From NCBI RefSeq assembly GCF_001293165.1, contig NZ_CP010552.1:1302001-1366000 (forward strand): a DNA stretch of 64,000 nucleotides, written 5' to 3'. Shown here piece after piece: positions 1 to 64,000 of the stretch; positions within the stretch are counted from its first letter, which is position 1; the number at the start of each line of letters is the position of its first letter. The notes under the pieces are model-generated. The model saw only the letters and a list, made by a program, of their open reading frames with translations. It was not told the DNA's origin and did no database searches. The translations under genes and the position numbers were made by a program. This stretch comes from Candidatus Thioglobus autotrophicus. GTDB taxonomy: Bacteria; Pseudomonadota; Gammaproteobacteria; PS1; Pseudothioglobaceae.

Positions 1-661
1 TGTTTTCAACGGGAAAGGCAGATTGGATTTTGTGTAATGATTTTAAAAAACACTTAAACGGGCCCGCTTTAAGCTCTACATTGGCAGACGCTCTTTCGTT
101 TTCTTCAAAAGCATCAATACCTTTTTCTTGAAATATTTTCTCAGATTCGTCCGAGAAGATAACCGCGTCGCCATCAAAGGCAATTCTTAGTTGAGTTTCA
201 TGGGCTCCTTTGGAGCTTGCGCCAACAATAGAGGCAGCAGCAAAGCCAGATTCTAGTGCCTTTTGCACGTCTTGATAATTACTTGACAAGAATAAATCTG
301 CCTCAAAAGCACCCACTAAGCTGTGCGTGCTTTCGCCACGAGTAAACGCTGCACGAGAGATATTAAGGCCGTAATGCTCAATTGAGTTAAAAATACGCAA
401 CCCTGTGTCCGCACTATTTCTAGAAAGCAAAATAACATCAATGGGGTTTTTTTTGGTATTAAGCGTCAGTAGTTTTTTAACCAAAGAGAATCCAACACCA
501 GGGGGTAAAACCACATCTTCGTTTTCTTCTTGGTGCTGAGCATAAGCTTCAACCCCTTGCTGTTTGAAGATTTGATGTGATTCATCTAAATCAAACAATG
601 CTCTGGATGAAATGGCAATAACCAGTTTGTTTTTAGCTTTTGGGTCTACAGCATCTGCCAT
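1..661 (-). CDS. 5'-nucleotidase (5-nucleotidase family), C-terminus cut by window edge
   Basis: The minus strand is open from an ATG at 661 to position 1, giving 220 codons with no stop, so the C-terminus lies outside the window. The translation begins MADAVDPKAKNKLVIAIS and carries the blocks SSRALFDLDESHQIF, LLSRNSADTGLRIFNSIEHYG and ISRAAFTRGE. From memory these are diagnostic of the 5-nucleotidase family (Pfam 06189 type), cytosolic enzymes that dephosphorylate nucleoside 5'-monophosphates. The usual length is about 300 residues, so roughly two thirds is here. The start codon lies inside the 3' end of the upstream yqiB-like gene (16 bp overlap), suggesting translational coupling. Family call fairly sure; substrate not determinable. 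Confidence 0.8.
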   Translation of the reverse strand, partial: MADAVDPKAKNKLVIAISSRALFDLDESHQIFKQQGVEAYAQHQEENEDVVLPPGVGFSLVKKLLTLNTKKNPIDVILLSRNSADTGLRIFNSIEHYGLNISRAAFTRGESTHSLVGAFEADLFLSSNYQDVQKALESGFAAASIVGASSKGAHETQLRIAFDGDAVIFSDESEKIFQEKGIDAFEENERASANVELKAGPFKCFLKSLHKIQSAFPVEN

Positions 662-1101
662 GATTTTCCTTGATATTGGTTCAAACAATAGTCTAGCCAT
701 CTTTCAATGAATAGATTGAGTTCCCATTGTATATTCAGATCACTACATTGGGTTAAATAAGGGTGCTTGCTATTCAACATAGTTTCGTTACAAACCGACA
801 GCACTTCGACAAGTTTTGCATCAAAATATACTTTGAATTTAATATCAGGCTTGTGAGTAGTGTCTTTAAGAACATGTGTTAAAGTAAAAATACCCGTATG
901 AGTAAAGCGCTGTTCAACAATCAAATGTAGATCGGGGCAATTAGAATGGCGAATAATACTTGTATGTGCTGTTTGCTCAATAAGCGGAATGATTTTTAGT
1001 ATTTTTTGATAATTTGATTCAAACAATTTTGAAACGTCACTATAAGTCTTCGCTTGACGAGAATTGTATAAATGATGCAAATATTGAGCGTCTAAATCCA
1101 T
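646..1101 (-). CDS. yqiB: DUF1249 family protein (YqiB-like)
   Basis: A 151-residue soluble protein with no signal peptide or membrane segment. It resembles the DUF1249/YqiB family in length (about 140 to 150) and in its C-terminal block with ELNLFIERWLDYCL. In enterobacteria yqiB lies directly upstream of cpdA; here it lies directly downstream, overlapping the end of cpdA by 10 bp, so the pairing is kept although the order differs. It also overlaps the 5'-nucleotidase by 16 bp. The biochemical role of the family is unknown. The assignment rests on context plus general similarity, not on catalytic motifs. Confidence 0.7.
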   Translation of the reverse strand: MDLDAQYLHHLYNSRQAKTYSDVSKLFESNYQKILKIIPLIEQTAHTSIIRHSNCPDLHLIVEQRFTHTGIFTLTHVLKDTTHKPDIKFKVYFDAKLVEVLSVCNETMLNSKHPYLTQCSDLNIQWELNLFIERWLDYCLNQYQGKSWQML

Positions 1102-1817
1102 TGTGTTTTAAAATTAATTGTGCCGTTTTCATTAAGCTCAAGCTCATTAAAGCCGATTCTATTTTTTCTTTTTAATGCTCCCTTGAGAGGTGCTTGGTTA
1201 AATTGTAGAGCAGTGGACGGACATGATAAGATTGTTATACCTAAGTGAGAAAATTCAGCCGCCTCATGCGCATGACCAAAGGTAATTAGGCGTATTTTAG
1301 AGTGTTTATCTAATACTTGAAATAAATCTTGAGGATTTGTTAATGATAGTGCGTCATCCCAGCTGCTGTTCATCGGCACAATAGGGTGATGCAAAACAAT
1401 CATGATATGCGCCGCATCAGAATTTAAACAAGCTTGATCAAGCTCTAAAAGCGCTGATTGAGTCACTAGGCCGTGAGTCTTTTTTGCCTGCACCGAATCA
1501 ATGTTAATAATTTCCCAATTGGCTAGTTTAAAGCTTTTAAACAAGCTTTTTTTAAAGATTTTTTCGAGATTGTCTGCTTGGTCATGATTGCCGCCAATGA
1601 CAAAAATTGGCTGCTTAATGGGGCGGAGTATTTCTTTTAAAGTTTGGTAAGAATTGAGTGTGCCTTGATGTGTTAAATCACCACTGATTAATACGCCATC
1701 AGATTCAATCTCTTTGATTCGTTGTGCCACTAACTGAAGATTGTGTTGAGAGTCAACCCCCATGACCATGGGTTGGTCGTCAATATGGCAATCACTTATT
1801 TGAATTAGTTTAGGCAC
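1092..1817 (-). CDS. cpdA: 3',5'-cyclic-AMP phosphodiesterase / calcineurin-like phosphoesterase
   Basis: A 241-residue cytosolic metallophosphoesterase. All five metal-binding signatures are visible: D9-x-H11 in SDCHID, G46-D47 in SGDLTHQG, G76-N77-H78-D79, H143-H144-P, and G181-H-A-H184. This is the class III phosphodiesterase (CpdA/Icc) pattern, hydrolysing cAMP to AMP with a di-iron/manganese centre. Linkage to yqiB is the classical gammaproteobacterial context. The start overlaps the end of alr by 8 bp, so it is probably co-transcribed with alr. cAMP as substrate is inferred from family and context; the phosphoesterase fold is certain. Confidence 0.88.
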   Translation of the reverse strand: MPKLIQISDCHIDDQPMVMGVDSQHNLQLVAQRIKEIESDGVLISGDLTHQGTLNSYQTLKEILRPIKQPIFVIGGNHDQADNLEKIFKKSLFKSFKLANWEIINIDSVQAKKTHGLVTQSALLELDQACLNSDAAHIMIVLHHPIVPMNSSWDDALSLTNPQDLFQVLDKHSKIRLITFGHAHEAAEFSHLGITILSCPSTALQFNQAPLKGALKRKNRIGFNELELNENGTINFKTQWI

Positions 1818-2856
1818 ACTGAGTAAAGGTTACGCGAGCACTAACGCCCGTTAGTAGTTCGTATGCAATTGTCTGGCTATAAGAAGCAACAGTTTCAACG
1901 CGTAGTTTAACATTTCCCCACAAGATGGCGCGATCGCCAATTTTGGCGCTGGTCTGTTTAATATCAACACAAATCAGATCCATGGATACACGCCCTGCCA
2001 GTGCGCATAAAGCACCATTGATGAGTACAGGTGTGCCATTTTTTGCATGGCGAGGATAACCGTCACCATAGCCAATACCAATAATAGCAATGCGCGTGTC
2101 TTTGCTGGCTTTCCAAGTGGCGCCATAGCCGACAGTTTCCCCAGCTTTGATTGTTTTCAAGCTAAGAATGGGTGCAGACAATTCCATCACCGGCATGAGT
2201 TGTTCGTCAATATTGGTAAAAGGCGAAGCGCCATACAGCATAATGCCTGGACGTACATAATCAAAATGTGATTTAGCTCGGCTTATAATCGAGGCTGAAT
2301 TAGCCATCGATCGATAAAAGTCTTTCGTGTCGAGCTGATTAAAAATATCTAATTGTTGGATATTTTTAGGATGCATAGGCTCATCAGCACAGGCAAAATG
2401 GCTCATGATGCATTTAATTTGAATATGCTCATGGTTGTCCAACTGGCTTAAAACATCTGGCAGGCTTTGTGTTGCAATCCCTAGACGGCGCATGCCGGTA
2501 TCGACTTTAATCCATAGTTTAACAGGATGCTTGCTACTGATGAGAATTGCTAATTGCGCAAGGTCATGAAAAACTAAATGGCAGTTTAGTTGAATAGCTT
2601 CTTGCAAGTCTTCTTCAGTAAAAACACCCGGTAGCAATAAGATAGGTTTTTGCGTCAATGGACGCAATCTTCGAGCCTCACTTAGCTCGCTAACCGCCAA
2701 CATGTCAGCCGCAAATAAAGGTGTAATTAAGTCAAGGTGATGGCCATAAGCATCCGATTTAACCATGCTAACCACCTTTGCCTGCGGTGCATGCGTGTGA
2801 ACAACTGTTAAATTATGAGCCAAGGCTGATTGAGAAATAGCGGCTACGGCTTGCAT
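1810..2856 (-). CDS. alr: Alanine racemase
   Basis: This PLP enzyme interconverts L- and D-alanine for peptidoglycan. The PLP lysine is K33 in VSMVKSDAYGH, the second catalytic residue is Y244 in TVGYGATW, and the C-terminal beta domain holds GRVSMDLICVD. At 348 residues it is slightly short of the usual 355 to 370 but complete. It lies 6 bp downstream of dnaB, the dnaB-alr order common in gammaproteobacteria, and overlaps cpdA by 8 bp. A single transcript dnaB-alr-cpdA-yqiB-nucleotidase is likely. No signal peptide; cytosolic. Confidence 0.95.
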   Translation of the reverse strand: MQAVAAISQSALAHNLTVVHTHAPQAKVVSMVKSDAYGHHLDLITPLFAADMLAVSELSEARRLRPLTQKPILLLPGVFTEEDLQEAIQLNCHLVFHDLAQLAILISSKHPVKLWIKVDTGMRRLGIATQSLPDVLSQLDNHEHIQIKCIMSHFACADEPMHPKNIQQLDIFNQLDTKDFYRSMANSASIISRAKSHFDYVRPGIMLYGASPFTNIDEQLMPVMELSAPILSLKTIKAGETVGYGATWKASKDTRIAIIGIGYGDGYPRHAKNGTPVLINGALCALAGRVSMDLICVDIKQTSAKIGDRAILWGNVKLRVETVASYSQTIAYELLTGVSARVTFTQCA

Positions 2857-2862
2857 AAAAAG

Positions 2863-4308
2863 CTAGAAAGGCTCTTGGTCGAAGTTAGACATGTTGTTGT
2901 TGTAGGCGGCGTCCATTTGCTCATCAGGCATACCTTGGAACTGGTCTTCGTTAGCCAAATCTTCAAAACGCGCATACTCACCAATAAAGGCTAGCTTTAG
3001 TCTGCCAGTAGAGCCGTTTCTATGCTTAGCAATTTGTAAGTCTGCTTTGCCTATTTCTTCGGGATTTGAATAAGAATCGTCATGATATTGTTGATCACGA
3101 TAGATAAAGGCAATAATATCTGCATCTTGCTCAATAGAGCCAGATTCACGTAAGTCTGACATTTGCGGCATGCGCCCTTTGCCCGCTTTAGGGCGCGATT
3201 CTACACCACGGTTAAGCTGTGAAAGGGCGATCACTGGCACATTAATCTCTTTAGCTAGTGCTTTTAGAGAGCGAGAAATTTCTGAAATTTCTTGAACGCG
3301 GTTATCACTCTTGCCGTGTACAACCATGAGTTGTAAATAGTCCACCATGATCAGGGATAGATCAGGATATTGGCGCTTTAAGCGGCGACATTTTGCCCTG
3401 ATTTCAGTTGGGGTGATAGAAGGGGTTTCATCAATTAAGACGGTTGATTTTTCAAGTGCCAATACTGCATGATTAAAGCTATTCCAATCAGTTTCCGTCA
3501 TAGTGTCTTTAAGATTTTCACCTTTAATATGACCAAACGAAGTAATCATGCGCATGACTAATGACTCTGTCGGCATCTCCAAGCTAAAGACCGCTACAGG
3601 CTTAGGCTCTTTAGCGGTAATAGCGACATGCTCAACAATATTCATTGAAAAAGCTGTCTTACCCATGGAAGGGCGTCCAGCAACAATAATTAAATCACCA
3701 TTTTGTAAGCCAGAGGTGATTTTATCTAGTTCGGTAAATCCTGTTTCTAAGCCGGTAACCCCTTCAGTTTCTTGCATTTCATGAACGCGATTGACCACAT
3801 CTTTGATAATATCTTTAACGTTAACAACATCTTGCTTGCCACGGGTAACTTGTTCAGCAATTTCAAATATTTTCTTTTCAGATAGGTCGATTAGGTGCTG
3901 AACTTCCATATCTTTTGGATTGTACGCCGTATCGGCAATTTCGTGACTGGCAATAATAAGCTGTCGATAAACACTAAGCTCGCGTACGTGCTTGGCGTAA
4001 GCTTCAATGTTAGAAATACTTGGCGTGTTTTCTGCAATTTGTGCCAAATAAACAAAGCCACCAATAGTCTCTTCATGGCCTGTTTTTTTAACATGCTCTT
4101 TAACCGTTAAAATGTCAGCAGGTTGATCATGTTGCAATAGGGTGGAGATCGCTTCGAAAATGATTCGATGCGAAGCATTATAAAAATCAACCCCCGTTAA
4201 AATATCTGCCACCTGATCCCAGGCATCGTTATGTAGTAGTAGGCCACCCAAAACAGATTGTTCGGAGTCAATAGAATTAGGCGGAATTTTAACGTTTTCG
4301 ATGTTCAT
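2863..4308 (-). CDS. dnaB: Replicative DNA helicase DnaB
   Basis: A 481-residue hexameric helicase of the replication fork. The N-terminal DnaB-N domain spans about residues 10-115 (IDSEQSVLGGLLLHNDAW), then comes a linker and a RecA-like C-terminal domain. Walker A is GRPSMGKT (211-218), Walker B is SLIMVDYLQLM (about 318-328), and the arginine-finger region is KHRNGSTG. No intein interrupts it. It lies downstream of rpsF-rpsR-rplI with an intrinsic terminator between, so expression probably combines read-through with a weak internal promoter. The AT-rich acidic C-terminal tail is family-typical. Confidence 0.97.
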   Translation of the reverse strand: MNIENVKIPPNSIDSEQSVLGGLLLHNDAWDQVADILTGVDFYNASHRIIFEAISTLLQHDQPADILTVKEHVKKTGHEETIGGFVYLAQIAENTPSISNIEAYAKHVRELSVYRQLIIASHEIADTAYNPKDMEVQHLIDLSEKKIFEIAEQVTRGKQDVVNVKDIIKDVVNRVHEMQETEGVTGLETGFTELDKITSGLQNGDLIIVAGRPSMGKTAFSMNIVEHVAITAKEPKPVAVFSLEMPTESLVMRMITSFGHIKGENLKDTMTETDWNSFNHAVLALEKSTVLIDETPSITPTEIRAKCRRLKRQYPDLSLIMVDYLQLMVVHGKSDNRVQEISEISRSLKALAKEINVPVIALSQLNRGVESRPKAGKGRMPQMSDLRESGSIEQDADIIAFIYRDQQYHDDSYSNPEEIGKADLQIAKHRNGSTGRLKLAFIGEYARFEDLANEDQFQGMPDEQMDAAYNNNMSNFDQEPF

Positions 4309-4315
4309 AGGCTTG

Positions 4316-4347
4316 TTTAAAAAATAAAAAACCCTCTTGCGAGGGTT
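4316..4347 (-). terminator. Intrinsic terminator after rplI
   Basis: On the minus strand AACCCTC, loop GCAA, GAGGGTT forms a 7 bp GC-rich stem (4330-4347) with a GNRA-type loop, followed by a T-rich tract (the plus-strand A run at 4316-4331). It lies between the end of rplI and the start of dnaB, so it would attenuate transcription of dnaB from the ribosomal protein promoter. Confidence 0.85.
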
Positions 4348-4378
4348 CTTAATTTTAACTCAATTTTGGGCTAAATTT

Positions 4379-4831
4379 TTACTCTTCTTCTTGCGCCTCA
4401 ATAACCACTTTAATGGCAACTGAAATTGAAGAATGTAGAGTTACGCTAACATCGTACTCACCTATATGGCGAATAGCTTCTGGCATATTAACGTTACGTT
4501 TTTCAACTTCAAATCCAGCACTAGCTAAGCTAGCTGAAATATCAGCTGTAGTGATAGAGCCGAATAGCTTGCCTTCGTCGCCCGCATTTGCACTAATAGT
4601 ACAAACAGTGCCAGTCATCTTAGCTTCAACAGCTTGCGCCTCTTTAAGAGTAGCAGCTTCTTTAGCTTCTAAACCAGCTTTAATAGTTTCAAATTCAGCT
4701 AAGTTGGCTTTAGTCGCCGGCTTAGCTTTACCTTGAGGGATTAAAAAGTTACGTGCATAACCCGCTTTAACATTAGCAAGTTCGCCTAGGGCGCCTACTT
4801 TCTGAATGGTTTCTAATAAAATTACTTGCAT
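4379..4831 (-). CDS. rplI: 50S ribosomal protein bL9
   Basis: A 150-residue protein beginning MQVILLETIQKVGALGE, with the conserved N-terminal RNA-binding domain signature VKAGYARNFLIPQGKA (about residues 20-37), a charged connecting helix and the C-terminal domain ending near VVIEAQEEE. Length is standard. It is the last gene of rpsF-rpsR-rplI, 11 bp after rpsR, and is followed by an intrinsic terminator. Binds 23S rRNA domain V and helps maintain frame during translation. Confidence 0.97.
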   Translation of the reverse strand: MQVILLETIQKVGALGELANVKAGYARNFLIPQGKAKPATKANLAEFETIKAGLEAKEAATLKEAQAVEAKMTGTVCTISANAGDEGKLFGSITTADISASLASAGFEVEKRNVNMPEAIRHIGEYDVSVTLHSSISVAIKVVIEAQEEE

Positions 4832-4842
4832 GATCGTTGCTC

Positions 4843-5097
4843 CTATTTCTTGTGCTTATCAGTGTAAGGAATCAGGGCTAAAAATCTAGCTCTCTTAATG
4901 GCAGTTGTTAACTGACGCTGAAATTTAGCGCTAGTACCTGTCATTCTTGATGGTGTGATCTTGCCACTTTCATCAATATTCTTTAATAATGTATCAACAT
5001 CTTTATAGTCAATTTTTTCAACACCTGCTGCTGTAAAACGACAAAAAGTGTTTACTTTAATTTGAGGTCTACGCTTTCTCTTTTGTTGCTTAGCCAT
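4843..5097 (-). CDS. rpsR: 30S ribosomal protein bS18
   Basis: An 84-residue basic protein with the S18 signature: the [20 protein letters not shown] block, then [22 protein letters not shown] and the terminal ALIPYTDKH. It binds the 30S platform together with S6, the product of the preceding gene (9 bp away). Length slightly exceeds the usual 75 because of a basic N-terminal tail [10 protein letters not shown]. Cytosolic. Confidence 0.97.
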
Positions 5098-5106
5098 AAT
5101 ATTCTC

Positions 5107-5454
5107 CTATCGTCTAACGGGTTTTTTATCTTCGTCTTTAGCGGTCATCATGATCGAAGGTTCAGTAATTGCGCCATTTTCAGAAATAATTAAATTTCTA
5201 AGAACTGCATCATTAAAACGGAAGTTATAGTTAAGCTTATCAAGCGTATCTTGATCACATTCAATATTCATTGATAAGTAGTGAGCTTTATAGATTTTGT
5301 CAATTGGGTAAGCTAGGTGCTTACGACCCCAATCTTCTTCTCTATGAATTTGTCCACCACCAGTGGTAATGATCTCTTTGTAGTTATCCATCATTGTGCT
5401 TACTTGAGCCGATTGGTCAGGGTGCACAATAAGTGTAATCTCATAATGTCTCAT
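5107..5454 (-). CDS. rpsF: 30S ribosomal protein bS6
   Basis: A 115-residue protein beginning [15 protein letters not shown] and containing [23 protein letters not shown], the classical S6 core. First gene of the rpsF-rpsR-rplI operon. The start is supported by an AAGGAG ribosome-binding site just upstream (plus-strand complement in 5464-5469). The leader holds a strong hairpin, described separately, that may take part in S6:S18 autoregulation. Confidence 0.97.
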
Positions 5455-5485
5455 GAGTCTTTCTCCTTATGGTTATTAGTAAATA

Positions 5486-5509
5486 GCTTGGAACACCATG
5501 TTCTCAAGC
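5486..5509 (-). promoter_or_regulatory. Hairpin in rpsF leader (candidate S6:S18 autoregulatory element)
   Basis: The minus strand reads GCTTG-A-GAACA-TGG-TGTTC-CAAGC: two 5 bp helices stacked with one bulged A and a 3-nt loop, about 30 nt upstream of the rpsF start. There is no T run, so it is not a terminator. rpsF leaders of many bacteria carry an S6:S18-binding hairpin with a conserved CCG; I do not see CCG in this loop, so the role is only a hypothesis. The rest of 5455-5715 is AT-rich and must hold the divergent promoters. Confidence 0.45.
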
Positions 5510-5715
5510 AAGGGAGTGGGTATTTTATACTAATTGTTAAATTTTTTGGCTATAAATTCAGTCATTTACATAATTTCCGAAATTTTTAAATAATCTTTTA
5601 AGATGTATTGATATTATTTTAAGTTTGTAGCTTAAAAAAACTTTTAAAATCACAGACTATGGTTATTTATTTAGATAAATCCGGCACTTTACATTGTTAG
5701 TAGAGAAAGATAAAG

Positions 5716-6366
5716 ATGAATAAGATTTTTTTCAAATGGTTTAAATACGCCACAGCGCTTAGTGTTGTGATTTTTGTGCTGTATGTGAACGAGCTTGATA
5801 ATCAAGTTAAGAAAGAGTTTTCAAAGCCGCAAAATCCTAATTTTATGAGCTTTGAGCAGCAGCCAAAAGTGGTTATCAATATGTTGCTAATGACTGAAGA
5901 TCAATCATTTTTTGAGCATTCAGGTGTGGATTTTAAAGAAATTGCTAGAGTATTGCGTGATTATTATTTTTACGATAAGCCACTACGTGGCGCTAGCACA
6001 ATCACGCAACAGTTGATTAAAAACACCTTGTTAACTCGAGAGCGCACACTTGATCGTAAGCTTAAAGAAATTGTAATGGCGTTATTATTAGAGGCTGCTT
6101 TTGATAAAGAATTTATTCTTAATTATTATATGAACAGCGTTTATTTAGGTCAAAAAGGTAATTTAAGTGTTAAAGGCTTTGATCAGGCTGCACATTTTTA
6201 TTTTAATAAGAGTGTTGAACATTTATCTTTGGAAGATGTGGCAACTTTGGTGGCGCTGGTTAAAGGGCCGAGCTATTATCATCCAATCAAATATCCCCAA
6301 AGATTAGCAAAGCGCAGACAATTGGTTTTGAGCTTATACAATAAGTATGAAAAGATTGTAAAATAA
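5716..6366 (+). CDS. mtgA: Stand-alone GT51 peptidoglycan glycosyltransferase, PBP1B-like
   Basis: A 216-residue membrane-anchored enzyme polymerising lipid II into glycan strands. One N-terminal membrane segment (about residues 8-25) is followed by a complete GT51 domain: catalytic E61 in TEDQSFFEHSG, GASTITQQLIKN (92-103), second catalytic E118 after RTLDRKLK, and YYMNSVYLGQ (138-146). The 57-residue spacing between the glutamates matches E. coli PBP1B (E233, E290 from memory). The downstream blocks QKGN..VKGF and VALVKGPSYYHP also look more like PBP1B than classical MtgA. No transpeptidase domain follows. Named by function; mtgA-like versus truncated PBP1B ancestry is open. Confidence 0.85.
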   Translation: MNKIFFKWFKYATALSVVIFVLYVNELDNQVKKEFSKPQNPNFMSFEQQPKVVINMLLMTEDQSFFEHSGVDFKEIARVLRDYYFYDKPLRGASTITQQLIKNTLLTRERTLDRKLKEIVMALLLEAAFDKEFILNYYMNSVYLGQKGNLSVKGFDQAAHFYFNKSVEHLSLEDVATLVALVKGPSYYHPIKYPQRLAKRRQLVLSLYNKYEKIVK

Positions 6367-6370
6367 CCAA

Positions 6371-7030
6371 ATGCAAAATATTCTCGCCATTGATACCTGC
6401 ACTGAAGTTTGTTCAGTCAGTCTTTATACTCAGTCTAAAAAAACCTCGCGCTTTTTAAAAGGCGTCGCAAAAAGCTCGGGACTCATTTTGCCGTTGTGTG
6501 ATGAAGTGTTTGATGAGACGGGGTTGAGTGTTGCTGATCTTGATTTAATTGTATATAGCAAAGGCCCTGGTGCGTTTACAGGCGTACGCATGTGTATAAG
6601 CGTGGTGCAGGGTATGTCGTTGGCATTCGATATTCCTACTTTGGGGTTTTCTACGCTGGAAGTGGCGGGCTTGGGTGCGAGTAAAAAATACAATACTGAT
6701 AAAGTCGCTATCGCGCTTGATGCGCGTATGAATGAAGTCTATTGGGGGCTTTATCAGCAAGGTGTTTTCACCAATGAAATGTTATGTAAGCCTAGTGAAG
6801 CGCCACAGCTTGATGCTGATTATATAGGTGTCGGCACGGGCTGGGGTGCTTATCAGCAAGCGCTCATAGAGGCAACGGGTGTGGATTGTTGTGAGCCTGA
6901 GTTTTATCCTAAGGCAGAAAATTTAATCGATTTGGCATTGGCGCATATTGAGCGTGGCGGTTTGTTGGATGATAATTTGCCATTGCCAACTTATTTACGC
7001 AACAACGTGGCGCAAAAATCCTTAAAATAA
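6371..7030 (+). CDS. tsaB: tRNA threonylcarbamoyladenosine biosynthesis protein TsaB
   Basis: A 219-residue ASKHA-fold protein (YeaZ), the scaffold partner of TsaD in making t6A37 on ANN-decoding tRNAs. Visible signatures are ILAIDTCTEVCSVSLY at the N-terminus, the HNGK-like region replaced by SSGLILPLCDEV, and VYSKGPGAFTGVRMCISVVQG (about residues 61-81), the most conserved block of the family. It starts 4 bp after the GT51 gene ends, so the two are probably co-transcribed. Cytosolic. Confidence 0.93.
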   Translation: MQNILAIDTCTEVCSVSLYTQSKKTSRFLKGVAKSSGLILPLCDEVFDETGLSVADLDLIVYSKGPGAFTGVRMCISVVQGMSLAFDIPTLGFSTLEVAGLGASKKYNTDKVAIALDARMNEVYWGLYQQGVFTNEMLCKPSEAPQLDADYIGVGTGWGAYQQALIEATGVDCCEPEFYPKAENLIDLALAHIERGGLLDDNLPLPTYLRNNVAQKSLK

Positions 7031-7056
7031 TTCTCAAATTTTAATTATTATTTATT

Positions 7057-7797
7057 ATGTGGAAATGGATTCAGGCATTTGCCTCCCCTAAAAATTTCTA
7101 TCAAATTAGTGCCAAGATTATTCCTTGGTTTATGTATCCCTTTATTGGTCTAACGCTACTTGGCCTGTATTGGGCTTTGATTGCCTCACCTGCGGATTAT
7201 CAACAAGGCGATAGTGTGCGCATTATGTATGTCCATGTACCGGCGGCGTGGATGAGTTTATTTATTTATATCGTCATGGCAGTTGCCGGTGCAATTGGCC
7301 TTATTTGGCAAATTAAGCTGGCCAATGTTGTGGCTACAGTGTCAGCGCCAATAGGTGCTGTGTTTACTTTTCTAGCGCTGGTTACGGGCGCAGTTTGGGG
7401 TAAGCCGATGTGGGGTACTTGGTGGGTATGGGATGCACGCCTGACTTCTGAACTGATTTTGTTATTTCTATACTTGGCTTATATTTCCCTGAACAATGCC
7501 TTTGATAATCCAAAAACAGCAGCAAAAGCCAGCGCTATTTTAGCGATTGTGGGCTTGGTTAATATTCCTATTATTTATTATTCTGTTGAGTGGTGGAACA
7601 GCCTGCATCAAGGTGCCTCCATTGGTGTTAATAAAGTGTCAATGCAAATAGATATGTTTATTGCATTGATGCTTATTAGCTTTGCCTTTAAATTTTTGTA
7701 CGGTGCTTTGGTTTTAATGCGAGCCAGAGATGAAATCTTAATCAGAGAGCAAAATTCAACTTGGGTAAAAAAATTGATTATGGGAGGCGATAAATAA
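7057..7797 (+). CDS. ccmC: Heme exporter/heme-handling protein CcmC
   Basis: A 246-residue inner membrane protein with six predicted membrane spans. The heme-handling tryptophan-rich loop WGKPMWGTWWVWDARLT and the flanking periplasmic histidines (YVHVPAAW and SLHQGAS) are all visible. CcmC places heme on CcmE in System I cytochrome c maturation. It is followed by ccmD with a TAATG overlap. ccmA and ccmB, which normally precede it, are absent here; the upstream neighbour is tsaB. Confidence 0.96.
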   Translation: MWKWIQAFASPKNFYQISAKIIPWFMYPFIGLTLLGLYWALIASPADYQQGDSVRIMYVHVPAAWMSLFIYIVMAVAGAIGLIWQIKLANVVATVSAPIGAVFTFLALVTGAVWGKPMWGTWWVWDARLTSELILLFLYLAYISLNNAFDNPKTAAKASAILAIVGLVNIPIIYYSVEWWNSLHQGASIGVNKVSMQIDMFIALMLISFAFKFLYGALVLMRARDEILIREQNSTWVKKLIMGGDK

Positions 7798-7958
7798 TGG
7801 AAATCTTCAATGCACTAGCTTTTGATAAATACGCCAGCTATATTTGGTTTTCATATGGACTGACTGGAATCATGATCGCTATGCTTTTTTTAAGAACAAA
7901 AAGCATTCGCCGCAATACAATTAAGCAATTGCGTGCTAAATATTTAAGGAATTTATAA
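7797..7958 (+). CDS. ccmD: Heme exporter protein CcmD
   Basis: A 53-residue single-pass membrane protein starting at the ATG that overlaps the ccmC stop (TAATG) and ending just before the ccmE ATG at 7960. The translation has the family pattern: MEIFNALAFDKYASYIWFSYG, a membrane helix (about residues 17-33), then a basic tail with RRNTIKQLRAKYLR. CcmD stabilises CcmC-CcmE and helps release holo-CcmE. Identification rests on position, size and the Y-x-x-Y/W-S-Y-G motif. Confidence 0.9.
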   Translation: MEIFNALAFDKYASYIWFSYGLTGIMIAMLFLRTKSIRRNTIKQLRAKYLRNL

Positions 7959-7959
7959 C

Positions 7960-8376
7960 ATGACTAAACGACAAAATAGAATGGTGCTGGTAGCCTTGTT
8001 AGTAGCTGGTGCGATATTAGCAATTACTTTGTTGCTACAAGCATTGGGCAGTAACACTAATTACTTTTATTCGCCGACTGAAGTGGCGCAGGGTAAGGCG
8101 CCAGTTGGAAAAAGTTTCCGCTTGGGCGGTCTGGTTGCAAATGGCAGTGTCGTGCGTGAGGATATGGTGGTTAATTTTGATGTTACTGACAATAAAGAGA
8201 CATTTAAAATTAAATACACAGGCATCTTGCCCGATTTATTTAGAGAAGGTCAAGGCATTATTACAACAGGCTCTTTGGTAGATGGCACTTTTATTGCAAC
8301 AGAAGTCTTGGCTAAGCACGATGAAAACTACATGCCACCTGAAGTAGCCGATGCGCTAGAAAAGGCTAAAAAATAA
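7960..8376 (+). CDS. ccmE: Cytochrome c maturation heme chaperone CcmE
   Basis: A 138-residue periplasmic heme chaperone anchored by one N-terminal membrane helix (about residues 8-28). The OB-fold core carries GKSFRLGGLVANGSV, then the covalent heme ligand H120 and axial Y124 in LAKHDENYMPPE, exactly the family motif. It accepts heme from CcmCD and passes it to the CcmFH ligase, whose genes are not in this window. It lies 1 bp after ccmD. Confidence 0.96.
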   Translation: MTKRQNRMVLVALLVAGAILAITLLLQALGSNTNYFYSPTEVAQGKAPVGKSFRLGGLVANGSVVREDMVVNFDVTDNKETFKIKYTGILPDLFREGQGIITTGSLVDGTFIATEVLAKHDENYMPPEVADALEKAKK

Positions 8377-8378
8377 GC

Positions 8379-8918
8379 ATGGGTAAATTCCTACCTTTAG
8401 TTGTCTTTGTTGTTCTTGCGTGGTTTTTATACGACGGATTAGGTCGTGATACCAAAAAATTACCCTCACCTTTAATTGGTAAATCTTTTCCAAATTTGGA
8501 AGTAGAAGATTTTAATACTTATAAGCGCTATACAACTCAATCTCAACTGGCGGACAATATAACATTGGTTAATGTTTGGGCTTCGTGGTGTGTTACGTGT
8601 CGAGCAGAGCACCAAATGTTAATGGAAATTGCTCAATCGAATAACGTCAAAATGCTTGGTATTAATTACAAGGATACACGTAAAGAAGGGCGGTTTTTTT
8701 TAGACAGATTGGGCAATCCTTATGAGCAGATTATTTTTGATGAACAAGGAAAATTAGGTTTAGAGCTTGGCGTATACGCCACACCTGAAACTTTTCTTGT
8801 CGATAGTCAAGGAATTATTCGTTTTAAGCGTATTGGTCAGCTCACACCAAAGATCTGGAAAACGAAAATTTTACCGTTAATTCAACAGCTTAAAATATCA
8901 GCAGCAACTAATACATAA
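8379..8918 (+). CDS. ccmG: Cytochrome c biogenesis thioredoxin-like protein CcmG (DsbE)
   Basis: A 179-residue membrane-anchored periplasmic thiol oxidoreductase that keeps apocytochrome CxxCH cysteines reduced. An N-terminal helix (residues 4-19) is followed by a thioredoxin fold with active site W70-C71-V-T-C74 in NVWASWCVTCRAEH and the cis-proline loop YATPETFLVD. E. coli has WCPTC, so the V is a mild deviation. Directly follows ccmE (2 bp). The cluster stops here, since HU follows; ccmF and ccmH must lie elsewhere. Confidence 0.93.
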   Translation: MGKFLPLVVFVVLAWFLYDGLGRDTKKLPSPLIGKSFPNLEVEDFNTYKRYTTQSQLADNITLVNVWASWCVTCRAEHQMLMEIAQSNNVKMLGINYKDTRKEGRFFLDRLGNPYEQIIFDEQGKLGLELGVYATPETFLVDSQGIIRFKRIGQLTPKIWKTKILPLIQQLKISAATNT

Positions 8919-8944
8919 AATTTATATTTTTTTGAAAAAATCCA

Positions 8945-8972
8945 TTGACAGTGCGGGTATTTAATGGATAAT
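8945..8972 (+). promoter_or_regulatory. Sigma-70 type promoter of the HU gene
   Basis: A consensus -35 TTGACA (8945-8950), 16-bp spacer and -10 GATAAT (8967-8972) lie about 75 bp upstream of the HU start. This is the best match to the sigma-70 consensus I noticed in the window, fitting the high expression expected of an HU gene. Confidence 0.8.
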
Positions 8973-9048
8973 TCATTGAAAGCAGTAGTACAAAGGCTTA
9001 ACAAATTTCAATAATGAAATGCGAATTACGAAACAGGAGAATAGAGTA

Positions 9049-9324
9049 ATGAATAAATCAGATTTAGTAGCAGCAATTGCAGAAGCTTCAGGCTTAACAA
9101 AAGCAGACGCAGCTCGTGCATTAGACGCAACAACTGGTGCGATCACTTCAGCATTATCAGCAGGTGATAGCGTAGCAATTACAGGCTTTGGTAGCTTTTT
9201 GGTAAGAGATCGTGCAGCACGCACAGGTCGCAACCCACAAACAGGCGCAGCGATTCAAATCGCAGCTTCTAAAGTACCCGCATTTAAAGCAGGTAAATTA
9301 CTTAAAGAATCAGTTAACGCTTAA
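9049..9324 (+). CDS. hupB: DNA-binding protein HU
   Basis: A 91-residue nucleoid protein: [21 protein letters not shown], the [21 protein letters not shown] beta-arm with its intercalating proline, and [16 protein letters not shown] chose the ATG at 9049, preceded by CAGGAGAA, over an upstream in-frame ATG at 9019, because HU proteins begin exactly at MNKS/T and are about 90 residues. A strong promoter lies upstream and a terminator downstream. Gene order hup then ppiD (with two tRNAs between) matches the hupB-ppiD neighbourhood of gammaproteobacteria. Confidence 0.96.
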
Positions 9325-9341
9325 GATTTTTTCAGTATAAT
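9314..9341 (+). promoter_or_regulatory. Putative promoter of the tRNA-Val/tRNA-Asp unit
   Basis: TTAACG (9314-9319), a 16-bp spacer and a perfect TATAAT (9336-9341). It overlaps the 3' end of hup and the 5' arm of the terminator hairpin that follows. The predicted start near 9347-9349 would give transcripts lacking that 5' arm. The -35 is weak. Confidence 0.5.
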
Positions 9342-9383
9342 ATGCCCGGTGCTTAATCTTAAGTGTTGGGCATATGTTTTTTT
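9340..9383 (+). terminator. Intrinsic terminator after hup
   Basis: ATATGCCC (9340-9347) pairs with GGGCATAT (9368-9375), followed by a G and seven T (9377-9383). The loop holds a smaller CTTAA/TTAAG hairpin. The T run ends immediately before the first base of tRNA-Val (9384). The hairpin requires RNA starting upstream of 9340, i.e. hup transcripts. Confidence 0.75.
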
Positions 9384-9459
9384 GGGCGATTAGCTCAGTT
9401 GGTAGAGCGTCGCCCTTACAAGGCGAATGTCACAAGTTCAAGTCTTGTATCGCCCACCA
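9384..9459 (+). tRNA. tRNA-Val (anticodon TAC)
   Basis: A 76-nt cloverleaf with encoded CCA. Acceptor GGGCGAT pairs with ATCGCCC, the D arm holds AGCTCAGTTGGTAGAGC, the anticodon stem-loop TCGCC-CTTACAA-GGCGA has TAC in the loop, and the T arm has GTTCAAG. Discriminator A. The TAC anticodon decodes GUA and related valine codons. Confidence 0.96.
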
Positions 9460-9471
9460 AAAAAACATTTC

Positions 9472-9548
<77 letters not shown>

Positions 9549-9609
9549 TAACTATTTCTAGTTTTGGCATCCGAATTCAAATCAATTTAAAACTATCTAA
9601 AAACACCTT

Positions 9610-9638
9610 TTATTTTTATAAACTTTTTCGTTTATAAT
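9610..9638 (+). promoter_or_regulatory. Putative ppiD promoter with inverted repeat
   Basis: TTATTT (9610-9615), 17-bp spacer and TATAAT (9633-9638) precede ppiD. TTATAAAC (9616-9623) and GTTTATAA (9630-9637) form an 8-bp inverted repeat with a 6-bp centre covering the spacer and -10 box, which could be an operator or chance in AT-rich DNA. Confidence 0.45.
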
Positions 9639-9701
9639 CATTTGTTTTTTATTGTTTAAATTTTGACGCTTGTCTTTCAAGCATCAAGCCACTTCATACT
9701 T

Positions 9702-11546
9702 ATGCTTAGTTCTATTAAAAACAAAACCAAGGGCTGGTTAGCCTATTTAATTGTCGGCTTAATCACCATTCCTTTTGCCTTATTCGGTGTTAATGAATAC
9801 TTTACCGGTGCTTCTAATATTATTGTTGCTTCCATTGATGACGATGAAATTTCAAAAGAGGCGTTTTTGGCTGAATTCAATCCACAAAAAAGACGCCTAC
9901 AGCAAAAATTAGCTGAGCAGTACAATACAGATTTTGATGCGGTTTTAAAGCAATCAATTATCAATCAAATGATTGATAAGCATCTACTTAATCAGTTGGC
10001 TGAAAATATGTCGCATGCGACAAGTGGTTCAGAATTAAACGCTATTATTCAAACTAACGACTTGTTTCAAGAGCAGGGGCGTTTTTCGTTAGAAAAATAT
10101 AAAAACTTATTGAGATTAAATGGCTATACAGCTGCTGAGTACGAATCTGTTAGAGCAAAAGAGTTAACGCAAAATCAAATTAAATACAACTTACTTGACT
10201 CTGCTTTTATGTTGCCTTCACAGCTTGAAAGATTGCAAAATTTAAATGATCAGCAGCGTGAGTTTTCTTATATCAGGCTTAATGCTGATGATTACACAGC
10301 TAAAGTGAATGTGAATGAAAAAAGCATTGAGGATTATTATAACAATCAAAAAGAATCATTCTTTGCACCTGAGCAAGCCAAAATTGAATTTGTTGAGCTT
10401 TCTTTAGCTCAAGTAGCTAAAACTATTAAAGTCACAGAGAATGAGTTGTTTAATTTTTATGAAGACGAGCAGGCTCGATTTACAACAGAAGAAGAGCGTC
10501 AAGCACAGCATATCTTATTAGCAACCGAAGAAGCTGCTAACAAAGTACTAGACTTGCTTAATAAAGGCGGTGATTTTGCCAAATTAGCAGCGCAATACTC
10601 CCAAGATGAAGGTTCAAAAGATTTAGCTGGCGATCTCGGTGCGTTCGGTCGTGGAGTGATGGTTGGCGCTTTTGAGGACAGTGTCTTTGCTATGCAAGAA
10701 GGGCAGTTAAGCGAGCTGGTCAAGTCTGAGTTTGGCTATCATATTATTAAGCTTAACAAGATTCAACCTGGCTCAATAAGGCCTTTTAAAGCGGTTAAAT
10801 CAGAGCTAACTCAGCTTTATACTGAGTCTAAGGCGCAAACAGATCTCTATGATTTAAGAGAGCAATTGGCTAATTTAGCCTATGAGACCAATCTAGAAGA
10901 AGTGTCTAATCAAATGGCACTTGAGACACATACTAGTGATTTTTTTGACAAAAAAGAAAGTAAGCTTGATGCTAAGATTGTAGCCGCTGCATTTAGCGAT
11001 GTTGTTTTAAACAAGGGTGAAAATTCTGAAGTATTAGAGCTTGATAAAGATCGATTTGTTGTTGTACGTTTAAAAGATAAATTGGCACAACGCCAAAAGA
11101 CATTTGACGAAGTTAAAGGCGAGATTAATACACACTTAACTCGTTTATTGGCCAAGACTTTTGTTGATAATATCGCTACTCAAATTGCGACATCTGCAAA
11201 AGCTGGAGATGATAAGTCTGTGATGCAATTATTGAACAAAAACTCACTTAAGTGGGAGTCTGCAGGCTGGGTTAAGCGTGACACTACTGAGGTAGATATG
11301 GCAATTGTTAATAAGGTTTTTGCCTTATCAAAGCCAAAATCTGGATCAGTCTTTAGCGCTCAAAGTCTAGATAAAAGACGTGCACTGGTGATTAACCTAA
11401 CAGGGGTTAAAGTGTCTGAATCCAAAACTTCAAAAGCCAATCTTGAGACCGTGTTGTTAGGTTTTGAGTCTAATGAGATTTTTGTCAATATTTTGCAAAC
11501 ATTACGATCTCAGGCCGAAATCAAGGTCTTTAATGCAAATCTATAA
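9702..11546 (+). CDS. ppiD: Periplasmic folding chaperone PpiD (SurA/parvulin family)
   Basis: A 614-residue protein anchored in the inner membrane by one N-terminal helix (about residues 10-30), with a large periplasmic chaperone region: SurA-N-like segment to about 180, one parvulin domain at about 265-365 (RQAQHILLATEE, then GGDLGAFGRG-type block LAGDLGAFGRGVMVGAFED and FGYHIIKLN), and a C-terminal chaperone half. I placed the start at 9702 (MLSSIKNKTKGW), 13 codons inside the longest frame, because PpiD proteins begin just before the membrane helix. It helps newly translocated proteins leave the Sec translocon. Follows HU as in related genomes. Confidence 0.93.
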   Translation: MLSSIKNKTKGWLAYLIVGLITIPFALFGVNEYFTGASNIIVASIDDDEISKEAFLAEFNPQKRRLQQKLAEQYNTDFDAVLKQSIINQMIDKHLLNQLAENMSHATSGSELNAIIQTNDLFQEQGRFSLEKYKNLLRLNGYTAAEYESVRAKELTQNQIKYNLLDSAFMLPSQLERLQNLNDQQREFSYIRLNADDYTAKVNVNEKSIEDYYNNQKESFFAPEQAKIEFVELSLAQVAKTIKVTENELFNFYEDEQARFTTEEERQAQHILLATEEAANKVLDLLNKGGDFAKLAAQYSQDEGSKDLAGDLGAFGRGVMVGAFEDSVFAMQEGQLSELVKSEFGYHIIKLNKIQPGSIRPFKAVKSELTQLYTESKAQTDLYDLREQLANLAYETNLEEVSNQMALETHTSDFFDKKESKLDAKIVAAAFSDVVLNKGENSEVLELDKDRFVVVRLKDKLAQRQKTFDEVKGEINTHLTRLLAKTFVDNIATQIATSAKAGDDKSVMQLLNKNSLKWESAGWVKRDTTEVDMAIVNKVFALSKPKSGSVFSAQSLDKRRALVINLTGVKVSESKTSKANLETVLLGFESNEIFVNILQTLRSQAEIKVFNANL

Positions 11547-11621
11547 GCTTTAGCTTATGTTGTAGAGTTCTGTCTGTTTATTTAGTATACTGTCCTTGTA
11601 TTTTTAAGATAAGAGGTTGTT

Positions 11622-12551
11622 ATGTTGCTTAGATTTTTGCAGACTATTATATTTTCGTGGGCTATTTTTCCAGCTTTTGCATACTCATTAGTTATCCCTT
11701 CGCCCTTAGTTGATACCGACTGGGTCAGTGAAAATATCGAAGATCTGGTGATTTTAGATGTACGTAAAGATCTTGATAGTTTTTCTGAGCAAGGCCATAT
11801 TCGTGGTGCAAACCTTGTTAACACCAAAAAAGTAAGAGTCACACGTACCATTGATGGTGTTGAGCTTACACGTATGAGACCCGATCAAGCTGGTTTTGAG
11901 CGCTTTATGTCGGCACATGGTGTGAGCAACAACTCTATTGTGCTAATCACCCATCAAGGGCAAACACCTGGAGATGTTGCTGGTGCAGCTCGCTTGTATT
12001 GGCAAATGAAGTATTACGGCTTTGAGCAAGTGTCTATGCTAGACGGAGGTGATGCTGCTTGGACTGCAAGCATGGAAGAATTAAGCAAAGATTCTACCAA
12101 GGTTAAGAGTGGTCAGTTTAATTTTGAAAATAACGCCAATAATAAAATTTTAGCAACCATTGAAGAGGTGAGGTTAGCGATACTTGATCCTAGTATTCAA
12201 CTAGTCGACACTAGAAGCTTGCGTTTTCATGTTGGCTTGGATAGTAGAAATTATGTGTATGATTTAGGCCATATTCCCAGTTCTAAGGTTTTTCCTTATA
12301 AATTTTTACACCCGCTCAAAGGGGTGATGGTTTTTCCTACTAAGCAACAAATAAAGGCCCGATTTAGCTCGCTTAATATCAACCCAGATGCATCGATTAT
12401 TTTGTATTGTAATAGTGCTTATGAGTGCTCATCTGTCTGGTTTAGCTTGCACGAAATTTATGGCAATCAAGCGGTTCAGGTTTACGATGGCTCGCTGCAC
12501 CAATGGACTAAAGATGCCAGCCACCCAATGACGATTAATTTAGCAAAATAA
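11622..12551 (+). CDS. Exported tandem-rhodanese sulfurtransferase
   Basis: A 309-residue protein with an N-terminal hydrophobic signal (residues 4-22, possible cleavage after AYS or FAYS), so probably periplasmic. Two rhodanese domains: the first (about 30-150, VILDVRKDLDSF, GHIRGANLV, MLDGGDAAW) lacks a catalytic cysteine, having THQGQTPGD in that place; the second (about 178-305) has an active-site loop starting at C263 in LYCNSAYEC, with a second cysteine C269 closing it. It would transfer sulfane sulfur from thiosulfate or polysulfide to an acceptor. Domain order (inactive N, active C) is usual for thiosulfate sulfurtransferases; export is less usual. It precedes the cytochrome/DUF302 pair by 85 bp. 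Confidence 0.85.
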   Translation: MLLRFLQTIIFSWAIFPAFAYSLVIPSPLVDTDWVSENIEDLVILDVRKDLDSFSEQGHIRGANLVNTKKVRVTRTIDGVELTRMRPDQAGFERFMSAHGVSNNSIVLITHQGQTPGDVAGAARLYWQMKYYGFEQVSMLDGGDAAWTASMEELSKDSTKVKSGQFNFENNANNKILATIEEVRLAILDPSIQLVDTRSLRFHVGLDSRNYVYDLGHIPSSKVFPYKFLHPLKGVMVFPTKQQIKARFSSLNINPDASIILYCNSAYECSSVWFSLHEIYGNQAVQVYDGSLHQWTKDASHPMTINLAK

Positions 12552-12564
12552 ATCTGTTTTTTTC

Positions 12565-12606
12565 TTGATGTAAATCAATCTTTTATCGGGCTTTCTATAT
12601 TAGAAT
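12565..12606 (+). promoter_or_regulatory. Perfect FNR/ANR-type box with class II promoter geometry
   Basis: TTGATGTAAATCAA at 12565-12578 matches the FNR consensus TTGAT-N4-ATCAA with no mismatch. A -10-like TAGAAT lies at 12601-12606. With transcription starting near 12613 the box centre (12571.5) falls at about -41.5, the canonical class II activator position. There is no good -35, as expected for an activated promoter. The downstream gene starts at 12637. This implies control of the cytochrome/DUF302 genes by an FNR/CRP-family regulator that is not encoded in the window. Confidence 0.8.
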
Positions 12607-12636
12607 GCTCTTATAAAAAATAAAGAGAGAAAAGTT

Positions 12637-13668
12637 GTGAAATCAAAGAAATTATTAATTATTTTATTTTTGCCCTGGTTGAGCTTTGCCGGTGGACAAG
12701 AAATCTATTCTGAAAATTGTGAAAAGTGTCATGGCTTTTCTCAACAAGGATCTTTAGGTTTACCACTGTATCGCTCAACGGTTGCGAATCATTCGGATGG
12801 CTACCTTAAGAAAACCATTGAGTATGGACGCCCTGGAAGAATCATGCCAGGCTTTAAACTCTCTAACGCTCAAACGGTTAAGTTAATTCGTTTTTTACGT
12901 GCAGGTGTTAAGGCTCCACAATATAGTAAAGAGCCTATTGTTGGCGATGTTGAGGCGGGTAAGTATACTTATGAGCAATATTGCCAAAGGTGTCATGGCA
13001 AGCAATTACAAGGTGGTGAAGGTACGGGTAAGAATTTCTCATGGCAAAAGGATCGAGATGTTTCTCCTCCTGCGCTTGCCAATCAAGGATTTTTGCATGC
13101 AGCTGAAGATCAAATGATTAAGCACATTATTATGAAAGGTATTAAAGATACAGAAATGATGTCGTTTGAAAAGGAATTTAATTTCACCGATCAAATGGCG
13201 AATGATTTGGTGGTTTATATTCGCTCACATCAGCAATCATCAGTCTTTAGCGATACACCCAAAGCTGTTGAGGATGAAGAGCCGCTAGTATTTGTTTATC
13301 AATCTCAACATGATCTTGCTACGACTGTTGATAAGCTCAAAGATTCTGCAGCAGCTTATAATTTTAGAGTGTATCCATCTAGAACTTTATTTGAAGGTCT
13401 TGGAGGTCCAGAAGGCGCTGATCAAAAACAAATTGTCGTGAGATTTTGTAATTTTAAAAATATGCAGAAATTCTTAAAACTCGACCCAAGGCTCGGCGTT
13501 ATACTGCCTTGTAGGGCGACAGTGGTTGAAAACAATCAGGGGGAAGTGCATATATATTTAGAAAACTACGTGCATGCAATTAAACGTTTTAACAATGAAC
13601 AAATTTCAATTGATGCTAAGGATTTGATTGACAGCATGAAAGAGATGGTTGAGGAGGCAGTATGGTAG
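12637..13668 (+). CDS. Periplasmic diheme cytochrome c fused to a DUF302 domain
   Basis: A 343-residue protein starting at GTG with a signal peptide (residues 1-18, LSFAGG). Two class I cytochrome c domains follow: heme sites C28-E-K-C31-H32 and C116-Q-R-C119-H120, with candidate axial methionines in RIMPGF (M70) and TEMMSF (M174/M175). The C-terminal part, about 218-335, reads as a DUF302 domain: VVRFCNF (C271), a LDPRLGVILPCRATVVE block (C292), then a polar strand. DUF302 has no established function. The gene lies behind a perfect FNR-type box and overlaps the next DUF302-like gene by 7 bp. It probably passes electrons in the periplasm; its donor, possibly a sulfur compound, is inference from the rhodanese neighbour. 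Confidence 0.85.
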   Translation: MKSKKLLIILFLPWLSFAGGQEIYSENCEKCHGFSQQGSLGLPLYRSTVANHSDGYLKKTIEYGRPGRIMPGFKLSNAQTVKLIRFLRAGVKAPQYSKEPIVGDVEAGKYTYEQYCQRCHGKQLQGGEGTGKNFSWQKDRDVSPPALANQGFLHAAEDQMIKHIIMKGIKDTEMMSFEKEFNFTDQMANDLVVYIRSHQQSSVFSDTPKAVEDEEPLVFVYQSQHDLATTVDKLKDSAAAYNFRVYPSRTLFEGLGGPEGADQKQIVVRFCNFKNMQKFLKLDPRLGVILPCRATVVENNQGEVHIYLENYVHAIKRFNNEQISIDAKDLIDSMKEMVEEAVW

Positions 13669-14117
13669 TTAGAGTTTTTGCTTTATGTGTGCTAATGTTT
13701 GCATCAGTGGCTTCAGCTGGACACAATGAATTATTGATTGAACGTGTTAACGCTAAGTTTTCTTATACTTGGCTTGCACTAGACAAAACCATTAAAGCCA
13801 ATGGCTATAAGGCGGCTTACTTACAGCGTTGTGATTTTGCCTTGAACGAGCGCCATTACAAATCAGATAAATACCGTATTTTGTTTTTTGGCCAATATGA
13901 TGAGATGAGGCGGATGAGTGCAAAATATCCTAAATTGTCACCGTTTTTCCCATTAAAGATAACAGTTATGGAAGAAGGTTTACATACATTAATCATTGCC
14001 ACACCGCCAATTACATTGCTGCCTTTGGTAAAAACTGATGAAGATAGAATGCAGATTTTTCGCTGGAATGAGGATGTAAAAAGTATCCTGAAACAAGTTA
14101 AAAACCAATATAAATAG
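13662..14117 (+). CDS. Exported DUF302-like protein
   Basis: A 151-residue protein with a signal peptide (residues 1-19, MFASVASAG) and a single domain resembling DUF302: a helix with LDKTIKANGYKAAYLQRCDF, a strand with YRILFFGQYDEM, then KLSPFFPLKITVMEEG aligning with the ILPCRATVVE block of the preceding protein. The LPC cysteine is replaced (FPL). It overlaps the diheme cytochrome gene by 7 bp with its ribosome-binding site (GAGGAG) inside it, so the two are translationally coupled and likely work together. Function unknown. Followed by a strong terminator. Confidence 0.7.
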   Translation: MVVRVFALCVLMFASVASAGHNELLIERVNAKFSYTWLALDKTIKANGYKAAYLQRCDFALNERHYKSDKYRILFFGQYDEMRRMSAKYPKLSPFFPLKITVMEEGLHTLIIATPPITLLPLVKTDEDRMQIFRWNEDVKSILKQVKNQYK

Positions 14118-14121
14118 ACAC

Positions 14122-14151
14122 AAAAAAGCCTTGATTTATCAAGGCTTTTTT
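14122..14151. terminator. Bidirectional intrinsic terminator
   Basis: GCCTTGA (14128-14134) pairs with TCAAGGC (14139-14145) around a TTTA loop, flanked by an A run on the left and a T run on the right. It serves both the cytochrome/DUF302 operon (plus) and the convergent fabI (minus). Confidence 0.92.
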
Positions 14152-14173
14152 TTGTTTTGGCGTAACTTAAAGT

Positions 14174-14956
14174 TTACTCAGGGCCTTTATCATAAAAACT
14201 ATAACCTGAGTCAATATAAGTAATTTCACCGGTAATACCCGAGGCTAAATCAGAACATAAGAAGGCGGCAGCATTACCCACCTCTTCTGTTGTAACCGTG
14301 CGTTTAAGTGCTGATGAGTCTGCAGCGTAGTCAAGCAACTTACCAAAGTCTTTAATGCCTGAGGCGGCTAAGGTTTTAATTGGACCAGCAGAGACAGCGT
14401 TCACACGAATACCGCGCTCAGGCCCCATGGCTGCTGCCATATAGCGTACGTTTGCTTCAAGTGAAGCTTTGGCAACACCCATAACGTTGTAGTTAGGGAT
14501 GGCGCGAATCGCACCCAAATAGCTAACGGTTAGCAAAGCACCATTATCGTTAAGCATAGGTGAGGCGTATTTAGCCAAGGCGGTAAAGCTGTATGAGCTA
14601 ATATCATGTGCTGCAGTAAAATTTTCACGTGTAGTTACTTCAACGTAGTTACCATTGAGCGCTTCACGCGGTGCAAAGGCTACTGAATGTACAACAATAT
14701 CAAAGCTATCCCAATGGTTTTTAAGCTCTGCAAAAGTTTGCTCAATACCTTCGTCGGTGGCTACATCACATTCGATTACAATATTAGAGTTGCAGACTTC
14801 AGCACATTTATCAACACGTTTTTTTAATTTTTCGTTTTGATAGGTTAGTGCAATTTCACACCCTTGTTTTGCCATCGCTTCAGCAATACCCCAAGCAATA
14901 GAGCGGTTAGAGGCAACACCAACAACCAGCGCTTTTTTTCCAGTCATGAAACCCAT
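14174..14956 (-). CDS. fabI: Enoyl-[acyl-carrier-protein] reductase (NADH) FabI
   Basis: A 260-residue short-chain dehydrogenase-type enzyme reducing enoyl-ACP in type II fatty acid synthesis. The catalytic residues Y146, Y156 and K163 lie at the same numbers as in E. coli FabI (from memory), in the blocks [16 protein letters not shown] and VAKASLE. The cofactor motif [13 protein letters not shown] is at residues 13-25. Start supported by GGGAG upstream. It is divergent from the transporter gene and convergent with the DUF302 operon, so it is a single-gene unit. Confidence 0.97.
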
Positions 14957-15047
14957 TTAAATCTCCCATATGTCATTAATAAAAAACAAATTATAACCTA
15001 CACAGCACCTATAATAGCTAACTGTTATTGTAATTATTAGTTGCTGA

Positions 15048-16511
15048 ATGTTAGATATTTTCTTAACGCCGATTCGCGCATTTAGAATGCGCTACATTCC
15101 TTTATTGTTAATCTACTTTTCGTATGGTAGTGGTATAGCATTTACAGCGATTGCTGTAAATTTTTGGGTAAAAGATACATTGGATATGACAGCATCAGAT
15201 TTAGCCGAGCTAGGTATTTGGCTAACTATACCGTGGACAGTTAAGATGATTTTTGGGCAAATGGTTGATAGCGTCAATATCTTTGGTTCTAATCGAAAAC
15301 CCTATGTTTATATCGGTGCACTGCTAATTACCACCAGCTCGCTGATGATGATTGCGGTAGTGGGTGATTATGCCATTGTGGAAAATTTTCCCAAGAAATT
15401 CGTCTATATTTTAGCCAGCGTAATTGCAGTGGTTGGCTTTGTTATGCAAGATGTGGTAGCCGATACCATGACCACTGAAGTTCATAATAAAAATCAATCT
15501 GAAGAAGAAATTCATCACGAACTTGCCACCATTCAAGTACTGGCACGTTTGTCTTTAGGCTTTGCTATTTTTATCACGGGCTGGGTTGGCGGTGAGCTGG
15601 CTGATGTGTTTCATGATCATCGCGAGGTTGTTTTCCAAATTGCCCTGTTTGTACCTTTGCTTTCTATTTTGGGTGTGAGCCTGGTTAAGCTCAACCCTGT
15701 AGCCGTATCACCTGTAAACAAACATGTACTATATGGCGGGCTTATTTTTGCGGTGTTTATTGTGCTTATGGGTTATAACGATGTGCCTTATTCACAAGAG
15801 ATTGTTTTTGTTATCTCATTGTCAGTAGTGCTGTATTTGTTGTCTGATCTTATTAATGATTTGGATGCAAGCACCATTCGTCATATCAAAATGGCGATGA
15901 TTATTATTTTTGTCTATCGTGCTATGCCCTCAGTCGGCGCGGGATTAAGCTGGTGGGAAATTGATGTTTTAGGCTTTGATGAATCCTTCTTTGCTAAATT
16001 ATCCGCCATTGGTGGTGGTATTGCTCTGGCAGGTATGTGGTTCTCGGCTAAGTTTATTATCAAGCGTGATATTGTTGAAGTGCTTATTTTCCTGACTATT
16101 ATCGGCACGTTGCTTTCTATGCCGATTGTGGCGATGTATTATGATATTCACACCATGCTTGGTTTTGATGCGCGTACAGTGGCTCTAGTGGATACCGCTA
16201 TGGCTTCCCCGTTTGATTATATCGCCCAAGTGCTGATGCTGACTTTAGTCGCCATTTATGCACCCGAAGGTAAGAAGGGTACTTGGTTTGCGCTGATGGC
16301 AAGTTTGATGAATATTGCACTGTCTGCAGGCGGCTTGTTTACCAAATATTTAAATCAGGTGTTTGTGGTGAGTCGAGAAGTGGTGACTGATGGGGTGATT
16401 ACAACAGCGCAGAATTACACAGAGTTAGGTAGCTTACTTTGGGTGGTGATTGTTATTGGTTTTGTGGTGCCTATTGTTACTATTATTAAATACAACCCTA
16501 ATAAAGCATGA
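15048..16511 (+). CDS. MFS transporter, BT1 (folate/biopterin transporter) family
   Basis: A 487-residue integral membrane protein with about 12 hydrophobic segments. The N-terminal YFSYGSGIAFTAIAVNFWVKDTL and the block WTVKMIFGQMVDSVNIFGSNRKPYVYIG have the layout of BT1-family major facilitator transporters (W-x-K-x-x-x-G-x-x-x-D). The family carries folates or pterins in trypanosomes, plants and cyanobacteria, but the substrate of proteobacterial members is not established. It is the first gene of a tightly coupled string: its stop overlaps the lspA start by 4 bp. Transporter call strong, substrate unknown. Confidence 0.75.
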   Translation: MLDIFLTPIRAFRMRYIPLLLIYFSYGSGIAFTAIAVNFWVKDTLDMTASDLAELGIWLTIPWTVKMIFGQMVDSVNIFGSNRKPYVYIGALLITTSSLMMIAVVGDYAIVENFPKKFVYILASVIAVVGFVMQDVVADTMTTEVHNKNQSEEEIHHELATIQVLARLSLGFAIFITGWVGGELADVFHDHREVVFQIALFVPLLSILGVSLVKLNPVAVSPVNKHVLYGGLIFAVFIVLMGYNDVPYSQEIVFVISLSVVLYLLSDLINDLDASTIRHIKMAMIIIFVYRAMPSVGAGLSWWEIDVLGFDESFFAKLSAIGGGIALAGMWFSAKFIIKRDIVEVLIFLTIIGTLLSMPIVAMYYDIHTMLGFDARTVALVDTAMASPFDYIAQVLMLTLVAIYAPEGKKGTWFALMASLMNIALSAGGLFTKYLNQVFVVSREVVTDGVITTAQNYTELGSLLWVVIVIGFVVPIVTIIKYNPNKA

Positions 16512-16981
16512 AGCATACAAAGTGGTTTCTCTTAGCGTTGTTATTAGTTGTTATTGATCAGCTAACCAAGCTCTTGGTTTATGGCTATTTAAAGCCTCAT
16601 GAGTCCTTGGAGATTACTGGATTTTTAAGTATCACTCACGTGCATAATTATGGCGCTGCTTTTAGTTTTTTAGCCAATGAAGATGGCTGGCAGCAAACTT
16701 TTTTAGTGACTATTTCCTCTATGGCTAGTTTAGCCATTATTATCTGGATGGTAAAAACAGCTCAAGTGCATGCATCCAAGCTGATAGCACTCAGCCTAAT
16801 TCTATCCGGCGCTATTGGTAATTTAATTGATCGAGCGGCGCTCGGCTTTGTAATTGATTTTATTGATCTGCATTATCAGGACTTTTATTGGCCAGTGTTT
16901 AATGTGGCAGATATTGCCATTACCTTAGGTGTTATGCTATTGCTAATGGTTGATTTTAAGCAAGAGAAGTCTAAGTCATGA
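16508..16981 (+). CDS. lspA: Lipoprotein signal peptidase
   Basis: A 157-residue, four-span inner membrane aspartic protease that cleaves signal peptides of diacylated prolipoproteins. Conserved blocks are VVIDQLTKLL (14-23), HNYGAAFSFL, GAIGNLIDRAALGFVIDFID (101-120) and FNVADIAI (131-138). The catalytic aspartate pair lies in VIDFID and in NVAD (D135). It overlaps both neighbours by 4 bp (ATGA junctions). Confidence 0.97.
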   Translation: MKHTKWFLLALLLVVIDQLTKLLVYGYLKPHESLEITGFLSITHVHNYGAAFSFLANEDGWQQTFLVTISSMASLAIIIWMVKTAQVHASKLIALSLILSGAIGNLIDRAALGFVIDFIDLHYQDFYWPVFNVADIAITLGVMLLLMVDFKQEKSKS

Positions 16982-17967
16982 GTGATTGTCTGATTATTGG
17001 CGGCGGTGTTATTGGCATGATGAGTGCACGCGCCTTAGTGCTTAGTGGTGTCAAAGTGACGCTGCTTGATCAAGGTGTATGTGGCCAGGAGTCCTCTTGG
17101 GCGGGTGGTGGAATTATTTCGCCGTTGTACCCCTGGAAATATGATGATTTAACCAATGAATTAAGCCTGGCTTCGCAAGCAGTTTATGAGCAATTATGCG
17201 CACAAATCTTAGAAGATACCGGCCTTGATCCAGAGTATTTAAAGTCGGGCTTACTGATGATGGATGAATACGATTCCAACGTAGCAAGCGCTTGGTTGAT
17301 GCGTTATGGCTTGGATTATCAAACGCATGAGAAGGGAGGGTTGTTTACCAATATTGCCCAAGTTCGCAATCCTAGATTAATCAAGGCCTTAAAGGCAGAT
17401 ATTTTAAGTAAAGGCGTAAAAATTGTTGAAAACACTCAGGTTGAATCACTTTTACTTAGCCATGATAAAGTACGGGGTGTGAACACTAGTCAGCAGGCAT
17501 ATTTATCAGATCATGTGGTGGTTTGCTCAGGTGCCTGGAGTTCGCAGTGGCTAGACTTAAAAGAAGAAATCTTTCCTATGAAAGGTCAGATGATTGTGTT
17601 GAAATCCAAACCAGGTGTTGTTGAGCACATTATGCTCGACCAAGGGCGTTATATTATTCCTCGTCAAGACGGGCGAATTTTAGTCGGCTCAACCATGCAA
17701 AATGTTGGATTTGATCGTACGACAGACCCTCAGACGCAGCAATCATTACAGACTTTTGCAGTACAACGATTCCCAGATTTGAAACGTGCAGTTATTGAGC
17801 ATCATTGGTCGGGCTTTAGGCCGGCGAGTAAATCTGGTAAAGTAATGCTTGGCAGACATGCAGAGTTTGATAATGTCTATCTAAATACTGGGCATTTTCG
17901 CAACGGTCTTAATATGGCACCAGAAAGTGCCAAAAGAATCACCCAATTAATTACCCATGAAACTTAG
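16978..17967 (+). CDS. thiO: Glycine oxidase ThiO (FAD-dependent amino-acid oxidase)
   Basis: A 329-residue flavoprotein of the DAO family: the N-terminal FAD motif CLIIGGGVIGMMSA (4-17), SSWAGGGIISPLYPW (38-52), the VVCSGAWSSQW block, and the C-terminal LNTGHFRNGLNMAPESAKRI, which is the ThiO signature (GHxRNGI). ThiO oxidises glycine to dehydroglycine for the thiazole moiety of thiamine in aerobes. No thiS or thiG gene lies nearby. It is coupled to lspA upstream and overlaps the following DUF1566 gene by 11 bp. Confidence 0.9.
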   Translation: MSDCLIIGGGVIGMMSARALVLSGVKVTLLDQGVCGQESSWAGGGIISPLYPWKYDDLTNELSLASQAVYEQLCAQILEDTGLDPEYLKSGLLMMDEYDSNVASAWLMRYGLDYQTHEKGGLFTNIAQVRNPRLIKALKADILSKGVKIVENTQVESLLLSHDKVRGVNTSQQAYLSDHVVVCSGAWSSQWLDLKEEIFPMKGQMIVLKSKPGVVEHIMLDQGRYIIPRQDGRILVGSTMQNVGFDRTTDPQTQQSLQTFAVQRFPDLKRAVIEHHWSGFRPASKSGKVMLGRHAEFDNVYLNTGHFRNGLNMAPESAKRITQLITHET

Positions 17968-18508
17968 ACTACTATTTTTAATCCTGATATCGCTTACTGG
18001 CATAGCCAATGCCCAGCTTTTTAAAGTATCTGATCAGGGTGCAATTTTAAGCAATATTTCTACAAAACAGCGCTGTGTACTGGATGATCAATCAAAACTC
18101 GTCTGGGAAATAAAGCTCGCCAGTAAAGGTTTGCAAAATACCCAAAATACCTACACTTGGTTTGATGGGCAAAGCGGTGTTCAAAACGGTGATTACTCGC
18201 ATAATTGTCATTGGGCTGATTCTTGTAATACCCAAGAATATATTAAGGCCATCAACACTCTGAAACTTTGCCAACAAAAAAAATGGCGCTTGCCAACACA
18301 AGCAGAGCTAAAAACATTGCTATTGTATGGCGACAATGATTTACTGATTAACCAGCAATTTTTCCCTAATACTCAGTTAAAGTCTTACTGGAGTTCTAAC
18401 GAATTAAGTCGTGATATTGCCATTGATGTGCCGTTTTATTATGGTGGTAGTCAAAGCGCAGACAAGTCATTTGACGCCTACGTACGTTTGGTCAGTGATG
18501 CTCACTAG
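17957..18508 (+). CDS. Exported DUF1566 (Lcl-like) protein
   Basis: A 183-residue protein with a clear signal peptide (residues 1-19, ISLTGIANAQ) followed by one DUF1566 domain: DQSKLVWEIK, WRLPTQAELKTLL (about 112-124) and SYWSSNE (about 145-151), with cysteines that may pair. DUF1566 domains occur in surface and periplasmic proteins of gammaproteobacteria; the function is not settled and a binding role is usually assumed. It is embedded between thiO and recJ with 11 bp overlaps on each side, so it is expressed with them even though no functional link is apparent. Confidence 0.78.
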   Translation: MKLRLLFLILISLTGIANAQLFKVSDQGAILSNISTKQRCVLDDQSKLVWEIKLASKGLQNTQNTYTWFDGQSGVQNGDYSHNCHWADSCNTQEYIKAINTLKLCQQKKWRLPTQAELKTLLLYGDNDLLINQQFFPNTQLKSYWSSNELSRDIAIDVPFYYGGSQSADKSFDAYVRLVSDAH

Positions 18509-20192
18509 AGAATTTGACCAAGTTTTATTTGAGTCTTACTCGAATGACATTCCCACTTTTTTAAAAAAGATTTATGCTGCTCGTGGTGTGTCTGAAACTC
18601 AACTATCACTTGGGCTTAACAATCTACTCACACCAAAATTTGATCAATTAAATGATGCATTAGCCATATTGGAGCAGGCTTTGCTTGCTCAGCAAAGAAT
18701 TTTAATTATTGGTGATTTTGACTGTGACGGCGCAACTGCTTCGGTGGTGGCGGTTAAATCCCTGCGCATGATGGGCGCTAAATACGTGGATTTTTTAGTA
18801 CCCAATCGCTTTGAGCATGGCTATGGCTTGTCACCCGAAATTGTCAAGCTAGCTATCAAGGAAAAACAGCCTGATTTAATCATCACCGTTGATAATGGAA
18901 TTTCCAGTTTTGAAGGTGCTAAGTTAGCTAAATCCTCAGGCATTCAAGTGATTATTACAGATCACCATCTGCCGAGTGAAAATCTGCCAGAAGCGAGCGC
19001 TATTATCAATCCAAACCTTAAAGGCTGCGAGTTTTTAAGTAAAAATCTTGCTGGTGTTGGCGTCTGTTTTTATTTGTTTTCAGCGCTAAAAACCCATCTG
19101 AATAAAGCGCAATATTTTGTTAAAAATAATATCCCCTTGTCAGACCTGCGCACTGTGCTTGATTTGGTCGCACTTGGTACGGTGGCGGATGTAGTGAGGC
19201 TTGATCAAAATAATCGAATTTTAATTGATCAAGGTATTAAGCGCATTCAAGCTAAACAATGTGCGCCTGGCATTTTGGCACTACTGGAAATTGCCAATCG
19301 GCAAGCTCAAACCTTACAAGCCAGTGATTTGGGTTTCGCCGTAGGTCCACGCCTAAATGCAGCGGGGCGTTTAAGTGATATTTCTCGAGGCATTAAATGT
19401 TTGTTAACGGATGATATTAATGATGCTAGGCGTTATGCTCAAGAGTTAGAAGAGTTTAATCAAAAGCGTAAAACAGAGCAAACGCGTATTCAAGATGAGG
19501 CACAAGCCATTGTTGATAGCCAAGATGTATCAGAAGGAAAGTTTGCCCTAAGTTTGTTTAACCCTTCTTGGCATGAAGGCATTGTTGGCATTGTCGCGGG
19601 CAAGCTCAAAGAAGATTATCATTGTCCTGTAGCAGTATTTGCCAAATCTGGCGATTTTCTAAAAGGCTCTATTCGCTCTATCCCTAGCGTGCATATTAAA
19701 GATTTACTTGATTTGGTGGATCGAGAAAATCCTGGCTTAATTTTAAAATTTGGCGGTCATGCGATGGCAGCGGGTTTAAGCATTAAAGCAGAAAATTTCT
19801 GGTCATTTAAGCGTGCTTTTAACGACGCTATTAAAGCCCATCTTAATGATCAAATTCCAACAGTAGAGCTCTTAACTGATGGCGATCTTGAAGCATTTGA
19901 CGTTTCTTTAGAAAATGCTGAAATCATCAAAAATGCTGGACCTTGGGGGCAAGGGTTTGACGAGCCTATCTTTTTTGGTGAGTTCGATGTAGTCGATCAA
20001 AAAGTCGTTGGCGAAAAACACCTTAAATGTCGATTAAAGCTACAAGGCGATACTCAAGTGCATGACGCTATTGCCTTTTTTCAAGCACCGCTTGAATCAA
20101 CCCAAGTTAAAGTGGCTTACAAACTCTCAATTAACATTTGGCGAGGAAACACATCCTTACAACTGATGGTTGAACAAATTAATCCGGTTTAA
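18498..20192 (+). CDS. recJ: Single-stranded-DNA-specific exonuclease RecJ
   Basis: A 564-residue DHH-family 5'-3' exonuclease (E. coli RecJ has 577). Motifs are IIGDFDCDGATA, LIITVDNGIS, ITDHHLPSE (the DHH triad), ALGTVADVV, GPRLNAAGR and the DHHA1 block GIVGIVAGKL with KFGGHAMAAGLS. I chose the ATG at 18498 (MLTREFDQVLF), because the longer frame from 18411 would add an unconserved 29-residue extension lying inside the DUF1566 gene. The chosen start overlaps that gene by 11 bp. Acts in RecF-pathway recombination and mismatch repair. Confidence 0.95.
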   Translation: MLTREFDQVLFESYSNDIPTFLKKIYAARGVSETQLSLGLNNLLTPKFDQLNDALAILEQALLAQQRILIIGDFDCDGATASVVAVKSLRMMGAKYVDFLVPNRFEHGYGLSPEIVKLAIKEKQPDLIITVDNGISSFEGAKLAKSSGIQVIITDHHLPSENLPEASAIINPNLKGCEFLSKNLAGVGVCFYLFSALKTHLNKAQYFVKNNIPLSDLRTVLDLVALGTVADVVRLDQNNRILIDQGIKRIQAKQCAPGILALLEIANRQAQTLQASDLGFAVGPRLNAAGRLSDISRGIKCLLTDDINDARRYAQELEEFNQKRKTEQTRIQDEAQAIVDSQDVSEGKFALSLFNPSWHEGIVGIVAGKLKEDYHCPVAVFAKSGDFLKGSIRSIPSVHIKDLLDLVDRENPGLILKFGGHAMAAGLSIKAENFWSFKRAFNDAIKAHLNDQIPTVELLTDGDLEAFDVSLENAEIIKNAGPWGQGFDEPIFFGEFDVVDQKVVGEKHLKCRLKLQGDTQVHDAIAFFQAPLESTQVKVAYKLSINIWRGNTSLQLMVEQINPV

Positions 20193-20267
20193 TTAGGTTG
20201 TAAAATTTCAGAAATTTTGCAAATCATTCTTTTTAAACACTTTTTTATTGATAAAAACACTTAAAAC

Positions 20268-20298
20268 AGCCTTTTAAAGGCTATAAAAAGCTATTTTT
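20268..20298 (+). terminator. Possible weak terminator after recJ
   Basis: AGCCTTT (20268-20274) and AAAGGCT (20276-20282) form a palindrome, with an AAAAAGCTATTTTTTT tract just after. The loop is too short for a clean hairpin and the T run is 9 bases away, so this is tentative. Confidence 0.3.
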
Positions 20299-20301
20299 TT
20301 G

Positions 20302-20329
20302 TTGTTTTATTACTTAAATATTGTATTAT
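20302..20329 (+). promoter_or_regulatory. Putative thrS promoter
   Basis: TTGTTT (20302-20307), 16-bp spacer and TATTAT (20324-20329), about 80 bp upstream of thrS. The region is very AT-rich so chance matches are likely. No obvious tRNA-Thr-like operator with a paired anticodon mimic was recognised in the leader. Confidence 0.35.
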
Positions 20330-20406
20330 TTTAAAAATTTCGGATTTTCTTTAAATCTGCCTATATCAAGGTAAAATACAAGCTTTTATTTTTTGATATT
20401 TCTATC

Positions 20407-22311
20407 ATGCCAATCATCACTCTGCCAGACGGCAGCACAAAATCTTTTGATCAAGCATTAACCGTCTTTGAAGTGGCCAAGTCGATTGGCTCTGGACTTG
20501 CTAAAGCAACACTCGCAGGAAAAGTAAATGGCGAGTTGGTTGATGCTTCTTATTTGATCGAATCAGATGTTAGTGTCTCTATCATTACTGCAAAAGATGA
20601 TGAAGGCTTGGAAGTTATTCGTCATTCTACGGCGCATCTTTTGGCACAAGCCACACAAATGCTTTATCCGGATGCTCAAGTAACGATTGGCCCGGTGATT
20701 GATAATGGTTTTTTCTACGATTTTGCTTACAAAGATGGTTTTTCAGAAGGCGACTTAGCCAAGATTGAAAAAAACATGAAAAAACTGGTCAAGCAAAGTC
20801 TTAAGATTGAGCGCTCTGAGATGAGTCGTGATGAGGCAGTTGAGTTCTTTAAAGCCAAAGGCGAGCATTACAAAGCAGAAATTATTGAATCTATTCCTGC
20901 AGATCAAACCTTGTCTTTGTATAAGCAAGGTGATTTTATTGATTTGTGTCGTGGCCCACATGTGCCGTCAACCTCAAGACTTAAAGCTTTCAAGCTGATG
21001 AAACTTGCCGGTGCTTATTGGCGTGGTGATTCTAACAATGAAATGTTGCAACGTGTTTACGGTACGGCGTGGGCAACCAAAGAAGATTTAGAGGCGCACT
21101 TGCATCGCTTGGAAGAAGCGGAAAAACGTGACCACCGAAAAATTGGAAAAACTCAAGATTTATTTCACATGCAAGAAGAGGCGCCTGGCATGGTGTTTTG
21201 GCATGAAAAAGGTTGGACGTTATATCAAATTGTTGAGCAATATATGCGTGGTGTATTTAGAGATAATGACTATAAAGAGGTGCACACGCCACAGCTAATT
21301 GATAGAACGCTTTGGGAAAAATCAGGTCATTGGGATAAGTTTGGTGATGCGATGTTTACCACTCATAGTGAAAATCGTGATTATGCGGTGAAGCCAATGA
21401 ATTGCCCTGCGCATATTCAAATTTATAATCAAGGGCTTAAGTCTTATCGTGACTTACCACTGCGTTTGGCGGAGTTTGGCTCTTGTCATCGTAATGAGCC
21501 TTCGGGTACTTTGCACGGCATTATGCGTGTGCGTAATTTTGTTCAAGATGATGGGCATATTTTTTGTACTGCAGATCAAATCCAATCCGAAGTATCTGAG
21601 TTTATTGATTTAACTTTTAACGTATATAAGCATTTTGGTTTTGATAATGTTGATATTAAGCTTTCTACTCGCCCTGAAAATCGAGTGGGATCGGATGAAG
21701 TTTGGGATAGAGCGGAAGCAGCACTCGCTGAGGCGCTAGATGCAAAAGGCATTAACTGGGAATTGCAAGAAGGCGAAGGTGCGTTCTACGGCCCTAAAAT
21801 TGAATTTGTCTTAAAAGACTGTTTGGATCGTGAATGGCAATGTGGCACGTTACAGGTTGATTTCTCAATGCCAGAGCGCTTAGATGCGCATTATATTGCC
21901 CAGGATAACTCTAAGCAAACCCCAGTTATGTTGCACCGCGCAATTGTTGGATCTTTGGAGCGATTTGTCGGAATTTTGATCGAACATTACGAAGGCGCTT
22001 TTCCATCTTGGTTGGCGCCAATTCAAGCGGTTGTGCTTAATATTTCTGAAAAACAGCTTGATTTTGTCAAAGATGTGAACAAAAAGTTAAAAAAACAAGG
22101 ACTTAGAGTGATTTCGGACTTGCGTAATGAGAAGATAGGCTTTAAAATACGCGAGCATTCCATGCAACGTTATCCGTATATTTTAGTGGCGGGCAAACGT
22201 GAAATGGAAAACAACGAAATTTCAGTACGCAGACGCGGCGGCGAAGACTTAGGGTCTATGTCGATTGAGGCGTTTGTAGAGCTGGTAAATAAAGAAACAA
22301 TAGAGGGATAA
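20407..22311 (+). CDS. thrS: Threonyl-tRNA synthetase
   Basis: A 634-residue class II synthetase of standard length. Order of domains: TGS (1-60), editing domain with [11 protein letters not shown] (about 78-88), the catalytic core with [12 protein letters not shown] and motif 2 [16 protein letters not shown], motif 3 [13 protein letters not shown], and the anticodon-binding domain with [16 protein letters not shown]. Zinc ligands (C in NCPAH, plus two histidines) are present. It overlaps the infC region: the infC ribosome-binding site lies in the last thrS codons. Confidence 0.97.
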
Positions 22312-22313
22312 TT

Positions 22314-22847
22314 ATTAAAAAACCAAGTAATAAGAACAAAACTCGAGTTAACGATTATATTAGAGTTTCAGAAGTTCGATTAATTGACGAAAAAGGTGGG
22401 CAAGTTGGTATTGTTGATACTAATGAAGCTAAACAAAGAGCTAAAGAAGTAAACTTAGATTTAGTTGAAGTTTCTCCAAATGCGGAGCCGCCAGTTTGCA
22501 AGATCATGGATTTTGGTAAATATCTTTACGAATTAAAGCAGCAAAAGAAAGAAGCTAAAAAGAAACAAAAGAAAACCCAAGTTAAAACCATTAAATATCG
22601 CCCTGGTACAGAAGAGGGTGATTACCAAATTAAATTTAGAAATTTGGTCAAATTTTTAGATAATGGTGACAAGGTTAAAGTAAGTATTTGGTTCCGTGGT
22701 CGCGAAATGCAGCACAGAGAATTGGGTATGGAAATGCTCGACAGAATTGAGAAAGATTGCGAAGAATTTGCTAATGTAGAACAAAAAGCAAAGATGGAGG
22801 GTCGTCAGCTAGGCATGATGCTGGCACCCAAATCGAAAAAGAAATAA
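22314..22847 (+). CDS. infC: Translation initiation factor IF-3, with AUU start
   Basis: Encodes 177 residues if read from the ATT at 22314. The first in-frame ATG (22506) would remove the whole conserved N-terminal domain (RVNDYIRVSEVRLIDEKGGQ, VDLVEVSPNAEPPVCKIMD-type block), so it cannot be the start. ATT-AAA at 22314 matches the ATT-AAA opening of E. coli infC, and AGAGGG at 22302-22307 gives a 6-nt spacing; the ATT at 22311 is too close. IF-3 discriminates against non-canonical starts, so AUU makes a negative feedback loop. C-terminal domain: VKVSIWFRGREMQH. Confidence 0.95.
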   Translation: MKKPSNKNKTRVNDYIRVSEVRLIDEKGGQVGIVDTNEAKQRAKEVNLDLVEVSPNAEPPVCKIMDFGKYLYELKQQKKEAKKKQKKTQVKTIKYRPGTEEGDYQIKFRNLVKFLDNGDKVKVSIWFRGREMQHRELGMEMLDRIEKDCEEFANVEQKAKMEGRQLGMMLAPKSKKK

Positions 22848-22871
22848 CGATGCGTTAAATTATACTGCGTT

Positions 22872-22995
22872 ATTCAGTCTTTACCGTACCTAGGTGTACT
22901 GTTCAAGACTGAATGCCTTGTCTAATTTAGACCTCATTATTTCTTTAGTTTTATAATAAGTTATTCATATGAATAACAAATATGTCCAAAGGACA
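22872..22995 (+). promoter_or_regulatory. Structured rpmI-rplT leader with three hairpins
   Basis: Between infC and rpmI are (a) ATTCAGTCTT (22872-22881) pairing with AAGACTGAAT (22905-22914), with an inner GTACC/GGTGTAC helix; (b) a perfect 18-bp palindrome GTTATTCATATGAATAAC (22960-22977); (c) TGTCC-AAA-GGACA (22983-22995) directly before the AGGAG ribosome-binding site of rpmI. None carries a T run. L20 represses rpmI-rplT translation through structured leaders in gammaproteobacteria; this leader is a candidate for the same, by position only. Confidence 0.55.
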
Positions 22996-23006
22996 AGGAG
23001 AAAATT

Positions 23007-23204
23007 ATGCCGAAGATGAAAACCAATAGAGGTGCTGCAAAGCGCTTCAAGAAAACTGCCAGTGGCGGTTACAAGTGTAAACACTCTCACTTGCGTCATA
23101 TCCTGACTAAAAAGAGTACTTCTAGAAAGCGTAGCCTACGTTCACCTGACACAGTAGAGAAGGTAGATGTACCAATGGTTCGTAGAATGTTACCGTATAG
23201 TTAA
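23007..23204 (+). CDS. rpmI: 50S ribosomal protein bL35
   Basis: A 65-residue very basic protein with the family start [16 protein letters not shown], then [18 protein letters not shown] and the end MVRRMLPYS. Canonical infC-rpmI-rplT order, with rplT 12 bp downstream. Ribosome-binding site AGGAG at 22996-23000, immediately behind a small hairpin. Confidence 0.97.
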
Positions 23205-23216
23205 GGAGAATAGAAA

Positions 23217-23594
23217 ATGGCAAGAGTATCAAGAGGTGTGCAAGCGCACGCAAGACATAAAAAAATATTAAAGAAAGCTAAAGGCTATTACGGTGCACGA
23301 TCAAAAGTATATCGCGTTGCTAAGCAAGCGGTTATTAAAGCGGGTCAGTATGCATACCGTGATCGTCGTCAGAAGCGTCGTCAGTTCCGTCGTCTTTGGA
23401 TTGTACGTATTAATGCAGAAGCTCGTAATTGTGGTTTAAGCTACTCAAGATTGATTGATGGCTTAAATAAAGCAGGTATCGAGATTGATCGTAAAGTTTT
23501 ATCAGATATTGCAATTTTTGACAAACCCGCATTCGCCATGATTGCGGATCAAGCAAAAGAGGCAATAGCTAAAGCGGCTAAAGCAGCCAAATAG
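23217..23594 (+). CDS. rplT: 50S ribosomal protein bL20
   Basis: A 125-residue basic protein with [30 protein letters not shown] split across the N-terminal arm, [15 protein letters not shown] and [15 protein letters not shown]. Length slightly above the usual 118 because of an alanine/lysine-rich tail. Assembles early on 23S rRNA and in E. coli autoregulates rpmI-rplT. Followed by a clear terminator. Confidence 0.97.
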
Positions 23595-23602
23595 CTAAAA
23601 CT

Positions 23603-23629
23603 AAAGCCATGATTTATCATGGCTTTTTT
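23603..23629 (+). terminator. Intrinsic terminator after rplT
   Basis: GCCATGA (23606-23612), loop TTTA, TCATGGC (23617-23623), then TTTTTT. It separates thrS-infC-rpmI-rplT from pheST-ihfA. Confidence 0.9.
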
Positions 23630-23697
23630 CATACCAAACTATTAAAGACATCTTTAAAAATTTATGATAACTTCTAGAAAATACCATGAATTCTTAA

Positions 23698-24726
<1,029 letters not shown>

Positions 24727-24727
24727 T

Positions 24728-27091
24728 ATGAATATTTCAACATCTTGGTTGCGTGAGTGGATTTCACCAGTCGTTACAGACGAAGTGCTCGCTGAACAAT
24801 TAACAATGGCAGGTCTAGAAGTAGACAGTATTGAAACGGTTGCACCTGCTTTTAGTAAGGTAGTGGTTGGACATGTTGTATCGTGTGAAAAACACCCGGA
24901 TGCTGATAAGCTTAACTTGTGTCAAGTTGATGTAGGTGAGGCTGAGACTGTACAAATCATCTGTGGCGCTAAAAACGTGCGTACAGGGCTTAAGGTAATG
25001 GCCGCTTTGGTTGGTGCAAAATTACCCGGTGATTTTAAAATTAAAAAAGCCAAGTTGCGTGGTGTTGAATCATTCGGCATGATTTGCTCTGATTCAGAGT
25101 TAGGGTTGAGTGATGCTTCTGACGGCATTGCTGAGCTCGATGTTGAGGCGCCAATTGGTCAAGATATTAGAGAATATTTAGATCTTGATGATCATATTAT
25201 TGAGCTAGACATCACCCCTAATCGTGGCGATTGTTTTTCAGTGTTAGGTGTTGCGCGTGAAGTGAGCGCTAATTACAACATGGCATTTGTCATGCCTGAG
25301 ATCGAAGTAAACGCTTCTGGCAATTCGAGTATCTCTACCAATGTAAGCAATACTAAAGCCTGCCCTAAATATTTAACCAGGGCTATTAACGGTATTGATA
25401 ATACCGTGCAAACACCTCAGTGGATGGCAGATAAATTAACGCGCTCAGGTCAAGCGACACATTCTCCAGTAGTTGATATTACCAACTATGTACTCATGGA
25501 GCTCGGCCAACCAATGCATGCATTTGATTTGTCTAAAATCAAGGGTGCGATTGACGTTAGAAACGCGAATTCAGGCGAAACTGTTGAGCTTCTAAATGAT
25601 TCAACGGTTGAGTTAAAAGAAGATACCTTGGTTATTGCTGATGAAAATTCTGTGTTGGCGATTGCTGGTGTGATGGGTGGCGAAGCAAGCTCTACACAGA
25701 CAACAACAACGGATATTTTGCTAGAAAGTGCCTTTTTTGAGCCAGTCTCAATTGCGGGCAAGGCCAGAAATTATGGCCTGCATACTGAATCATCACTGCG
25801 TTTTGAGCGGGGTGTAGATTTTAATATCACCGAGCTTGCACTAGATCGTGCCGCTCAGCTTGTGGTTGAAATTTGTGGCGGTGAAGTGAGTGATATTACA
25901 GCTAATATCGATGATTCAACACTCCCAGAGCTAACACCTATTACCATTACAAAAGCCAAAATTCAGAAAGTATTGGGCTTTGAGCTAGACAGTGATTGGA
26001 TTGAAGAAAAGTTTATTAATCTTGATTTTGAAATTAGCGATAAAACTGCTGATTCATGGACAATTGTCCCGCCAAGTTTTAGGTTTGATATCCGTATTCC
26101 TGCTGATTTAATTGAGGAATTGGCTAGACTCTACGGCTATGATAAATTACCCGTGCAAAAATTATCACTAGATGCCAATATTAATGTGATTAAAGAGGCG
26201 CAGGTTGATCAGTATGATGTGATGCAGGCTTTAGTGAGTCGTGGTTATCAAGAAGTGATTACCTATAGTTTTATTGCTGAAAAGTATCAAACGTTAATTG
26301 ACCCTTCAGCTAAAAAAATCACGCTTTCAAATCCAATTTCAGCCGATATGTCGACCATGCGCTCGTCACTTTGGGCTGGTCTTTTGCAAACAGTAGAATC
26401 TAATCAAAGACGTGGTCATACAGATGCACGATTTTTTGAAATAGGCTTATGTTTTGCTGGTGTGAAAGCGGATGAGCAATCAAATAAATTAGCAGGTATT
26501 GTTTCGGGTAACCGTTTTGATGCTCAGTGGTCAGGTGAAACCCAACCTTTAGATTTTTTCGACGCTAAAGCTGATCTTGAGTCAATCTTGAGTTTTACAT
26601 CAGCAATTTTTGATTTTGAAGCAGCTGAACATCCGGCACTACAAAAAGGCCAGAGCGCTAAAATTAGCCTGAATGGTGAGCAAGTGGGCTGGATTGGTGC
26701 ACTGTCTCCAACCCTGCAAAAAGAACTATCACTGCCGCAATGTTATTTGTATGAGGTGGATTTAAATGCCATCTTAATAGGAAGAGTTGCTAAATATCAG
26801 GCTTTCTCCTCTTATCAGCAAGCCCAAAGAGATATTGCACTTGTGGTTGATCAAGCAACACCAGTTGCCCAATTAACAGATGCAATCAAAGGTTTGTGCC
26901 AAGAGCATTTTGTTGGTGTGAATTTGTTCGATGTGTATGCAGGCGAGCATGTCGAATCTGGCAAAAAGAGTGTTGCGCTTAATCTTATATATCAATCTTT
27001 AGAGGCAACTTTGGCTGATGAAGAAGTCAATACAAAGGTCGATGAAGTGCTTAGTCTAATGCAAGATAAATTTTCGGCCACACTTCGATAA
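24728..27091 (+). CDS. pheT: Phenylalanyl-tRNA synthetase beta subunit
   Basis: A 787-residue subunit of standard length: tRNA-binding OB domain (about 40-150, HPDADKLNLCQVDVG), B3/B4 editing domain with HSPVVDITNYVLMELGQPMHAFD, B5 domain, catalytic-like core, and C-terminal anticodon-binding FDX-ACB domain (about 695-787). Its TAA overlaps the ihfA ATG (TAATG). Confidence 0.97.
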   Translation: MNISTSWLREWISPVVTDEVLAEQLTMAGLEVDSIETVAPAFSKVVVGHVVSCEKHPDADKLNLCQVDVGEAETVQIICGAKNVRTGLKVMAALVGAKLPGDFKIKKAKLRGVESFGMICSDSELGLSDASDGIAELDVEAPIGQDIREYLDLDDHIIELDITPNRGDCFSVLGVAREVSANYNMAFVMPEIEVNASGNSSISTNVSNTKACPKYLTRAINGIDNTVQTPQWMADKLTRSGQATHSPVVDITNYVLMELGQPMHAFDLSKIKGAIDVRNANSGETVELLNDSTVELKEDTLVIADENSVLAIAGVMGGEASSTQTTTTDILLESAFFEPVSIAGKARNYGLHTESSLRFERGVDFNITELALDRAAQLVVEICGGEVSDITANIDDSTLPELTPITITKAKIQKVLGFELDSDWIEEKFINLDFEISDKTADSWTIVPPSFRFDIRIPADLIEELARLYGYDKLPVQKLSLDANINVIKEAQVDQYDVMQALVSRGYQEVITYSFIAEKYQTLIDPSAKKITLSNPISADMSTMRSSLWAGLLQTVESNQRRGHTDARFFEIGLCFAGVKADEQSNKLAGIVSGNRFDAQWSGETQPLDFFDAKADLESILSFTSAIFDFEAAEHPALQKGQSAKISLNGEQVGWIGALSPTLQKELSLPQCYLYEVDLNAILIGRVAKYQAFSSYQQAQRDIALVVDQATPVAQLTDAIKGLCQEHFVGVNLFDVYAGEHVESGKKSVALNLIYQSLEATLADEEVNTKVDEVLSLMQDKFSATLR

Positions 27092-27375
27092 TGGCACTCA
27101 GTAAAAAAGATATTGCTGATGAGCTGGTGCGTGAGATAGAGATAACGCATGCACAAGCGTTACAATTAACCAATGATTTTTTTAACCAAATTCAGGCAAC
27201 ACTAGCTTCAGGTGAAGAAGTTAAGCTGTCTAGTTTTGGTAATTTTGTACTCAGAGAAAAATCCGCTCGTCCTGGTAGAAACCCTAAAACAGGTGAGGCG
27301 GTAGAGATATCAGCTCGAAAAGTGGTGAGCTTCAAAGCTGGACCAAAACTCAAAAAACTTACTCAAGCAGGCTAG
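27091..27375 (+). CDS. ihfA: Integration host factor alpha subunit
   Basis: A 94-residue HU/IHF-family protein: MALSKKDIADELVREIEI, SSFGNFVLREKSARPGRNPKTGE (beta arm with the intercalating proline) and VVSFKAGPKLK. The pheST-ihfA order identifies it as the alpha subunit, and it starts on the last base of pheT. A bend-inducing nucleoid protein; the beta-subunit gene is not in the window (aroA is not followed by cmk-rpsA-ihfB here). Confidence 0.95.
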   Translation: MALSKKDIADELVREIEITHAQALQLTNDFFNQIQATLASGEEVKLSSFGNFVLREKSARPGRNPKTGEAVEISARKVVSFKAGPKLKKLTQAG

Positions 27376-27393
27376 TTAATCACTGATAGCGTT

Positions 27394-27416
27394 CACACCC
27401 CGCAAGGGGTGTGTTT
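27394..27416 (+). terminator. Terminator-like hairpin after ihfA
   Basis: CACACCCC (27394-27401), GNRA loop GCAA, GGGGTGTG (27406-27413), then only TTTA. The stem is strong but the T run short. The 106 bases between ihfA and the convergent hypothetical hold nothing else evident. Confidence 0.65.
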
Positions 27417-27481
27417 ATCCAGATGGACAAGTGATGGGGTTGATTACTTGTAGATATTATGAAAAATTATAGGCTTGGTTG

Positions 27482-27952
27482 TTAGTCACTAATAGCATTC
27501 ATAAAACCCTTTAACACCGGCATGACTTTATCAACAATTTGCTGATTTTTTTCACTATTGTTTACATGGCCTTCAATAATTTTTTGAGTATCTAGTAGTG
27601 TGGTTTGGTAATCATCATCAAACTCAAAATTAATAAAGTAAAAACCTTTGGCTTTATCTCTCACAGATCTTACTGATAAGAAATCAGTCTCCCAGGCAAG
27701 TTCAGCCGTATACACTGCGTTAGACTCTGTTGTGTCTTTTTGCAATAGAATAATAGTACTACCAAAATGAAAAATAAAATGATTAGCGCCACAACTAGAG
27801 GCAGGGCTGGTGGCTAGCTCACCACTTTCTAAGGCATCAGCAATTTGTTTTAATTGGGTGTTATTAAGCTGGATGTATTTAGCATCTAGATAAGCATCAA
27901 CATTGGTATCAGGATGGTTATTTTTAATATATTCAACTAACTTATTTAACAT
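27482..27952 (-). CDS. Hypothetical soluble protein
   Basis: A 156-residue protein I do not recognise. No signal peptide or membrane helix; acidic overall. The N-terminal half is helical with LKQIADALESGEL, the middle has beta-rich hydrophobic strands (HFIFHFGSTIILLQK, FYFINFEFDDDYQ) and the C-terminus is helical (QQIVDKVMPVLKGFMNAI). Two adjacent residues around SSCGANH give a single cysteine. It precedes the AI-2E-type transporter gene in the same orientation only after a change of unit (28020-29099 lies upstream), 67 bp apart. Codon use looks like the neighbours, so it is probably a real gene. Confidence 0.6.
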   Translation of the reverse strand: MLNKLVEYIKNNHPDTNVDAYLDAKYIQLNNTQLKQIADALESGELATSPASSCGANHFIFHFGSTIILLQKDTTESNAVYTAELAWETDFLSVRSVRDKAKGFYFINFEFDDDYQTTLLDTQKIIEGHVNNSEKNQQIVDKVMPVLKGFMNAISD

Positions 27953-28019
27953 GCAAACCCTATTGGTAAATTAAAGGAAGGCATTATACCTGATTTTGAT
28001 TTTATCGCCAGAGAGGTGT

Positions 28020-29099
28020 TTAGCGCTGATCTAATGAGTCGGCATATTTAATCGCGTAGACATCAAAAATACTGATAGCCATAGCGGCAATAATTGGCCC
28101 AATGAATAAGCCTAAAATGCCAAATTGAATAATCCCAGCCAGTGTTGATAAAACAGTGATTAGCGTGTGGTTTAGCGCACTAGAGTGATGACTGTTTTGG
28201 GTAAATTTCTGAATGATCAAAGGTCTAACAAAATTATCAATAATAGTGCCAATAAACACCGCACCAAATAACACAATAATTAGTGCATCAGTTGTTTGTC
28301 CTTGTGAATAAAGATACAGGCTCAAAGGTAGCCAAATAATCAAGCCTCCGAGTACCGGGATAAAGCTGGCGAGCGCCATGGCAATGCCAAAATATAAAGC
28401 CGGCAAGCCTACCAGGATCACCGCGATAGAGAAAAGCACACCTTGTAAAATAGCAATACTAAAAACACTACCGACGAGGGTAATAGAAAGGCTTGAAAAT
28501 TGCTTTAGTAAAATCTCATCTAGGTAGTTTTCTAAAGGTGAGAGATTCTTAAGGCGTTTAATGGTGTTTTTGCCATCTATGTAGAAATAGTAAAGTGCAA
28601 AAACACTAACAACCAAGAAAAAGACAAAATGCGAAGAGAGAGATAAAATACTGGTCAAAATAGTCACTGAAAAATCTTTAATATTAGTCAATAAGCCTTC
28701 TAAGTTGTTATTGATGGTTGTACTTAAAGTGGCTTTAAGTGGCTCGGAAAAAGGCAATCCTGAAATGGTTTGCTCAAGTATTTGGCGGCTTTTCTCCAAA
28801 CTAAAGTCGGTATTGATGGTTTGAATTAGGGTTGATACTTCAAGACCGCTAATGAGCAAAATATAGCTCAATGGTAAAATCAGAATGGTTGTTACTAATG
28901 CTGTCATTGCTAGTGCTGCATGGTTAGCAGATAGGCGCGATTTGAGTTTGTTGTATTGTGAAAAAGTGGCAATGGCAATAAGTAGCGCTAAAAATAAAGC
29001 AGGGATAAAAGGCATAAATAGCCAAATGAGTCCACCAATGGCGAGCAATAATAAGCTCAGCATAAATCCATGTTCGTACGGGGCTTGTTTCTTCATCAT
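28020..29099 (-). CDS. AI-2E family transporter (PerM/YdiK-type permease)
   Basis: A 359-residue inner membrane protein with seven to eight hydrophobic segments and the family layout: paired N-terminal helices (LLLLAIGGLIWLFMPFIPAL), a central soluble stretch with helices, and the C-terminal block FGIAMALASFIPVLGGLIIWLP, then VRPLIIQ and GILGLFIGPIIAA. The family exports small solutes (AI-2, Na+ or none proven); the substrate cannot be told here. It starts 2 bp after the NIF3-like gene ends, so it is co-transcribed with it. Confidence 0.85.
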   Translation of the reverse strand: MMKKQAPYEHGFMLSLLLLAIGGLIWLFMPFIPALFLALLIAIATFSQYNKLKSRLSANHAALAMTALVTTILILPLSYILLISGLEVSTLIQTINTDFSLEKSRQILEQTISGLPFSEPLKATLSTTINNNLEGLLTNIKDFSVTILTSILSLSSHFVFFLVVSVFALYYFYIDGKNTIKRLKNLSPLENYLDEILLKQFSSLSITLVGSVFSIAILQGVLFSIAVILVGLPALYFGIAMALASFIPVLGGLIIWLPLSLYLYSQGQTTDALIIVLFGAVFIGTIIDNFVRPLIIQKFTQNSHHSSALNHTLITVLSTLAGIIQFGILGLFIGPIIAAMAISIFDVYAIKYADSLDQR

Positions 29100-29101
29100 A
29101 A

Positions 29102-29410
29102 TTAATACTCCATTTTGATAACGCTATAAGCTACTTGCTCATAAGGATGAGAAAATTTCATGGCTTTAATGGCTAAATCAAGGTTGTCATCAACACAAAG
29201 CATTTCCACTTTGTACTCTTCTATAGCTTCTAATTCGTCCAATAGGCCAATGGCAGGCTGGGCATTGTTGATAGGCTTGAATTGCCCCATGCCAATAGTT
29301 TGCCAAGCACATTGTTCGTAGTTTTCATGCTGGCCTGCACCCGCATCAAACATCGCATTTTTAACAATTTCTAAGTCGGTTTCTGGCACATAAAAACTAA
29401 TTTGATACAC
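29102..29410 (-). CDS. NIF3/YqfO-type small domain protein
   Basis: A 102-residue cytosolic protein: MYQISFYVPETDLEIVKNAMF, GAGQHENYEQCAWQTIGMGQF, and HPYEQVAYSVIKME at the C-terminus. This is the CutA/PII-like domain found inserted in NIF3 (YqfO) proteins and also as stand-alone proteins of about 100 residues in proteobacteria. No function is established. It is 1 bp from the AlkD-like gene upstream and 2 bp from the transporter downstream, so all three form one unit. Confidence 0.75.
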   Translation of the reverse strand: MYQISFYVPETDLEIVKNAMFDAGAGQHENYEQCAWQTIGMGQFKPINNAQPAIGLLDELEAIEEYKVEMLCVDDNLDLAIKAMKFSHPYEQVAYSVIKMEY

Positions 29411-29411
29411 G

Positions 29412-30116
29412 TTAAAAACCTCCTTTCAGATACGCTTTTCGCTCAATTTCGGCCATGCGTTCAATCGCATATCTTAAAGTAGTTCTAGGGAGTTGTGCGT
29501 AATTTTCTCGTAAGAAAGCTTTGCAGGTGTCAGGATTTTTTTTATAAACCTCTCTTAGCATCCAACCAACAGCTTTATGGATTAAATCTTGCTGGTCGTT
29601 TAGCAGTAGTTGGCTAATCGTTAAAGTTAGTGTGAATTGATTTTGCTTGATAAAGGCGAGGGTTGCCACAATGGCAATGCGCCTTTCCCATAAATTATTT
29701 GATTTTGCCCAATCAAGCAAAAGACTATGTTTGTTTGGATGGCTGAGTAGATAATCACCAATAATATGCGGCGTTGAGTAATCAACCAAATCCCAATTAT
29801 TTACTGCCTGTAGATTTTTTAAATAATAATTAAAAACCGCTTCCGACTGGGAAGACTGATATTGATAAACTAGAATAATTAACCCACAGTAGCGAATTTC
29901 ATGAACAAGGTGATTGATTAATAGGTCAATTTCATTAAAGTTGATACGCTGATAATATTGCTTGGCAATTGAGCGAATTTGCGGCGTGCGCACGCCGATA
30001 AATTGGTCAAACTCGCTATACTCTCCCGGCCCAGTTTTAAAGTAATATTCGTTTGATTTTCGCCGAGAGTCGCTCGCAAAAGATTTGAGTTGTGTGATTA
30101 CTTCTTGGGCGCTCAT
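29412..30116 (-). CDS. AlkD-like DNA alkylation repair protein
   Basis: A 234-residue HEAT-repeat protein of the DNA alkylation repair (AlkC/AlkD) family. Visible: [24 protein letters not shown] split at residues 25-48, [48 protein letters not shown], and [10 protein letters not shown]. AlkD members excise positively charged 3-methyl and 7-methyl purines without base flipping. Aspartate in NWDLVD is the likely catalytic site. Divergent from msrA, with starts 40 bp apart. Confidence 0.88.
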
Positions 30117-30156
30117 CAGCTATACTATTATTTTTTTAAATTATATTGAATCATAC

Positions 30157-30648
30157 ATGCAAACAGCTTATTTTGCCGGCGGATGTTTTTGGTGTGTTGA
30201 AGCTGTTTTTCAACGTATTTCAGGTGTGGCGAGTGTTGAGTCTGGCTATTGTAATGGGCTCACTCAAAACCCTACTTATGTAGATATTTGCACCGGATTA
30301 ACTGGGCATGCTGAGGTGGTTAAAGTTAATTTTGATGAATCTCAGCTGAGCTTTACACAGTTACTACAGGTCTTTTTTGCCACACATGATGCCACGACGC
30401 TGAACCAGCAAGGTAATGACAAGGGCACGCAATATCGCTCAGCTATATTTTATGAAAATATTGAGCAAAAAAATCTAGCCCAGCAATATATGCAAACATT
30501 GGGCGACAAAATTGTGACAGAAGTGAGCGCCTTGGATGTGTTTTATCCAGCGGAAAACTATCATCAAAACTATTTTAATAACAACCCAGATCAAGCTTAT
30601 TGTAGAATGTTAATCATGCCAAAACTCAATAAATACTTTAATTCATGA
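30157..30648 (+). CDS. msrA: Peptide methionine-S-sulfoxide reductase MsrA
   Basis: A 163-residue cytosolic enzyme reducing the S epimer of methionine sulfoxide. The GCFWC motif gives catalytic C10 and C13, with [38 protein letters not shown] and AENYHQNYF following in family order. I chose the ATG at 30157, since the longer frame from 30085 adds 24 unconserved residues overlapping the divergent AlkD-like gene. Its TGA overlaps the next gene start by 4 bp. A second MsrA domain exists in the fusion protein at 35266. Confidence 0.95.
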
Positions 30649-31409
30649 ACGATCAAGACCTGCTTAGATATTCGCGCCAAATTATGTTGCCCCAAGTGGG
30701 CATTGAAGGTCAGCAAAGTCTGCTAGATGCCACTATGTTGTTAATTGGCGTTGGTGGCTTGGGTTCTCCTAGTGCGCTGTATCTAGCAGCTGCAGGCGTT
30801 GGACATATTATTATTGCTGATTTTGACAAAGTCGAGCTCTCCAATCTTCAGCGCCAAGTGATTCACCATACACCCGATATTGGCCAATATAAAACTGACT
30901 CGGCTAAAGCAAAAATGCTGGCCATTAATCCAGACATTAAAGTAACCACGTTGACGGATCTTAGTAAAGAAAACCTAAATAGTTGGGTGGCCAAAGCAGA
31001 TGTGGTGTTAGATGGCACGGATAATTTCGCCACGCGCTTTAAAATTAACGCCGCCTGCGTACAAGAAAAAGTAACACTGGTTTCTGCAGCGGTTATTCGT
31101 TTTGAAGGGCAGCTATCGGTCTTTAAAGGTTATGAGGCAGACCAGCCTTGTTATCAGTGTTTGTATAGTAAAGAAGGCGAGGATAATGAAAATTGCACAG
31201 AAAACGGTATTCTTGCACCGGTTGCAGGATTTATGGGCACATTGCAAGCGCTTCAAGCTATTAAAGTAGTGCTAGACTTGGGTGAGCAGTTGAGTGGAAA
31301 GTTGATGATTATCGATGCGCTAAAGCTTGATTTTAGAACGCTAACAATTAGTAAAGATGCCCATTGTCCAATATGCCAGGCTAAGTCAGAATCTAACCAA
31401 ACAAGCTAG
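30645..31409 (+). CDS. MoeB/ThiF/HesA-family sulfur-carrier adenylyltransferase
   Basis: A 254-residue E1-like enzyme that adenylates the C-terminal glycine of a small sulfur carrier (MoaD or ThiS). N-terminal [17 protein letters not shown], nucleotide loop [21 protein letters not shown], then [27 protein letters not shown], and zinc ligands CYQC and CPIC. It lacks the C-terminal rhodanese domain of MoeZ-like proteins. Whether it serves molybdopterin or thiamine is undecided; thiO elsewhere in the window makes thiamine plausible. Coupled to msrA by a 4 bp overlap. Confidence 0.88.
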
Positions 31410-31472
31410 ATTTAATTGCACTAAATTGGATAATTTTTTTGATAAAAAATGGATTATTGATGGACATCGCTG

Positions 31473-31560
31473 TATAATTGCTCAAATTATAAATTTTATT
31501 GTTTAAAGTGTTTTTTAGTTGTAGACCTTTACAGCGGATACTTTAAGATTTTTTAGGAGT
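31473..31560 (+). promoter_or_regulatory. Promoter -10 and ribosome-binding site of the 60-residue gene
   Basis: A perfect -10 TATAAT (31473-31478) lies in an AT-rich intergenic region, with only a weak -35 (TGGATT at 31450-31455). A strong Shine-Dalgarno TAGGAG lies at about 31554-31559, 6-7 bases before the ATG at 31566. Together they give an independent transcription unit. Confidence 0.5.
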
Positions 31561-31565
31561 AAGAT

Positions 31566-31748
31566 ATGAGCGGACAAATGCAAAGACCTGCAGTTCCTAC
31601 AGGTGTAGTTGGTAAAGAAGGTTTCAGAGTTACAACAACTCAAAAAACTGTAGATGGTAAAGTACCTGCAGGTTTTCACGTTGGTTACACAACTGAATGG
31701 GATTCAGTGCAAACAGAAGTGCCATACCAAACACCTAAGAAGCCATAA
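31566..31748 (+). CDS. Small conserved-looking protein of unknown function (60 aa)
   Basis: A 60-residue soluble, basic, cysteine-free protein rich in threonine, valine and proline, with no signal peptide. I do not recognise its family. It contains a repeated glycine-rich lead (PTGVVGKEGFRVTTTQK, then KVPAGFHVGYTTEWD) and a proline-rich tail VPYQTPKKP. Evidence that it is real: a TATAAT box, a strong Shine-Dalgarno sequence, codon use like highly expressed neighbours, and a strong intrinsic terminator directly behind it. This monocistronic design suggests high expression. Function not proposed. Confidence 0.7.
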   Translation: MSGQMQRPAVPTGVVGKEGFRVTTTQKTVDGKVPAGFHVGYTTEWDSVQTEVPYQTPKKP

Positions 31749-31771
31749 TTTATAACTAAATTATTGGAATA

Positions 31772-31812
31772 AAAAAAAGCCGCAAACTGGGTAATTAGTT
31801 TGCGGCTTTTTT
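31772..31812 (+). terminator. Strong intrinsic terminator after the 60-residue gene
   Basis: GCCGCAAACT (31779-31788), 8-nt loop, AGTTTGCGGC (31797-31806), then TTTTTT. The A run on the left continues the stem and would let it work in reverse. Confidence 0.93.
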
Positions 31813-32098
31813 ATTGTTTAAGCGTTTTTTTTAGTGTCATTCTTAAAATTTCCAAAATTTTTCATACGCAAAGTTTGGCTCGACTATTTTTGCTTAATTG
31901 CTTGAATTTAAGCATGTAAAGTGACTATTTTTACAAGGTTTTTGCTCAAATATACCCCTTATAAGCCTTATTCTGGCTTGATTTGCATAATTTCCTAAAT
32001 TTTTAAAATTAGACGCTGACTTTGGTCGATAGATTGCTGTTTGTGCGTTAAAATTATCATCTTAAATCTAAGAAAATATTAAAAAAAAGGAGAATGTT
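31813..32098 (+). other. Intergenic leader of glyA, no gene seen
   Basis: Together with the terminator this gap is about 350 bases. It is AT-rich. I see a weak GCTTAA/TTAAGC hairpin around 31900, an AAGCC/GGCTT hairpin at 31963-31979, two copies of GACTATTTTT, and a GGAG ribosome-binding site at about 32089. No open frame of note and no convincing glycine-riboswitch core (paired tandem aptamers) was recognised. Confidence 0.5.
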
Positions 32099-33352
32099 AT
32101 GTTTGATAGATCCCAAACTTTAGCCAAAGTAGATAGTGAAATTTCAAATGCAATTGTGGCGGAGGTTGCTCGTCAAGAAGCGCATATTGAGCTGATCGCC
32201 AGTGAAAACTACACCTCACCTGCAGTGATGGAGGCTCAAGGCTCTCAGCTGACTAATAAATACGCTGAAGGCTATCCTGGGAAACGTTATTACGGTGGTT
32301 GTGAGCATGTAGATATCGTTGAGCAATTAGCAATTGATCGTGCTAAAAAATTGTTCGGTGCAGATTATGTTAACGTGCAGCCGCATTCTGGCTCTCAAGC
32401 AAACGCAGCGGTTTTCCAAGCATTGTTAGTACCGGGCGATACTATTTTAGGTATGAGCCTTGCACACGGCGGACATCTTACACACGGCGCCAAACCTTCT
32501 TTTTCTGGAAAAAACTTTAATGCAATTCAGTATGGCTTAGATGAAAGTACTGGCGAGATTGACTACGCTCAAGTAGAGGCGCTAGCCCAAGAGCATCAGC
32601 CAAAAATGATTATTGCAGGATTTTCAGCCTATTCACGCGTGGTTGATTGGCAGCGTTTTAGAGACATCGCCGATTCAATTGGTGCGTATTTGATGGTAGA
32701 TATGGCGCACGTTGCTGGTCTGATTGCAACCGGTGAATATCCATCTCCAGTGGGTATTGCTGATGTTACTACCACCACGACACACAAAACTCTACGCGGC
32801 CCTCGTGGCGGTCTGATTTTGGCTAAAGCTAATGAAGAAATTGAGAAAAAGCTTAATTCGGCGATTTTCCCAGGTATTCAAGGCGGCCCACTGATGCATA
32901 TTATTGCTGCTAAAGCGGTTTGCTTTAAAGAGGCAATGAGTGATGAGTATAAAGCCTATCAAAAGCAAGTTAAGGTCAACGCACAAGCGATGGCGGATAC
33001 TTTTATTCAGCGTGGCTTTGATGTTGTTTCTGGCGGTACAGACGATCATTTATTTTTAGTGAGCTTTATTGATCAAGGTTTAACTGGTAAAGCAGTTGAC
33101 GCAGCGCTTGGTAATGCCCATATTACCGTTAACATGAACGCCGTACCTAATGATCCACAATCACCATTTGTAACCAGTGGTATTCGTGTGGGTACGCCTG
33201 CGGTGACGACGCGCGGATTTGGTGAGCAGGAGTGTCGTGATTTGGCTAGCTGGATTTGTGACATTTGTGATGATCTAGATAATCAAGCGATGATCGATGA
33301 AGTGAAAGCAAAAGTGGCTAAGGTTTGCGCTCAGCATCCTGTGTACAAATAG
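32099..33352 (+). CDS. glyA: Serine hydroxymethyltransferase
   Basis: A 417-residue PLP enzyme converting serine and tetrahydrofolate to glycine and methylene-THF. [16 protein letters not shown] (34-49), [10 protein letters not shown] (97-106), the PLP lysine K230 in [14 protein letters not shown], and the C-terminal [14 protein letters not shown] are all present. Cytosolic. Followed 18 bp later by nrdR, the glyA-nrdR pairing seen in many gammaproteobacteria. It supplies methylene-THF for thyA at 51991. Confidence 0.98.
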
Positions 33353-33370
33353 TTAGTATTAAGGGGAAGA

Positions 33371-33823
33371 ATGCGCTGTCCATTTTGTCAGTCTGACGAC
33401 ACCAAAGTATTAGACACACGTTTAATTGATGATGGCTCGCAAGTGCGTCGCCGTCGCGAGTGCACCTCTTGTGGTGAGCGCTATTCAACCCGAGAAACGG
33501 TTGATTTAAATCTACCACGCCTGATTAAAAGTGATGAATCTCGGGAAAGCTTTAGTGAAGACAAGCTTCGCTCTGGCCTACTTAAAGCTTTAGAAAAACG
33601 CCCGGTTAAAACCTCGCAAATTGAAACCTCCATTGCTAGAATTTCACGCAAACTAATGACTCAAGCAGAGCGCGAAGTGCCTTCAGCCAAAATTGGCGAA
33701 TGGGTGATGGAAGAGCTTAAAGCGCTTGATGAAGTGGCTTATATTCGCTTTGCTTCGGTTTATCGTCAATTTCAAGATATTGAAGCCTTTAAAAATGAGA
33801 TTGAAAAGCTCATGAAAAAGTAG
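33371..33823 (+). CDS. nrdR: Transcriptional repressor NrdR
   Basis: A 150-residue regulator of ribonucleotide reductase genes. Zinc ribbon with C3-P-F-C6 and C31-T-S-C34 (MRCPFCQSDD, RRRECTSCGERYST), then an ATP-cone domain (about 49-139) that senses ATP/dATP. Length is canonical. Its stop codon shares a base with the radA GTG start. No NrdR box pair was recognised in the window. Confidence 0.96.
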   Translation: MRCPFCQSDDTKVLDTRLIDDGSQVRRRRECTSCGERYSTRETVDLNLPRLIKSDESRESFSEDKLRSGLLKALEKRPVKTSQIETSIARISRKLMTQAEREVPSAKIGEWVMEELKALDEVAYIRFASVYRQFQDIEAFKNEIEKLMKK

Positions 33824-35184
33824 TGGCAAAAACTAAAGTAGAGTTTGTTTGTCGTGAGTGTGGTTCGTCGCAACCACAATGGGCAGGGCAGTGCCTAGAC
33901 TGCAAAGCCTGGAATACTTTGGAAGAGGTGGTTTTATCTCAAGCAACTTCTTCAAAACCTGAAAGTCTTAAAGATCTGCCACCTTCTAAAGTTCAAAACT
34001 TATCAGACATTAAGTCTGAGCATCGTCAAAGATTAACAACAGGTTTAACAGAGCTTGATCGCACTTTAGGTGGTGGTTTGGTAGATGGCTCAGTGGTGCT
34101 AATTGGCGGTGATCCTGGGATTGGTAAATCTACGCTCATTTTGCAAGCAATGGCCGCCATTAATAAAACCAATACTACCTTGTACGTCAGTGGTGAAGAG
34201 TCAGCAGAGCAGATTAGTGATCGTGCAATTCGCTTAAATATTCATGAAGATATTTTGCTTTTGAGTGAAACTCACTTAGAAAAAATTATTAAATTAGCTA
34301 AAGAAGTTAAGCCTAAAGTTATTGTGATTGACTCCATCCAAACCATGGTGACAGACGGCTCCACCTCGGCGCCTGGTTCAGTTACGCAAGTGAGAGATTG
34401 CGCCGCTCAACTGACGCAGTTTGCCAAGCAAACCAACACCATTTTACTGATGATTGGCCATGTGACTAAAGGTGGCGCACTGGCTGGACCTAGAATTTTA
34501 GAGCACATGGTTGATGCGGTATTGTATTTTGAGGGCGATGCAGGCGGGCGTTATCGCATTATTCGCGCGGTGAAAAATCGCTTCGGTGCGGTAAATGAAA
34601 TCAGTGTTTTTGCCATGGGTGAAACTGGCCTTGTGCAAGTGGAAAATCCGTCAGCCATTTTCTTATCTAATCAAGCCAAGCCATCGCCAGGTTCGATGGT
34701 CATGGTTACGCGTGAGGCAACTAGGCCGTTGATGGTTGAAGTGCAAGCTTTGGTTGATCAAGCGGGTGGCAACCCTAAGCGCGTGAGTGTCGGTTTAGAA
34801 CAAAATCGCCTAGCGTTGCAACTCGCTGTGCTACATAAGCATGGCGGTGTAGCAACACATGATCAAGATGTTTTTGTGAATGTGGTTGGTGGTATTAAAG
34901 TGAATGAAACCGCTTCTGATCTGGTGGTGATGCTGGCAATTATGTCGAGTCTGAGGGATAAAGTAATCCCGAATGATTGGATTGCGTTTGGCGAAGTAGG
35001 CTTAACGGGTGAGGTGCGCCCGGTTTATAATGCCATTGAGCGCTTGCAAGAGGCGCAAAAACACGGCTTTAAGGTGGCTATCATCCCTAAGGGTAATATC
35101 CCAAAAAAAGCGCCCAAAGGCTTAAAGATTGTTCCAGTAGAGTATTTATACCAAGCTTTACAATATATGAGCGAGAATACTTAA
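33823..35184 (+). CDS. radA: DNA repair protein RadA
   Basis: A 453-residue RecA-like helicase for recombination branch migration. C4 zinc finger C10-R-E-C13 and C27-L-D-C30, Walker A GGDPGIGKST (about 94-103), the RadA-specific KNRFG motif, and a Lon-like C-terminal domain (about 290-453, ending in the PVEYLYQAL block). It starts at GTG (33823), the only start that keeps the zinc finger; it overlaps nrdR by one base. Confidence 0.95.
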   Translation: MAKTKVEFVCRECGSSQPQWAGQCLDCKAWNTLEEVVLSQATSSKPESLKDLPPSKVQNLSDIKSEHRQRLTTGLTELDRTLGGGLVDGSVVLIGGDPGIGKSTLILQAMAAINKTNTTLYVSGEESAEQISDRAIRLNIHEDILLLSETHLEKIIKLAKEVKPKVIVIDSIQTMVTDGSTSAPGSVTQVRDCAAQLTQFAKQTNTILLMIGHVTKGGALAGPRILEHMVDAVLYFEGDAGGRYRIIRAVKNRFGAVNEISVFAMGETGLVQVENPSAIFLSNQAKPSPGSMVMVTREATRPLMVEVQALVDQAGGNPKRVSVGLEQNRLALQLAVLHKHGGVATHDQDVFVNVVGGIKVNETASDLVVMLAIMSSLRDKVIPNDWIAFGEVGLTGEVRPVYNAIERLQEAQKHGFKVAIIPKGNIPKKAPKGLKIVPVEYLYQALQYMSENT

Positions 35185-35265
35185 ATATTTTTTTCAAAAA
35201 CTTGAAACTCTTTGTGTACTGAGCACGTATTAATAAATATAGGTTTATTAATCAAAGGATAATTT

Positions 35266-36525
35266 ATGTTACTAGAAATCGTATTTGCAGCCGGTTGTTT
35301 TTGGGGTGTAGAAAAAAACTTTGAAAAAATTGAGGGCGTGGTTGAAGCTACCTCTGGCTATGCTGGTGGTAGCTATGCCAATCCTAGTTATGACGATGTA
35401 CTCAAAAATCGAAATCTTCAAAGCTCGGGTTTTGTTAGTTTTTTAGAAAATATTGGACTCACTGATAAAAGTGCGCTTGAGATCGACAAAGAATTGGTTA
35501 ATCATACTGAAGTAGTAAAGGTAACTTACAACCCAGCCAAAGTCTCCACCAAAACTCTGATAAAGAATTTTTGGGAAATTCATGATCCAACCCAAGTAGA
35601 TGGACAAGGTGGTGATATTGGTAATAATTATCGCTCAGCACTTTATTGGACCACAAAAGACCAAGAGGCAGTTGCACTAAGTACCGGGCAAAAATTCCAG
35701 CAACTGTTAACAGCTAAAGGCTATGGCAAGATTGTTACTGAAATTAAACAACTGGATAAATTTTGGCCTGCAGAAGATTATCATCAAAATTATCTAGTTA
35801 AAAATCCAAATGGCTATTGCCCTAATCATGCAACTGGTGTGAAATTTGATCAAGCCATGCAAAAGCAGGTAGTGCATGAGACGGTGAAACCACTTGGCGG
35901 GTTGGAGATTTTAGTGATCGAAGCAGAAGACAAAGGTTCGTGCTTATATTGTCTGCAATTTGAAAAAGAAGTTACGTCAAAATACAAAGGCAGTATTCCC
36001 CTTAGAAGTGCCCCGATGACTGCACTGCAAGGGTTTGATTTAAAAACACCAACTTGGGCAACGCCAACTATTTTCTTTATTAAAGAGGGTAAAGAAGTTT
36101 GGGCTCAGCAAGGCTATATGTCACCGAGTGAATTTTACAAAGCATTGGGTGAGTTTAAACTTGGAAAATCATCAGAAGCTTTTGATGTCGCTTTTAACAA
36201 AGGCACAGATGGCAGGTTTTGCAAGCAATACGATATTTTTAAAAATACACCTGATGGTGTATTTATTGATAAATTATCTGGCAGAGCTTTATTTGATACC
36301 CGTGATCGTTTTAATTCAAAATCTGGCTGGCTATCTTTTACCAAGCCGGTAGCGGGCGAAGTGTATGAAAAAGCCGATAACAGCTTTGGCATGACGCGCA
36401 CAGAGATACGCTCTGTTAGTTCAGATATTCACCTAGGCCATGTATTTAGCGACGGCCCTAATGGCAAGCCAAGATATTGCATTAATGCGACCGTATTAGA
36501 ATTTGTACCTAGAAAGGATAACTAG
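35266..36525 (+). CDS. msrAB: MsrA-thioredoxin-like-MsrB fusion, methionine sulfoxide reductase
   Basis: A 419-residue protein with three modules. MsrA (1-200): C11 in GCFWG, GDIGNNYRSALYW, AEDYHQNY. A thioredoxin-like module (about 212-305) with C226-L-Y-C229 and a TWATPTIFF cis-proline loop. MsrB (about 310-419): NSKSGWLSFTKPV, DIHLGHVFSDGP and catalytic C405 in RYCIN. The order differs from PilB-type proteins, where thioredoxin is N-terminal. The MsrA part has an insertion of about 25-30 residues (47-79) before NHTEVVKVTYNP. The MsrB part lacks the usual zinc CxxC pairs. No signal peptide, so cytosolic unless exported otherwise. The middle module could regenerate both reductases. Confidence 0.88.
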   Translation: MLLEIVFAAGCFWGVEKNFEKIEGVVEATSGYAGGSYANPSYDDVLKNRNLQSSGFVSFLENIGLTDKSALEIDKELVNHTEVVKVTYNPAKVSTKTLIKNFWEIHDPTQVDGQGGDIGNNYRSALYWTTKDQEAVALSTGQKFQQLLTAKGYGKIVTEIKQLDKFWPAEDYHQNYLVKNPNGYCPNHATGVKFDQAMQKQVVHETVKPLGGLEILVIEAEDKGSCLYCLQFEKEVTSKYKGSIPLRSAPMTALQGFDLKTPTWATPTIFFIKEGKEVWAQQGYMSPSEFYKALGEFKLGKSSEAFDVAFNKGTDGRFCKQYDIFKNTPDGVFIDKLSGRALFDTRDRFNSKSGWLSFTKPVAGEVYEKADNSFGMTRTEIRSVSSDIHLGHVFSDGPNGKPRYCINATVLEFVPRKDN

Positions 36526-36559
36526 TTTTAAATATCAATACCTCTGTCTTCATCTTTGG

Positions 36560-36589
36560 TTGATGATTAGCGTATAAGGGTGTTATAAT
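36560..36589 (+). promoter_or_regulatory. Sigma-70 type promoter of the secreted 110-residue gene
   Basis: TTGATG (36560-36565), 18-bp spacer, TATAAT (36584-36589), with a start about 33 bp upstream of the ATG. An AAGGAT ribosome-binding site lies at 36617-36622. Confidence 0.65.
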
Positions 36590-36629
36590 TTTTATACTAT
36601 TAAGTTTTATAACCAAATAAGGATGAACA

Positions 36630-36962
36630 ATGAATAAATTTATTATGGCCATGGTGCTAACAGTGGTTTCTGTAACTGCTCAGGCAAACTTTGAGTCAGC
36701 ATGGGAGAAAAGTGTTGGCTGGACTATTGAGAATACTAAAACAATTGATAGTTTTGAGCACGAAGACGGAAGATTAGAGTCCGCTTTTCAAGGGTGTGAA
36801 GTTGGAAGAGAGATTAATTTTAGTGATGATACTTATGTTACTTGTACTACTCAGGGATATCATTATGCCTATGCCCCAACTGCAATATTACTTAGCAAGA
36901 ATGGCTCTTATGGAAAGGTTTGGAGAATGATTGTTGATGGAAAGATGTACGGAATAAAATAA
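36630..36962 (+). CDS. Small exported protein of unknown function
   Basis: A 110-residue protein with a clear signal peptide (residues 1-19, cleavage after AQA, giving NFESAWEKS). The mature part of about 90 residues has two cysteines (QGCEV and VTCTT) that could form a disulfide, and ends in a beta-rich GKVWRMIVDGKMYGIK. I do not recognise the family. It has its own promoter and a terminator, so it is a monocistronic unit between the msrAB fusion and the convergent B12 operon. Confidence 0.7.
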   Translation: MNKFIMAMVLTVVSVTAQANFESAWEKSVGWTIENTKTIDSFEHEDGRLESAFQGCEVGREINFSDDTYVTCTTQGYHYAYAPTAILLSKNGSYGKVWRMIVDGKMYGIK

Positions 36963-36990
36963 ATTTCAGTTAATCGTTATCTGAAACAAT

Positions 36991-37026
36991 AAAAGCCTAA
37001 GAGTTTATATTCTTAGGCTTTTTTTT
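36991..37026. terminator. Bidirectional intrinsic terminator
   Basis: AAAAGCCTAAGA (36991-37002), 8-nt loop, TCTTAGGCTTTT (37011-37022) with more T following. Serves the secreted 110-residue gene (plus) and the convergent cobO (minus). Confidence 0.9.
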
Positions 37027-37029
37027 GCA

Positions 37030-37623
37030 TTAAAGGTCAACGCCTTTTTGGGCTTTAATATTAGCTCTAAAAGCGTGCTTGATATCTTTCACTTCACTGA
37101 CTGTATCGGCAATCTCTATTAATCCTTCTGAAGCGGCGCGTCCGGTGATTACCACGTGCTGATTTTTTGGGCGTTTATTTAGTGCATTAAGGATCATTTG
37201 CTCATCTAAGTACTTGTAGCTAATCATATAGGTGAGCTCGTCAAGCACAACCAAATCAATAGATTTATCTTCTAAGTAGCTTTGAGCTTTTTGCCAAGTT
37301 TCAAGCGCCATAGTGGTATCGTATTCTTTATCTTGCGTATCCCAAGTAAAGCCAGTTTTCATAAACACAGTTTGAATATTGGGCTGTTGAGCTAGAAAAG
37401 CATCTTCACCAGTATCTTGCACGCCTTTTAAAAACTTAGCAACTCCTACTTTCATATCGTAGCCGAGTGCTCGACAAATCATCCCTAAAGCCGAAGAAGA
37501 CTTACCTTTGCCGTTGCCAGTAAGGAGTACGATAATACCTTTGTCAATATTAGCCTGCTCTATGCGAGAGTCAATATGCGTTTTTTTGCGCTGCATTCTG
37601 GTTTTGTATTGGTCATCTGACAC
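37030..37623 (-). CDS. cobO: Cob(I)alamin adenosyltransferase (CobA/CobO/BtuR type)
   Basis: A 197-residue cytosolic enzyme transferring the adenosyl group of ATP to corrinoid cobalt. P-loop GNGKGKSS (36-43) in IIVLLTGNGKGKSSSALG, VGVAKFLKG, LVVLDELTYMISY and VVITGRAASEGLIEIADTVSE are the BtuR/CobO signature. It is the last gene of a riboswitch-controlled btuB-btuM-cobO operon, 9 bp after btuM, so it probably serves salvage of imported B12. No de novo cobalamin synthesis genes are present in this window. Confidence 0.95.
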   Translation of the reverse strand: MSDDQYKTRMQRKKTHIDSRIEQANIDKGIIVLLTGNGKGKSSSALGMICRALGYDMKVGVAKFLKGVQDTGEDAFLAQQPNIQTVFMKTGFTWDTQDKEYDTTMALETWQKAQSYLEDKSIDLVVLDELTYMISYKYLDEQMILNALNKRPKNQHVVITGRAASEGLIEIADTVSEVKDIKHAFRANIKAQKGVDL

Positions 37624-37632
37624 CGGTGGTTT

Positions 37633-38214
37633 TTAGCTTTTTTTAGCTGAAAAGTACGGGATAAATGCGTAGCGCTGGTTCAGCGTAAAGACGATTGATA
37701 TAGCAGCCATCCAGAAAAGTACCGGGATAATTTCAGCCACTGACCACTGAGCAATATAGGCAGGGAAATTGCTCCAACCAGTTTTTGCATAAGTCGCAGT
37801 AAAGAAGTAATAGCTTGAAGTGGCCACTAACCATTGGGTGCTCGTTGCCGCAATAACAATCAATGCATTTTTGACTATACTGGTATCAATATTTAAACTA
37901 CTCATGTATTTACCCACCCAGAAAATTCCGTAGTAAGTAAGGGGTAGTACGCTATAAGCAGGGGTGATGCAGTTTGCACTAATACCTTCATGTACAATGG
38001 CGTAGTTATCAATCGCTACAGCGCTGATAATAATCACAAAAGCCGCCCAAAATTTTCGCAAATACACGCCAGCGATAAACAAGGCTGGAATAGTAAAATC
38101 AGGTAAATGCACCAAACTATTTAGCCAATTTGCATGTCCGCGTGTCGCGATCATTAAAAGTACCATGATAAATACAGCGAAAATGGCTTTAGTTTTGTTG
38201 ATTTGATTTGTCAT
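37633..38214 (-). CDS. btuM: BtuM-type cobalamin transporter, solitary ECF S-component-like
   Basis: A 193-residue protein with five to six hydrophobic segments and cytoplasmic positive charges. It resembles BtuM, which in Gram-negative bacteria imports or handles B12 without an ECF module. The key signature is C82 in SANCITPAYSVLPL, matching the cobalt-liganding cysteine (C80 in the Thiobacillus protein, from memory) in the N-x-C-x-TPAY context. Its position between btuB and cobO under a cobalamin riboswitch fits. It would replace BtuCDF, which is not seen here. Family assignment from memory of the motif, plus strong context. Confidence 0.8.
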   Translation of the reverse strand: MTNQINKTKAIFAVFIMVLLMIATRGHANWLNSLVHLPDFTIPALFIAGVYLRKFWAAFVIIISAVAIDNYAIVHEGISANCITPAYSVLPLTYYGIFWVGKYMSSLNIDTSIVKNALIVIAATSTQWLVATSSYYFFTATYAKTGWSNFPAYIAQWSVAEIIPVLFWMAAISIVFTLNQRYAFIPYFSAKKS

Positions 38215-38300
38215 TTAAAATCCTGTTTGTTCAATGTTAATGGTTTTATTATAGTCAATGTTATTCTTAGCAGTCTTAATAAGACAAGGTGGCAAGATGT

Positions 38301-40043
38301 TTAAAACTTATGAGCAATACCAAGAGTGACAGTTCTGCCCAAAGTGTTGTAGCCTTTGGCCATTTCATATTGTTTATCTAAGGCATTATTCAAGCTTACT
38401 GAAATACTGATTTGTTTATTGTAGTCATAATCGGTAAATAAATTAAGTAGCCCATAGCCACCCAACTTATCATTATTGGTATGTGCATCTTTATCCCAAG
38501 CCCAAGACTTTCCTGTTAGATTAATTCGGTGACTATATTGTCCTTGTGTTTTTGTAGCTGTGATACTGCCAGTATGATTTGGCCTTCTACCTTTTTGTAA
38601 ATTGGTGGATTCGCTGACAGCAGTGTTATAGTCGTAATTTGTCTTGAGATCCCAGCCTAATACATTAGCCTTTGCATCCAGCTCAATACCTTTGATATTA
38701 ACCGTACCTTCATTGGTATACCCTGTTGCACTCCATTTAAAAGCATCCGTTACTTTACTTTTATAAAATTTTGCTAACACAGACCAAGTATGATAATTTT
38801 TGCTAATGCCAAGCTCAATATTTTTTGAATGCTCTGGATTTAATTCTGTTTTACCATGCTCAATGTTTAGATTGTTTTGGTAGTGATCAGGTAGATTGGT
38901 CGCCTTGCCAAAAGACGCAGCGATTCTTGCATTATTATCTATATTTTTAGCCCAATTGATATTATAAGTGTTGTGCTTGCTAAATTTATCATGGTCAACT
39001 ACTCTAGCACCAAGTGATAATTCATTGTGGTTAACAACACCTTGCCATTGTGAAAATAAATCAGTGTGTTTGATTTGCTTGGCATTATCAACATCTTTAT
39101 CGGTAGTTTGTGAAGCGCCTAATGATAGCTTGGCATTATTTAGTGTATATTCGTTAACAATGGATAATGTTTCTAATTTGTATTGAGCTTCACGACGCTG
39201 TGTTTTTTGCCTCATGATGTCAAATTTGGTATTAAGCATCTTGTTAAACTGATGATTAACTTCAATATTAAATTGGGTTAAGTTGTTGTCTGGTTTTGGT
39301 GCGCTCCATGAGTCATCGTATTCGATATCGGCTTTGGTATTTAAAATATTCAGCTTAGCAGTGGTTGCATCAGAAAGAGTTCCGCCAATATTTAGGCTGC
39401 CTGAGGTTCTGTCTATAGGGTCTAAGTCGCCGTTACTGGTTGCGTCAATACCATCTGTATGATACTTGCTAAGTGTATAGTGAGCATAATTCCCGTTGTT
39501 GTTAGCACTAGAGCTTACTGATATTTTTTGAGTATTGTGAGTGCCGTAAGAGAACCTGGCTTCGCTCTGTACGCCTGGCTCAGACTCTTTATTGGTAAAA
39601 ACATGAATCACGCCACCAATAGCACCAGGGCCGTAGAGTGATGAAAAAGGCCCTTTAATGATTTCGATGCGTTCAATTTGCTCTAGTGGTACTACATCAA
39701 AATTGGGCTGAGTTGCACTGATAGAGACAACACTACCATCAACCAATAATAAAGTGTGATTTGCTTCATTGCCTCGAATGCGAAGTGCTGTTAGATTTCC
39801 CTGCCCACCTTCAAAGGTGATGCCACCAATGGTTGCCAATAGTTCAGTAAATGTATGAGAGCCTGTTTTTAAAATATCAGCTTTATTTAGTTGAATGGTT
39901 GAAGCAATAGAGCCGATAACTGGAGATTCGGTTCGATATTCCGTATTTAGGTAAATAGGAATAGGGCCTAACACTGCGTTGGTTGTGGTGGTAAATGTGA
40001 GTGCTGATATTGCAGCGACTAACGAGAGTTGCTTGAGTTTCAT
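38301..40043 (-). CDS. btuB: TonB-dependent outer membrane receptor, probable vitamin B12 receptor
   Basis: A 580-residue protein: signal peptide (1-23, TTTTNA), plug domain (about 45-150) with LRIRGNEANHTLLLVDG and the IEIIKGPFSSLYGPGAIGGVIHV block, then a beta barrel ending in LGIAHKF with the terminal phenylalanine of outer membrane proteins. Length is close to E. coli BtuB (about 614). The cobalamin riboswitch in the leader and linkage to btuM and cobO identify the ligand as a corrinoid. No tonB/exbBD in the window. Confidence 0.9.
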   Translation of the reverse strand: MKLKQLSLVAAISALTFTTTTNAVLGPIPIYLNTEYRTESPVIGSIASTIQLNKADILKTGSHTFTELLATIGGITFEGGQGNLTALRIRGNEANHTLLLVDGSVVSISATQPNFDVVPLEQIERIEIIKGPFSSLYGPGAIGGVIHVFTNKESEPGVQSEARFSYGTHNTQKISVSSSANNNGNYAHYTLSKYHTDGIDATSNGDLDPIDRTSGSLNIGGTLSDATTAKLNILNTKADIEYDDSWSAPKPDNNLTQFNIEVNHQFNKMLNTKFDIMRQKTQRREAQYKLETLSIVNEYTLNNAKLSLGASQTTDKDVDNAKQIKHTDLFSQWQGVVNHNELSLGARVVDHDKFSKHNTYNINWAKNIDNNARIAASFGKATNLPDHYQNNLNIEHGKTELNPEHSKNIELGISKNYHTWSVLAKFYKSKVTDAFKWSATGYTNEGTVNIKGIELDAKANVLGWDLKTNYDYNTAVSESTNLQKGRRPNHTGSITATKTQGQYSHRINLTGKSWAWDKDAHTNNDKLGGYGLLNLFTDYDYNKQISISVSLNNALDKQYEMAKGYNTLGRTVTLGIAHKF

Positions 40044-40080
40044 GATGATTATCCTTCGTAAAATTTAAATGACTAAATTA

Positions 40081-40198
40081 TGTGTCGGACTGATTTCTGA
40101 TTAGAAAAATACCGTTGCGAGGACAGCGTAGGATTTTCACCTACTTCCATAATTAAGCTGGTAAATTATAATCAGTTTTTTAAGCTGGGTTTCAAGTA
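40081..40198 (-). promoter_or_regulatory. Cobalamin riboswitch (btuB leader)
   Basis: The minus strand of the btuB leader contains GGAAGTAGGTGAAAATCC, TACGCTGTCCTCGCAACGGT and CAGTCCGACACA in order. These match the adenosylcobalamin aptamer core (GGTGxAAATCC, GCTGxCCCGCAACTGT and the 3' AGTCxGxxAC block of the B12 box), with substitutions CUCGC for CCCGC. It lies 40 bases upstream of the btuB ATG, so sequestration of the start region is more likely than long-range termination. Confidence 0.88.
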
Positions 40199-40253
40199 AA
40201 AAATTGATTAATATTAACGTAAAATAAATTGAAACTTTTTAGGGAAATCATCA

Positions 40254-41333
40254 ATGAGCGAAATATACAATTTTAGCGCCGGTCCAGCTATGCTGCCAAA
40301 GCCAGTATTGCGCCAAATGCAAGAAGAACTTGTAGAGTACGGCAATGCTAAAGCTTCGGTGATGGAAATTTCTCATCGTGGTGTTGATTTTACGGCTTTG
40401 GCGCAAAAAGCTGAGCAAGACTTGCGCGAGCTGATGAATATTCCTAATAACTATAAAGTGTTGTTTTTACAAGGCGGTGCATCGGCTCAATTTTCCATGG
40501 TGCCGATTAATTTGTTGCGTGGGAAGACTAAGGCGAACTATGCCAATACAGGCCACTGGTCAGTTAAAGCAATTGCTGAGGCTAGGCGCTATGCAGAGGT
40601 TAATATTTGTACAGATAGTACGGCTAATAATTTTACCGATATTGAAGATTTTTCTGATTGGCAGATTGATGAACAAGCGGCATATTTGCATTACACGCCG
40701 AATGAAACCATTGCAGGCCTAGAGTTTGATTATGTGCCAGAAGTCGATATGCCACTTGTGGCTGATATGTCGTCAGCTATTTTGTCACGCGAAATTGATG
40801 TATCAAAATTTGGTGTAATTTATGCTGGCGCGCAAAAAAATATTGGCATTTCAGGCTTGACAATTGTTATTGTGCGTGAGGATTTAATTGGTGATGTGGT
40901 TGCTAAGCAGCCAGTATTGTTTGATTACGCAACACAAGCTAACAATGATTCTATGTACAACACCCCTGCAACTTATCCTTGGTATGTAGCGGGGCGCGTA
41001 TTTGAATGGCTAAAGGATCAAGGTGGAATAGGTGCTATAGAGGCGATTAACAAGCGTAAGGCGCAAAAGCTTTATCAAGCAATTGACGCATCTGGTTTTT
41101 ATTCAAACCCGGTTAATCCGAAGTATCGCTCATGGATGAATGTACCCTTTATTTTGGCAGATGACAGTCTTAATCAACTATTCTTAGAAAAGTCTTATAA
41201 TGCTAACTTATTAACCTTAAAAGGGCATAAGTCTGTGGGCGGTATGCGTGCTAGTATTTACAATGCCATGCCTGAGAGTGGCGTGGATACATTAATTGAA
41301 TTTATGACAGATTTTGAGAAGCAATATGGGTAA
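40254..41333 (+). CDS. serC: Phosphoserine aminotransferase
   Basis: A 359-residue class V PLP aminotransferase: YNFSAGPAMLPKPVL at the N-terminus, FLQGGASAQF (71-80), and the PLP lysine K195 in YAGAQKNIGISG. Converts 3-phosphohydroxypyruvate to phosphoserine and also acts in B6 synthesis with pdxJ (58413). It starts a serC-pheA-hisC-tyrA-aroA operon and overlaps pheA by 8 bp. Confidence 0.97.
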   Translation: MSEIYNFSAGPAMLPKPVLRQMQEELVEYGNAKASVMEISHRGVDFTALAQKAEQDLRELMNIPNNYKVLFLQGGASAQFSMVPINLLRGKTKANYANTGHWSVKAIAEARRYAEVNICTDSTANNFTDIEDFSDWQIDEQAAYLHYTPNETIAGLEFDYVPEVDMPLVADMSSAILSREIDVSKFGVIYAGAQKNIGISGLTIVIVREDLIGDVVAKQPVLFDYATQANNDSMYNTPATYPWYVAGRVFEWLKDQGGIGAIEAINKRKAQKLYQAIDASGFYSNPVNPKYRSWMNVPFILADDSLNQLFLEKSYNANLLTLKGHKSVGGMRASIYNAMPESGVDTLIEFMTDFEKQYG

Positions 41334-42405
41334 AAAAACACTGGCAGAATTAAGAGTAGAGATTGATGCACTAGATAAAAAAGTGCAATCACTTATTGGC
41401 GAGCGTGCACAGCTAGCTTCGGATGTGGCAGAAGTTAAAAAAGCAGCAGATGATAATAGCGTGTTTTATCGCCCCGAACGTGAAGCTCAAGTATTGCGTT
41501 CTATTATCGAGCGTAACGATAATCTGCTTAAAGACAAGGATATGGCGCACATTTTTCGTGAAATTATGTCAGCCTGCTTAGCATTGGAACAGCCACTAAA
41601 TATTGCTTATTTAGGCCCTGAAGGTACCTTCACCCAAGAAGCAGCTTTGAAGCATTTTGGCCATGCGGTTTCTACGCTTGATTGTGGCAGTATTGATGAG
41701 ATCTTCCATCAGGTGGAAAAGGGTAATGCGCATTACGGTGTTGTGCCTATCGAAAACTCATCTAATGGTGTGATTGGTGGTACAGTTGATATGCTTTATT
41801 CGCAAGATCTTAAGATTTGTGGCGAGGTAGAGATTTCAATTCAGCATCAACTTATGAGTGCTGATCAATCTGTTGAGATTAAAACCATCTATGCGCATCA
41901 GCAAGCACTTGATCAGTGTCAACGCTGGCTAGCAAATCATTACCCCAATGCGCAATTAAAAGCGGTTGCTTCCAATGCATTGGCTGCTCGACTGGTTAAA
42001 GACGAAGTCGGTGCTGCCGCAATTGCATCAGAAGCTGCACTAGGCCTGTATGATCTAGAGCGAGTGGCTAAAAATATTGAAGACAAAACCGGCAATACCA
42101 CTAGATTTTTAATACTTGGCAAGGAATCTATCGAGCCTTCGGGTGATGATAAAACCTCTATTTTGGTGGTTACTAAGCATGAGTCGGGTGCATTATTTGA
42201 TTTGTTAGAGCCATTTAAAGAGCAAGGAATTAACATGATGCAGCTAGCGCGGCACCCTATTCCTGGGGTGAAGTGGGAATATTTGTTCTTGATTGATATC
42301 GAAGGCCATCAAGAAGATGATAAGGTAAAAGTTGCTTTGGCAGAAATTGAAAAAAGAGTGCTTAAGGTTGACGTTTTAGGCTCTTACCCTGTTGCTGTAT
42401 TGTGA
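41326..42405 (+). CDS. pheA: Bifunctional chorismate mutase/prephenate dehydratase
   Basis: A 359-residue enzyme: AroQ-type chorismate mutase (1-85, LRVEIDALDKKVQSLIGERAQLA, YRPEREAQVL), prephenate dehydratase (about 95-270, IAYLGPEGTFTQEAA, VPIENSSNGVIGGTVD, NTTRFLIL), and C-terminal ACT domain (about 285-359, KTSILVVTKHESGALFDLL) for phenylalanine feedback. I chose the ATG at 41326; an earlier in-frame ATG at 41314 adds four residues and lies deeper in serC. Confidence 0.96.
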   Translation: MGKKTLAELRVEIDALDKKVQSLIGERAQLASDVAEVKKAADDNSVFYRPEREAQVLRSIIERNDNLLKDKDMAHIFREIMSACLALEQPLNIAYLGPEGTFTQEAALKHFGHAVSTLDCGSIDEIFHQVEKGNAHYGVVPIENSSNGVIGGTVDMLYSQDLKICGEVEISIQHQLMSADQSVEIKTIYAHQQALDQCQRWLANHYPNAQLKAVASNALAARLVKDEVGAAAIASEAALGLYDLERVAKNIEDKTGNTTRFLILGKESIEPSGDDKTSILVVTKHESGALFDLLEPFKEQGINMMQLARHPIPGVKWEYLFLIDIEGHQEDDKVKVALAEIEKRVLKVDVLGSYPVAVL

Positions 42406-43466
42406 GTGTTTGTGATACTGTCAAGGGCTTAAGCCCTTATCAAGGCGGTAAGCCAATTAGTGAATTGCAGCGTGAATTTGGGCTTAAGTGTGTGGTTAAA
42501 CTCGCCAGTAATGAAAATCCATTAGGCATCGGTCAAAAGACTCTTGAGGCTATGCAACAAGCGGTGAGTGAAGTGGATCGTTATCCAGATGGTAATGGTT
42601 TTGAGCTTAAACAAGCAATCAGTAAGTATCTCGATGTCACAACCGATATGATTACGCTAGGTAATGGTTCTAATGATATTTTGGAATTAATTGCTAAAGC
42701 GCATGTGTGTGCCAAGGATGATGAGGTGATTTTTTCGCAGTATGCTTTTGTGGTCTATCCATTAGCAACTCAAGCTTTAGGCGCGACAGCGGTTGTCACT
42801 CAGGCGAAAAACTTTGGTCATGATTTAGAAGCTATGTTGCTCGCTATTACAGACCGTACTAAGCTGATTTTTATTGCTAATCCTAATAATCCAACCGGCA
42901 CTTTGCTGACTGATGAAGCACTACATGGTTTTTTATCGCGCGTGCCAAATTCTATTGCGGTGGTGTTGGATCAGGCCTATGTTGAATATTTAGATACAGC
43001 AGGTGTTGCTATTGGCTGGCTTAAAGAGTTTGATAATTTAATCATCACCCGAACTTTTTCTAAAGCTTATGGTTTGGCGGGTTTACGAGTTGGTTACTCT
43101 ATATCAAGTGGCAAAATTGCCGATTATTTAAATCGTATTCGCCAGCCTTTTAACGTCAATCATGTCGCGCAAGTAGCGGCCGTTGCCGCTTTGGATGATC
43201 AATCTCATTTAGTGCGCTCTGTGATCGCCAACAGGAATGGACTTAAACAGCTTCAAGAGGGGTTTGATAAGTTAGGCTTATCTTACATTCCTTCGTCAGC
43301 CAACTTTATCGCGGTTCAGGTTAAAGATGCGCCAAAACTTTATCAGCAATTATTAGAACTCGGGTTTATTGTGCGCCCCGTTGAGATGAAAAATTATTTA
43401 AGAGTGTCGGTCGGCACATCTCGAGAAATTTCAGATTTTTTAGAGGCACTTAAATCGTTATTATGA
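42402..43466 (+). CDS. hisC: Histidinol-phosphate aminotransferase (HisC2-type)
   Basis: A 354-residue class II aminotransferase starting at GTG (GTGA overlap with pheA). KLASNENPLG (33-42), NPNNPTGT (160-167) and the PLP lysine K221 in RTFSKAYGLAGLRVGY. Its place between pheA and tyrA suggests it acts as the aromatic aminotransferase in addition to, or instead of, histidine synthesis; no his genes lie here. Confidence 0.93.
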   Translation: MSVCDTVKGLSPYQGGKPISELQREFGLKCVVKLASNENPLGIGQKTLEAMQQAVSEVDRYPDGNGFELKQAISKYLDVTTDMITLGNGSNDILELIAKAHVCAKDDEVIFSQYAFVVYPLATQALGATAVVTQAKNFGHDLEAMLLAITDRTKLIFIANPNNPTGTLLTDEALHGFLSRVPNSIAVVLDQAYVEYLDTAGVAIGWLKEFDNLIITRTFSKAYGLAGLRVGYSISSGKIADYLNRIRQPFNVNHVAQVAAVAALDDQSHLVRSVIANRNGLKQLQEGFDKLGLSYIPSSANFIAVQVKDAPKLYQQLLELGFIVRPVEMKNYLRVSVGTSREISDFLEALKSLL

Positions 43467-44317
43467 TGAATAAAATTTGTATTATTGGTGTTGGGCTTAT
43501 CGGTGGATCGTTTGCTGCAGGTTTAAAAAAAGTCAACAAAGTTAAAACTATTGTAGGCTTTGGTCGAGATGAAGCTAACCTTGCTAAAGCAAAATCCTTA
43601 GGGGTTATTGATGAATACACACTCGATATTTCCCAGGCACTTAAGGGTGCTGATTTAGTATTGATCGCTACTCCAGTTAATAGTTTTAAAGCCATACTAG
43701 AAATGATCAAACCGCATATCACTGAGCGAATGATTATCTCGGATGTGGGTAGTACCAAGGGCAGTGTTATTCAAATTGCCAAGCAAGTATTTGGCCATAT
43801 GCCGGAGCATTTTATTCCTGCTCATCCGATTGCCGGTAAAGAAAAAAGTGGGGTTGGTGCAGCTGATGCGAACCTGTTTAACCATAAGCGTGTCATTATT
43901 ACACCAGAGAAAAATGCCGATACTCAGTCTGTTGTCGCTGTGAGCGATTTGTGGGAGAGTGTGGGCGCAAAAATAGAGATTATGAATGAAACTAAGCACG
44001 ATGATTTGTTAGCCATGACATCACACTTGCCACATATGCTGGCTTTTTCACTGATGGATTATTTAATCTCTAGCAATCCACAAGCGTGTAAATACGCAGC
44101 AGGTGGCTTTAAAGATTTTTCTCGTATCGCTTCATCTGATTCCATTATGTGGCGCGATATTTGCATTAATAACCCCGATCAAATTATCAAGCATATTGAG
44201 GGTTATCAGCAAAGTTTAGATAAAATCGCCAATTTAATTAAAACCCAACAATCAGAAGCGTTGGAGCAAGTATTTCATGAGGCAAAGTCTGCTAGAGATA
44301 GCTGGTTAAAGGATTAA
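43463..44317 (+). CDS. tyrA: Prephenate dehydrogenase TyrA
   Basis: A 284-residue NAD-dependent enzyme without a chorismate mutase domain. MMNKICIIGVGLIGGSFAAGLKK is the Rossmann motif; ADLVLIATPVNSF, ISDVGSTKGSV and HPIAGKEKSGVGAA follow; ATSHLPHMLAF holds the catalytic histidine region. Overlaps hisC by 4 bp and is 20 bp from aroA. Makes 4-hydroxyphenylpyruvate for tyrosine. Confidence 0.96.
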   Translation: MMNKICIIGVGLIGGSFAAGLKKVNKVKTIVGFGRDEANLAKAKSLGVIDEYTLDISQALKGADLVLIATPVNSFKAILEMIKPHITERMIISDVGSTKGSVIQIAKQVFGHMPEHFIPAHPIAGKEKSGVGAADANLFNHKRVIITPEKNADTQSVVAVSDLWESVGAKIEIMNETKHDDLLAMTSHLPHMLAFSLMDYLISSNPQACKYAAGGFKDFSRIASSDSIMWRDICINNPDQIIKHIEGYQQSLDKIANLIKTQQSEALEQVFHEAKSARDSWLKD

Positions 44318-44337
44318 AGGATCCATAAAATAAAATT

Positions 44338-45639
44338 ATGAGTAAGTTTATTGCAAGTCCTGCCAATAGTTTGTCAGGCAATTTAAAAGTTCCTGGAGAC
44401 AAGTCTATCTCTCATCGCTCCATTATGTTGGGCTCTTTAAGTAATGGCATAACCAAGGTCTCGGGTTTTTTAGAAGGTGAAGATGCACTCTCAACCCTGA
44501 AAGCCTTTCAAGCTATGGGGGTCAAAATTGAGCGTGAGGGCGATAACGTTACCATTCATGGTGTTGGTATCAATGGCTTAAAAAAGCCAGAAAAAGCACT
44601 TGATTTAGGCAACTCAGGCACCTCTATACGTTTAATGTCAGGCATTCTTGCCGCTCAAGCATTTGATTGTGAATTGGTGGGTGATGAGTCATTATCAAAA
44701 CGCCCAATGGGGCGAGTGATTAACCCTTTAAAAGAAATGGGTGCGGTAATTGAAAGCAATGACGGCAAGCCACCTCTAAAAATTACCGGCGGGCAAAATC
44801 TCAAAGGCATTCAGTATGATTTGCCAGTAGCATCGGCACAGGTAAAGTCATGTGTGTTATTGGCAGGTTTGTACGCTAATGGCGATACTTGTGTGACTGA
44901 GCCAGCACCAACACGCGACCACACTGAGCGCATGCTTAAAGGCTTAGGTTATGAGGTGCGTGTAAATGATAATAAAATGTGCTTAACGGGCGGTGGCGAA
45001 TTAACCGCCACGCAAATTCAAGTGCCGAGTGATATATCATCAAGTGCTTTTTTCATGGTGGCAGCAGCAATTTCGCCAAAAGCAGACATTACTTTGCTAG
45101 GGGTAAATATCAACCCAACTCGAACCGGCGTTATCGATATTTTAAAGCTCATGGGCGCAAATCTTACTCTGGCAAATGAGCGAGAAATTGGTGGTGAACT
45201 ATTAGCTGATATTCGTATTCAATCATCCAAGCTAAAAGGAATTCAAATTCCAGAATCGTTAGTGCCCCTTGCGATTGATGAATTCCCAGCTGTGTTTATT
45301 GCCGCTAGTTGTGCAACTGGAGAAACCATTTTAACTGGTGCAAAAGAGCTAAGAGTTAAAGAATCAGATCGCATTCAAGTCATGGCTGATGGGCTAAGTA
45401 TTCTAGGTATTGAAAACCAAGTGCTTGAAGATGGTATTAAAATCCAAGGTGGTTCGTTTAAAAAGCCAACAGGTATTATTGAGTCACACCACGATCATCG
45501 TATTTCTATGTCATTCGCCGTGGCTTCTTTAAGATGTAACTACCCGATTGAAATTAATGGCGTAGATAATGTAATGACTTCATTTCCAAATTTTGTTAAT
45601 TTGTCTAATACTGCAGGCATGGCTATTACTGAGATTTGA
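44338..45639 (+). CDS. aroA: 3-phosphoshikimate 1-carboxyvinyltransferase (EPSP synthase)
   Basis: A 433-residue shikimate-pathway enzyme. LKVPGDKSISHRSIMLGSL (16-34), LDLGNSGTSIRLMSG (about 83-97), SKRPMGRVINPL, and EIQKEKESDRI-type block LRVKESDRIQVMADGL are present. The presence of GNSGTS rather than GNAGTA plus RPMGRV suggests the class II form. Last gene of the operon, followed by a terminator, not by cmk-rpsA-ihfB as in enterobacteria. Confidence 0.96.
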   Translation: MSKFIASPANSLSGNLKVPGDKSISHRSIMLGSLSNGITKVSGFLEGEDALSTLKAFQAMGVKIEREGDNVTIHGVGINGLKKPEKALDLGNSGTSIRLMSGILAAQAFDCELVGDESLSKRPMGRVINPLKEMGAVIESNDGKPPLKITGGQNLKGIQYDLPVASAQVKSCVLLAGLYANGDTCVTEPAPTRDHTERMLKGLGYEVRVNDNKMCLTGGGELTATQIQVPSDISSSAFFMVAAAISPKADITLLGVNINPTRTGVIDILKLMGANLTLANEREIGGELLADIRIQSSKLKGIQIPESLVPLAIDEFPAVFIAASCATGETILTGAKELRVKESDRIQVMADGLSILGIENQVLEDGIKIQGGSFKKPTGIIESHHDHRISMSFAVASLRCNYPIEINGVDNVMTSFPNFVNLSNTAGMAITEI

Positions 45640-45660
45640 AGTTTGACAAAAAATTCAATA

Positions 45661-45688
45661 AAAAAGGCGCTCAATGAGCGCCTTTTTT
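45661..45688. terminator. Bidirectional intrinsic terminator
   Basis: GGCGCTC (45666-45672), 3-nt loop, GAGCGCC (45676-45682), flanked by AAAAA and TTTTTT. Separates aroA (plus) from the convergent DsrC-like gene (minus). Confidence 0.95.
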
Positions 45689-45710
45689 ATTGGGTTAAAA
45701 AGCTGTGTGC

Positions 45711-46037
45711 TTAGTAACCACCTTTACGTCTAGTCTCTGGAAGACCGGCAACCTTACCTGCTTGTTTAGCAGGACCTTTAGGAAATAGGCTGTATAGCTC
45801 TTTAGTACCTAATTTACCGTCCCAATCAGCTTTTAAGCCTTTAACCATGTTGCGCTCATTAGGCTGATTAGCATTATTATTAATGTACTCATCACGCAGA
45901 AAGTTAATCAACTTAAAACTGTCAGCTGTTAATTCAATACCTTCTTCTGCTGCAATTTCTTGAGCAATATCTTCATTCCATTCGTTAAGGTTAACTAAGT
46001 AACCGTGAGCGTCTCTTTCTAAATCTGCTAATGCCAT
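45711..46037 (-). CDS. DsrC/TusE-family protein lacking both conserved cysteines (RspA-like)
   Basis: A 108-residue soluble protein with the full DsrC fold pattern: DAHGYLVNLNEWNEDIAQEIA (9-29), EEGIELTADSFKLINFLRDEY, then LFPKGPAKQAGKVAGLP. In DsrC the last block reads QACKIAGLPKPTGCV, with cysteines whose trisulfide carries sulfur; in TusE only the last is kept. Here the first cysteine is G94 and the C-terminal end is RRKGGY, with no cysteine anywhere in the protein. It therefore cannot carry sulfur and fits the class called RspA (proposed regulatory). It has a strong GGAGG ribosome-binding site and is divergent from lepB. Confidence 0.88.
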   Translation of the reverse strand: MALADLERDAHGYLVNLNEWNEDIAQEIAAEEGIELTADSFKLINFLRDEYINNNANQPNERNMVKGLKADWDGKLGTKELYSLFPKGPAKQAGKVAGLPETRRKGGY

Positions 46038-46072
46038 TGTATTTCCTCCAATGTGAAAAACTATAAAAAGAA

Positions 46073-46088
46073 GTTATTATATAATAAC
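46073..46088. promoter_or_regulatory. Palindrome in the DsrC-like/lepB divergent promoter region
   Basis: GTTATTATATAATAAC is a perfect 16-bp palindrome centred between the two divergent starts, containing -10-like TATAAT in either orientation. It could be an operator or just the overlapping -10 elements. Confidence 0.4.
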
Positions 46089-46126
46089 AACGTTTTGCTT
46101 TACCTTTTTTTTGTACGGATATTATT

Positions 46127-47011
46127 ATGACACTTGAAAATGCTTCACCTTTCTTTGCCTGGGATGTTTCATCGTATTTAGCTTTATTTTTAATCAGTGC
46201 TTTTTTGATTGTGAGCTTGGATCATTTGCTTTTTAACAAAGGCGAGAAGTTGTCCCATCCAACACCTGATAAAACAGGATTTACTAAATTTGTATATTTT
46301 GTGATGTTCTTGCGCTTTAATAAGAGCGAAAAATATAGCGATCGCCCCAAGGTGGTGCAATGGTCAGCTGAGTTCTTTCCTGTGTTGTTGCTAGTTTTTG
46401 TGCTGCGTGGCTTTATTGTAGAGCCTTTTAGAATTCCGTCTAATTCAATGATGCCAACCTTGTTAACAGGTGATTTTATTTTGGTTTCTAAGTTTGATTA
46501 TGGCGTGAGTATTCCGGTTTTAAATCAGAAGCTGATTGAGTTTAAAAAACCTGAAAGAGGCGATGTGGTTGTTTTTAGATATCCTAATTATGAAAAAAAT
46601 GCCAAATATCAAGGTGCTGACTTCATTAAAAGAATTGTCGGTATTCCGGGCGATACAGTGGTTTATCATGCAGATCGCTTATTGGTGAATGGCGAAAAAA
46701 TTAACTATGAAAATTTTGAAGATTATCACGGCGTTGAGTCGGGCATAGAGATGACAGGCTTTAAGCATCAGCGAGAATTATTGGGTAATAATCCTCATGA
46801 TATTTTGCTAGATCCGAATCAAACCTCTCGGGGAGTTAAGGCAGTTGTTCCAGCAGGGCATTATTTTGTTATGGGTGATAATCGCTCACGTAGTAGTGAC
46901 TCTCGTTTTTGGGGATTTGTGCCGGAAAAATACATCATTGGTAAAGCCTTCGGTATTTGGATGCACTATGATGACTCACTCAAATTAGATCGAGTTGGGA
47001 GTTTTGATTAG
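46127..47011 (+). CDS. lepB: Signal peptidase I
   Basis: A 294-residue inner membrane serine protease. Two N-terminal membrane segments (about 16-33 and 82-98) precede the periplasmic catalytic domain. Catalytic S107 in RIPSNSMMPTL and K168 in GADFIKRIVGIPGD are visible, with the GDNRSRSSDSRFWG block near residue 250. It is separated from lepA (61610), with which it pairs in many relatives. Confidence 0.97.
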   Translation: MTLENASPFFAWDVSSYLALFLISAFLIVSLDHLLFNKGEKLSHPTPDKTGFTKFVYFVMFLRFNKSEKYSDRPKVVQWSAEFFPVLLLVFVLRGFIVEPFRIPSNSMMPTLLTGDFILVSKFDYGVSIPVLNQKLIEFKKPERGDVVVFRYPNYEKNAKYQGADFIKRIVGIPGDTVVYHADRLLVNGEKINYENFEDYHGVESGIEMTGFKHQRELLGNNPHDILLDPNQTSRGVKAVVPAGHYFVMGDNRSRSSDSRFWGFVPEKYIIGKAFGIWMHYDDSLKLDRVGSFD

Positions 47012-47040
47012 TCGTTCAGACGAGCCTAGTTAAACAAAAA

Positions 47041-47889
47041 CTAATTAATATGTTTTAAGATGTTGCTAAGCTCGTCTTCTGATTTGTAATGGATGATGAT
47101 CTTGCCTTTATCACCCGTTGCTTTAATCTCTGTTTTGGAGTTGAATGTTTTTGATAGGGTGCTCATGAGCTCAGAGATATGAGGCTCAATCGAGGCAGTA
47201 GCTTTTGTTTTTGGCGTTAAAACTCGCTTCACCAGCTCTTCTGTTTGACGCACAGATAAAGACTTTGCAATGACTTGGTTAGCTACCATAAGCTGATTTT
47301 CTTCTGTTAAGGGTAGCAGGGCACGTGCATGACCCATTTCAATTTTCCTCTGACCAAGTAATTGTTTTGAAGCTTCACCAAGTTGTAATAGGCGAATAAG
47401 ATTACTCACGCTAGAACGTGAGCGACCCACCACATTTGAAATTTCTTCATGAGTCATTTTAAAATCTTCGATTAGCTGCTGTAAAGCTTTAGCCTCTTCT
47501 AATGGAGTTAGTGATTCGCGCTGGATGTTTTCAATCAGGCCAATGGCGAGCGCTACTTGGTCATCAATTTCGCGCACAATAACAGGAACTTCGCTTAGCC
47601 CTGCAATTTGAGCCGCATGCCAACGACGCTCACCAGCGATGATTTCGTACTTATCGTAAGTAACCTTTCTAACAACCAGTGGCTGAATAACGCCTTGGGA
47701 GGTAATAGACGCCGCTAGCTCGTTAAGTGTTTCTGTATCTATGTCGTCTCGAGGTTGAAACTTGCCGCGCTGTAGGCTGCCAACATTTAGCATCTTCAGG
47801 TTATTTTCACCATTAGCATTTTCGCTATTAGTGCCAACCTGTCCTAATAAAATATCCAATCCACGACCGAGTTTTGATGTTTTTGCCAT
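47041..47889 (-). CDS. parB: Chromosome partitioning protein ParB
   Basis: A 282-residue DNA-binding CTPase. Start LGRGLDILLG, CTP-binding motif region IAGERRWHAA (about 88-97), helix-turn-helix (about 150-175, SNVVGRSRSSVSNLIRLLQL) and C-terminal dimerisation domain. It lies 5 bp after parA. No gidA/gidB neighbours; parAB here follow ctpA. No parS palindrome of the GTTTCACGTGAAAC type was noticed in the window. Confidence 0.95.
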   Translation of the reverse strand: MAKTSKLGRGLDILLGQVGTNSENANGENNLKMLNVGSLQRGKFQPRDDIDTETLNELAASITSQGVIQPLVVRKVTYDKYEIIAGERRWHAAQIAGLSEVPVIVREIDDQVALAIGLIENIQRESLTPLEEAKALQQLIEDFKMTHEEISNVVGRSRSSVSNLIRLLQLGEASKQLLGQRKIEMGHARALLPLTEENQLMVANQVIAKSLSVRQTEELVKRVLTPKTKATASIEPHISELMSTLSKTFNSKTEIKATGDKGKIIIHYKSEDELSNILKHIN

Positions 47890-47894
47890 AATAG

Positions 47895-48665
47895 TTAGTT
47901 TATTGATGTTTTCCTGAGCACTTCACTGGCTAAGGAGATATAGGAAATTGCACCCTTGGATGATCTTGCATAGCTGATTGCATCTTGACCAAAACTCGGC
48001 GCTTCTGCTAATTTTACATTTCTAGGTACAATGGTTTTAAAGACTTTATGTGAGAAATATTGTTGTAATTGTAAGGATACTTCGTTAGAAAGGTTGTTGC
48101 GTGTGTCATACATTGTTCGCACTAATCCAGTAATCTCAAGCTCTGGATTGGTGGTGGCTTTGATTTTTTCAATGGTTTGCATAAGCGCACTCAAACCCTC
48201 TAATGCATAATATTCGCACTGCATAGGGATAATAATCCCATCAGAGGCAGTGAAAGCGTTAATGGTGAGCATGTTAAGAGAGGGCGGACAGTCGATAATA
48301 ATATAATCATATTGGCTGGCTATTGAGTTAATGGCATTTTTAAGCTTAAACTCAGAGTTGTCCCCACGTAATAATGCGATTTCTGCTGCGATTAAATCAG
48401 TATTTGAGCCTAGTACATCAATACCTGATTCATCCACATGAACAATGGCTTTATTGATGCTACATTCATCAAGTAGCAACTCGCAAATAGAATTATCAAG
48501 CGTGTGCTTGTCAACCCCACAGCCCATGGTGGCATTACCTTGCGGGTCGATATCAATGAGTAAAACACGTTTTTTAATCGCTTTTAAAGCAGCACTTAAA
48601 TTAACGGCTGTGGTGGTTTTTCCCACCCCTCCTTTTTGATTTGCGATTGCCAGTGTTGTTGCCAT
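47895..48665 (-). CDS. parA: Chromosome partitioning ATPase ParA (Soj)
   Basis: A 256-residue deviant Walker ATPase: KGGVGKTTTAVNLSAAL at residues 11-27 with signature K11, then VLLIDIDPQGNATMG and DYIIIDCPPSLNML. Short chromosomal type without an N-terminal helix-turn-helix. Works with ParB to segregate origins. Starts 3 bp downstream of ctpA. Confidence 0.96.
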   Translation of the reverse strand: MATTLAIANQKGGVGKTTTAVNLSAALKAIKKRVLLIDIDPQGNATMGCGVDKHTLDNSICELLLDECSINKAIVHVDESGIDVLGSNTDLIAAEIALLRGDNSEFKLKNAINSIASQYDYIIIDCPPSLNMLTINAFTASDGIIIPMQCEYYALEGLSALMQTIEKIKATTNPELEITGLVRTMYDTRNNLSNEVSLQLQQYFSHKVFKTIVPRNVKLAEAPSFGQDAISYARSSKGAISYISLASEVLRKTSIN

Positions 48666-48668
48666 TAA

Positions 48669-50006
48669 CTATCGACCTAACACCGTTAGTGCCTTGAGAA
48701 GATTACTTGCCTCGTGTACAAAGTAGTCTTTTTTAAGTTTTTCAATGGCTTTTTTATCAAGCGTTGCTTGGTTATCTTCCTGTAATTTGATAATTTCCGC
48801 TTCTGACATGTTGCTTGGATCTTCTTGTTCTAGATGGCCATTGAGATCGTTTTCTTTGATATCAATGATCGACTCTTCTTTCTCATTTTCAAGACTGATA
48901 TTTTTTAGCTTAATATCTGGCTCAATTCCTTTGGCTTGAATTGAGCGGCCATTAGGTGTGTAGTAGCGCGCAGTAGTTACTTTAAGTCCATAACCTTTGT
49001 CTAGCTCAATAATAGTTTGTACCGAGCCCTTACCAAATGAAGTGTTACCCATAATAATGGCGCGCTTATGGTCTTGCAGGGCGCCGGCAACAATTTCTGA
49101 GGCCGAGGCCGAGCCTTCGTTAATTAAAACAACAATAGGTGAGCCAAGCATGATATCACCACGCTCGGTTTTAAACTTTAAGTTGGAGCTTGGAATTCTG
49201 CCTTTTGTGTACACTACCAACCCTGCCTCATCAATGAATAAGTTAGATACATCGACCGCACCATCTAACACACCACCTGGATTGTTACGCAAATCTAAAA
49301 TTAAAGACTCAAGGTAGCCATCGTTTTGCTCAACTAGTTCAGCAATTGTTTCTTTGAGTAGTGCGGCTGTTGGACCTTGAAAGCTTGAGATGCGCACATA
49401 ACCAATATTTTTTTCTAGTAGGTAGCCCTTAACACTTACAATGGTGATAATTTCACGCGTAATATCCACGACAAAAGGCTTTTGATTAGCTCTCAGGATG
49501 GTAATCTGTACATCTGTACCTGGCTCGCCACGCATCAAGTCCACACCATCTTCTAAGGTCATTCCGCGAACAGGCTTGTCACCGATTTTTACAATTAAGT
49601 CGCCTGCTTGAATGCCAGCTTTGTAAGCGGGTGTATCGTCAATTGGAGAGATGACTTGAATGCCATCGTCTTTTTTGCTGATGACAATACCTAGGCCGCC
49701 AAATTTTCCAGAGGCACTTTCCATGAGGCTTTTTTGCTCTTTAGGTTCTAAATAGACTGAGTGAGGGTCTAAGCCACTGACCATGCCTTTAATGGCGTTG
49801 TTGAATAACTCTTTATTTTCAACATCTTCAACATATAGCTGTTTGATATCGCTAAAAACTACAGTAAAGGCTTCAAGATCTTTAAAAAAAGCCTCAAGCC
49901 TTTGCTCCTCTTCTGCCGTTTTTGCTACACCAGAAGTGGACAATGAAAATAATGCAATAAATAGGGTTGCTAAAAGAGGAGTTTTATAAAAATTAAATAA
50001 AGTCAT
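48669..50006 (-). CDS. ctpA: C-terminal processing peptidase, S41 family
   Basis: A 445-residue exported serine protease. Signal peptide (about 1-27, STSGVA), PDZ domain (about 88-172, GLGIVISKKDDGIQV), and the S41 catalytic dyad S301 in EGSASASEIVAG with K326 in GNTSFGKGSVQ; the 25-residue spacing equals that of algal D1 processing protease. Cleaves C-termini of periplasmic proteins. Acidic C-terminal extension (about 385-425). Heads a ctpA-parA-parB unit. Confidence 0.95.
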   Translation of the reverse strand: MTLFNFYKTPLLATLFIALFSLSTSGVAKTAEEEQRLEAFFKDLEAFTVVFSDIKQLYVEDVENKELFNNAIKGMVSGLDPHSVYLEPKEQKSLMESASGKFGGLGIVISKKDDGIQVISPIDDTPAYKAGIQAGDLIVKIGDKPVRGMTLEDGVDLMRGEPGTDVQITILRANQKPFVVDITREIITIVSVKGYLLEKNIGYVRISSFQGPTAALLKETIAELVEQNDGYLESLILDLRNNPGGVLDGAVDVSNLFIDEAGLVVYTKGRIPSSNLKFKTERGDIMLGSPIVVLINEGSASASEIVAGALQDHKRAIIMGNTSFGKGSVQTIIELDKGYGLKVTTARYYTPNGRSIQAKGIEPDIKLKNISLENEKEESIIDIKENDLNGHLEQEDPSNMSEAEIIKLQEDNQATLDKKAIEKLKKDYFVHEASNLLKALTVLGR

Positions 50007-50107
50007 AATATAGTTATTTACTTATACGAAGTTTAAATATAATACGGTAAAGCAAGAGGTATTATTTTAGATTTTACTTGGTTTTGTTTTTATTAAATGG
50101 AGAAAAA

Positions 50108-50758
50108 ATGAGAAGATTGAACGTGATGTTATTAGCCCTATTATTGTCTTTATCAACCTTAAGCTTTGCGCAAGAAGCCTTAGAAGATACTCAGGATGCA
50201 ACAGATATTCAATCGCCAAGCACTGCTGAAGTGCCAGTTTCAGAATCTCAAAAGCCAGAAGGTCCTGTTAAAACCATTCAAACTGCCATTGTTAAACTTA
50301 ATCAATTAACCACGGTAGCTGCCTATTCACCACAACTTGTAAACACTTTAATTAAAACCGAAGTGGCGCCTTTATTTGATTTTGAGCATATTGCCAGTGA
50401 GATTTTACTAGTGAGTAATTTAAATTTAGGCGCTGATGAGCAGGCTTACTTTGCTAATAAAATTAAGAAAAACATCATTACTTCATTATTATCAAGACTT
50501 ACACAAACGCGCTCTACTTCTTTCCAGTTTATTTCGGCGCGACCAATGATTGGCGCCTCAATTGCTGTTAAGCTAAAGGTTAATGGTTATTATTCATACG
50601 GCATGTTCTTGGATATTGTTTTCCATCAAACGGCCAATCAAGACTGGAAAATCTCAGATGTGGTACTTAACAATGACAGCCTGATTAATTATTATCAAAA
50701 AATGGTGTTAATTAAATTAAGAAGATATGGCGTATACGGTATGCTAGGTCGACTTTAG
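50108..50758 (+). CDS. mlaC: MlaC-like periplasmic phospholipid-binding protein
   Basis: A 216-residue exported protein (signal peptide 1-21, STLSFAQ). It has the MlaC/Ttg2D pattern: a helical N-terminal part, EVAPLFDFEHIASEIL, then LTQTRSTSFQF and a beta sheet ending DWKISDVVLNNDSLINYYQKM. The ATG at 50108 follows a GGAG site; the longer frame from 50078 adds 10 residues and would spoil the signal peptide. MlaC shuttles phospholipids between outer and inner membranes. No mlaBDEF genes are nearby, so the gene is isolated. The TATAAT at 50038-50043 is a possible -10. Confidence 0.7.
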   Translation: MRRLNVMLLALLLSLSTLSFAQEALEDTQDATDIQSPSTAEVPVSESQKPEGPVKTIQTAIVKLNQLTTVAAYSPQLVNTLIKTEVAPLFDFEHIASEILLVSNLNLGADEQAYFANKIKKNIITSLLSRLTQTRSTSFQFISARPMIGASIAVKLKVNGYYSYGMFLDIVFHQTANQDWKISDVVLNNDSLINYYQKMVLIKLRRYGVYGMLGRL

Positions 50759-50789
50759 TTCGCCATCTACAGAAACACGAGAATAAATT

Positions 50790-51104
50790 ATGAGTGATAT
50801 GACATTATTAGAAAAAGAAGAAGATATTGAAAAGGCAACAAGAGCCTTAAAAGCGATGGCACATCCATTACGCCTGAAGATTTTATGCGCCCTTAAAAAT
50901 GACGAACTGCCTGTTTTAGAAATTGTAAAACAAGTAGGTTCTTCACAATCAAATATTTCTCAACATATTGACATTCTTAGAACTAAAGACATTGTTGAAT
51001 CAAGACGTGATGGCAATAAGATTTTATGTAAGGTAAAAGACGCCAAAATCTTAAAATTAGTAGCCAACATGCAAGCTGTATTTTGTACAGCTGATGATAT
51101 CTAA
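50790..51104 (+). CDS. ArsR/SmtB-family transcriptional regulator
   Basis: A 104-residue winged-helix protein: KAMAHPLRLKILCALKNDELPVLEI, recognition helix QVGSSQSNISQHIDILRTKDIV (about 50-71), then the wing SRRDGNKILCKVKD. Cysteines (C35, C81 and C97 by approximate count) do not form the CVC metal box of ArsR, so the sensor type is unclear. It resembles the sulfur/redox-sensing subgroup (BigR/SqrR type), which use two cysteines, but this is a guess. Precedes tRNA-Arg by 37 bp. Confidence 0.82.
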   Translation: MSDMTLLEKEEDIEKATRALKAMAHPLRLKILCALKNDELPVLEIVKQVGSSQSNISQHIDILRTKDIVESRRDGNKILCKVKDAKILKLVANMQAVFCTADDI

Positions 51105-51140
51105 CTCAAGCAGGTTATTTCCTTACTTCTGCACAAATAT

Positions 51141-51217
51141 GTGCTTGTAGCTCAGCTGGATAGAGTGTTGGCCTCCGAAGCCAAATGTCGGGTGTTCGAA
51201 TCACCTCAAGCACACCA
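51141..51217 (+). tRNA. tRNA-Arg (anticodon CCG)
   Basis: A 77-nt cloverleaf with encoded CCA. Acceptor GTGCTTG pairs with CAAGCAC, the anticodon stem-loop TTGGC-CTCCGAA-GCCAA gives CCG, T arm GGTGTTCGAATCACC, discriminator A. Decodes CGG. Confidence 0.96.
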
Positions 51218-51229
51218 TCTTAATCATTT

Positions 51230-51994
51230 ATGATTTATCCAACTATTAATCCCATTGCCCTAGATCTAGGTTTTATCCAAATCTATTGGTATGGATTAAT
51301 GTATCTCGGCGCTTTTTTAGCGGCTTATTTTTTGGCGAATTATCGCGCTAAGCAATCTGATCATTGGAATCCACAGCAAGTTGAAGACCTGATTTTCTAT
51401 GGCGCTATTGGTGTCATTGTTGGCGGTCGTTTGGGTTATATGTTGTTTTATAACTTGCCACATTTTTTATCTGACCCACTCTCGATTTTTGCCATTCAAG
51501 GTGGCGGCATGTCATTTCATGGCGGATTTTTAGGCGTGTTACTGGCTATGGTGCTGTTTAATCGAAAATACCATAAAAGCTTTTTTACCACCATGGATTT
51601 TGTTGCACCCTTGGTGCCGTTAGGTTTGGGCTTTGGTAGAATGGGTAATTTTATCAATGGTGAGCTTTGGGGTAAAGTAACCACCAGTCCTTTAGGTATG
51701 TTTATCCAAGAGCAGGGCGTGGCTCGCTATCCATCACAATTGTATGAGGCCTTTTTAGAAGGCCTGGTGTTGTTTATTATTCTTTGGGTGTATAGTCAAA
51801 AATCGCGACCTTTGATGTCAGTTTCAGCGCTATTTTTAATTTTCTACGGACTCTTTAGATTTATAATTGAATTTGTTCGAGTGCCTGATGTGCAGTTAGG
51901 CTACTTGGCGTTTGATTGGCTTACCATGGGGCAATTATTAAGCCTACCGATGATTGTTTTAGGTGTTTATCTTATTTTTAAAGCAAAAAAATGA
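51230..51994 (+). CDS. lgt: Prolipoprotein diacylglyceryl transferase
   Basis: A 254-residue, seven-span inner membrane enzyme adding diacylglycerol to lipobox cysteines. The HGGFLGV motif (about residues 104-110), the GRMGNFINGELWG block (Lgt signature) and YPSQLYEA are present. Together with lspA (16508) it forms the first two steps of lipoprotein maturation. Overlaps thyA by 4 bp, the standard lgt-thyA pairing. Confidence 0.97.
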   Translation: MIYPTINPIALDLGFIQIYWYGLMYLGAFLAAYFLANYRAKQSDHWNPQQVEDLIFYGAIGVIVGGRLGYMLFYNLPHFLSDPLSIFAIQGGGMSFHGGFLGVLLAMVLFNRKYHKSFFTTMDFVAPLVPLGLGFGRMGNFINGELWGKVTTSPLGMFIQEQGVARYPSQLYEAFLEGLVLFIILWVYSQKSRPLMSVSALFLIFYGLFRFIIEFVRVPDVQLGYLAFDWLTMGQLLSLPMIVLGVYLIFKAKK

Positions 51995-52845
51995 AAGCAT
52001 ATATTGATATTGGAAAACAAATTTTAGACGAAGGTGTGTGGCTGGAGAATGCCCGCACTGGGCAAAAAACGCTCACCATTATTGGTGCAACTTTCGAGCA
52101 TGATTTGTCAGATGGTACCGTGCCCGTAGTCACCACCAAAAAGCTTTTTTGGAAATCTGCCATTGCTGAGATGTTGGGCTATATTCGTGGTTATAGCTCT
52201 GCGGCTCAATTTAGAGCGATAGGGTGTAATACCTGGAACGCTAACGCTAATGACAACCAAGCTTGGCTAGATAACCCGCACCGCAAAGGTGAAGACGATA
52301 TGGGTATGTGCTACGGAGTGATTGGGCGAGCTTTTCCTGGTATCGAAGATGATGAGCCACTTGATCAGTATAAAAAGATTGTGACAGATCTATCAAAAGG
52401 TGTGGACGATAGACGTGAGATTATGACTTTTAATCATCCTAATCTTATTCATCGGGCGTGTTTGCCGGCGTGTATGCATACTCATCATTTTAATTTACTC
52501 GGTGATGATTTGTATTTAGAGAGTTATCAGCGTAGTAGTGATTACGCCTTAGGTCAGCCGTTTAATCATTTTCAGGTGGCATTCTTGCTACTGATTACTG
52601 CACAAATTACCGGCAAAAAAGCTAAAAAAATGCGCCATCATTTATCTAATGTGCATTTGTATGAAAATCAAGTAGAAATTTTTAAAAACCAGCAAGTGGA
52701 TCGCGAACCATTGGCATTGCCAAGTCTTAAAATTAATCCAGAAATTAAGACACTAGAGGATCTAGAAACTTGGGTTACCATGGATGATTTTGAGTTGCTT
52801 GATTATCAACATCATGATCCGGTTAAATATCCATTCACTGTATAA
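51991..52845 (+). CDS. thyA: Thymidylate synthase ThyA
   Basis: A 284-residue enzyme methylating dUMP with methylene-THF. Catalytic C161 in CLPACMHTHHFNL (unusual substitution of the common PPCHxxxQF), YQRSSDYALGQPFNH (phosphate and dUMP site), HLYENQVEI. The CLPACMHTHHF variant is seen in some proteobacterial and phage-like enzymes. Coupled to lgt. Confidence 0.94.
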   Translation: MKAYIDIGKQILDEGVWLENARTGQKTLTIIGATFEHDLSDGTVPVVTTKKLFWKSAIAEMLGYIRGYSSAAQFRAIGCNTWNANANDNQAWLDNPHRKGEDDMGMCYGVIGRAFPGIEDDEPLDQYKKIVTDLSKGVDDRREIMTFNHPNLIHRACLPACMHTHHFNLLGDDLYLESYQRSSDYALGQPFNHFQVAFLLLITAQITGKKAKKMRHHLSNVHLYENQVEIFKNQQVDREPLALPSLKINPEIKTLEDLETWVTMDDFELLDYQHHDPVKYPFTV

Positions 52846-52854
52846 GAGAAAACT

Positions 52855-53184
52855 ATGAGCCTACCTAACTGTCCACAATGCCAATCTGAATATATCTACG
52901 AAGACGGCAATCTTTTTATTTGCCCTGAATGTGCACATGAATTTTCAGCGGATGATTTGAATGAACAAGAGGAAGTAGTTAAGGATGCTAATGGCAACAT
53001 ACTGGTAGATGGTGATACGGTAACTGTTATTAAAGATCTAAAAATCAAAGGCACTTCAAACGCAGTAAAAGTTGGCACAAAGGTTAAAAACATCCACCTG
53101 TGCGAAGGTGATCATAATATTGATTGCAAAATTCCTGGCTTTGGTGCGATGAAGCTTAAATCAGAATTTGTGAAAAAAGTTTAA
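52855..53184 (+). CDS. yjdM: PhnA/YjdM-family zinc ribbon protein
   Basis: A 109-residue protein with an N-terminal zinc ribbon CPQC...CPEC (residues 6-9 and 23-26) and a C-terminal SH3-like domain ([24 protein letters not shown]). Family once annotated as alkylphosphonate utilisation operon protein PhnA; that function is not established. Lies 9 bp after thyA and is followed by a terminator. Confidence 0.9.
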
Positions 53185-53212
53185 TCAGTTTAAAAAATTT
53201 CACAAATTATTT

Positions 53213-53240
53213 AAATCGCACTTTGAGTGCGATTTTTTTT
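53213..53240 (+). terminator. Intrinsic terminator after yjdM
   Basis: AAATCGCACT (53213-53222), TTG loop, AGTGCGATTT (53226-53235), then further T to 53240. Closes the MlaC-to-yjdM stretch. The remaining 180 bases to the convergent gene end are AT-rich and hold nothing recognised. Confidence 0.9.
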
Positions 53241-53424
53241 GGCCCAATATTCAAAAAAACGACTAATTTTAGGGTGTTTTGTTATGTTTTTAGTGCTTTT
53301 TAAGGTTATTTTGCTAGAAAGTGCTTTGCTTTAGGTTGTTTTTCGAAAGGGTGGCAAAAATATTAGAAATTTTACAAACGGCTAATATTTCTTTAAAAAA
53401 AGCTACTAAATTAGTATTTTAAGC

Positions 53425-54456
53425 CTATTTCCAAAGATCTACAGTGATTCCTTGCTCTCTCAAAATGTCTGATTTATGCTCAAGATAACGCTGGAAGTTT
53501 GGCTGCGTTTTGTATTCACCTGAGAGTACATAAGTCATAATTCCGTGAGTGTGATAGGCCTTGAAAAAAGCATCTCTGCGAATAATCTCCTCGCCTGTTT
53601 TATCAAAAAATACAATGGCTGGTTTGTAAGTAAGGTTCAGCTCATTGTACCAATCTTTAGCGGTGGTGCGCTTACCAGCAGGGGTGATGAGCTTTTCATC
53701 AGAGAGTGTATTAAAGCGTACAACTTGCATTTGTTTTAGATGCTTTTGAGTTTCTTCGAGTGGCATGAGTTGTTGATAAAAATCATTACATTCTAGACAA
53801 TTTGGCTCTTCGAAAAATACCGCTAAGTATTTTTGTGCAGGCAGGGTCTTGTTTCGAGCTAGCATATGTGGGCCTTGCTCGAAAATAGCATGGGCATTTA
53901 GTGTGCCTGAGGTGTCTTTTTTAAGGCTATTAAGGTAGCTAGCGTAAGATTGATTAAAATAGGTTTTTTGGGAAATATAATCAAGTGTGGCGTGCATTTT
54001 ATCAATCGATTGATAGCCATTAAGCCTAAGCAAAATATCACCTTTTGAGTTTAAAAACAAAGTTGTTGGTGTAAATTGGATTTTCATTTTGGCTGAAAAT
54101 TCTTTTTCAGTGTAATCATTTCCTTGCCAATCAACCAGTTCACGATCCCCCCACATATTGGTTTCAATGACGTCAAAATCTTGTTTTAATTTAGCGACTA
54201 AATCATCATCATGAAAATTATCTTGTACGAGTTTGGCACAATAAGGACAGCCGTCTTGGTGAAAATAAATCATCACGTGCTTACCCTCATCTGCTGCCTC
54301 TTCCAAGTCTTCAGAAAAATCCATGAAGCTGGCTTTAAACCAATTAGGCAGTTCGTCAACGACTTTACCGCCTAAAAATTCTGCCTTTTTAACGTGCTCT
54401 GTGGCTAGTGATGGTTGTAAGATTAGTAGTGAAAATATTAGAATTAAGGTCCGCAT
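53425..54456 (-). CDS. Periplasmic protein with two thioredoxin-like domains (SoxW-like)
   Basis: A 343-residue exported protein (signal peptide 1-18, LQPSLA). Domain 1 (about 40-165) has C70-P-Y-C73 in YFHQDGCPYCAKL with cis-proline FTPTTLFL; domain 2 (about 205-320) has C220-L-E-C223 in FFEEPNCLECNDF with KPAIVFFD. Both resemble the SoxW/DsbD-gamma type thioredoxin fold. A duplicated arrangement in one chain suggests a periplasmic dithiol relay, perhaps for sulfur carriers or cytochrome assembly. No sox genes are adjacent. Stands alone in its unit, 70 bp from the Cas6-like gene. Confidence 0.8.
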   Translation of the reverse strand: MRTLILIFSLLILQPSLATEHVKKAEFLGGKVVDELPNWFKASFMDFSEDLEEAADEGKHVMIYFHQDGCPYCAKLVQDNFHDDDLVAKLKQDFDVIETNMWGDRELVDWQGNDYTEKEFSAKMKIQFTPTTLFLNSKGDILLRLNGYQSIDKMHATLDYISQKTYFNQSYASYLNSLKKDTSGTLNAHAIFEQGPHMLARNKTLPAQKYLAVFFEEPNCLECNDFYQQLMPLEETQKHLKQMQVVRFNTLSDEKLITPAGKRTTAKDWYNELNLTYKPAIVFFDKTGEEIIRRDAFFKAYHTHGIMTYVLSGEYKTQPNFQRYLEHKSDILREQGITVDLWK

Positions 54457-54525
54457 AACTCCTCCCCAGAGTTGTGTGATTGATACCTAGAATTGTAGAG
54501 TGAAAGTCGTGCTAATGCAAATGAT

Positions 54526-55194
54526 CTAGCTATCGATGGTTTCAATACCTTTTTGAGGAATGAATAGTCCACAACCTAGTAGGCGATGATCGCCCAGGCC
54601 TTTTTCTTGCAATAAGACGGATTCGTCTTTTTTAAGGTCGGCCACCATCAGCGATCTGGTGTGAATTGTGCCGTTATCTGTTTGAATGTTGTGCTCAAGG
54701 CCGGCCATCATTTTTTTAACTTGAATCCCCATTTCAGACAACTGCTGATAGCATAATTTTAAAAAATCATCTTCACTCAAACTTTGCTCGCAGGCAACTT
54801 GTTTGGCAAACAAAACCGGTAGATCACTCAACAGTTTGTTATTGATGAATTTAACGACTTTAATTTCATAATCGCCCAAATCAAGGGTTTTGCCAACCAA
54901 TGACTGCACGTCTTTTAGACGCTCTTTAGTAATACGCAAGGTGAGTTTGGAGCGTCTTGAAGGATGGTAGAATCCGCCGGTTTTGCTTTGCTCCCAGCCA
55001 TTGCCATCAGCCACGCCAATATCATGAATACCAGCATTGATATCTGCCAACCAAGGTAGATGTTTAAGCAGGGCTTGTGCCAGCAGAAAGCTATGATCCA
55101 TCGGTAATATTTTTGACTGGATTTTAAAGCTAGCCTCTTGAATCCTCTCAGAAAGCGTAAAATGCTCTTCATTGGTGTCTTCTTGCCAAAACAT
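54526..55194 (-). CDS. Orphan Cas6/Cmx6-like RNA endonuclease-type protein
   Basis: A 222-residue soluble protein that resembles the Cas6/Cmx6 (type I-MYXAN) family of CRISPR RNA processing endonucleases: a histidine early in the chain (H34 in ILPMDHSFLLAQALLKHLPWL), a GIHDIGVADGNGWEQ block, LRITKERLKDVQSLVGKTLDL, and a C-terminal glycine-rich loop GLGDHRLLGCGLFIPQ (199-214), the classical RAMP signature. No CRISPR array and no other cas gene lies in the window. It is divergent from rnc (RNase III), starts 37 bp apart. Family call from motif memory; the function is unknown. Catalytic H34 is inferred. Confidence 0.72.
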   Translation of the reverse strand: MFWQEDTNEEHFTLSERIQEASFKIQSKILPMDHSFLLAQALLKHLPWLADINAGIHDIGVADGNGWEQSKTGGFYHPSRRSKLTLRITKERLKDVQSLVGKTLDLGDYEIKVVKFINNKLLSDLPVLFAKQVACEQSLSEDDFLKLCYQQLSEMGIQVKKMMAGLEHNIQTDNGTIHTRSLMVADLKKDESVLLQEKGLGDHRLLGCGLFIPQKGIETIDS

Positions 55195-55231
55195 ACAAAA
55201 TAATTGTTAAATGAATATTGTGTCATTATAG

Positions 55232-55900
55232 ATGGAAAAATTACAACAAAAACTCAACTATCAATTTAAAGACCTGTCTTTGCTCGAGCTGGCGTTAACG
55301 CATCGTAGTGTTGGTAAGAAAAATAATGAACGTCTAGAATTTTTAGGCGATAGTATTTTAGGACTGGTAATTTCACGAGAGCTGTACAAACGCTTTAGTC
55401 ATGTTGAAGAGGGCAAGCTGTCACGTTTGAGATCGCATTTAGTTCGAGGCCAAACATTGGCTAAATTTGGCTTGGCGTTAAATTTAGCAGATATATTAAT
55501 TTTGGGCTCAGGCGAGCTAAAAAGTGGTGGCTACCGACGTGAATCAATTCAGGCGGATGCGGTTGAGGCTATCTTTGGCGCTATTTTGCTGGATTCTGAT
55601 TTAGAGACGATTAATACCGTTATCTTGGTTTTGTTTAAAGAGCTTTTAGACGGAATCGATCCAAACGATTCACTAAAAGATCCCAAAACCCAGCTTCAGG
55701 AATATTTGCAAAAGCGTAGTAACGCTTTACCTAAATACGAATTAATTAAAACAGTGGGCAAAGATCATAACGCTGTTTTTACTGTTAACTGTTTTTTAAA
55801 GGATCAAAATATGCAAACAAGCCAAGATGCTAAAAGCCTTAAACGTGCTGAACAAGCTTGTGCACAGGTGCTTTTAAAAAAACTCAAGGAGATTAAATAA
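55232..55900 (+). CDS. rnc: Ribonuclease III
   Basis: A 222-residue double-strand RNA endonuclease. Signature NERLEFLGDSILG with E36 and D40, then D109 and E112 in QADAVEAIFGA (metal ligands), and a C-terminal dsRNA-binding domain (about 150-222). rnc-era-recO-pdxJ-acpS is the classical order, here lacking lepB upstream. Its stop codon overlaps the era start. Confidence 0.97.
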   Translation: MEKLQQKLNYQFKDLSLLELALTHRSVGKKNNERLEFLGDSILGLVISRELYKRFSHVEEGKLSRLRSHLVRGQTLAKFGLALNLADILILGSGELKSGGYRRESIQADAVEAIFGAILLDSDLETINTVILVLFKELLDGIDPNDSLKDPKTQLQEYLQKRSNALPKYELIKTVGKDHNAVFTVNCFLKDQNMQTSQDAKSLKRAEQACAQVLLKKLKEIK

Positions 55901-56784
55901 TGGGATTTCAGGCAGGATTTATTGCCGTTGTTGGCAAGCCCAATGTTGGTAAATCAACTTTGGTTAATGAGTTGATTGGACAAAAGTTATCAATTACTTC
56001 TCATCGCCCGCAAACAACGCGCCACCGCATTCATGCGATTGATACAACGGACCAATATCAAATGGTCTTTGTCGATACGCCAGGGGTGCATATTGGCAAT
56101 AAAAAAGCTATTAATGCCTATATGAACCGTGCAGCAAGTTCTAGCATTAAAGATGTGGATATGATCTTATGGCTAGTGGAAGTGGGTAAGTGGACCAAAG
56201 AAGATGCACGTGTTCTGGAGCATGTCTCACAAGTGGATGTGCCGGTGATTATGTGTATTAATAAAATTGATAAATTATCCTCTCCTCAAGCAGTTCTACC
56301 TTTTTTAGAAAAAATTGCAGAAAAATATCAGCCGACTGATTTATTCCCGCTCTCAGCATTTCAAAAGAAAGATACAACTGCATTGAGAGCTTTAATCTTG
56401 AAACATTTACCCGAGCAAGAGATGATTTTTGATGCGGATTATGTCACTGACCGCTCAGAAAAATTTGTCGTTGCAGAGTTTATCCGTGAAAAACTCATGC
56501 GTCATTTAGATGATGAGTTGCCATACGATTTAACAGTGGAAATCGAGCAGTATGAGTTAGACGGCAATATGCAGCGCATTGCCGCACGTATTTTTGTTGA
56601 GAAAGAATCACAGAAAAACATTGTTATTGGTAATAAGGGTGAAATGCTGAAAACAATTGGCACCGAAGCACGACAAAGTATTGAAGGATTTTTAGAACGT
56701 AAAGTCTTTTTAAGGCTTTGGGTTAAGGTGTCCATCGGCTGGTCCGATTCTAAGCGCTCACTGGCTTCATTAGGTTATGACTAA
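55900..56784 (+). CDS. era: GTPase Era
   Basis: A 294-residue GTPase for 16S rRNA 3' maturation. G1 GKPNVGKS (12-19), G3 DTPG, G4 NKID, then the KH domain near the C-terminus with IVIGNKGEMLKTIGTEARQSIEGFL. Its start shares one base with the rnc stop (TAATG). A foreign-looking gene follows before recO. Confidence 0.97.
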   Translation: MGFQAGFIAVVGKPNVGKSTLVNELIGQKLSITSHRPQTTRHRIHAIDTTDQYQMVFVDTPGVHIGNKKAINAYMNRAASSSIKDVDMILWLVEVGKWTKEDARVLEHVSQVDVPVIMCINKIDKLSSPQAVLPFLEKIAEKYQPTDLFPLSAFQKKDTTALRALILKHLPEQEMIFDADYVTDRSEKFVVAEFIREKLMRHLDDELPYDLTVEIEQYELDGNMQRIAARIFVEKESQKNIVIGNKGEMLKTIGTEARQSIEGFLERKVFLRLWVKVSIGWSDSKRSLASLGYD

Positions 56785-56793
56785 TTACTGTTA

Positions 56794-57720
56794 ATGGACT
56801 CTATTACTCAATTTAGTCTCGGAGCTGCTATTGGAATAGCTGTTTCACCCAAGAAAACAGCCAAAGTTGCACTTATTTCAGGGCTTGTGGCAACCATTCC
56901 AGATCTGGATATTTTTCTTAGTCATGCAGATGATTTAACTAGCACTATTAAGCATAGAGGTTTTTCACATGCTTTGTTTTATTTATCTTTAATTTCCCCG
57001 TTAATCGCTGTATTACTATATAAGTGTTTTTCTTTGATTAGCTATTTTCGCTGGTGGCTATTAGTTTTTCTTGTGTTAATAACACATACAATTCTAGATA
57101 GTTTGACAATTTACGGCACTTCTTTGTTCCTGCCTTTTAGTGATTTTAAAGTTATGATAGGATCTATTTTTGTGATTGATCCTATTTATACGTTGCCACT
57201 AATAATTAGCATCTCTTATCTTTTCATCAAGAAAAAACTGTTATTTGTTCATAATATTTCATTTAATACAATCGCGCTTATTTTTTCACAAGTGTATTTG
57301 TTATCTACATTTTTAATCCAGCAAGCAATCGTGCCAAATGGCAAGTCTTTTGCAACTCCTACGCCATTTAACAGTTTGTTGTGGCGAGTTGTTATTATGG
57401 AGGATGATTATATTAGACAATATTTTGTTGATATTTTTGGAAACAAAGGTATGGAAATCAAAGTTGAAAATCGTCATTATTTAAAAAATATTAATAGCCA
57501 AGTGGTTAATAAGTATGCTGATTTTTCCAGTGATTTTTACAACTTGGCTATTGATAATAATAAACTGATATTGCAAGATCTTAGGATGGGAAATATTAAA
57601 AATCCATCTTTTAGTTTTGTTGTGGCTGAATTTAGTAAGGGTAAATGGATGGCTGTAGTGCCTTCTAGAAATGCAATGAATTTTCAGTTGAAAGGTATGT
57701 TTGCTAACGAGCAATTATGA
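56794..57720 (+). CDS. YdjM-type membrane-bound metal-dependent hydrolase (DUF457 family)
   Basis: A 308-residue protein with N-terminal MDSITQFSLGAAIGIAV, ISGLVATIPDLDIFLS (metal-binding aspartates) and KHRGFSHALFYLS (histidines), then four or more membrane helices (to about residue 175). This is the LexA-regulated YdjM/DUF457 family. The second half (about 185-308) is soluble. Inserted between era and recO, which are adjacent in most relatives; its base composition and codon use look more AT-rich than era and recO. It overlaps recO by 4 bp, so it is integrated into the operon. Function unknown. Confidence 0.8.
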   Translation: MDSITQFSLGAAIGIAVSPKKTAKVALISGLVATIPDLDIFLSHADDLTSTIKHRGFSHALFYLSLISPLIAVLLYKCFSLISYFRWWLLVFLVLITHTILDSLTIYGTSLFLPFSDFKVMIGSIFVIDPIYTLPLIISISYLFIKKKLLFVHNISFNTIALIFSQVYLLSTFLIQQAIVPNGKSFATPTPFNSLLWRVVIMEDDYIRQYFVDIFGNKGMEIKVENRHYLKNINSQVVNKYADFSSDFYNLAIDNNKLILQDLRMGNIKNPSFSFVVAEFSKGKWMAVVPSRNAMNFQLKGMFANEQL

Positions 57721-58406
57721 CAAAAGTTGATCTAATTCCGGCTTTTTTAATCCACCGAAGAGCTTTTAAAGATAGTTCTTTGTTATTAGATTTTTTTACG
57801 CTTGAGCACGGCAAAATTAGGCTGGTGGGTCGAGGCTTGCGCAATTCAAAAACACCCATTCAAGTCTTTCAACATTTAAAAATTTCTTATCGTGGCAAGG
57901 GAGACTTGAAAAGTCTCAATCATTGGGAGGCGGATGATATTCCTAGGCAACTTAAAGGCGATCATCTGATTTTAGGTATGTATGTGAATGAGTTAATTTC
58001 AAGACTTTTGCATGAACAAGATCCGCACTTTGAATTGTTTGAAATTTATAAAAAATTTATTGAAAACTTAGCGACGATCGAGTCTTTGTCGAGTCACTGG
58101 CTGTTGCGTTTATTTGAGCATCAGCTGTTAACCGAGCTGGGCTATGGTGTGGATTTTTCCTGTGATATGACGGGGGATGAAATTCAGCTGGATGCAGTCT
58201 ACGAATATCAGCATCAAGGTGGATTTTTTAGAAGTGTTGCGGGTAAAATATTGGGAAAATCAATCAACCAGTTGTTAGCAGATGATATTAATAACATGCC
58301 AGATTTAGAACAGCTCAAGGCCTGTAGAGATCTTAACCGTCAGCGACTAAACCCTTTACTAGGCAACAAACCCTTGCAAAGTCGAGCATTATTTTTTAGC
58401 AAATAA
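57717..58406 (+). CDS. recO: DNA repair protein RecO
   Basis: A 229-residue recombination mediator. N-terminal OB fold (PAFLIHRRAFKDSSLLLDFFTLEHGKIRLVGRG split across residues 7-40), then YVNELISRLLHEQDPHFELF and a helical C-terminal domain. Zinc cysteines of other RecO groups are absent, as is usual in gammaproteobacteria. Overlaps the preceding gene by 4 bp. Confidence 0.93.
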   Translation: MTKVDLIPAFLIHRRAFKDSSLLLDFFTLEHGKIRLVGRGLRNSKTPIQVFQHLKISYRGKGDLKSLNHWEADDIPRQLKGDHLILGMYVNELISRLLHEQDPHFELFEIYKKFIENLATIESLSSHWLLRLFEHQLLTELGYGVDFSCDMTGDEIQLDAVYEYQHQGGFFRSVAGKILGKSINQLLADDINNMPDLEQLKACRDLNRQRLNPLLGNKPLQSRALFFSK

Positions 58407-58412
58407 TCCATT

Positions 58413-59138
58413 ATGAGTATTTATTTAGGAATTAACATTGACCATATTGCCACCTTAAGGCAAGCACGTGGCACCCACTATCCGTCTCCAATTGACGGGG
58501 CGTTATTATGCGAGCAATCTGGCGCTGATAGCATCACTCTGCATTTGCGTGAAGATAGGCGTCATATTCAAGATTCTGATGTAGAAATTCTGCGTGAAAA
58601 ACTCACCACTAAAATGAATTTAGAGATGGCAACGACTGATGAGATGATTGCTATTGCCAGTAGAATTAAGCCAGAAGATTGCTGTTTGGTACCTGAAAAA
58701 CGTGAAGAGCTGACCACCGAAGGCGGGCTTGAAGTTGCTAGCCAAATCTCAAGAATGACAGATGTATGTGCTCAGCTGGCCGAATCCAATATCATTGTAT
58801 CGCTTTTTATTGATGCACAAAAAGATCAGATTGATGCAGCTAAGATGTGTGGTGCGCCGGTGATTGAGCTGCATACTGGACACTACGCTAATACTCAAGG
58901 CGCGGAGCAGCAACAAGAATTTGAGCGAATTAAATCCATGGCAAGCTATGCGCATTCAATTGGCTTACAAGTTAATGCAGGACATGGGCTGACACGTGAA
59001 AATACCACAGCAATTGCTGAATTGCCTGAAATTGTGGAGCTAAATATTGGTCATTCTATTATTGCCAGAGCGGTGTTTGTAGGACTTGAGCAGGCAACGC
59101 GCGAAATGAAAGAGCTGATGCTTAAGGCCAGAGTGTGA
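58413..59138 (+). CDS. pdxJ: Pyridoxine 5'-phosphate synthase
   Basis: A 241-residue TIM-barrel enzyme condensing 3-amino-2-oxopropyl phosphate with DXP. Motifs: [17 protein letters not shown] (5-21), [28 protein letters not shown] and [11 protein letters not shown]. Followed by acpS with overlapping stop/start. It makes PLP, used by alr, serC, glyA and hisC in this window. Confidence 0.97.
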
Positions 59139-59557
59139 TTTACGGCGTAGGCACAGATATCATTAATATTGAGCGTGTTGAGCACATCTTAACCAAGAAT
59201 AAAGACGGCTTTGTTAGGCGTGTATTGTCTGAACATGAGCAGTCATTGTTTGCTAATAAAGGCGATAGCGCCTCATACTGTGCTAAACGCTTTGCTGCCA
59301 AAGAAGCCTTTGCAAAAGCGCTGGGGACAGGCATTGGCAAAGTGGTTAGTTTTCAAGATTTAAGTGTTCGCAATAATGACAATGGCAAGCCGTATTTCAT
59401 TCCGAGTGAGAAATTGCGCCTTTATTTGCTGAGTAAAAATATTAAACAAGCACATTTAAGCTTGTCCGATGAAAAGCTTAATGCAGTGGCATTTGTGGTA
59501 TTGGAGCTGGGTGAGGAAAAAGAAGGACAACCAAAGGATTACGGTACCACTTTTTAA
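59135..59557 (+). CDS. acpS: Holo-[acyl-carrier-protein] synthase
   Basis: A 140-residue phosphopantetheinyl transferase starting at GTG (59135). [16 protein letters not shown] with D8, and [15 protein letters not shown] with the second magnesium ligand, are the family motifs. Slightly longer than the usual 126. It overlaps pdxJ by 4 bp and, convergently, the end of the following minus-strand gene by 4 bp. Confidence 0.95.
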
Positions 59558-59868
59558 TTAATATATTGGCCGTATCCTGCTTTTTGAGCTTCGTTTTTGG
59601 TGCCATGACAGCCAAATTTTTGCGCCGTTCGATAGCCAGAAACAGCCATCGAATTTCTCTCTAAAATACCAATGGGTGTGTTATCCATATCGAAATGTTT
59701 GAGTGATTTGTTCATTTTTCTCATACCTTTATGGGTGAGCCCGCCGCAATTTTCATTGTAATATTTAACCGCGCCAATCACCACAAGCATTTCATTGGGC
59801 GAAAGGGCGTAGCTGTTGATATGCAGGGTTAAAAAAAATAAAGCCAATAGGTTTTTCATAAATCTCAA
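59554..59868 (-). CDS. Small exported protein of unknown function
   Basis: A 104-residue protein with a signal peptide (1-21, LHINSYA), mature part about 83 residues with two cysteines (NCGGLTHKG and KFGCHGT). I do not recognise it. An alternative start at 59859 (MKNLL) would shorten the signal by three residues. Its stop overlaps the convergent acpS by 4 bp, so the intergenic region lacks a terminator on either side. It ends a single-gene unit. Confidence 0.65.
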   Translation of the reverse strand: MRFMKNLLALFFLTLHINSYALSPNEMLVVIGAVKYYNENCGGLTHKGMRKMNKSLKHFDMDNTPIGILERNSMAVSGYRTAQKFGCHGTKNEAQKAGYGQYIN

Positions 59869-59934
59869 TAAACTTTAACAAATGCCTGGCTAAAGTTTAC
59901 TACTTTTCTTTAAGAAAATTACAGATTTATTGTG

Positions 59935-60633
59935 TTATTTTGAATAGTGGCACAAGTAGTTAACGCTGACGTCATCTTCTAGCTTGTATACCTTAGTAAA
60001 AGGATTATAAGTCATGCCAATCATGCCTTTAAGGGCTAAATCAGCTTGTCTTGAATAGTCGTCCATTTCGCTAGGTTGAATAAATTTATCCCAATCGTGA
60101 GTGCCTTGAGGCAAAAGCTTAAGAACATATTCAGCGCCAATAATGGCAAATAAATAAGATTTGGCATTGCGATTAATGGTGGACAAAAATACTTGTCCAC
60201 CAGGCTTAACTAACGCAGCACAAGCTTTAATAATAGAGCTTGGATCAGGTACATGCTCTAACATCTCCAAACATGTCACCACATCAAATTGACCAGCATG
60301 AGTTTTAGCCAACTCTTCTACTGGGATTTTTTGGTAATCAACTTCTAGTCCAGATTCTAATAGGTGTAGCTTGGCCACTTCAAGTCCCGCTTCAGCCATG
60401 TCAATGCCAGTTACTGTTGCACCTTCGCTTGCCATCGCCTCACTTAAAATGCCACCGCCACAGCCTACATCTAAAATCTTTTTGTTAGCTAGGGTGTTGC
60501 TACAGCGCTCTTTGATGTAGTTAAGGCGTAGTGGGTTAATGTCATGTAGTGGTTTAAATTCTGAGTTTTTATCCCACCAGCGAGAAGCAAGTGCGGCGAA
60601 TTTATCAACCTCGTTAAAGTCTACATTGCTCAT
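59935..60633 (-). CDS. ubiG: Ubiquinone biosynthesis O-methyltransferase UbiG
   Basis: A 232-residue SAM-dependent enzyme: [21 protein letters not shown] is the UbiG N-terminal motif, [16 protein letters not shown] (about 49-64) the SAM site, and [11 protein letters not shown] follows. Performs both O-methylations in ubiquinone synthesis. It overlaps the adjacent bcp gene by 4 bp, so it is co-transcribed with the peroxiredoxins. Confidence 0.95.
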
Positions 60634-61079
60634 AGCGATTGAACCACTGCTAAAACTTCTTCAACATGACCGCCTACTGCAACCTTATCCCAAGATTTAA
60701 GGATATCACCCTCAGGGCTGATAACAAAGGTGGAGCGTACGATGCCCATTTTTTCCTCACCATTTCTAGACTTTAATTGCCAAGCGCCAAATGCTTCACA
60801 TAGCGTGCCGTCTTCATCAGAGATTAGCTCAAACGGAAAGGATTGGTTTTTTTTGAATTTTTCATGGCTAACTATACTGTCTTTTGATACACCATAGATT
60901 ACGCAATTCGCATCGACAAAGGCTTGGTGATTATCTCTAAAGTCTTGACCTTCAAGTGTACAGCCTGAAGTGGCATCTTTAGGATAGAAATACAGCACAA
61001 TGTTGCGTTCTTTTGTATCAGGAATGCTAACGTCTAAATTACTGGTTGCTTTGCAGTTGATTGTTTGAACTTTACTCAT
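60630..61079 (-). CDS. bcp: Thioredoxin-dependent peroxiredoxin (Bcp/PrxQ type), copy 2
   Basis: A 149-residue one- or two-cysteine peroxiredoxin. Peroxidatic C40 in [17 protein letters not shown]; the proline before GC in the family motif (TPGCT) is replaced by serine. Arg in VRSTFVIS is the conserved catalytic arginine. About 75% identical by eye to the neighbouring copy at 61116. No C5-spaced resolving cysteine. Overlaps ubiG by 4 bp and follows copy 1 by 36 bp. Confidence 0.92.
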
Positions 61080-61115
61080 AGCGGTTGATATTTAAATTGA
61101 TAAAAGCTTATTTTA

Positions 61116-61565
61116 TCATAGAGACTGGAGCGCTTCCAAGACCTCATTAACATGACCTTTAACCCTGACTTTATTCCAAGATTTAAGGATATCGCCCTCA
61201 GGGCTAATAATAAAGGTGGAGCGCACAATACCCATATACTCTCTACCCATGAATTTTTTCAACTGCCATACTTTGAACACCTCGCATAGTTCACCCTGTT
61301 CATCAGAGATTAGCTCAAACGGAAAGGCTTGCTTGGCTTTAAATTTCTCATGTTTTGCTAAGCTGTCTTTTGACACGCCATAAATAACCGCGTTTGCATC
61401 AATAAAGGCTTGATGGTTATCTCTAAAATCTTGGCCTTCGGTGGTACAACCTGGCGTCGCATCCTTGGGGTAGAAGTACAGAATAATATTGCATCCTTGT
61501 GGGTCAGGAATACTAACGTCTAAATTACTGGTTGCAGAGCAGGTAATGGGTTGAACTTTATTCAT
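61116..61565 (-). CDS. bcp: Thioredoxin-dependent peroxiredoxin (Bcp/PrxQ type), copy 1
   Basis: A 149-residue peroxiredoxin with peroxidatic C40 in PKDATPGCTTEGQDFRD, fully consensus, and VRSTFIISPEGD. It lies first in the bcp-bcp-ubiG unit, divergent from lepA with starts 45 bp apart. Tandem duplication with copy 2; both begin with the same pattern (M-N/S-K-V-Q[16 protein letters not shown]). Confidence 0.94.
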   Translation of the reverse strand: MNKVQPITCSATSNLDVSIPDPQGCNIILYFYPKDATPGCTTEGQDFRDNHQAFIDANAVIYGVSKDSLAKHEKFKAKQAFPFELISDEQGELCEVFKVWQLKKFMGREYMGIVRSTFIISPEGDILKSWNKVRVKGHVNEVLEALQSL

Positions 61566-61609
61566 TGCTTGTATAATGAGCTGTTTAAAACCTTGATTTT
61601 ATCACCTTC

Positions 61610-63397
61610 ATGAAGAACATCCGTAATTTTTCAATTATTGCTCATATTGATCATGGTAAATCCACCATTGCTGATCGGTTTATCCAGTTTTGTGGCGGCT
61701 TGAGCGATCGTGAAATGTCCGCGCAAGTACTTGATTCGATGGATATTGAAAAAGAGCGGGGTATTACTATCAAATCTCAAAGTGTTACTTTGGATTATAA
61801 GGCTAACAATGGTGAAATTTATCAGCTAAATTTTATTGATACGCCTGGACATGTTGATTTTTCTTATGAGGTTTCGCGCTCACTCTCTGCTTGCGAAGGC
61901 GCACTACTGATTGTGGACGCCTCTCAAGGCGTTGAAGCACAAACTGTTGCTAATTGTTATACCGCATTAGATCAAGGCTTGGAAGTGGTTGCGGTGCTTA
62001 ATAAAGTTGATCTTCCTGCTGCAGAGCCAGAGCGTGTTATTGAAGAAATTGAAGATGTGATCGGTATTGAAGCGACAGATGCAGTGTATGCAAGTGCCAA
62101 ATCTGGGCTTGGTATTCAAGATATTTTGGAACAAATTGTTGAGAAAATTCCTGCCCCAGAAGGGGTTATTGATGCACCTATTAAAGCACTAATTATTGAT
62201 TCTTGGTTTGATAATTACTTGGGTGTTGTCTCGTTAGTTCGGGTGATCGATGGTGAGATCAAAGCCAAAACAAAGATTAAGATTTTTTCTAATGGTGACG
62301 AACATTCAGTAGATGAGGTGGGTGTTTTTACCCCTAAACGTGTTAAAACTGACAGCTTAAAAGCTGGCGAAGTTGGGTTTCTAATTGCCAATATTAAAAA
62401 TATCGATGGCGCACCAGTAGGCGATACAATTACAGGCGCTAAAAATTCAGTTTCTGAACCTTTAGAGGGATTTAAACCGGTACAGCCGCGCGTATTTGCA
62501 GGCTTGTTCCCTATTTCTGGTGAAGACTATGAGAAATTCCGTGATGCTTTAGCGAAACTGCGTCTGAATGATGCCGCACTACAATATGAGCCAGAAAGCT
62601 CAGATGCACTAGGCTTTGGCTTTCGTATTGGTTTTTTAGGTTTGTTACATATGGAGATTGTTCAAGAGCGCTTAGAGCGTGAATATGATCTAGATCTCAT
62701 CACCACAGCACCAACAGTTATTTATGAAATACTAGATAGTAAGGGCAATATTCATCATGTTGATAGCCCCTCTAAAATGCCTGAAAATCAAGCGATTGCA
62801 GAATTTAGAGAACCAATTATTACCGCTAATATCTTGGTAACTGATGAATTTGTCGGTGCAGTTATCAGCCTATGTGTAGAAAAACGTGGCGTGCAAAAGA
62901 GCCTGACTTATCTGGGTAGACAAGTACAATTGGTTTATGAATTGCCTTTGAATGAAGTGGTGCTTGATTTCTTTGATCGACTTAAATCAGTTTCACGCGG
63001 CTTTGCTTCGATGGATTATCAGTTTGAACGCTATCAAGAGTCTGATCTGATCCGCCTAGATATTATGATTAACCAAGAGCCAGTAGACGCTTTAGCGCTT
63101 ATTATTCATCGCGATGATTCGGTGCGTAAGGGCAGAGAAATTGCTGAGAAAATGAAAGAACTAATCCCGCGCCAAATGTTTGATGTGGCGATTCAAGCGT
63201 GTATTGGTGTCAAAATTATCTCACGTGCGAATGTTAAAGCACTTAGAAAAAATGTAACAGCTAAGTGTTATGGTGGTGATGTGTCACGTAAGCGTAAATT
63301 ACTAGATAAGCAGAAAAAAGGTAAAAAGCGCATGCGCAGTGTGGGTCGTGTTGATATTCCGCAAGAGGCGTTTTTAGCCGTCCTTCATATCGATTAA
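61610..63397 (+). CDS. lepA: Elongation factor 4 (LepA)
   Basis: A 595-residue translational GTPase. G1 AHIDHGKST (11-19), [24 protein letters not shown], and the LepA-specific C-terminal domain ending in [24 protein letters not shown] and [12 protein letters not shown] split at the end. Normal length. In many relatives lepB follows it; here a YpjD-like gene follows on the other strand. Confidence 0.97.
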
Positions 63398-63428
63398 TCT
63401 ATTTGAATCTAAGTCTTAAATAGATTAA
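63394..63428. repeat. 11-bp inverted repeat spanning two convergent stop codons
   Basis: TTAATCTATTT (63394-63404) and AAATAGATTAA (63418-63428) are perfect complements with a 13-bp spacer. The left arm contains the lepA TAA and the right arm the TAA of the YpjD-like gene. No T run follows, so it is a stem that could mark both transcript ends or stabilise them. Confidence 0.7.
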
Positions 63429-64000
63429 CTAAGTAAGCGTTCAATCACAAACTTAGAGCCAAAATATGCCAATACCAAAATAGCAAATCCGACTTGTGTA
63501 GCGGTAATAGCTTGCTTACCACGCCAGCCAAACAGTTTCCTGCCAAAGAAAAGTGTGGCAAAAATACCCCAGGCAATTAGAGAAAGTGTAGCTGTATGAA
63601 TTAAGCGCTGAGTGAAGAAATCCTCAACAATAATAAATCCGGTAATCAGTGATAAAGTTAGAAGATAGAAGCCAATTCTTAAGCCTTGAAACATTAAGTT
63701 TTCCATGGTTTGTAGGGCTGGGAGTTTATTGATAAATGTGTTTATTTTTCTACCATGAAGATGACGCTCTTGAATTTTTAATAAGACTGACTGACAAACA
63801 GCGAGTGCAAGTAGGGCGTAGGCTGTGATTGATAAAAATACGTGTGATGCCAAAGCGAGACTCATGTGAGTTGCCTCTTTTCCGGTTGCATCTGGGAAGG
63901 CAATGCTAAAGGCCAATGTAATTGCTGCCAATGGGTAAACCAAAATACCTAGCGCATGCACCGGCTTGGAAATAGAAGATAAAAATAGCAAAATAGCAAT
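63425..64000 (-). CDS. Cytochrome c assembly-type membrane protein (YpjD/CcsA-like), N-terminus cut by window edge
   Basis: The minus strand is open from 64000 to a stop at 63425-63427, giving 191 codons; the apparent start at 63991 is only an internal TTG, and the frame continues to the edge (IAILLFLSSISKPVHA). About six hydrophobic segments are visible, with HMSLALASHVFLSITAYALL and RLIHTATLSLIAW carrying histidines typical of the CcsA/YpjD heme-binding fold. Family members have about 265 residues, so some 75 N-terminal residues lie outside. In E. coli ypjD neighbours ffh. Role in heme or cytochrome handling is inferred. Confidence 0.82.
   Translation of the reverse strand: MAILLFLSSISKPVHALGILVYPLAAITLAFSIAFPDATGKEATHMSLALASHVFLSITAYALLALAVCQSVLLKIQERHLHGRKINTFINKLPALQTMENLMFQGLRIGFYLLTLSLITGFIIVEDFFTQRLIHTATLSLIAWGIFATLFFGRKLFGWRGKQAITATQVGFAILVLAYFGSKFVIERLLS

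Follow-up and report, generated by a model that had tools for sequence, protein, structure and literature searches.

Proteins of the DUF302 family (PF03625) have solved structures, among them 1q9u and 1j3m, and the literature searched, as far as its text was available, assigns them no function. Sulfur oxidisers carry DUF302 genes inside their sox clusters: in Thermithiobacillus and Acidithiobacillus (PMC5037610) and in Sulfitobacter (PMC11034169), the gene lies between soxA and soxB or between soxF and soxH, and in the available portions of these papers its function is unassigned. In Bradyrhizobium, according to the accessible part of the report, a DUF302 gene adjoins ccoG and is induced in microoxia (PMC6515984). 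A description of a cytochrome–DUF302 fusion, or of the gene pair presented here, was not found in the partly available literature searched, which covers few subscription journals, and the text examined of the Candidatus Thioglobus autotrophicus proteome paper (PMC6509183) does not mention the gene.

Results

Organization of the cytochrome–DUF302 locus

The locus belongs to the closed, 1,512,449-base chromosome of a Thioglobus/SUP05-type host, of which we analysed a stretch of 64 kb (bases 1302001-1366000; "the window", to which the coordinates below refer). Among named records, close relatives are found in Candidatus Thioglobus and in a Bathymodiolus thiotrophic symbiont, whose fusion proteins are up to 94% identical. 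An initial annotation, made from the sequence, had described a box, a diheme cytochrome–DUF302 fusion and an overlapping, exported DUF302-like gene, a layout borne out by coordinates, motifs, Pfam and predicted structure. The fusion gene (12637-13668, forward strand) has a GTG start and encodes an exported diheme cytochrome c of 343 residues with a C-terminal DUF302 domain, the signal peptide being recognised by eye. The partner gene (13662-14117, forward strand) overlaps its 3' end by 7 nt and encodes an exported DUF302-fold protein of 151 residues that lacks both family cysteines. A terminator-like hairpin, readable on both strands, lies 3' of this two-gene unit (14122-14151). The upstream neighbour is a tandem-rhodanese gene (Pfam; 11622-12551, forward strand), exported as judged by eye, which we place outside the module. 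No sox gene adjoins the pair in the window.

The fusion protein was compared with its relatives in a 78-row alignment (A4; excluded from the 80 named loci were L083, a broken gene, L090, with a late first heme, and L151, with a cut start). Both heme motifs, CEKCH (residues 28-32; 12718-12732, forward strand) and CQRCH (residues 116-120; 12982-12996, forward strand), are invariant in all 78 rows together with the Met ligand candidates M70 and M174, respectively, the pattern expected by sequence of a diheme c-type cytochrome. The DUF302 domain (residues 215-343; 13279-13665, forward strand) scored 29.5 bits against the PF03625 profile, for which the cut-off is 23, and matched 1q9u in Foldseek (E 2.6e-6). 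The predicted structure of the fusion had a mean pLDDT of 83.9, with weak stretches at residues 130-137 and 205-211, and inspection by eye revealed no membrane helix besides the signal peptide. The two cysteines of the domain, C271 (13447-13449, forward strand) and C292 (13510-13512, forward strand), are both present in 75 of the 78 rows; L081 and L082 lack both and L140 lacks one. They are not special to the module, since the solved DUF302 protein 1q9u has them too. Because the hemes and the DUF302 domain persist in L081 and L082, where cysteines and partner are missing, cysteine chemistry is not required for all functions; the two loci are close relatives, and the losses may go back to one event.

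The partner fell short of the family profile, scoring 19.8 bits against the PF03625 cut-off of 23. It matched 1q9u by profile (E 1.4e-4), and its predicted structure (pLDDT 91.8) matched the same protein in Foldseek (E 1.3e-8, TM 0.65/0.75); judged from profile and model, the partner shares the DUF302 fold. That its LPC cysteine is replaced had been noticed before, correctly, and in our alignment by eye the second family cysteine is absent as well. The sole cysteine of the mature partner is C57. Of the 78 mature partners in the alignment, 43 have no cysteine and 35 have one; in 30 rows a cysteine occupies position 57, which, as aligned by eye, is outside both family positions. Residues R28, Q55, Y71 and E105 are invariant.

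The fusion and its partner form a gene pair

The initial annotation had proposed that the two DUF302 domains act as a pair and that fusions be searched for across genomes. A profile built from 10 fusion rows was used at E 1e-20 to search 369 sampled genomes of Gammaproteobacteria, a class taken here in the GTDB sense, with Thiobacillus relatives included. Matches were obtained in 70 of the 369 genomes; nine were dropped, their match being confined to the cytochrome part, which left 61 carriers of the full-length fusion across 33 families. The partner profile matched 61 of the 369 genomes, and these were the same 61. In every carrier the two matches lie on one contig, with ends 3-168 bp apart. 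Among the 80 named loci, the partner ORF follows the fusion in 77. As to the three exceptions, the sequence of L143 stops 410 bases past the fusion, and in L081 and L082 some 2 kb of sequence is available there, with no partner in it; these two, the only partner-less loci with sufficient downstream sequence, are the same two rows that are without both cysteines. Eight of the 61 carriers have a second DUF302 gene, without hemes, and behind it a separate gene of the partner type. In a phylum sample of 90 genomes, 15 matched besides the host, among the matches listed in the cytochrome part only, and a search of plasmids gave no match.

These comparisons of sequence, together with those of the promoters below, make it well supported that fusion and partner are an obligate gene pair with a conserved promoter layout. 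The idea of a DUF302 pair is in line with the co-occurrence and adjacency in 61 of 61 carriers and with the eight heme-less paralogous pairs, physical pairing aside. Because such heme-less pairs occur, the core of the module seems to be the DUF302 pair, to which the cytochrome would be attached as a read-out.

An FNR-type box precedes the fusion gene

A box that fits TTGAT-N4-ATCAA without mismatch, TTGATGTAAATCAA, lies at 12565-12578 (centre 12571.5) and is the single such occurrence within the window. It is followed, after 22 nt, by the -10 hexamer TAGAAT (12601-12606, forward strand). Because this hexamer implies a start near 12613, the box centre would be at about -41.5, and class II activators of the FNR family use sites centred near -41.5. 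With the start so placed, the promoter has the class II layout, with a box near -41.5 and a -10 hexamer at about 22 nt, both conserved in relatives. A sigma-70 match with -35 and -10 elements was not reported for the promoter region of the fusion gene.

We then compared the 270 bases upstream of the fusion genes in the 75 of 78 loci that had sufficient upstream sequence. A box with at most one mismatch was present in 21 of the 75 (8 perfect and 13 one-mismatch), versus 19 of 487 homology-clustered ORFs (3 perfect and 16 one-mismatch) taken from both strands, some antisense to genes, and 12 of 269 non-overlapping genes whose upstream gap could hold a promoter (3 perfect and 9 one-mismatch; p 4.6e-8), the cleaner control; windows were anchored at the first heme codon for the fusion genes and at the ORF start for the controls. 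Outside the SUP05 clade, 17 of 65 fusion genes had a box at this tolerance. A first run with 57 loci counted 7 perfect and 11 one-mismatch boxes, where Markov sequences gave 0.08 and 0.96. For the remaining 54 of the 75 fusion genes, the upstream window contains no box within one mismatch, and the same holds for the eight heme-less DUF302 pairs. Spacing was assessed at 22 sites, namely the 21 of the relatives, several of them from related genomes, and the window's own: a TA-N3-T hexamer follows the box after 21 nt in 8 of 22 sites, after 22 nt in 9 and after 19-20 nt in none, and when similarity to TATAAT was scored instead, 19 nt did as well as 22 nt (at least 4 of 6 positions in 11 versus 10 of the 22 sites).

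Genome-wide, the host has 20 perfect boxes versus 3 for the reversed pattern; 13 of the 20 are inside ORFs and 7 are intergenic according to simple gene calls. Other perfect boxes precede a narG-type gene (named by eye), a norC-type cytochrome gene (by eye, with the cytochrome domain matched) and ccoG (TIGR02745, over cut-off), or lie between a hemN-type gene and that of an FtrB-like regulator (by eye, with a partial match). Of the further intergenic ones, one is before a ribosomal-protein-like gene and one beside a transposase-like gene. The host genome encodes four HTH_Crp_2 matches, three of them over cut-off: one is an FnrL/Fnr-like protein with N-terminal cysteines, its gene located near fccAB-like genes, and the remaining two are FtrB-like by sequence (one of the two was scanned). 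Two host regulators of the CRP/FNR type have a C-terminal cysteine cluster (L064 1643-2368; L071 1213-1938).

Taken as sequence comparisons, these data indicate that the box exceeds chance, the conservation of box and spacing in relatives being stronger evidence than the genome-wide counts. Because both are conserved, and despite the 54 box-less genes, class II control of the cytochrome–DUF302 fusion genes by an FNR-family regulator is likely. FNR-type control, which the initial annotation had read from the box of this one locus, is thus backed both by this conservation and by the same box at the host's narG-, norC-, hemN- and ccoG-type genes.

Most carriers are predicted sulfur oxidisers

By gene content, the organisms that carry the pair are mostly sulfur oxidisers. 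Of the 61 carriers, 57 have a soxB match and 48 a dsrA match; among the 308 non-carriers the counts are 105 and 71, respectively, in statistics that ignore kinship. The soxB count rests on 162 matches at E 1e-20, weak ones included, of which 148 were over cut-off. One or the other gene is present in 58 of 61 carriers, or in 57 of 61 if the weak soxB match of carrier G369 is discounted; the link to sulfur metabolism that had been suspected thus gains support. Denitrification was considered as a marker of carriers and is weaker than the sulfur markers: NirS-like genes occur in 31 of 61 carriers versus 42 of 308 non-carriers (kinship again ignored), within dsrA genomes the figures are 26 of 48 versus 30 of 71 (p 0.14, not significant), and a NirS-like gene is missing from 30 of 61 carriers, NirK being outside the search.

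The rhodanese is not a conserved neighbour

Rhodanese genes were found at 4 of 80 related loci (L075, L076, L080 and the broken L083), all of the SUP05 clade; at least 1.2 kb of upstream sequence was available for 67 of the 80. In L044, L045, L048 and L049 the pair is present with no rhodanese before it, and of these L045 keeps a perfect box and L044 a one-mismatch box. In the window itself the rhodanese ORF terminates before the box. We rejected the rhodanese as a partner of the module on the basis of these counts and of the relatives that keep the pair without it, and judge it, from the sequence context, to be an accidental neighbour. In the Bathymodiolus heckerae symbiont (L052 1897-3932; L083) both rhodanese and cytochrome gene are fragmented and the partner is intact, through decay or an assembly error.

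No conserved metabolic neighbourhood emerged among the 80 loci. Recurrent neighbours, named by eye, are parE/parC-, adenylate cyclase- and esterase-like genes, housekeeping in appearance. In genome G036 (L051 2529-8466) the pair shares an operon with a NapA/formate-dehydrogenase-like molybdenum protein and with NapG- and NapH-like proteins, all matched under the NCBIfam cut-offs. In L050 (the same locus as L081), NnrS and hemerythrin genes adjoin the fusion; the NnrS neighbour in L082 was assigned solely from gene size.

Seven DUF302 matches were obtained in the 1.5-Mb host genome, four over cut-off and one very weak. The contexts of those other than the pair were named mostly by eye (L008-L011): some of the genes lie between gapdh- and pgk-like genes or beside permease-like genes, another is opposite an exported rhodanese–metallo-beta-lactamase gene, and another is between the gene of a PdsA-like diheme cytochrome and fccAB-like genes. 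The last of these regions (L011 79-9078) comprises nap-like genes, soxY (Pfam), a soxZ-like gene, the PdsA-like cytochrome gene, the DUF302 gene, the fccAB-like genes and the gene of the FnrL-like regulator. The window contains two MsrA-like genes recognised by eye (30085-30648 and 35266-36525), the second within a long multi-domain ORF.

Discussion

We tentatively propose, with slightly less than even confidence, that the pair is a low-oxygen- or nitrate-induced periplasmic electron-transfer module with a sulfur-type donor in sulfur-oxidising Gammaproteobacteria. The class II FNR-family promoter would have the pair transcribed alongside nitrate-respiration and microaerobic genes. The C-terminal DUF302 domain of the fusion and the cysteine-less partner would form a heterodimer. 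A reduced donor in the periplasm would give electrons to its cysteine-bearing side, and this donor is probably a thiol, a sulfane, some other form of inorganic sulfur or a protein that carries sulfur. From there, electrons could pass over the two hemes, His/Met-ligated by sequence, to a soluble cytochrome c, and at low oxygen the cytochrome c pool would hand them to a cbb3 oxidase or to nitrite and NO reductases. We infer the dimer, its donor and the response to oxygen. That a sulfur species is oxidised is suggested by the carrier organisms, by the cysteine pair and by the DUF302 genes in sox clusters, as described in the available text of those reports. In the earlier interpretation, FNR-type control, DUF302 pairing and the sulfur link hold, all by comparison; the rhodanese as a partner does not.

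Alternatively, the diheme part could simply link bc1-type donors to cbb3 or denitrification enzymes at low oxygen, with the DUF302 pair in a docking or structural role and its cysteine pair structural. The heme motifs are invariant, yet two loci lost both cysteines; by sequence, the solved structure nearest to the heme part is a CcoP subunit; and the box also stands before narG-, norC- and ccoG-type genes. The strong association with soxB and dsrA is unexpected for a general shuttle, however, and the eight paralogous pairs without heme suggest a function of the DUF302 pair itself; we consider this explanation somewhat unlikely. Less probable still, in our view, is that the proteins mature, protect or sense components of the cbb3 oxidase or of denitrification, in assembly or NO handling, with no substrate being oxidised. 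The perfect boxes before the host's ccoG- and norC-type genes, the NnrS and hemerythrin genes at one locus, the microoxia-induced Bradyrhizobium gene beside ccoG, in the accessible part of its report (PMC6515984), and the commoner NirS-like genes of carriers would all suit such a role, but the NirS-like enrichment loses significance within dsrA genomes and about half of the carriers have no such gene.

It is doubtful, though conceivable, that the DUF302 heterodimer is a new kind of periplasmic sulfur dehydrogenase. In that case the cysteine pair of the fused domain, shaped by the cysteine-less partner, would withdraw sulfane or thiol electrons from a carrier such as SoxYZ or from a small sulfur compound, and the diheme part would relay them towards nitrate or trace oxygen. 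Such an enzyme would amount to a SoxCD counterpart that needs no molybdenum and that an FNR-family regulator turns on when oxygen runs low. The initial annotation had the module oxidise or sense a sulfur species passed on by the exported rhodanese. The rhodanese gene is adjacent and on the same strand, and its product looks exported by eye, but it is confined to a few loci of one clade, the cytochrome promoter is downstream of it, and relatives retain the pair without it, some of them with the box. This version was not borne out and we regard it as highly improbable.

The pair makes the function of DUF302 directly testable, since the domain comes with an obligate partner, a heme read-out fused to it and a promoter that can be recognised. 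If the module carries out a sulfur-oxidising step, SUP05-type bacteria of oxygen-poor waters, and the mussel symbionts related to them, would have an additional electron path between sulfur oxidation and nitrate respiration.

Compared with known systems, the module resembles the DUF302 family (PF03625; 1q9u, 1j3m) in having the same fold, as predicted, in the fused C-terminal domain and in the partner, and the fused domain retains the C-N...LPC cysteines of 1q9u. Unlike that family, it adds two c-type heme domains, an obligate cysteine-less second copy and an FNR-type promoter. With the sox-cluster genes it shares the presence of DUF302 in sulfur oxidisers, and it differs from them, as far as the available text describes them, in its cytochrome fusion, its partner and the lack of an adjoining sox gene (PMC5037610, PMC11034169). 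Tandem class I heme domains are also found in CcoP, a subunit of the cbb3 oxidase to which the sequence match was the best of any solved structure (E 1.1e-23), and in TsdA, for which the fold match was weak (E 1.6e-3, TM 0.23/0.31). The fusion departs from both in its extra DUF302 domain, in the Met candidates at both hemes and in having no further membrane helix by eye. The active-site heme of the thiosulfate dehydrogenase TsdA is His/Cys-ligated; we rejected a TsdA-type enzyme on account of the weak fold likeness and of the Met candidates at both hemes, judged from sequence. We know of no earlier placement of the cytochrome–DUF302 pair in the FNR/DNR-type nitrate-respiration regulons, and its likeness to them is the box itself, identical to that at the host's narG-, norC-, hemN- and ccoG-type genes.
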